From Solirubrobacteraceae bacterium (GTDB lineage Bacteria; Actinomycetota; Thermoleophilia; Solirubrobacterales; Solirubrobacteraceae), in NCBI GenBank assembly GCA_025935735.1, contig JAICUS010000313.1:1-7098 (forward strand): a stretch of DNA of 7,098 nt. The letters run 5' to 3'. The notes under the pieces were generated by a model. It saw only the letters and a list, made by a program, of their open reading frames with translations. It made no database searches and had not been told where the DNA came from. Numbering within the stretch: position 1 is the stretch's first letter; every line of letters starts with the position of its first letter. Positions 1 to 7,098 of this stretch are shown here, piece after piece. The position numbers and the translations under genes were made by a program.

Positions 1-171
1 GCCGCCGGCGGCTTCACCAAGGCCGAGACCGAGCGCATCTGGCTGTTCCTCACGCCGCTCGCCGCCGTCGCCGCCGCCGACGTGCTGCCCCCGAGGGCGC
101 TCAAGCCGGTGCTCGCGGCGCTCGCCGCGCAGGCGCTCGCCTGGCAGCTGCTGTTCAACACGGTCTGGTGA
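1..171 (+). CDS. C-terminal fragment of a polytopic membrane protein
   Basis: Only the last 56 residues are present; the reading frame is open from base 1 to a TGA at 169-171. The fragment holds two hydrophobic stretches, about residues 13-30 and 37-56, separated by a short basic and proline-containing turn (LPPRALKP). The segment TKAETERIWLFLTP resembles the closing part of large actinobacterial integral membrane proteins that carry an ERIWL-type motif before their last helices, some annotated as glycosyltransferase-like. That resemblance is from memory and weak evidence for function. It lies on the same strand as the response regulator and ends 70 bases before the preferred start of that gene, so cotranscription is possible. 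The protein is cut by the window edge, not by a visible mutation. Confidence 0.7.
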   Translation, partial: AAGGFTKAETERIWLFLTPLAAVAAADVLPPRALKPVLAALAAQALAWQLLFNTVW

Positions 172-241
172 GGATGTGAACGGGCGCGAAATCCGCCCCG
201 CCCCGAACCCACAGCCCGCGAAAGAGCGGCAGAATGACCAG

Positions 242-937
242 GTGACGCACACCCGGGGCACGATCCTCATCGTCGACGACGAGCCGACCATCGGCGAGGT
301 CACGTCGCGCTACCTGCAGCGCGACGGCTACGCCACGCAGGTCGCGCTCGACGGCCCCAGCGCGCTGCGCGCCTACGACGCGCACGAGCCCGACCTGGTG
401 ATCCTCGACCTGATGCTGCCCGGCCTCGACGGGCTCGAGGTGATGCGGCGGCTGCGCGAGCGCACGCGCCGCCGCGCCGCGATCATCGTGCTCACCGCCA
501 AGGACGAGCCGAACGACCGGATCGTCGGGCTGCGCCTCGGCGCCGACGACTACGTGGTCAAACCGTTCTCGCCCGACGAGCTCGTGGCCCGCGTCGACGC
601 CGTGCTGCGCCGGGTCGACACGGTGCGGGACGACCCCGAGCCGCTGACCTTCGCGGGCCTGGACATCGACGTGGCCGGCCGGCGCGTGCTGCTCGACGGC
701 GCCGAGGCGCCGCTGACCCAGCGCGAGTTCGACCTGCTCGCGTTCCTGGCGTCCCATCCCGGCCGCGCGTTCAGCCGCGAGGAGCTGATGGACCACGTCT
801 GGCAGCACCCCTTCTACTCCGACACCGCGACGGTCACGGTGCACGTCCGGCGGCTGCGCGCCAAGATCGAGCGCGACCCGGAGCGCCCCCGCTACGTCGA
901 GACGGTGTGGGGAGTGGGCTACCGCTTCGTCCCGTGA
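242..937 (+). CDS. OmpR/PhoB-type response regulator
   Basis: This is the DNA-binding half of a two-component system, a cytoplasmic regulator phosphorylated by the kinase encoded directly downstream. With the GTG at 242 it has 231 residues, normal for the family. The receiver domain (about 6-120) shows the acidic pair Asp12-Asp13, the phosphoacceptor Asp56 in LVILDLMLP, Thr85 in VLTAKDE and Lys107 in VVKPF. The C-terminal winged helix (about 134-231) has the OmpR signature LTQREFDLLAFLA, the recognition-helix stretch TVTVHVRRLRAKIE and the closing VWGVGYRF. An in-frame GTG at 176 would add 22 proline-rich residues not typical of receivers, so 242 is preferred, although the ribosome site before it (a GAAAGAG at 220-226) is weak and rather far. 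The stop overlaps the kinase start. Target genes cannot be read from the sequence; the adjacent molybdoenzyme genes are an inference. Confidence 0.93.
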   Translation: MTHTRGTILIVDDEPTIGEVTSRYLQRDGYATQVALDGPSALRAYDAHEPDLVILDLMLPGLDGLEVMRRLRERTRRRAAIIVLTAKDEPNDRIVGLRLGADDYVVKPFSPDELVARVDAVLRRVDTVRDDPEPLTFAGLDIDVAGRRVLLDGAEAPLTQREFDLLAFLASHPGRAFSREELMDHVWQHPFYSDTATVTVHVRRLRAKIERDPERPRYVETVWGVGYRFVP

Positions 938-2100
938 CGCGCTCGGTGCTCACCGCCGTCGCGCTGGCGGTGGCCGTGGCGCTGTGCCTGCTGCCGCAGG
1001 GGCTGCACGGGACGCTCGTGACCGCGGCGATCCTCGTGCCGCTCGGCGCCGCGATGGCCGCGGCGGCGCACGTGCTGGCCCGCCGCCCCGGATCGCTGCG
1101 CCGCCAGGCGCTCGCGCTCGCCGCGCTGTCGGCGGGCGGCCTGGCCATCGGCGTGGCCCTGTTCGTCTCGCAGATGTTCCTCACCTCGCACGACTCGCTG
1201 CTCACCGTGCTGCTGGCCGCCTACATGGCGCTGGCCGTGGGCGGCGCCGCGTGGACGCTCGGCCGGCGCGTGCTGGCCGAGTTGCACGCCGTGCGCTCGA
1301 CGCTGACCGCCGTGGCCGAGGGCCGGCGCGACGTGCGCACGGGGATCGCCGGCAGCGGCGAGATCCCCGCGCTGGCCGCCGACGTCGACGCGATGGTCGC
1401 CCGGCTCGACGGCGAGGAGCGCGCCCGCCGCACGCTGCTGGCCGGGCTCTCGCACGACCTGCGCACACCCCTGACCACGCTCCAGCTGCTGGCCCGGGCG
1501 ATCGACGACGACCTGGTCGACGCGGCCACCCGGCGCGAGTACGCCGCGCGCATCGCCACCCACGTGCGCACGCTGGAGGGGCTGATCGCGAACCTGTTCG
1601 AGGCCTCGCGGCTCGAGCGCGGCGAGGTCAGCTGGAAGCTCGAGCGGGTCAACGACCTCAACCTGCTGCTCGACGAGGCGGTCGACGCGATGCGCCCGGC
1701 GGCGGTCGCGGCGGACGTGGAGGTGCAGACCGAGCTGCACGCCACCGCGCCGGTGTCCGTCGACCCCGAGGCGCTGATGCGGGTGATCTTCAACCTCCTC
1801 CAGAACGCGCTGCGCCACACGCCGGCCGGCGGGGTGGTGACCGTGCGTGCGCTCGACGGCCCGTCCGGGATCGAGATCGAGGTGGTCGACAGCGGCGAGG
1901 GCATCGCGCCGGACGATCGCCCGCACGTGTTCGAGCCGTTCTACCGCGGCGGGACGGACGCGGCCCGGCCGGCCACCGGCTCGGGGCTCGGGCTGGCGAT
2001 CTCGCGGGCGATCGTGGAGGCCCACGGCGGGCGCATCTGGCTCGGCGACAGCCCGCAGGGCACCGCCGTGCGGCTGCGGCTCCCCGGCGCCCTCGCGTAG
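934..2100 (+). CDS. HAMP-containing sensor histidine kinase with four membrane helices
   Basis: This membrane kinase is the probable partner of the preceding response regulator. The start is set at the GTG at 934, which forms a GTGA overlap with the regulator's stop and gives 388 residues. Four hydrophobic helices are visible at about 2-21, 28-49, 59-83 and 89-110, joined by very short loops, so there is no sizeable outside sensor domain. A HAMP-like linker (about 110-165) follows, then the dimerisation domain with the phospho-accepting His174 in LSHDLRTPL. The ATPase domain has an N box (FNLLQNALRHTP, Asn291), a G1 box (DSGEG, 319-323), an F box (FEPFYRGG) and a G2 box (GSGLGLA, 349-355). 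All catalytic motifs are intact. The short loops suggest it senses something within or at the membrane rather than a soluble ligand, which is inference. Confidence 0.93.
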   Translation: MTRSVLTAVALAVAVALCLLPQGLHGTLVTAAILVPLGAAMAAAAHVLARRPGSLRRQALALAALSAGGLAIGVALFVSQMFLTSHDSLLTVLLAAYMALAVGGAAWTLGRRVLAELHAVRSTLTAVAEGRRDVRTGIAGSGEIPALAADVDAMVARLDGEERARRTLLAGLSHDLRTPLTTLQLLARAIDDDLVDAATRREYAARIATHVRTLEGLIANLFEASRLERGEVSWKLERVNDLNLLLDEAVDAMRPAAVAADVEVQTELHATAPVSVDPEALMRVIFNLLQNALRHTPAGGVVTVRALDGPSGIEIEVVDSGEGIAPDDRPHVFEPFYRGGTDAARPATGSGLGLAISRAIVEAHGGRIWLGDSPQGTAVRLRLPGALA

Positions 2101-2127
2101 TTTCGCGATCCGCAAGCCGCCCGGACC

Positions 2128-2133
2128 TACGGT
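2128..2133 (+). promoter_or_regulatory. Possible -10 element of a near-leaderless promoter for the molybdoenzyme gene
   Basis: The 40-base gap between the kinase stop and the ATG at 2141 contains TACGGT, matching the actinobacterial TANNNT -10 pattern. Transcription would start about 7-8 bases downstream, at 2140-2141, on or next to the start codon. No strong Shine-Dalgarno sequence precedes the ATG, only GGTGG at 2131-2135, which fits a leaderless message. The -35 region is poor (a TTCGCG-like stretch around 2102-2107, with a spacer of about 20). Read-through from the kinase gene is an equally good explanation of expression. Confidence 0.35.
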
Positions 2134-2140
2134 GGCCTGC

Positions 2141-3376
2141 ATGGCCCTCGCCGCCCCTCCCGGGCCGTTCCGCCCCGGCTTCTGGCGCTCCCCGCTGCGC
2201 GGCCCGTGGCTGACCGCCGCGCTGGGGGCGATCCTGCTCGTGCTGCTGACCGTCGTCGCGGGGACCGGGTTCTACTCGCACCTGGCCTACCGGCCCGACC
2301 TGCCCGGCAACGCGATCGTCGACCCACGCGTGATCCCGTTCGCGCTGGACCTGCCCACGCGCCCGTCGTGGCTCTACGCGCTCACCCAGGGCGCCCACGT
2401 CACGCTCGGGTTCGTCGCGGTGCCGGTGGTGGCGGCGAAGCTGTGGTCGGTCATCCCGCGGCTGTTCGCCTGGCCGCCGTTCGCCTCGCCCGCGCAGGCG
2501 CTCGAGCGGCTGGGCATCGCGCTGCTGGTGGGCAGCGGCCTGTTCGAGCTCGCCACCGGCGTGGTCAACGCGCAGGTCTACTACCCCTTCCACTTCTCGT
2601 TCGTCATCGCCCACTACTACGGCGCCTGGCTGTTCACCGGCGCGCTGGTCCTGCACGTCGCGGTCAAGCTGCCGGTGATGGGCCGGGCGTTCCGCGCGCG
2701 CGGCGTGGTCGCGCCGCTGCGCGAGAGCCTGGAGCGCACCGCGCCCGAGCCGCCGGACGCCGACGGGCTCGCGCCGCTGCACCCCGCGGCGCCGACCATC
2801 AGCCGCCGCGGGCTGTTCGGCCTGGTCGCCGGGAGCTCCGGACTGCTCGCGCTGCTGACCGTGGGACAGGCGGCCGGCGGGCCGCTGCGGCCGCTCGCGC
2901 TGCTGGCGCCGCGCCGGGACGGATTCCCGGTCAACAAGACCGCGCGCACCGCCGGCATCACGCCCGAGTTGGTGGCCGGCTGGCGGCTGGACATCAGCGG
3001 GCCGCGGCCGGTCTCGCTGACGCGCGCGCAGCTCCAGGCGCTACCGCAGCGCACGGCGACGCTGCCGATCGCCTGCGTGGAGGGCTGGTCGACCACGCAG
3101 ACCTGGAGCGGCGTGCCGCTGGCCGCGCTCGCCCGCCTGGCCGGTGCGCGGGAAGGATCCGCGCTGCGTGCCGTCTCGCTGCAGCCGCACGGCGCCCTGC
3201 GCCACGCCACGCTCGCGCCCGACCAGGTGGCCGACCCGCGCTCGCTGCTCGCGCTCGCCGTCAACGGCCGCGCCCTGTCGCTCGACCACGGCTATCCGGC
3301 GCGGATCATCGTCCCGGCGCTGCCGGGCGTGCACAACACCAAGTGGGTGGCGCGGCTGGAGGTGCTCGACGCATGA
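2141..3376 (+). CDS. Membrane-anchored molybdopterin-dependent oxidoreductase with N-terminal cytochrome b-like domain
   Basis: The 411-residue protein fuses a helical membrane domain to a sulfite-oxidase-fold molybdenum cofactor domain. Four helices lie at about 22-44, 82-104, 122-142 and 153-177; histidines 86, 158 and 172 in helices 2 and 4 are candidate b-heme ligands. A fifth helix (225-245) is directly preceded by a twin-arginine motif, SRRGLF (221-226). The remaining segment (about 260-411) has FPVNKTAR, then IACVEGWS with Cys312 as the expected molybdenum-ligating cysteine, and ends in HNTKWVARLEV. Positive-inside topology puts the catalytic domain outside the cytoplasm. The layout resembles a fused MsrP/MsrQ-like pair (catalytic molybdoprotein plus heme membrane subunit), but the substrate (sulfite, oxidised methionine or other) cannot be determined. 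The ATG at 2141 is the first sensible start after the kinase stop. Its stop overlaps the next gene by 4 bases. Confidence 0.88.
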   Translation: MALAAPPGPFRPGFWRSPLRGPWLTAALGAILLVLLTVVAGTGFYSHLAYRPDLPGNAIVDPRVIPFALDLPTRPSWLYALTQGAHVTLGFVAVPVVAAKLWSVIPRLFAWPPFASPAQALERLGIALLVGSGLFELATGVVNAQVYYPFHFSFVIAHYYGAWLFTGALVLHVAVKLPVMGRAFRARGVVAPLRESLERTAPEPPDADGLAPLHPAAPTISRRGLFGLVAGSSGLLALLTVGQAAGGPLRPLALLAPRRDGFPVNKTARTAGITPELVAGWRLDISGPRPVSLTRAQLQALPQRTATLPIACVEGWSTTQTWSGVPLAALARLAGAREGSALRAVSLQPHGALRHATLAPDQVADPRSLLALAVNGRALSLDHGYPARIIVPALPGVHNTKWVARLEVLDA

Positions 3377-3822
3377 TCGCCCGCCGCTACGGCGCCTCGC
3401 CCTGGCACCTGGCCGGGCACGCGGCCTACCTTGGTCTCGCCGCCTACGTGCTCGCGCGGATGCTCGACCGCCCGGCCGCGGCGAACATCGTCGCCTGGCT
3501 GGTCGCCGCCGTCGTCCTGCACGACCTCGTCGCGCTGCCGCTCTACACGCTGCTCGACCGGCTGCTCTGGCGCGCCGCGCCGCGGCGGCTGGCCGCGGCG
3601 CTGCGCACCGCGGCCGTGCTCGCCGGCTTCACGTTCCTGGTCTTCTTCCCGCCGATCCTCGGCCGCAACGACCGCACGTTCGCCCGGGTGGCCGGGCACC
3701 CGCCGTCCGGCTACGCCGCCCGCTGGATCGCCGTCGCGGTCGCGGTCACGCTGCTGTCGCTCGCCGCGGCGCGCGTCAGCGCACGGCGGCGCGGGCGAAC
3801 GCGCGGATCGCCACGGCGATGA
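3373..3822 (+). CDS. Small membrane protein of unknown function coupled to the molybdoenzyme
   Basis: I do not recognise a named family. The ATG at 3373 forms an ATGA overlap with the molybdoenzyme stop, implying translational coupling and a related role. The 149 residues contain hydrophobic segments at about 13-31, 38-61, 77-96 and 117-134. Histidines sit at 12, 16, 50 (in VVLHDLVALPLY) and 109, with a conserved-looking FFPPILGRND at 91-100. The histidine in helix 2 followed by Asp51 could suggest a cofactor site, but this is speculative. It may be an accessory or assembly subunit of the oxidoreductase. Residues 135-149 are an arginine-rich, low-complexity tail, and they are exactly the part that overlaps the end of the convergent exporter permease gene (47 bases). 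The tail is therefore probably not a functional domain. Confidence 0.75.
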   Translation: MIARRYGASPWHLAGHAAYLGLAAYVLARMLDRPAAANIVAWLVAAVVLHDLVALPLYTLLDRLLWRAAPRRLAAALRTAAVLAGFTFLVFFPPILGRNDRTFARVAGHPPSGYAARWIAVAVAVTLLSLAAARVSARRRGRTRGSPRR

Positions 3823-4636
3823 ACGCGACGGCGAACAGCGCGACCACCGCGAGGCTCAGCCACGCCTGGCCGGTCGCGCTGCCGGCGCCCCAGATGTCGT
3901 GCAGGCCGCTGCCCTGCGGGTCGGTCAGGCCGTAGCGCATCAGCGCCATCGCGTGGGTCAGCGGGAGGAACTTCGCGAACGTCGTCAGCGCGCCGGGCAG
4001 CGCGCCGATCGGGAACAGCGCGCCGGCGAAGAACCACGGCAGGATGGCGATCGCCGGCGTGACGCCGATGTACTCCTCCTGCTGGTGGATGCGGGCCGCG
4101 AGCGCCTCCGCGATCCCGTACATGAGCACGACGAACAGCACGGCCGCGGCGGCGAACCAGGCTATGCCGGCGGCGCTGACGTGGAAGTCCGCGCCGCGCA
4201 GCGCGGCGGCGGCGATCACCACCACGACCTGCAGCGCGCACAGGCCGAGCACGACGAGCAGGTTCCCGGCCACGAGCAGCGCGCGCGGGACGGGCGCGGC
4301 CAGCAGCTCGCGCTGCGCGCCGCTCTCGCGGTCGACGATCACGCCCAGCCCGGCGAACGTGGTGGCCAGCGGGACGAGCAGCCCGACCGTGCCCACCGCG
4401 ACGAACGCCGTGTAGTCGATCGCCGAGTGCAGCCCGCCGAGCGCCGTCTTCAGCGCCGGCGCGATGACCAGCGCGAACAGGATCGGGGTGAGCATCGGCA
4501 CCGCGATCTGGCGCGGGTTGTGGGCGGTGAGCGCGGCGCGCCGGGCGGCGTGGGGGCCCAGCGCGCGCCCGAGCCCGGCGCGCCGGGGAGCGGCGGCGGT
4601 GGAGGGGAGGCGTCCCTCGGTCAGGGTGGCGGCCAT
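3776..4636 (-). CDS. ABC-2 type exporter permease (DrrB-like)
   Basis: This 286-residue integral membrane subunit pairs with the ATPase encoded just upstream. The start at 4636 (ATG) is supported by AAAGGA at 4645-4650, 8 bases before it. After a cytoplasmic alanine- and arginine-rich N-terminus (1-40), six hydrophobic segments can be seen at about 44-62, 75-97, 117-142, 148-173, 192-211 and 256-280. The motif VIVDRESGAQRELLAAPVPRAL (99-120), with the invariant-looking Glu-Arg-Glu-Leu core, is typical of drug and polysaccharide ABC-2 permeases that couple to DrrA-type ATPases. FLPLTHAMALMRYGL (233-247) is another family signature near the end. The cargo is unknown; small hydrophobic drugs, lipids or glycans are all possible. 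Twenty-nine bases separate it from the ATPase stop, consistent with one operon. Confidence 0.92.
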   Translation of the reverse strand: MAATLTEGRLPSTAAAPRRAGLGRALGPHAARRAALTAHNPRQIAVPMLTPILFALVIAPALKTALGGLHSAIDYTAFVAVGTVGLLVPLATTFAGLGVIVDRESGAQRELLAAPVPRALLVAGNLLVVLGLCALQVVVVIAAAALRGADFHVSAAGIAWFAAAAVLFVVLMYGIAEALAARIHQQEEYIGVTPAIAILPWFFAGALFPIGALPGALTTFAKFLPLTHAMALMRYGLTDPQGSGLHDIWGAGSATGQAWLSLAVVALFAVAFIAVAIRAFARAAVR

Positions 4637-4665
4637 GGGGAGGATCCTTTGGTTGGAAGGGGGTT

Positions 4666-5610
4666 TCAGGCGGCGGCGGGGAGGCCGGCGCCGGTGAGGC
4701 GCAGGTAGACGTCGTCGAGCGCCGGCCGGCGGCTGTTGACCGCGACGACGGCCAATCCGGCCCGGTCGAGCGCGGCGATGGCGTCGCCCGCGGTGGCGTC
4801 GCGCAGCGGGATCGTCACGGTCGAGCCGACGACCAGCGCCTCGCCGGCGGCGAGCCCGCGGGCGCCCAGCGCGGCCAGCGCAACGGACACCTCGCCGTCG
4901 ATGCGCAGCTCGAGCAGCTCGCCGCCCAGCCCGGCCAGCAGCGCGGCCGGCGTGTCGAGCGCGACGATCTCGCCGGCGTGGACGATGGCCACGCGGTCGC
5001 ACAGCCGCTCGGCCTCCTCGAGGTAGTGCGTGGTGAGCACGATCGTCATGCCGTCGCGGGCGCGCAGCCCGGCGATCACGTCGAGCAGCTCGAGCCGGAT
5101 CCGCGGGTCCAGGCCGACGGTCGGCTCGTCCAGGAACAGCACGCGCGGCCGGGACACCAGCGCGCGGGCGATCTCCAGCCGCCGCCGCTGGCCGCCGCTG
5201 TAGCCGCCGACCGGCCGGTCGAGGATCTCCTCGACGCCGAGCGCGCCGGCGAGCTCGCCGATCGCCGCGCCGTCCACGCCCCACAGGCGGGCGTGCAGCT
5301 CGAGGTTGGCGCGGCCGGAGAGGCCGCGGTCGACCACCGGCTCCTGGAAGACCACGCTGCTGACCGCCCGCGCCTGCAGCGGGCGGCGGACGACGTCGTA
5401 GCCGGCCAGCGCGGCGCCGCCGCTCGTGGGCGCGATGGTCGTCGTGAGCATGCCGATCGTGGTCGACTTGCCGGCGCCGTTGGGCCCGAGCAGGCCGAAC
5501 ACCTCGCCCGGGGCGACGTCGAAGTCGAGGTCCTTGACCGCCTCGACGCCTCCGGGATACGTCTTCGTGAGCCGGCGGACCGCGACCGCCGGCACGTCGT
5601 GCGCTGCCAT
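4666..5610 (-). CDS. ABC exporter ATP-binding protein (DrrA-like)
   Basis: This is the cytoplasmic ATPase that powers the downstream permease. It has 314 residues, the normal length for DrrA-type ATPases with a C-terminal extension. Visible motifs are the A-loop tyrosine Tyr18 (KTYPGG), Walker A GPNGAGKST (42-50), Q-loop Gln89, the signature YSGGQ (137-141), Walker B VLFLDEP (157-163), D-loop GLDP and the H-loop His185 in LTTHYLEEAE. The C-terminal segment ending RPALDDVYLRLTG (about 305-317 region, close to the end) is characteristic of the drug-export branch. The start at 5610 is backed by GAGGAG at 5618-5623, 7 bases upstream of the ATG. The frame stays open much further upstream on the minus strand, but that part is antisense to the sigma gene. 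It is divergent from the sigma factor and may share its promoter region. Confidence 0.95.
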   Translation of the reverse strand: MAAHDVPAVAVRRLTKTYPGGVEAVKDLDFDVAPGEVFGLLGPNGAGKSTTIGMLTTTIAPTSGGAALAGYDVVRRPLQARAVSSVVFQEPVVDRGLSGRANLELHARLWGVDGAAIGELAGALGVEEILDRPVGGYSGGQRRRLEIARALVSRPRVLFLDEPTVGLDPRIRLELLDVIAGLRARDGMTIVLTTHYLEEAERLCDRVAIVHAGEIVALDTPAALLAGLGGELLELRIDGEVSVALAALGARGLAAGEALVVGSTVTIPLRDATAGDAIAALDRAGLAVVAVNSRRPALDDVYLRLTGAGLPAAA

Positions 5611-5642
5611 TGTCGATCTCCTCGTGGGGGGTTCACGCCTTT

Positions 5643-5669
5643 GTCGAAATCCCGCGGGGAGATGTGACC
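5643..5669 (-). promoter_or_regulatory. Tentative mirrored ECF41-type promoter toward the ABC exporter
   Basis: On the minus strand GGTCACA (complement of 5663-5669) is followed after 16 bases by CGAC (complement of 5643-5646). The -35 is identical to that of the sigma promoter and the spacing is the same, but the -10 differs from the expected CGTC at one base. A start around 5635-5638 would leave a 5' leader of roughly 25-28 bases including the GAGGAG ribosome site of the ATPase gene. The -10 mismatch is a real weakness, as this element is usually strict. Confidence 0.4.
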
Positions 5670-5678
5670 GGGTCACAT
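5662..5678. repeat. Perfect 17-base palindrome between the divergent sigma and exporter genes
   Basis: ATGTGACC, one central G, then GGTCACAT: eight-base arms that match perfectly. Each arm contains the GGTCACA that serves as a -35 element on its strand. The same symmetry would suit a dimeric repressor such as a TetR protein. Further small inverted repeats flank it: CCCGCGGG at 5651-5658 and TCCGG/CCGGA at 5679-5693 around a five-base loop. Confidence 0.85.
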
Positions 5679-5697
5679 TCCGGTCGCGCCGGACGTC
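5671..5697 (+). promoter_or_regulatory. ECF41-type promoter of the sigma factor gene
   Basis: GGTCACA at 5671-5677 and CGTC at 5694-5697 are separated by exactly 16 bases. As I recall the published ECF41 consensus is TGTCACA-N16-CGTC, so only the first -35 base differs. The match lies directly in front of an ECF41-type sigma gene, as expected for autoregulation. A transcription start about 6-9 bases past CGTC falls at 5703-5706, so the message would be leaderless or nearly so. No well-spaced Shine-Dalgarno sequence is present (AGGGG ends only 2 bases before the ATG). Confidence 0.75.
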
Positions 5698-5706
5698 ATA
5701 GGGGCG

Positions 5707-6633
5707 ATGGACGAGCGAGATCTCCTGGCGGCCGAGTTCGAGCGCCAGCGGGCGCGGCTGCGGGCCGTGGCCTACCGCATGCTGGGCTCGGTCAGCGACG
5801 CCGACGACGCCGTGCAGGAGGCCTGGCTGCGCCTCAGCCGCTCCGACGCGGACGCGATCGCCAACCTGGGCGGCTGGCTGACCACGGTGGTGGCCCGGGT
5901 GTCGCTGGACATGCTGCGGGCGCGCCGCGCGCGCCACGAGGACTACGTCGGCAGCCGGCTGCCCGAGCCGCTGGTCAGCGAGCGGCTCGACGGCCAGGAC
6001 CCGGAGCAGCAGGCGCTGCTGGCCGACTCGCTCGGGCTGGCGCTGCTCGTCGTGCTCGACTCGCTCGCGCCGCCGGAGCGGCTCGCGTTCGTCCTGCACG
6101 ACATGTTCGCCGTGCCGTTCGGCGAGATCGCCGAGATCGCCGGCACGACCCCGGCGGCGGCCCGCCAGCTCGCCAGCCGCGCCCGCCGGCGGGTGCGCGG
6201 GTCGGCGCCCGCCGACGACTCGGACCTCACCGAGCAGCGCGCCGTGGTCGACGCCTTCCTGGCCGCGTCGCGCGACGGCGACTTCGACCGCCTGGTGGCG
6301 ATCCTGCACCCCGACGTGGTCTTCCGGGTCGACGCCGGCGGGCGCGGGCCGCTCGCCCGCGAGCCGATCGCCGGCGCCGAGGCGGTCGCGCGCCAGGTGC
6401 TCGCCCGCGGCCGGCCGTTCGCCCGCTTCGCCCGCCACGCGGTGGTCAACGGCGGCGCGGGCGTGATCGTCGCGCCGCACGGGCGGCCGGTGGCGATCGT
6501 GGCGATGGCCATCGCCCGGGGGCGCGTGACGGCCATCGACCTGATCGCCGATCCGGAGAAGCTGCGCGCCGCTACGCCGGCCAGCGCTCCGGCACCAGCA
6601 CCACCCGGAAGCCGTCCGGATCCGCGAACGTGA
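5707..6633 (+). CDS. ECF41-type RNA polymerase sigma factor (SigJ-like) with C-terminal SnoaL/NTF2-like domain
   Basis: This extracytoplasmic-function sigma factor redirects RNA polymerase to GTCACA/CGTC-type promoters. Of 308 residues, region 2 covers about 10-80 (RAVAYRMLGSVSDADDAVQEAW, then GGWLTTVVARVSLDMLRARR) and region 4 about 112-164 (LDSLAPPERLAFVLHDMF and GTTPAAARQLASRARRRV). A SnoaL/NTF2-like domain follows at about 172-286; in this group it replaces a separate anti-sigma factor and modulates activity. Group hallmarks are recognisable but altered: the linker has YVGSRLPEPLV (about 80-90) where I expect YVGPWLPEPLV, the loop reads DAGGRG (209-214) instead of DGGGK, and the end reads DPEKL (282-286) instead of NPDKL. 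Residues 289-308 are an alanine- and proline-rich tail lying entirely within the overlap with the VOC gene. The usual carboxymuconolactone decarboxylase or oxidoreductase neighbours are absent here. Confidence 0.93.
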   Translation: MDERDLLAAEFERQRARLRAVAYRMLGSVSDADDAVQEAWLRLSRSDADAIANLGGWLTTVVARVSLDMLRARRARHEDYVGSRLPEPLVSERLDGQDPEQQALLADSLGLALLVVLDSLAPPERLAFVLHDMFAVPFGEIAEIAGTTPAAARQLASRARRRVRGSAPADDSDLTEQRAVVDAFLAASRDGDFDRLVAILHPDVVFRVDAGGRGPLAREPIAGAEAVARQVLARGRPFARFARHAVVNGGAGVIVAPHGRPVAIVAMAIARGRVTAIDLIADPEKLRAATPASAPAPAPPGSRPDPRT

Positions 6634-6943
6634 GGCCGTGCGCGGCCCAGTACGGGTTGGCCGGCGCGACCGGGTCCGCGCCCAGCCGGGCGGCCGCCGC
6701 ATCGACCGCCGCCCGGTCGCCCAGGTAGAGCACGAGCAGGGACTCCGGGTGCGGCTCGGGCGCGGCGTGGGCGCCGCCGGAGGTCAACTCGAGGTGCGCA
6801 CCGGTGCCGGGGACCTCGAGGAACACGCCGTCGTAGCCGGCGTGGTCGCGGAAGCCGCCGAGCTCCACGAGCCCGAGCCCGTCGCGATAGAAGGCGACGA
6901 CCTCGGCGAGGCGCTCGGTGTGGCGGGCGACGCGCAGCTGCAC
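6572..6943 (-). CDS. VOC-superfamily (glyoxalase/bleomycin-resistance fold) protein
   Basis: The 123-residue protein is a small single-module VOC enzyme or binding protein made of two beta-alpha-beta-beta-beta units. The N-terminus MQLRVARHTERLAEVVAFYRDGLGL is a typical first unit, with His8 at the usual first metal-ligand position; Glu52 in HLELT is the probable second. The second unit includes LLVLYLGD (69-76) and NPYWAAHGLTFADPDGFRVVLVPE (96-119), a standard VOC ending. The start is a GTG at 6943, only 4 bases after the stop of the TetR-type gene, so the two are almost certainly cotranscribed. The substrate cannot be told; resistance, dioxygenase and lyase roles all occur in the family. 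Its last 62 bases overlap the end of the sigma gene on the other strand. Confidence 0.9.
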   Translation of the reverse strand: MQLRVARHTERLAEVVAFYRDGLGLVELGGFRDHAGYDGVFLEVPGTGAHLELTSGGAHAAPEPHPESLLVLYLGDRAAVDAAAARLGADPVAPANPYWAAHGLTFADPDGFRVVLVPERWPA

Positions 6944-6947
6944 GGCC

Positions 6948-7098
6948 TCAGGCCCCCGCGGCGGCGAGCGCGACGTCGAGGGCCGTGCGCAGCGGCGCGA
7001 GGTCGCCGCGCACCTGCGAGAGCAGCAGGCCGCCCTGGTAGGCGCTCAGCAGCGCCGTGGCCAGGCGCTCGGGCTCGTTCACGCGCAGCCGGCGCAGC
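6948..7098 (-). CDS. TetR-family regulator, C-terminal fragment
   Basis: Forty-nine residues are visible before the TGA at 6948-6950; the N-terminal DNA-binding domain lies beyond the window. The sequence ERLATALLSAYQGGLLLSQVRGDLAPLRTALDVALA matches the last two helices of the ligand-binding domain of TetR-type repressors, where a QGGLLLxQ stretch followed by a DxAPLRxALD helix is common. It is the upstream gene of a pair with the VOC protein, which suggests that the regulator senses a compound connected with the VOC protein. Family assignment rests on the C-terminal pattern only. Confidence 0.72.
   Translation of the reverse strand, partial: LRRLRVNEPERLATALLSAYQGGLLLSQVRGDLAPLRTALDVALAAAGA

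Follow-up and report, generated by a model that had tools for sequence, protein, structure and literature searches.

The window analyzed here (the whole stretch of DNA, 7,098 bases) contains a two-gene ABC-2 exporter on the minus strand and an ECF41/SigJ-type sigma factor gene on the plus strand, and the 96-nt gap between them (5611–5706) holds a two-promoter module that is real and conserved, centered in this copy on a palindrome that is incidental. The reading that we consider probable is that two ECF41-type promoters stand back to back in the gap and that the ECF41 factor would recognize both of them, driving its own gene through the rightward one (autoregulation) and, as output, the operon of the DrrAB-like exporter through the leftward one, whose strength is probably reduced in this copy.

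An ECF41-type sigma factor gene beside a DrrAB-like exporter

The exporter consists of a DrrA-like ATPase of 314 aa (Pfam ABC_tran; 4666–5610, minus strand) and a DrrB-like permease of 286 aa (Pfam ABC2_membrane; 3776–4636, minus strand). Both fall below the curated cut-offs of the corresponding models (285.1 bits versus 312.45 for the ATPase on the DrrA model TIGR01188, and 58.5 bits versus 223.05 for the permease on the DrrB model TIGR01247); the pair is DrrAB-like and does not belong to the DrrA and DrrB families themselves. To the left of the exporter, four consecutive plus-strand genes lie within 176–3822; according to a Pfam scan they encode a response regulator, a histidine kinase, a molybdopterin-oxidoreductase-domain protein, and a 149-aa product that matches no Pfam family. 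To its right, the sigma factor gene (5707–6633, plus strand) encodes 308 aa with a SnoaL-like C-terminal part and is convergent with a YycE-like/glyoxalase gene (6572–6943, minus strand), into which the last approximately 16 residues of the sigma reading frame run (6572–6633). A fragment of a TetR-type gene lies at the window end.

The sigma factor matches Sigma70_r2 (44.8 bits) and Sigma70_r4_2 (36.5 bits), both above the Pfam cut-off, and carries the fused SnoaL-like C-terminal domain that characterizes ECF41 factors, with SnoaL_2 recognized at residues 181–256 (E = 1e-5; 26.5 bits, slightly below the cut-off of 27). It exceeds the cut-off of the NCBIfam SigJ model NF007214 (293.4 versus 271, with the model spanning residues 7–289) and misses that of the SigX4 model TIGR02957 (261.7 versus 323.25). 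Where ECF41 factors have the motifs YVGPWLPEP in the linker and NPDKL at the C terminus (PMC7730460), the translation reads YVGSRLPEP (7 of 9 positions identical) and DPEKL (3 of 5, with the other two conservative). The closest protein relative, P0001, is 93% identical, likewise 308 aa long, and encoded on a metagenome contig. As expected for ECF41, no anti-sigma family was matched among the eight window proteins scanned with Pfam. No COE gene adjoins the sigma gene, its neighbors being the DrrAB-like and YycE-like/glyoxalase genes; a COE neighbor is a frequent feature of ECF41 genes rather than a necessary one, and was missing beside approximately 30% of them in the 2012 set (PMC3426412).

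Promoter-like sequences in the 96-nt gap

The palindrome ATGTGACC-G-GGTCACAT occupies 5662–5678, with its arms (5662–5669 and 5671–5678) placed around G5670, and direct reading of the sequence confirms the original prediction that this perfect inverted repeat provides an identical GGTCACA on each strand. On the plus strand, GGTCACA (5671–5677) is followed after 16 nt by CGTC (5694–5697), giving an ECF41-type promoter for the sigma gene (5671–5697). On the minus strand, GGTCACA (5669–5663) is followed after 16 nt, just as had been predicted, by CGAC (5646–5643), one base off CGTC, giving an ECF41-like promoter for the exporter (5643–5669). The ECF41 promoter pattern TGTCACA-n16-CGTC (PMC3426412) is thus present in the window, one base off the consensus on the sigma side and two off on the exporter side. 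The -35 arms had been thought to overlap; the boxes are in fact adjacent, 1 nt apart, and lie between -10 boxes that are 47 nt from each other. The ATG of the sigma gene (5707) comes only 9 nt after its CGTC, so that its mRNA would probably be leaderless, and the exporter ATG (5610) lies 32 nt past its CGAC, with GAGGAG upstream of it; transcription is predicted to begin at approximately 5704–5707 on the plus strand and approximately 5636 on the minus strand. Another -10 for the minus-strand promoter was ruled out, there being no CGTC 15 to 17 nt from the minus-strand -35. We also observed an imperfect direct repeat (13 of 16 positions) between the region of the exporter start codon (5606–5621) and 5637–5652; the CGAC box sits inside the second copy, and a local duplication may have overwritten the exporter -10.

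To judge these elements against chance, we generated 20,000 dinucleotide-preserving shuffles of the gap (5611–5706). A palindrome with 8-nt arms and a loop of at most 6 nt arose in 318 of them (1.6%), so that the palindrome by itself is weak evidence. Under a scoring matrix trained on 43 promoters from related loci, the minus-strand site was equaled in 0 of the 20,000 shuffles, the plus-strand site in 90, and both together in 0; across both strands of the whole window, the two sites are also the top two (18.7 and 9.9, with the next at 3.4). We give almost no credence to the idea that the minus-strand promoter likeness is a product of chance, which its imperfect -10 and short -35 core might suggest, in view of this shuffle result and of the intact exporter promoter present in all 23 of the relatives described below. 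The full-matrix score of the minus-strand site is flattered, because the matrix contains spacer columns that are shared by descent; on the 11 core columns, the plus-strand site scores 19.6, inside the range of the 43 promoters (15.3–21.9), and the minus-strand site scores 11.2, under all of them.

Conservation of both promoters beside the two genes

Searches with the window's DrrB-like permease protein gave matches in 13 of 232 genomes from one order (that of genome G004) and in 28 of 399 genomes drawn from a larger group, the class of genome G002, which we take to be Thermoleophilia. Seven genomes were common to both searches, leaving 34 distinct exporter loci. An ECF41 gene lies divergent to the exporter operon in 23 of these: at 21 loci it is directly divergent to drrAB, with the promoters nose to nose at 19 (one of which, G395, is split over two contigs) and back to back at 2 (G004 and G151), and at G378 and G445 it is divergent, again back to back, to an apparent MMPL-drrA-drrB operon. 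At eight loci the DNA ahead of drrA is readable and no sigma gene lies next to it (G125, G130, G131, G132, G162, G379, G424, and G412), and three are truncated (G386, G422, and G423).

At all 23 loci with a sigma gene, the promoters facing both ways are intact matches to the ECF41 pattern NGTCAC-N17-CGTC and have 16-nt spacers. The exporter-side -10 is CGTC at every one of them and CGAC at none (20 of the 23 were read with a pattern that also allows CGAC, and G378, G445, and G395 with CGTC only). The comparison supports the proposal of a DrrAB-type exporter under an ECF41 factor. The sequence elements, their conservation, and their synteny are direct observations, and because the relatives keep both promoters beside the two genes, the exporter most likely belongs to the regulon of the sigma factor.

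The same loci bear on the condition of the exporter arm in the window. A T occupies the third place of the -10 in both ECF41 boxes mapped by 5'RACE (CGTC and TGTT; PMC3426412), so that CGAC is expected to be weak, and since CGAC is absent from all 23 of these loci, the arm may even be dead. Conceivably, only the sigma arm is alive, with the CGAC arm a decaying relic and the exporter transcribed from another promoter; the T kept at that place in 23 of 23 relatives and the core score of the minus-strand site, lower than that of every matrix promoter, both fit such a history. However, the site retains its -35, its 16-nt spacing, and a spacer resembling those of the relatives, and on the full matrix it beats every other site in the window bar the sigma promoter, and we regard a relic as unlikely, though worth keeping in mind. 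We favor two functional promoters, of which the exporter arm of the window copy is probably weakened: with A in place of the T of CGTC, it would probably fire less strongly than its counterparts in the relatives.

Only one of the eight loci without an adjacent sigma gene (G412) has an exporter-side CGTC motif, versus 23 of 23 with one (Fisher p = 3e-6, not corrected for relatedness). Of the seven motif-free loci, five had their neighbor scanned (G130 and G132 fell outside the scan), and all five have a TetR gene there. These motif counts and TetR neighbors suggest that the exporter swaps regulators and that the ECF41 promoter accompanies the ECF41 regulator. The DrrAB-like exporters beside TetR share with the window a related ATPase–permease pair, but have a TetR regulator and no ECF41 motif that we could find. 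At two of them (G379 and G424; L204 and L205), the divergent TetR gene is followed by one for a protein with HD domains and a LuxR-type GerE domain. At G412 (L202, 804–830), DrrAB-like genes have an ECF41-type promoter without a neighboring sigma gene, and a mirrored GACG lies 9 nt after the -10 of this exporter promoter. The arrangement looks like the remnant of a nose-to-nose pair, and the exporter may be the target of a factor encoded at some other place in the genome.

Variable layout and the status of the palindrome

Relative to the sigma start, nose-to-nose loci have the sigma promoter at approximately -63 to -37 and the exporter promoter at approximately -28 to -2, which places the exporter -35 directly before the sigma start codon. 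Among 42 distinct nose-to-nose sequences from all fetched loci, the gap between the opposed -10 boxes is 8 nt in 34, 9 nt in 4, 11 nt in 2, 12 nt in 1, and 44 nt in 1. The boxes of the two arms are mirrored and the spacers are not (spacer identity 5.7 of 16 within a locus versus 7.2 between loci). For the back-to-back form, the gaps between -35 boxes are 1 (the window), 6, 6, 9, 9, 10, 10, 10, 17, and 100 nt, a count that leaves out L044 (gap 57, one -10 being CGAC) and L117/G412 (gap 101, one -35 being AGTGACA); the gap is 10 nt in G004 and 100 nt in G151, the two closest back-to-back relatives, and 9 and 17 nt in the two MMPL-DrrAB loci. In a tree of 42 sigma sequences, of whose 39 inner branches 14 are well supported, the window's sigma factor clusters first with that of G004 (100/92) and next with that of G151 (98/93), both from DrrAB loci that share the back-to-back layout. 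The remaining back-to-back loci fall elsewhere in the tree, which suggests at least two reversals of the layout.

A shared palindromic -35 acting as a functional unit, as originally envisaged, is not supported by this comparison: the 1-nt gap between -35 boxes is found only in the window and varies in the relatives, and 19 of the 23 loci have the opposite, nose-to-nose arrangement. The palindrome is a by-product of -35 boxes lying 1 nt apart. Of the features that the original prediction proposed to look for in relatives, the 16-base spacings are kept and the palindrome is not. The adverse outcome named in the original prediction, a conserved palindrome with an unconserved minus-strand -10, appears in reverse, in that the exporter -10 is conserved, the palindrome is not, and the CGAC of the window is the exception. 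The palindrome might instead be an operator for a dimeric repressor or activator, its promoter likeness being secondary; its perfect 8-nt arms, the TetR-type fragment at the window end, and the TetR genes adjoining the sigma-less exporter relatives are in keeping with this. Yet half-site distance and orientation vary among the relatives, with the -35/-10 pairs and 16-nt spacers staying constant; the promoters are conserved there without the palindrome; and such palindromes arise in shuffled sequence (318 of 20,000). Because the half-sites and layout shift while the promoter boxes stay, we rate an operator as very improbable.

Recurrence of exporters as ECF41 partners

Exporters of the DrrAB, MFS, and MMPL kinds recur as partners of ECF41 genes. 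Of the 399 genomes, 8 contain a back-to-back site and 25 a nose-to-nose site, never more than one of either (G227 has one of each), and a reversed-pattern control gave 0 in both cases. At 25 of these 33 sites, the gene on the other side is an exporter: DrrAB at 16 nose-to-nose sites, MFS at 5 more (G056, G083, G090, G116, and G227), and, at 4 back-to-back sites, DrrAB (G004), MMPL-DrrAB (G378 and G445), and MFS (G409). The non-exporter sites comprise an epimerase in G226 and 7 of other or unassigned kinds. The MFS gene of G227 has an additional ECF41 motif of its own, approximately 260 nt from the promoter pair. At five loci, a codirectional MFS gene ends directly ahead of the sigma gene (the four that were scanned, L136, L141, L144, and L148, were all MFS).

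Outside the class, the best 80 sigma loci include 19 with both motifs, 26 with the sigma-side motif only (including some at a large upstream distance that may be chance matches), 1 with only the other, and 34 with neither, and carboxymuconolactone decarboxylases and one MFS gene are among the partners. The upstream gene runs in the same direction as the sigma gene at no fewer than 3 of the 19 two-motif loci (at least L015, AAA_33; L018, Usp; and L080, CMD), so that the mirrored half can be retained where there is no divergent target, and it may have another use there, or none; over these best 80 loci the direction of upstream genes is only suggestive, as gene calls were rough (the window's own DrrA-like gene was missed) and some upstream genes (e.g., at L006 and L007) were not assignable. 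At L015 (Streptomyces rimosus), the nose-to-nose pair, which lies 62 nt ahead of the sigma gene, takes the form of a perfect inverted repeat of 27 nt with a loop of 8 nt, although the upstream gene is codirectional with the sigma gene.

More tentatively, and with doubt prevailing, these loci could be class-wide detoxification modules in which an ECF41 factor and an exporter (DrrAB, MFS, or MMPL-DrrAB) would use a compact two-way promoter with mutually exclusive directions, such that autoregulation would be limited by output and the closeness of the promoters would be kept while the layout flips between nose to nose (-10s mostly exactly 8 nt apart) and back to back.

Relation to known systems and implications

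In the group-defining paper (Wecke et al. 2012, PMC3426412), the confirmed ECF41 targets are decarboxylases, oxidoreductases, and epimerases only; COE genes are concluded to be the only detectable targets; and the ECF41 signal is given as unknown. Across its 55 <ECF< >COE> loci, the motif TGTCACA-n16-CGTC stands before the ECF gene in 36 and before the COE gene in 41. The window is like these loci in having an ECF41 gene divergent to its putative target, with the motif often before both, and unlike them in that the target would be an exporter rather than a decarboxylase, oxidoreductase, or epimerase. The claim that the pairing departs from the usual ECF41 neighborhood, as that paper describes it, is supported. 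Its Table 5 does predict hits at some transporter genes of B. licheniformis, and the three predicted promoters tested in that study were inactive. The string "palindrom" is absent from its text, and the sections consulted do not describe the distance and orientation of the two promoters. Literature listings on ECF41/SigJ, on ECF factors with transporters, and on bidirectional promoters show no exporter as an ECF41 target and no such layout; the context lists of the 2021 ECF reclassification may hold exporters. SigG1 of Streptomyces tsukubaensis (PMC7730460) is, like the window's sigma factor, an ECF factor with a SnoaL_2 extension, but belongs to another group (ECF56) and has an antagonist, RsfG; a SigG1 ChIP-seq peak lies near an MFS gene that Table 1 of that paper marks as not sigG1-dependent.

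The -35 boxes of the window lie so close, at 1 nt, that probably one polymerase at a time could bind, and, judging from the distances involved, polymerases would collide at binding in both layouts. Competition between opposed polymerases is plausible. The bidirectional promoters of E. coli (Warman et al., PMC12825309) are comparable in that divergent mRNAs issue from a short stretch on which opposed polymerases exclude each other, as they probably would here. They share or interlock a sigma-70 -10, whereas the window has two separate ECF -10 boxes outside adjacent -35s and no common -10 from which divergent transcripts could start; the closer parallel is the nose-to-nose arrangement seen in relatives. 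In five of the E. coli promoters, basal activity is too low for competition, and divergent RNA is repressed once one direction is strongly activated (PMC12825309). Competition at the ECF41 promoters should likewise matter only in the induced state.

A conserved exporter partner would point to small toxic molecules as a possible ECF41 cue and supplies a measurable output, and the near-fixed 8-nt gap between opposed -10 boxes offers a natural system for asking whether polymerases at opposed ECF promoters regulate each other.
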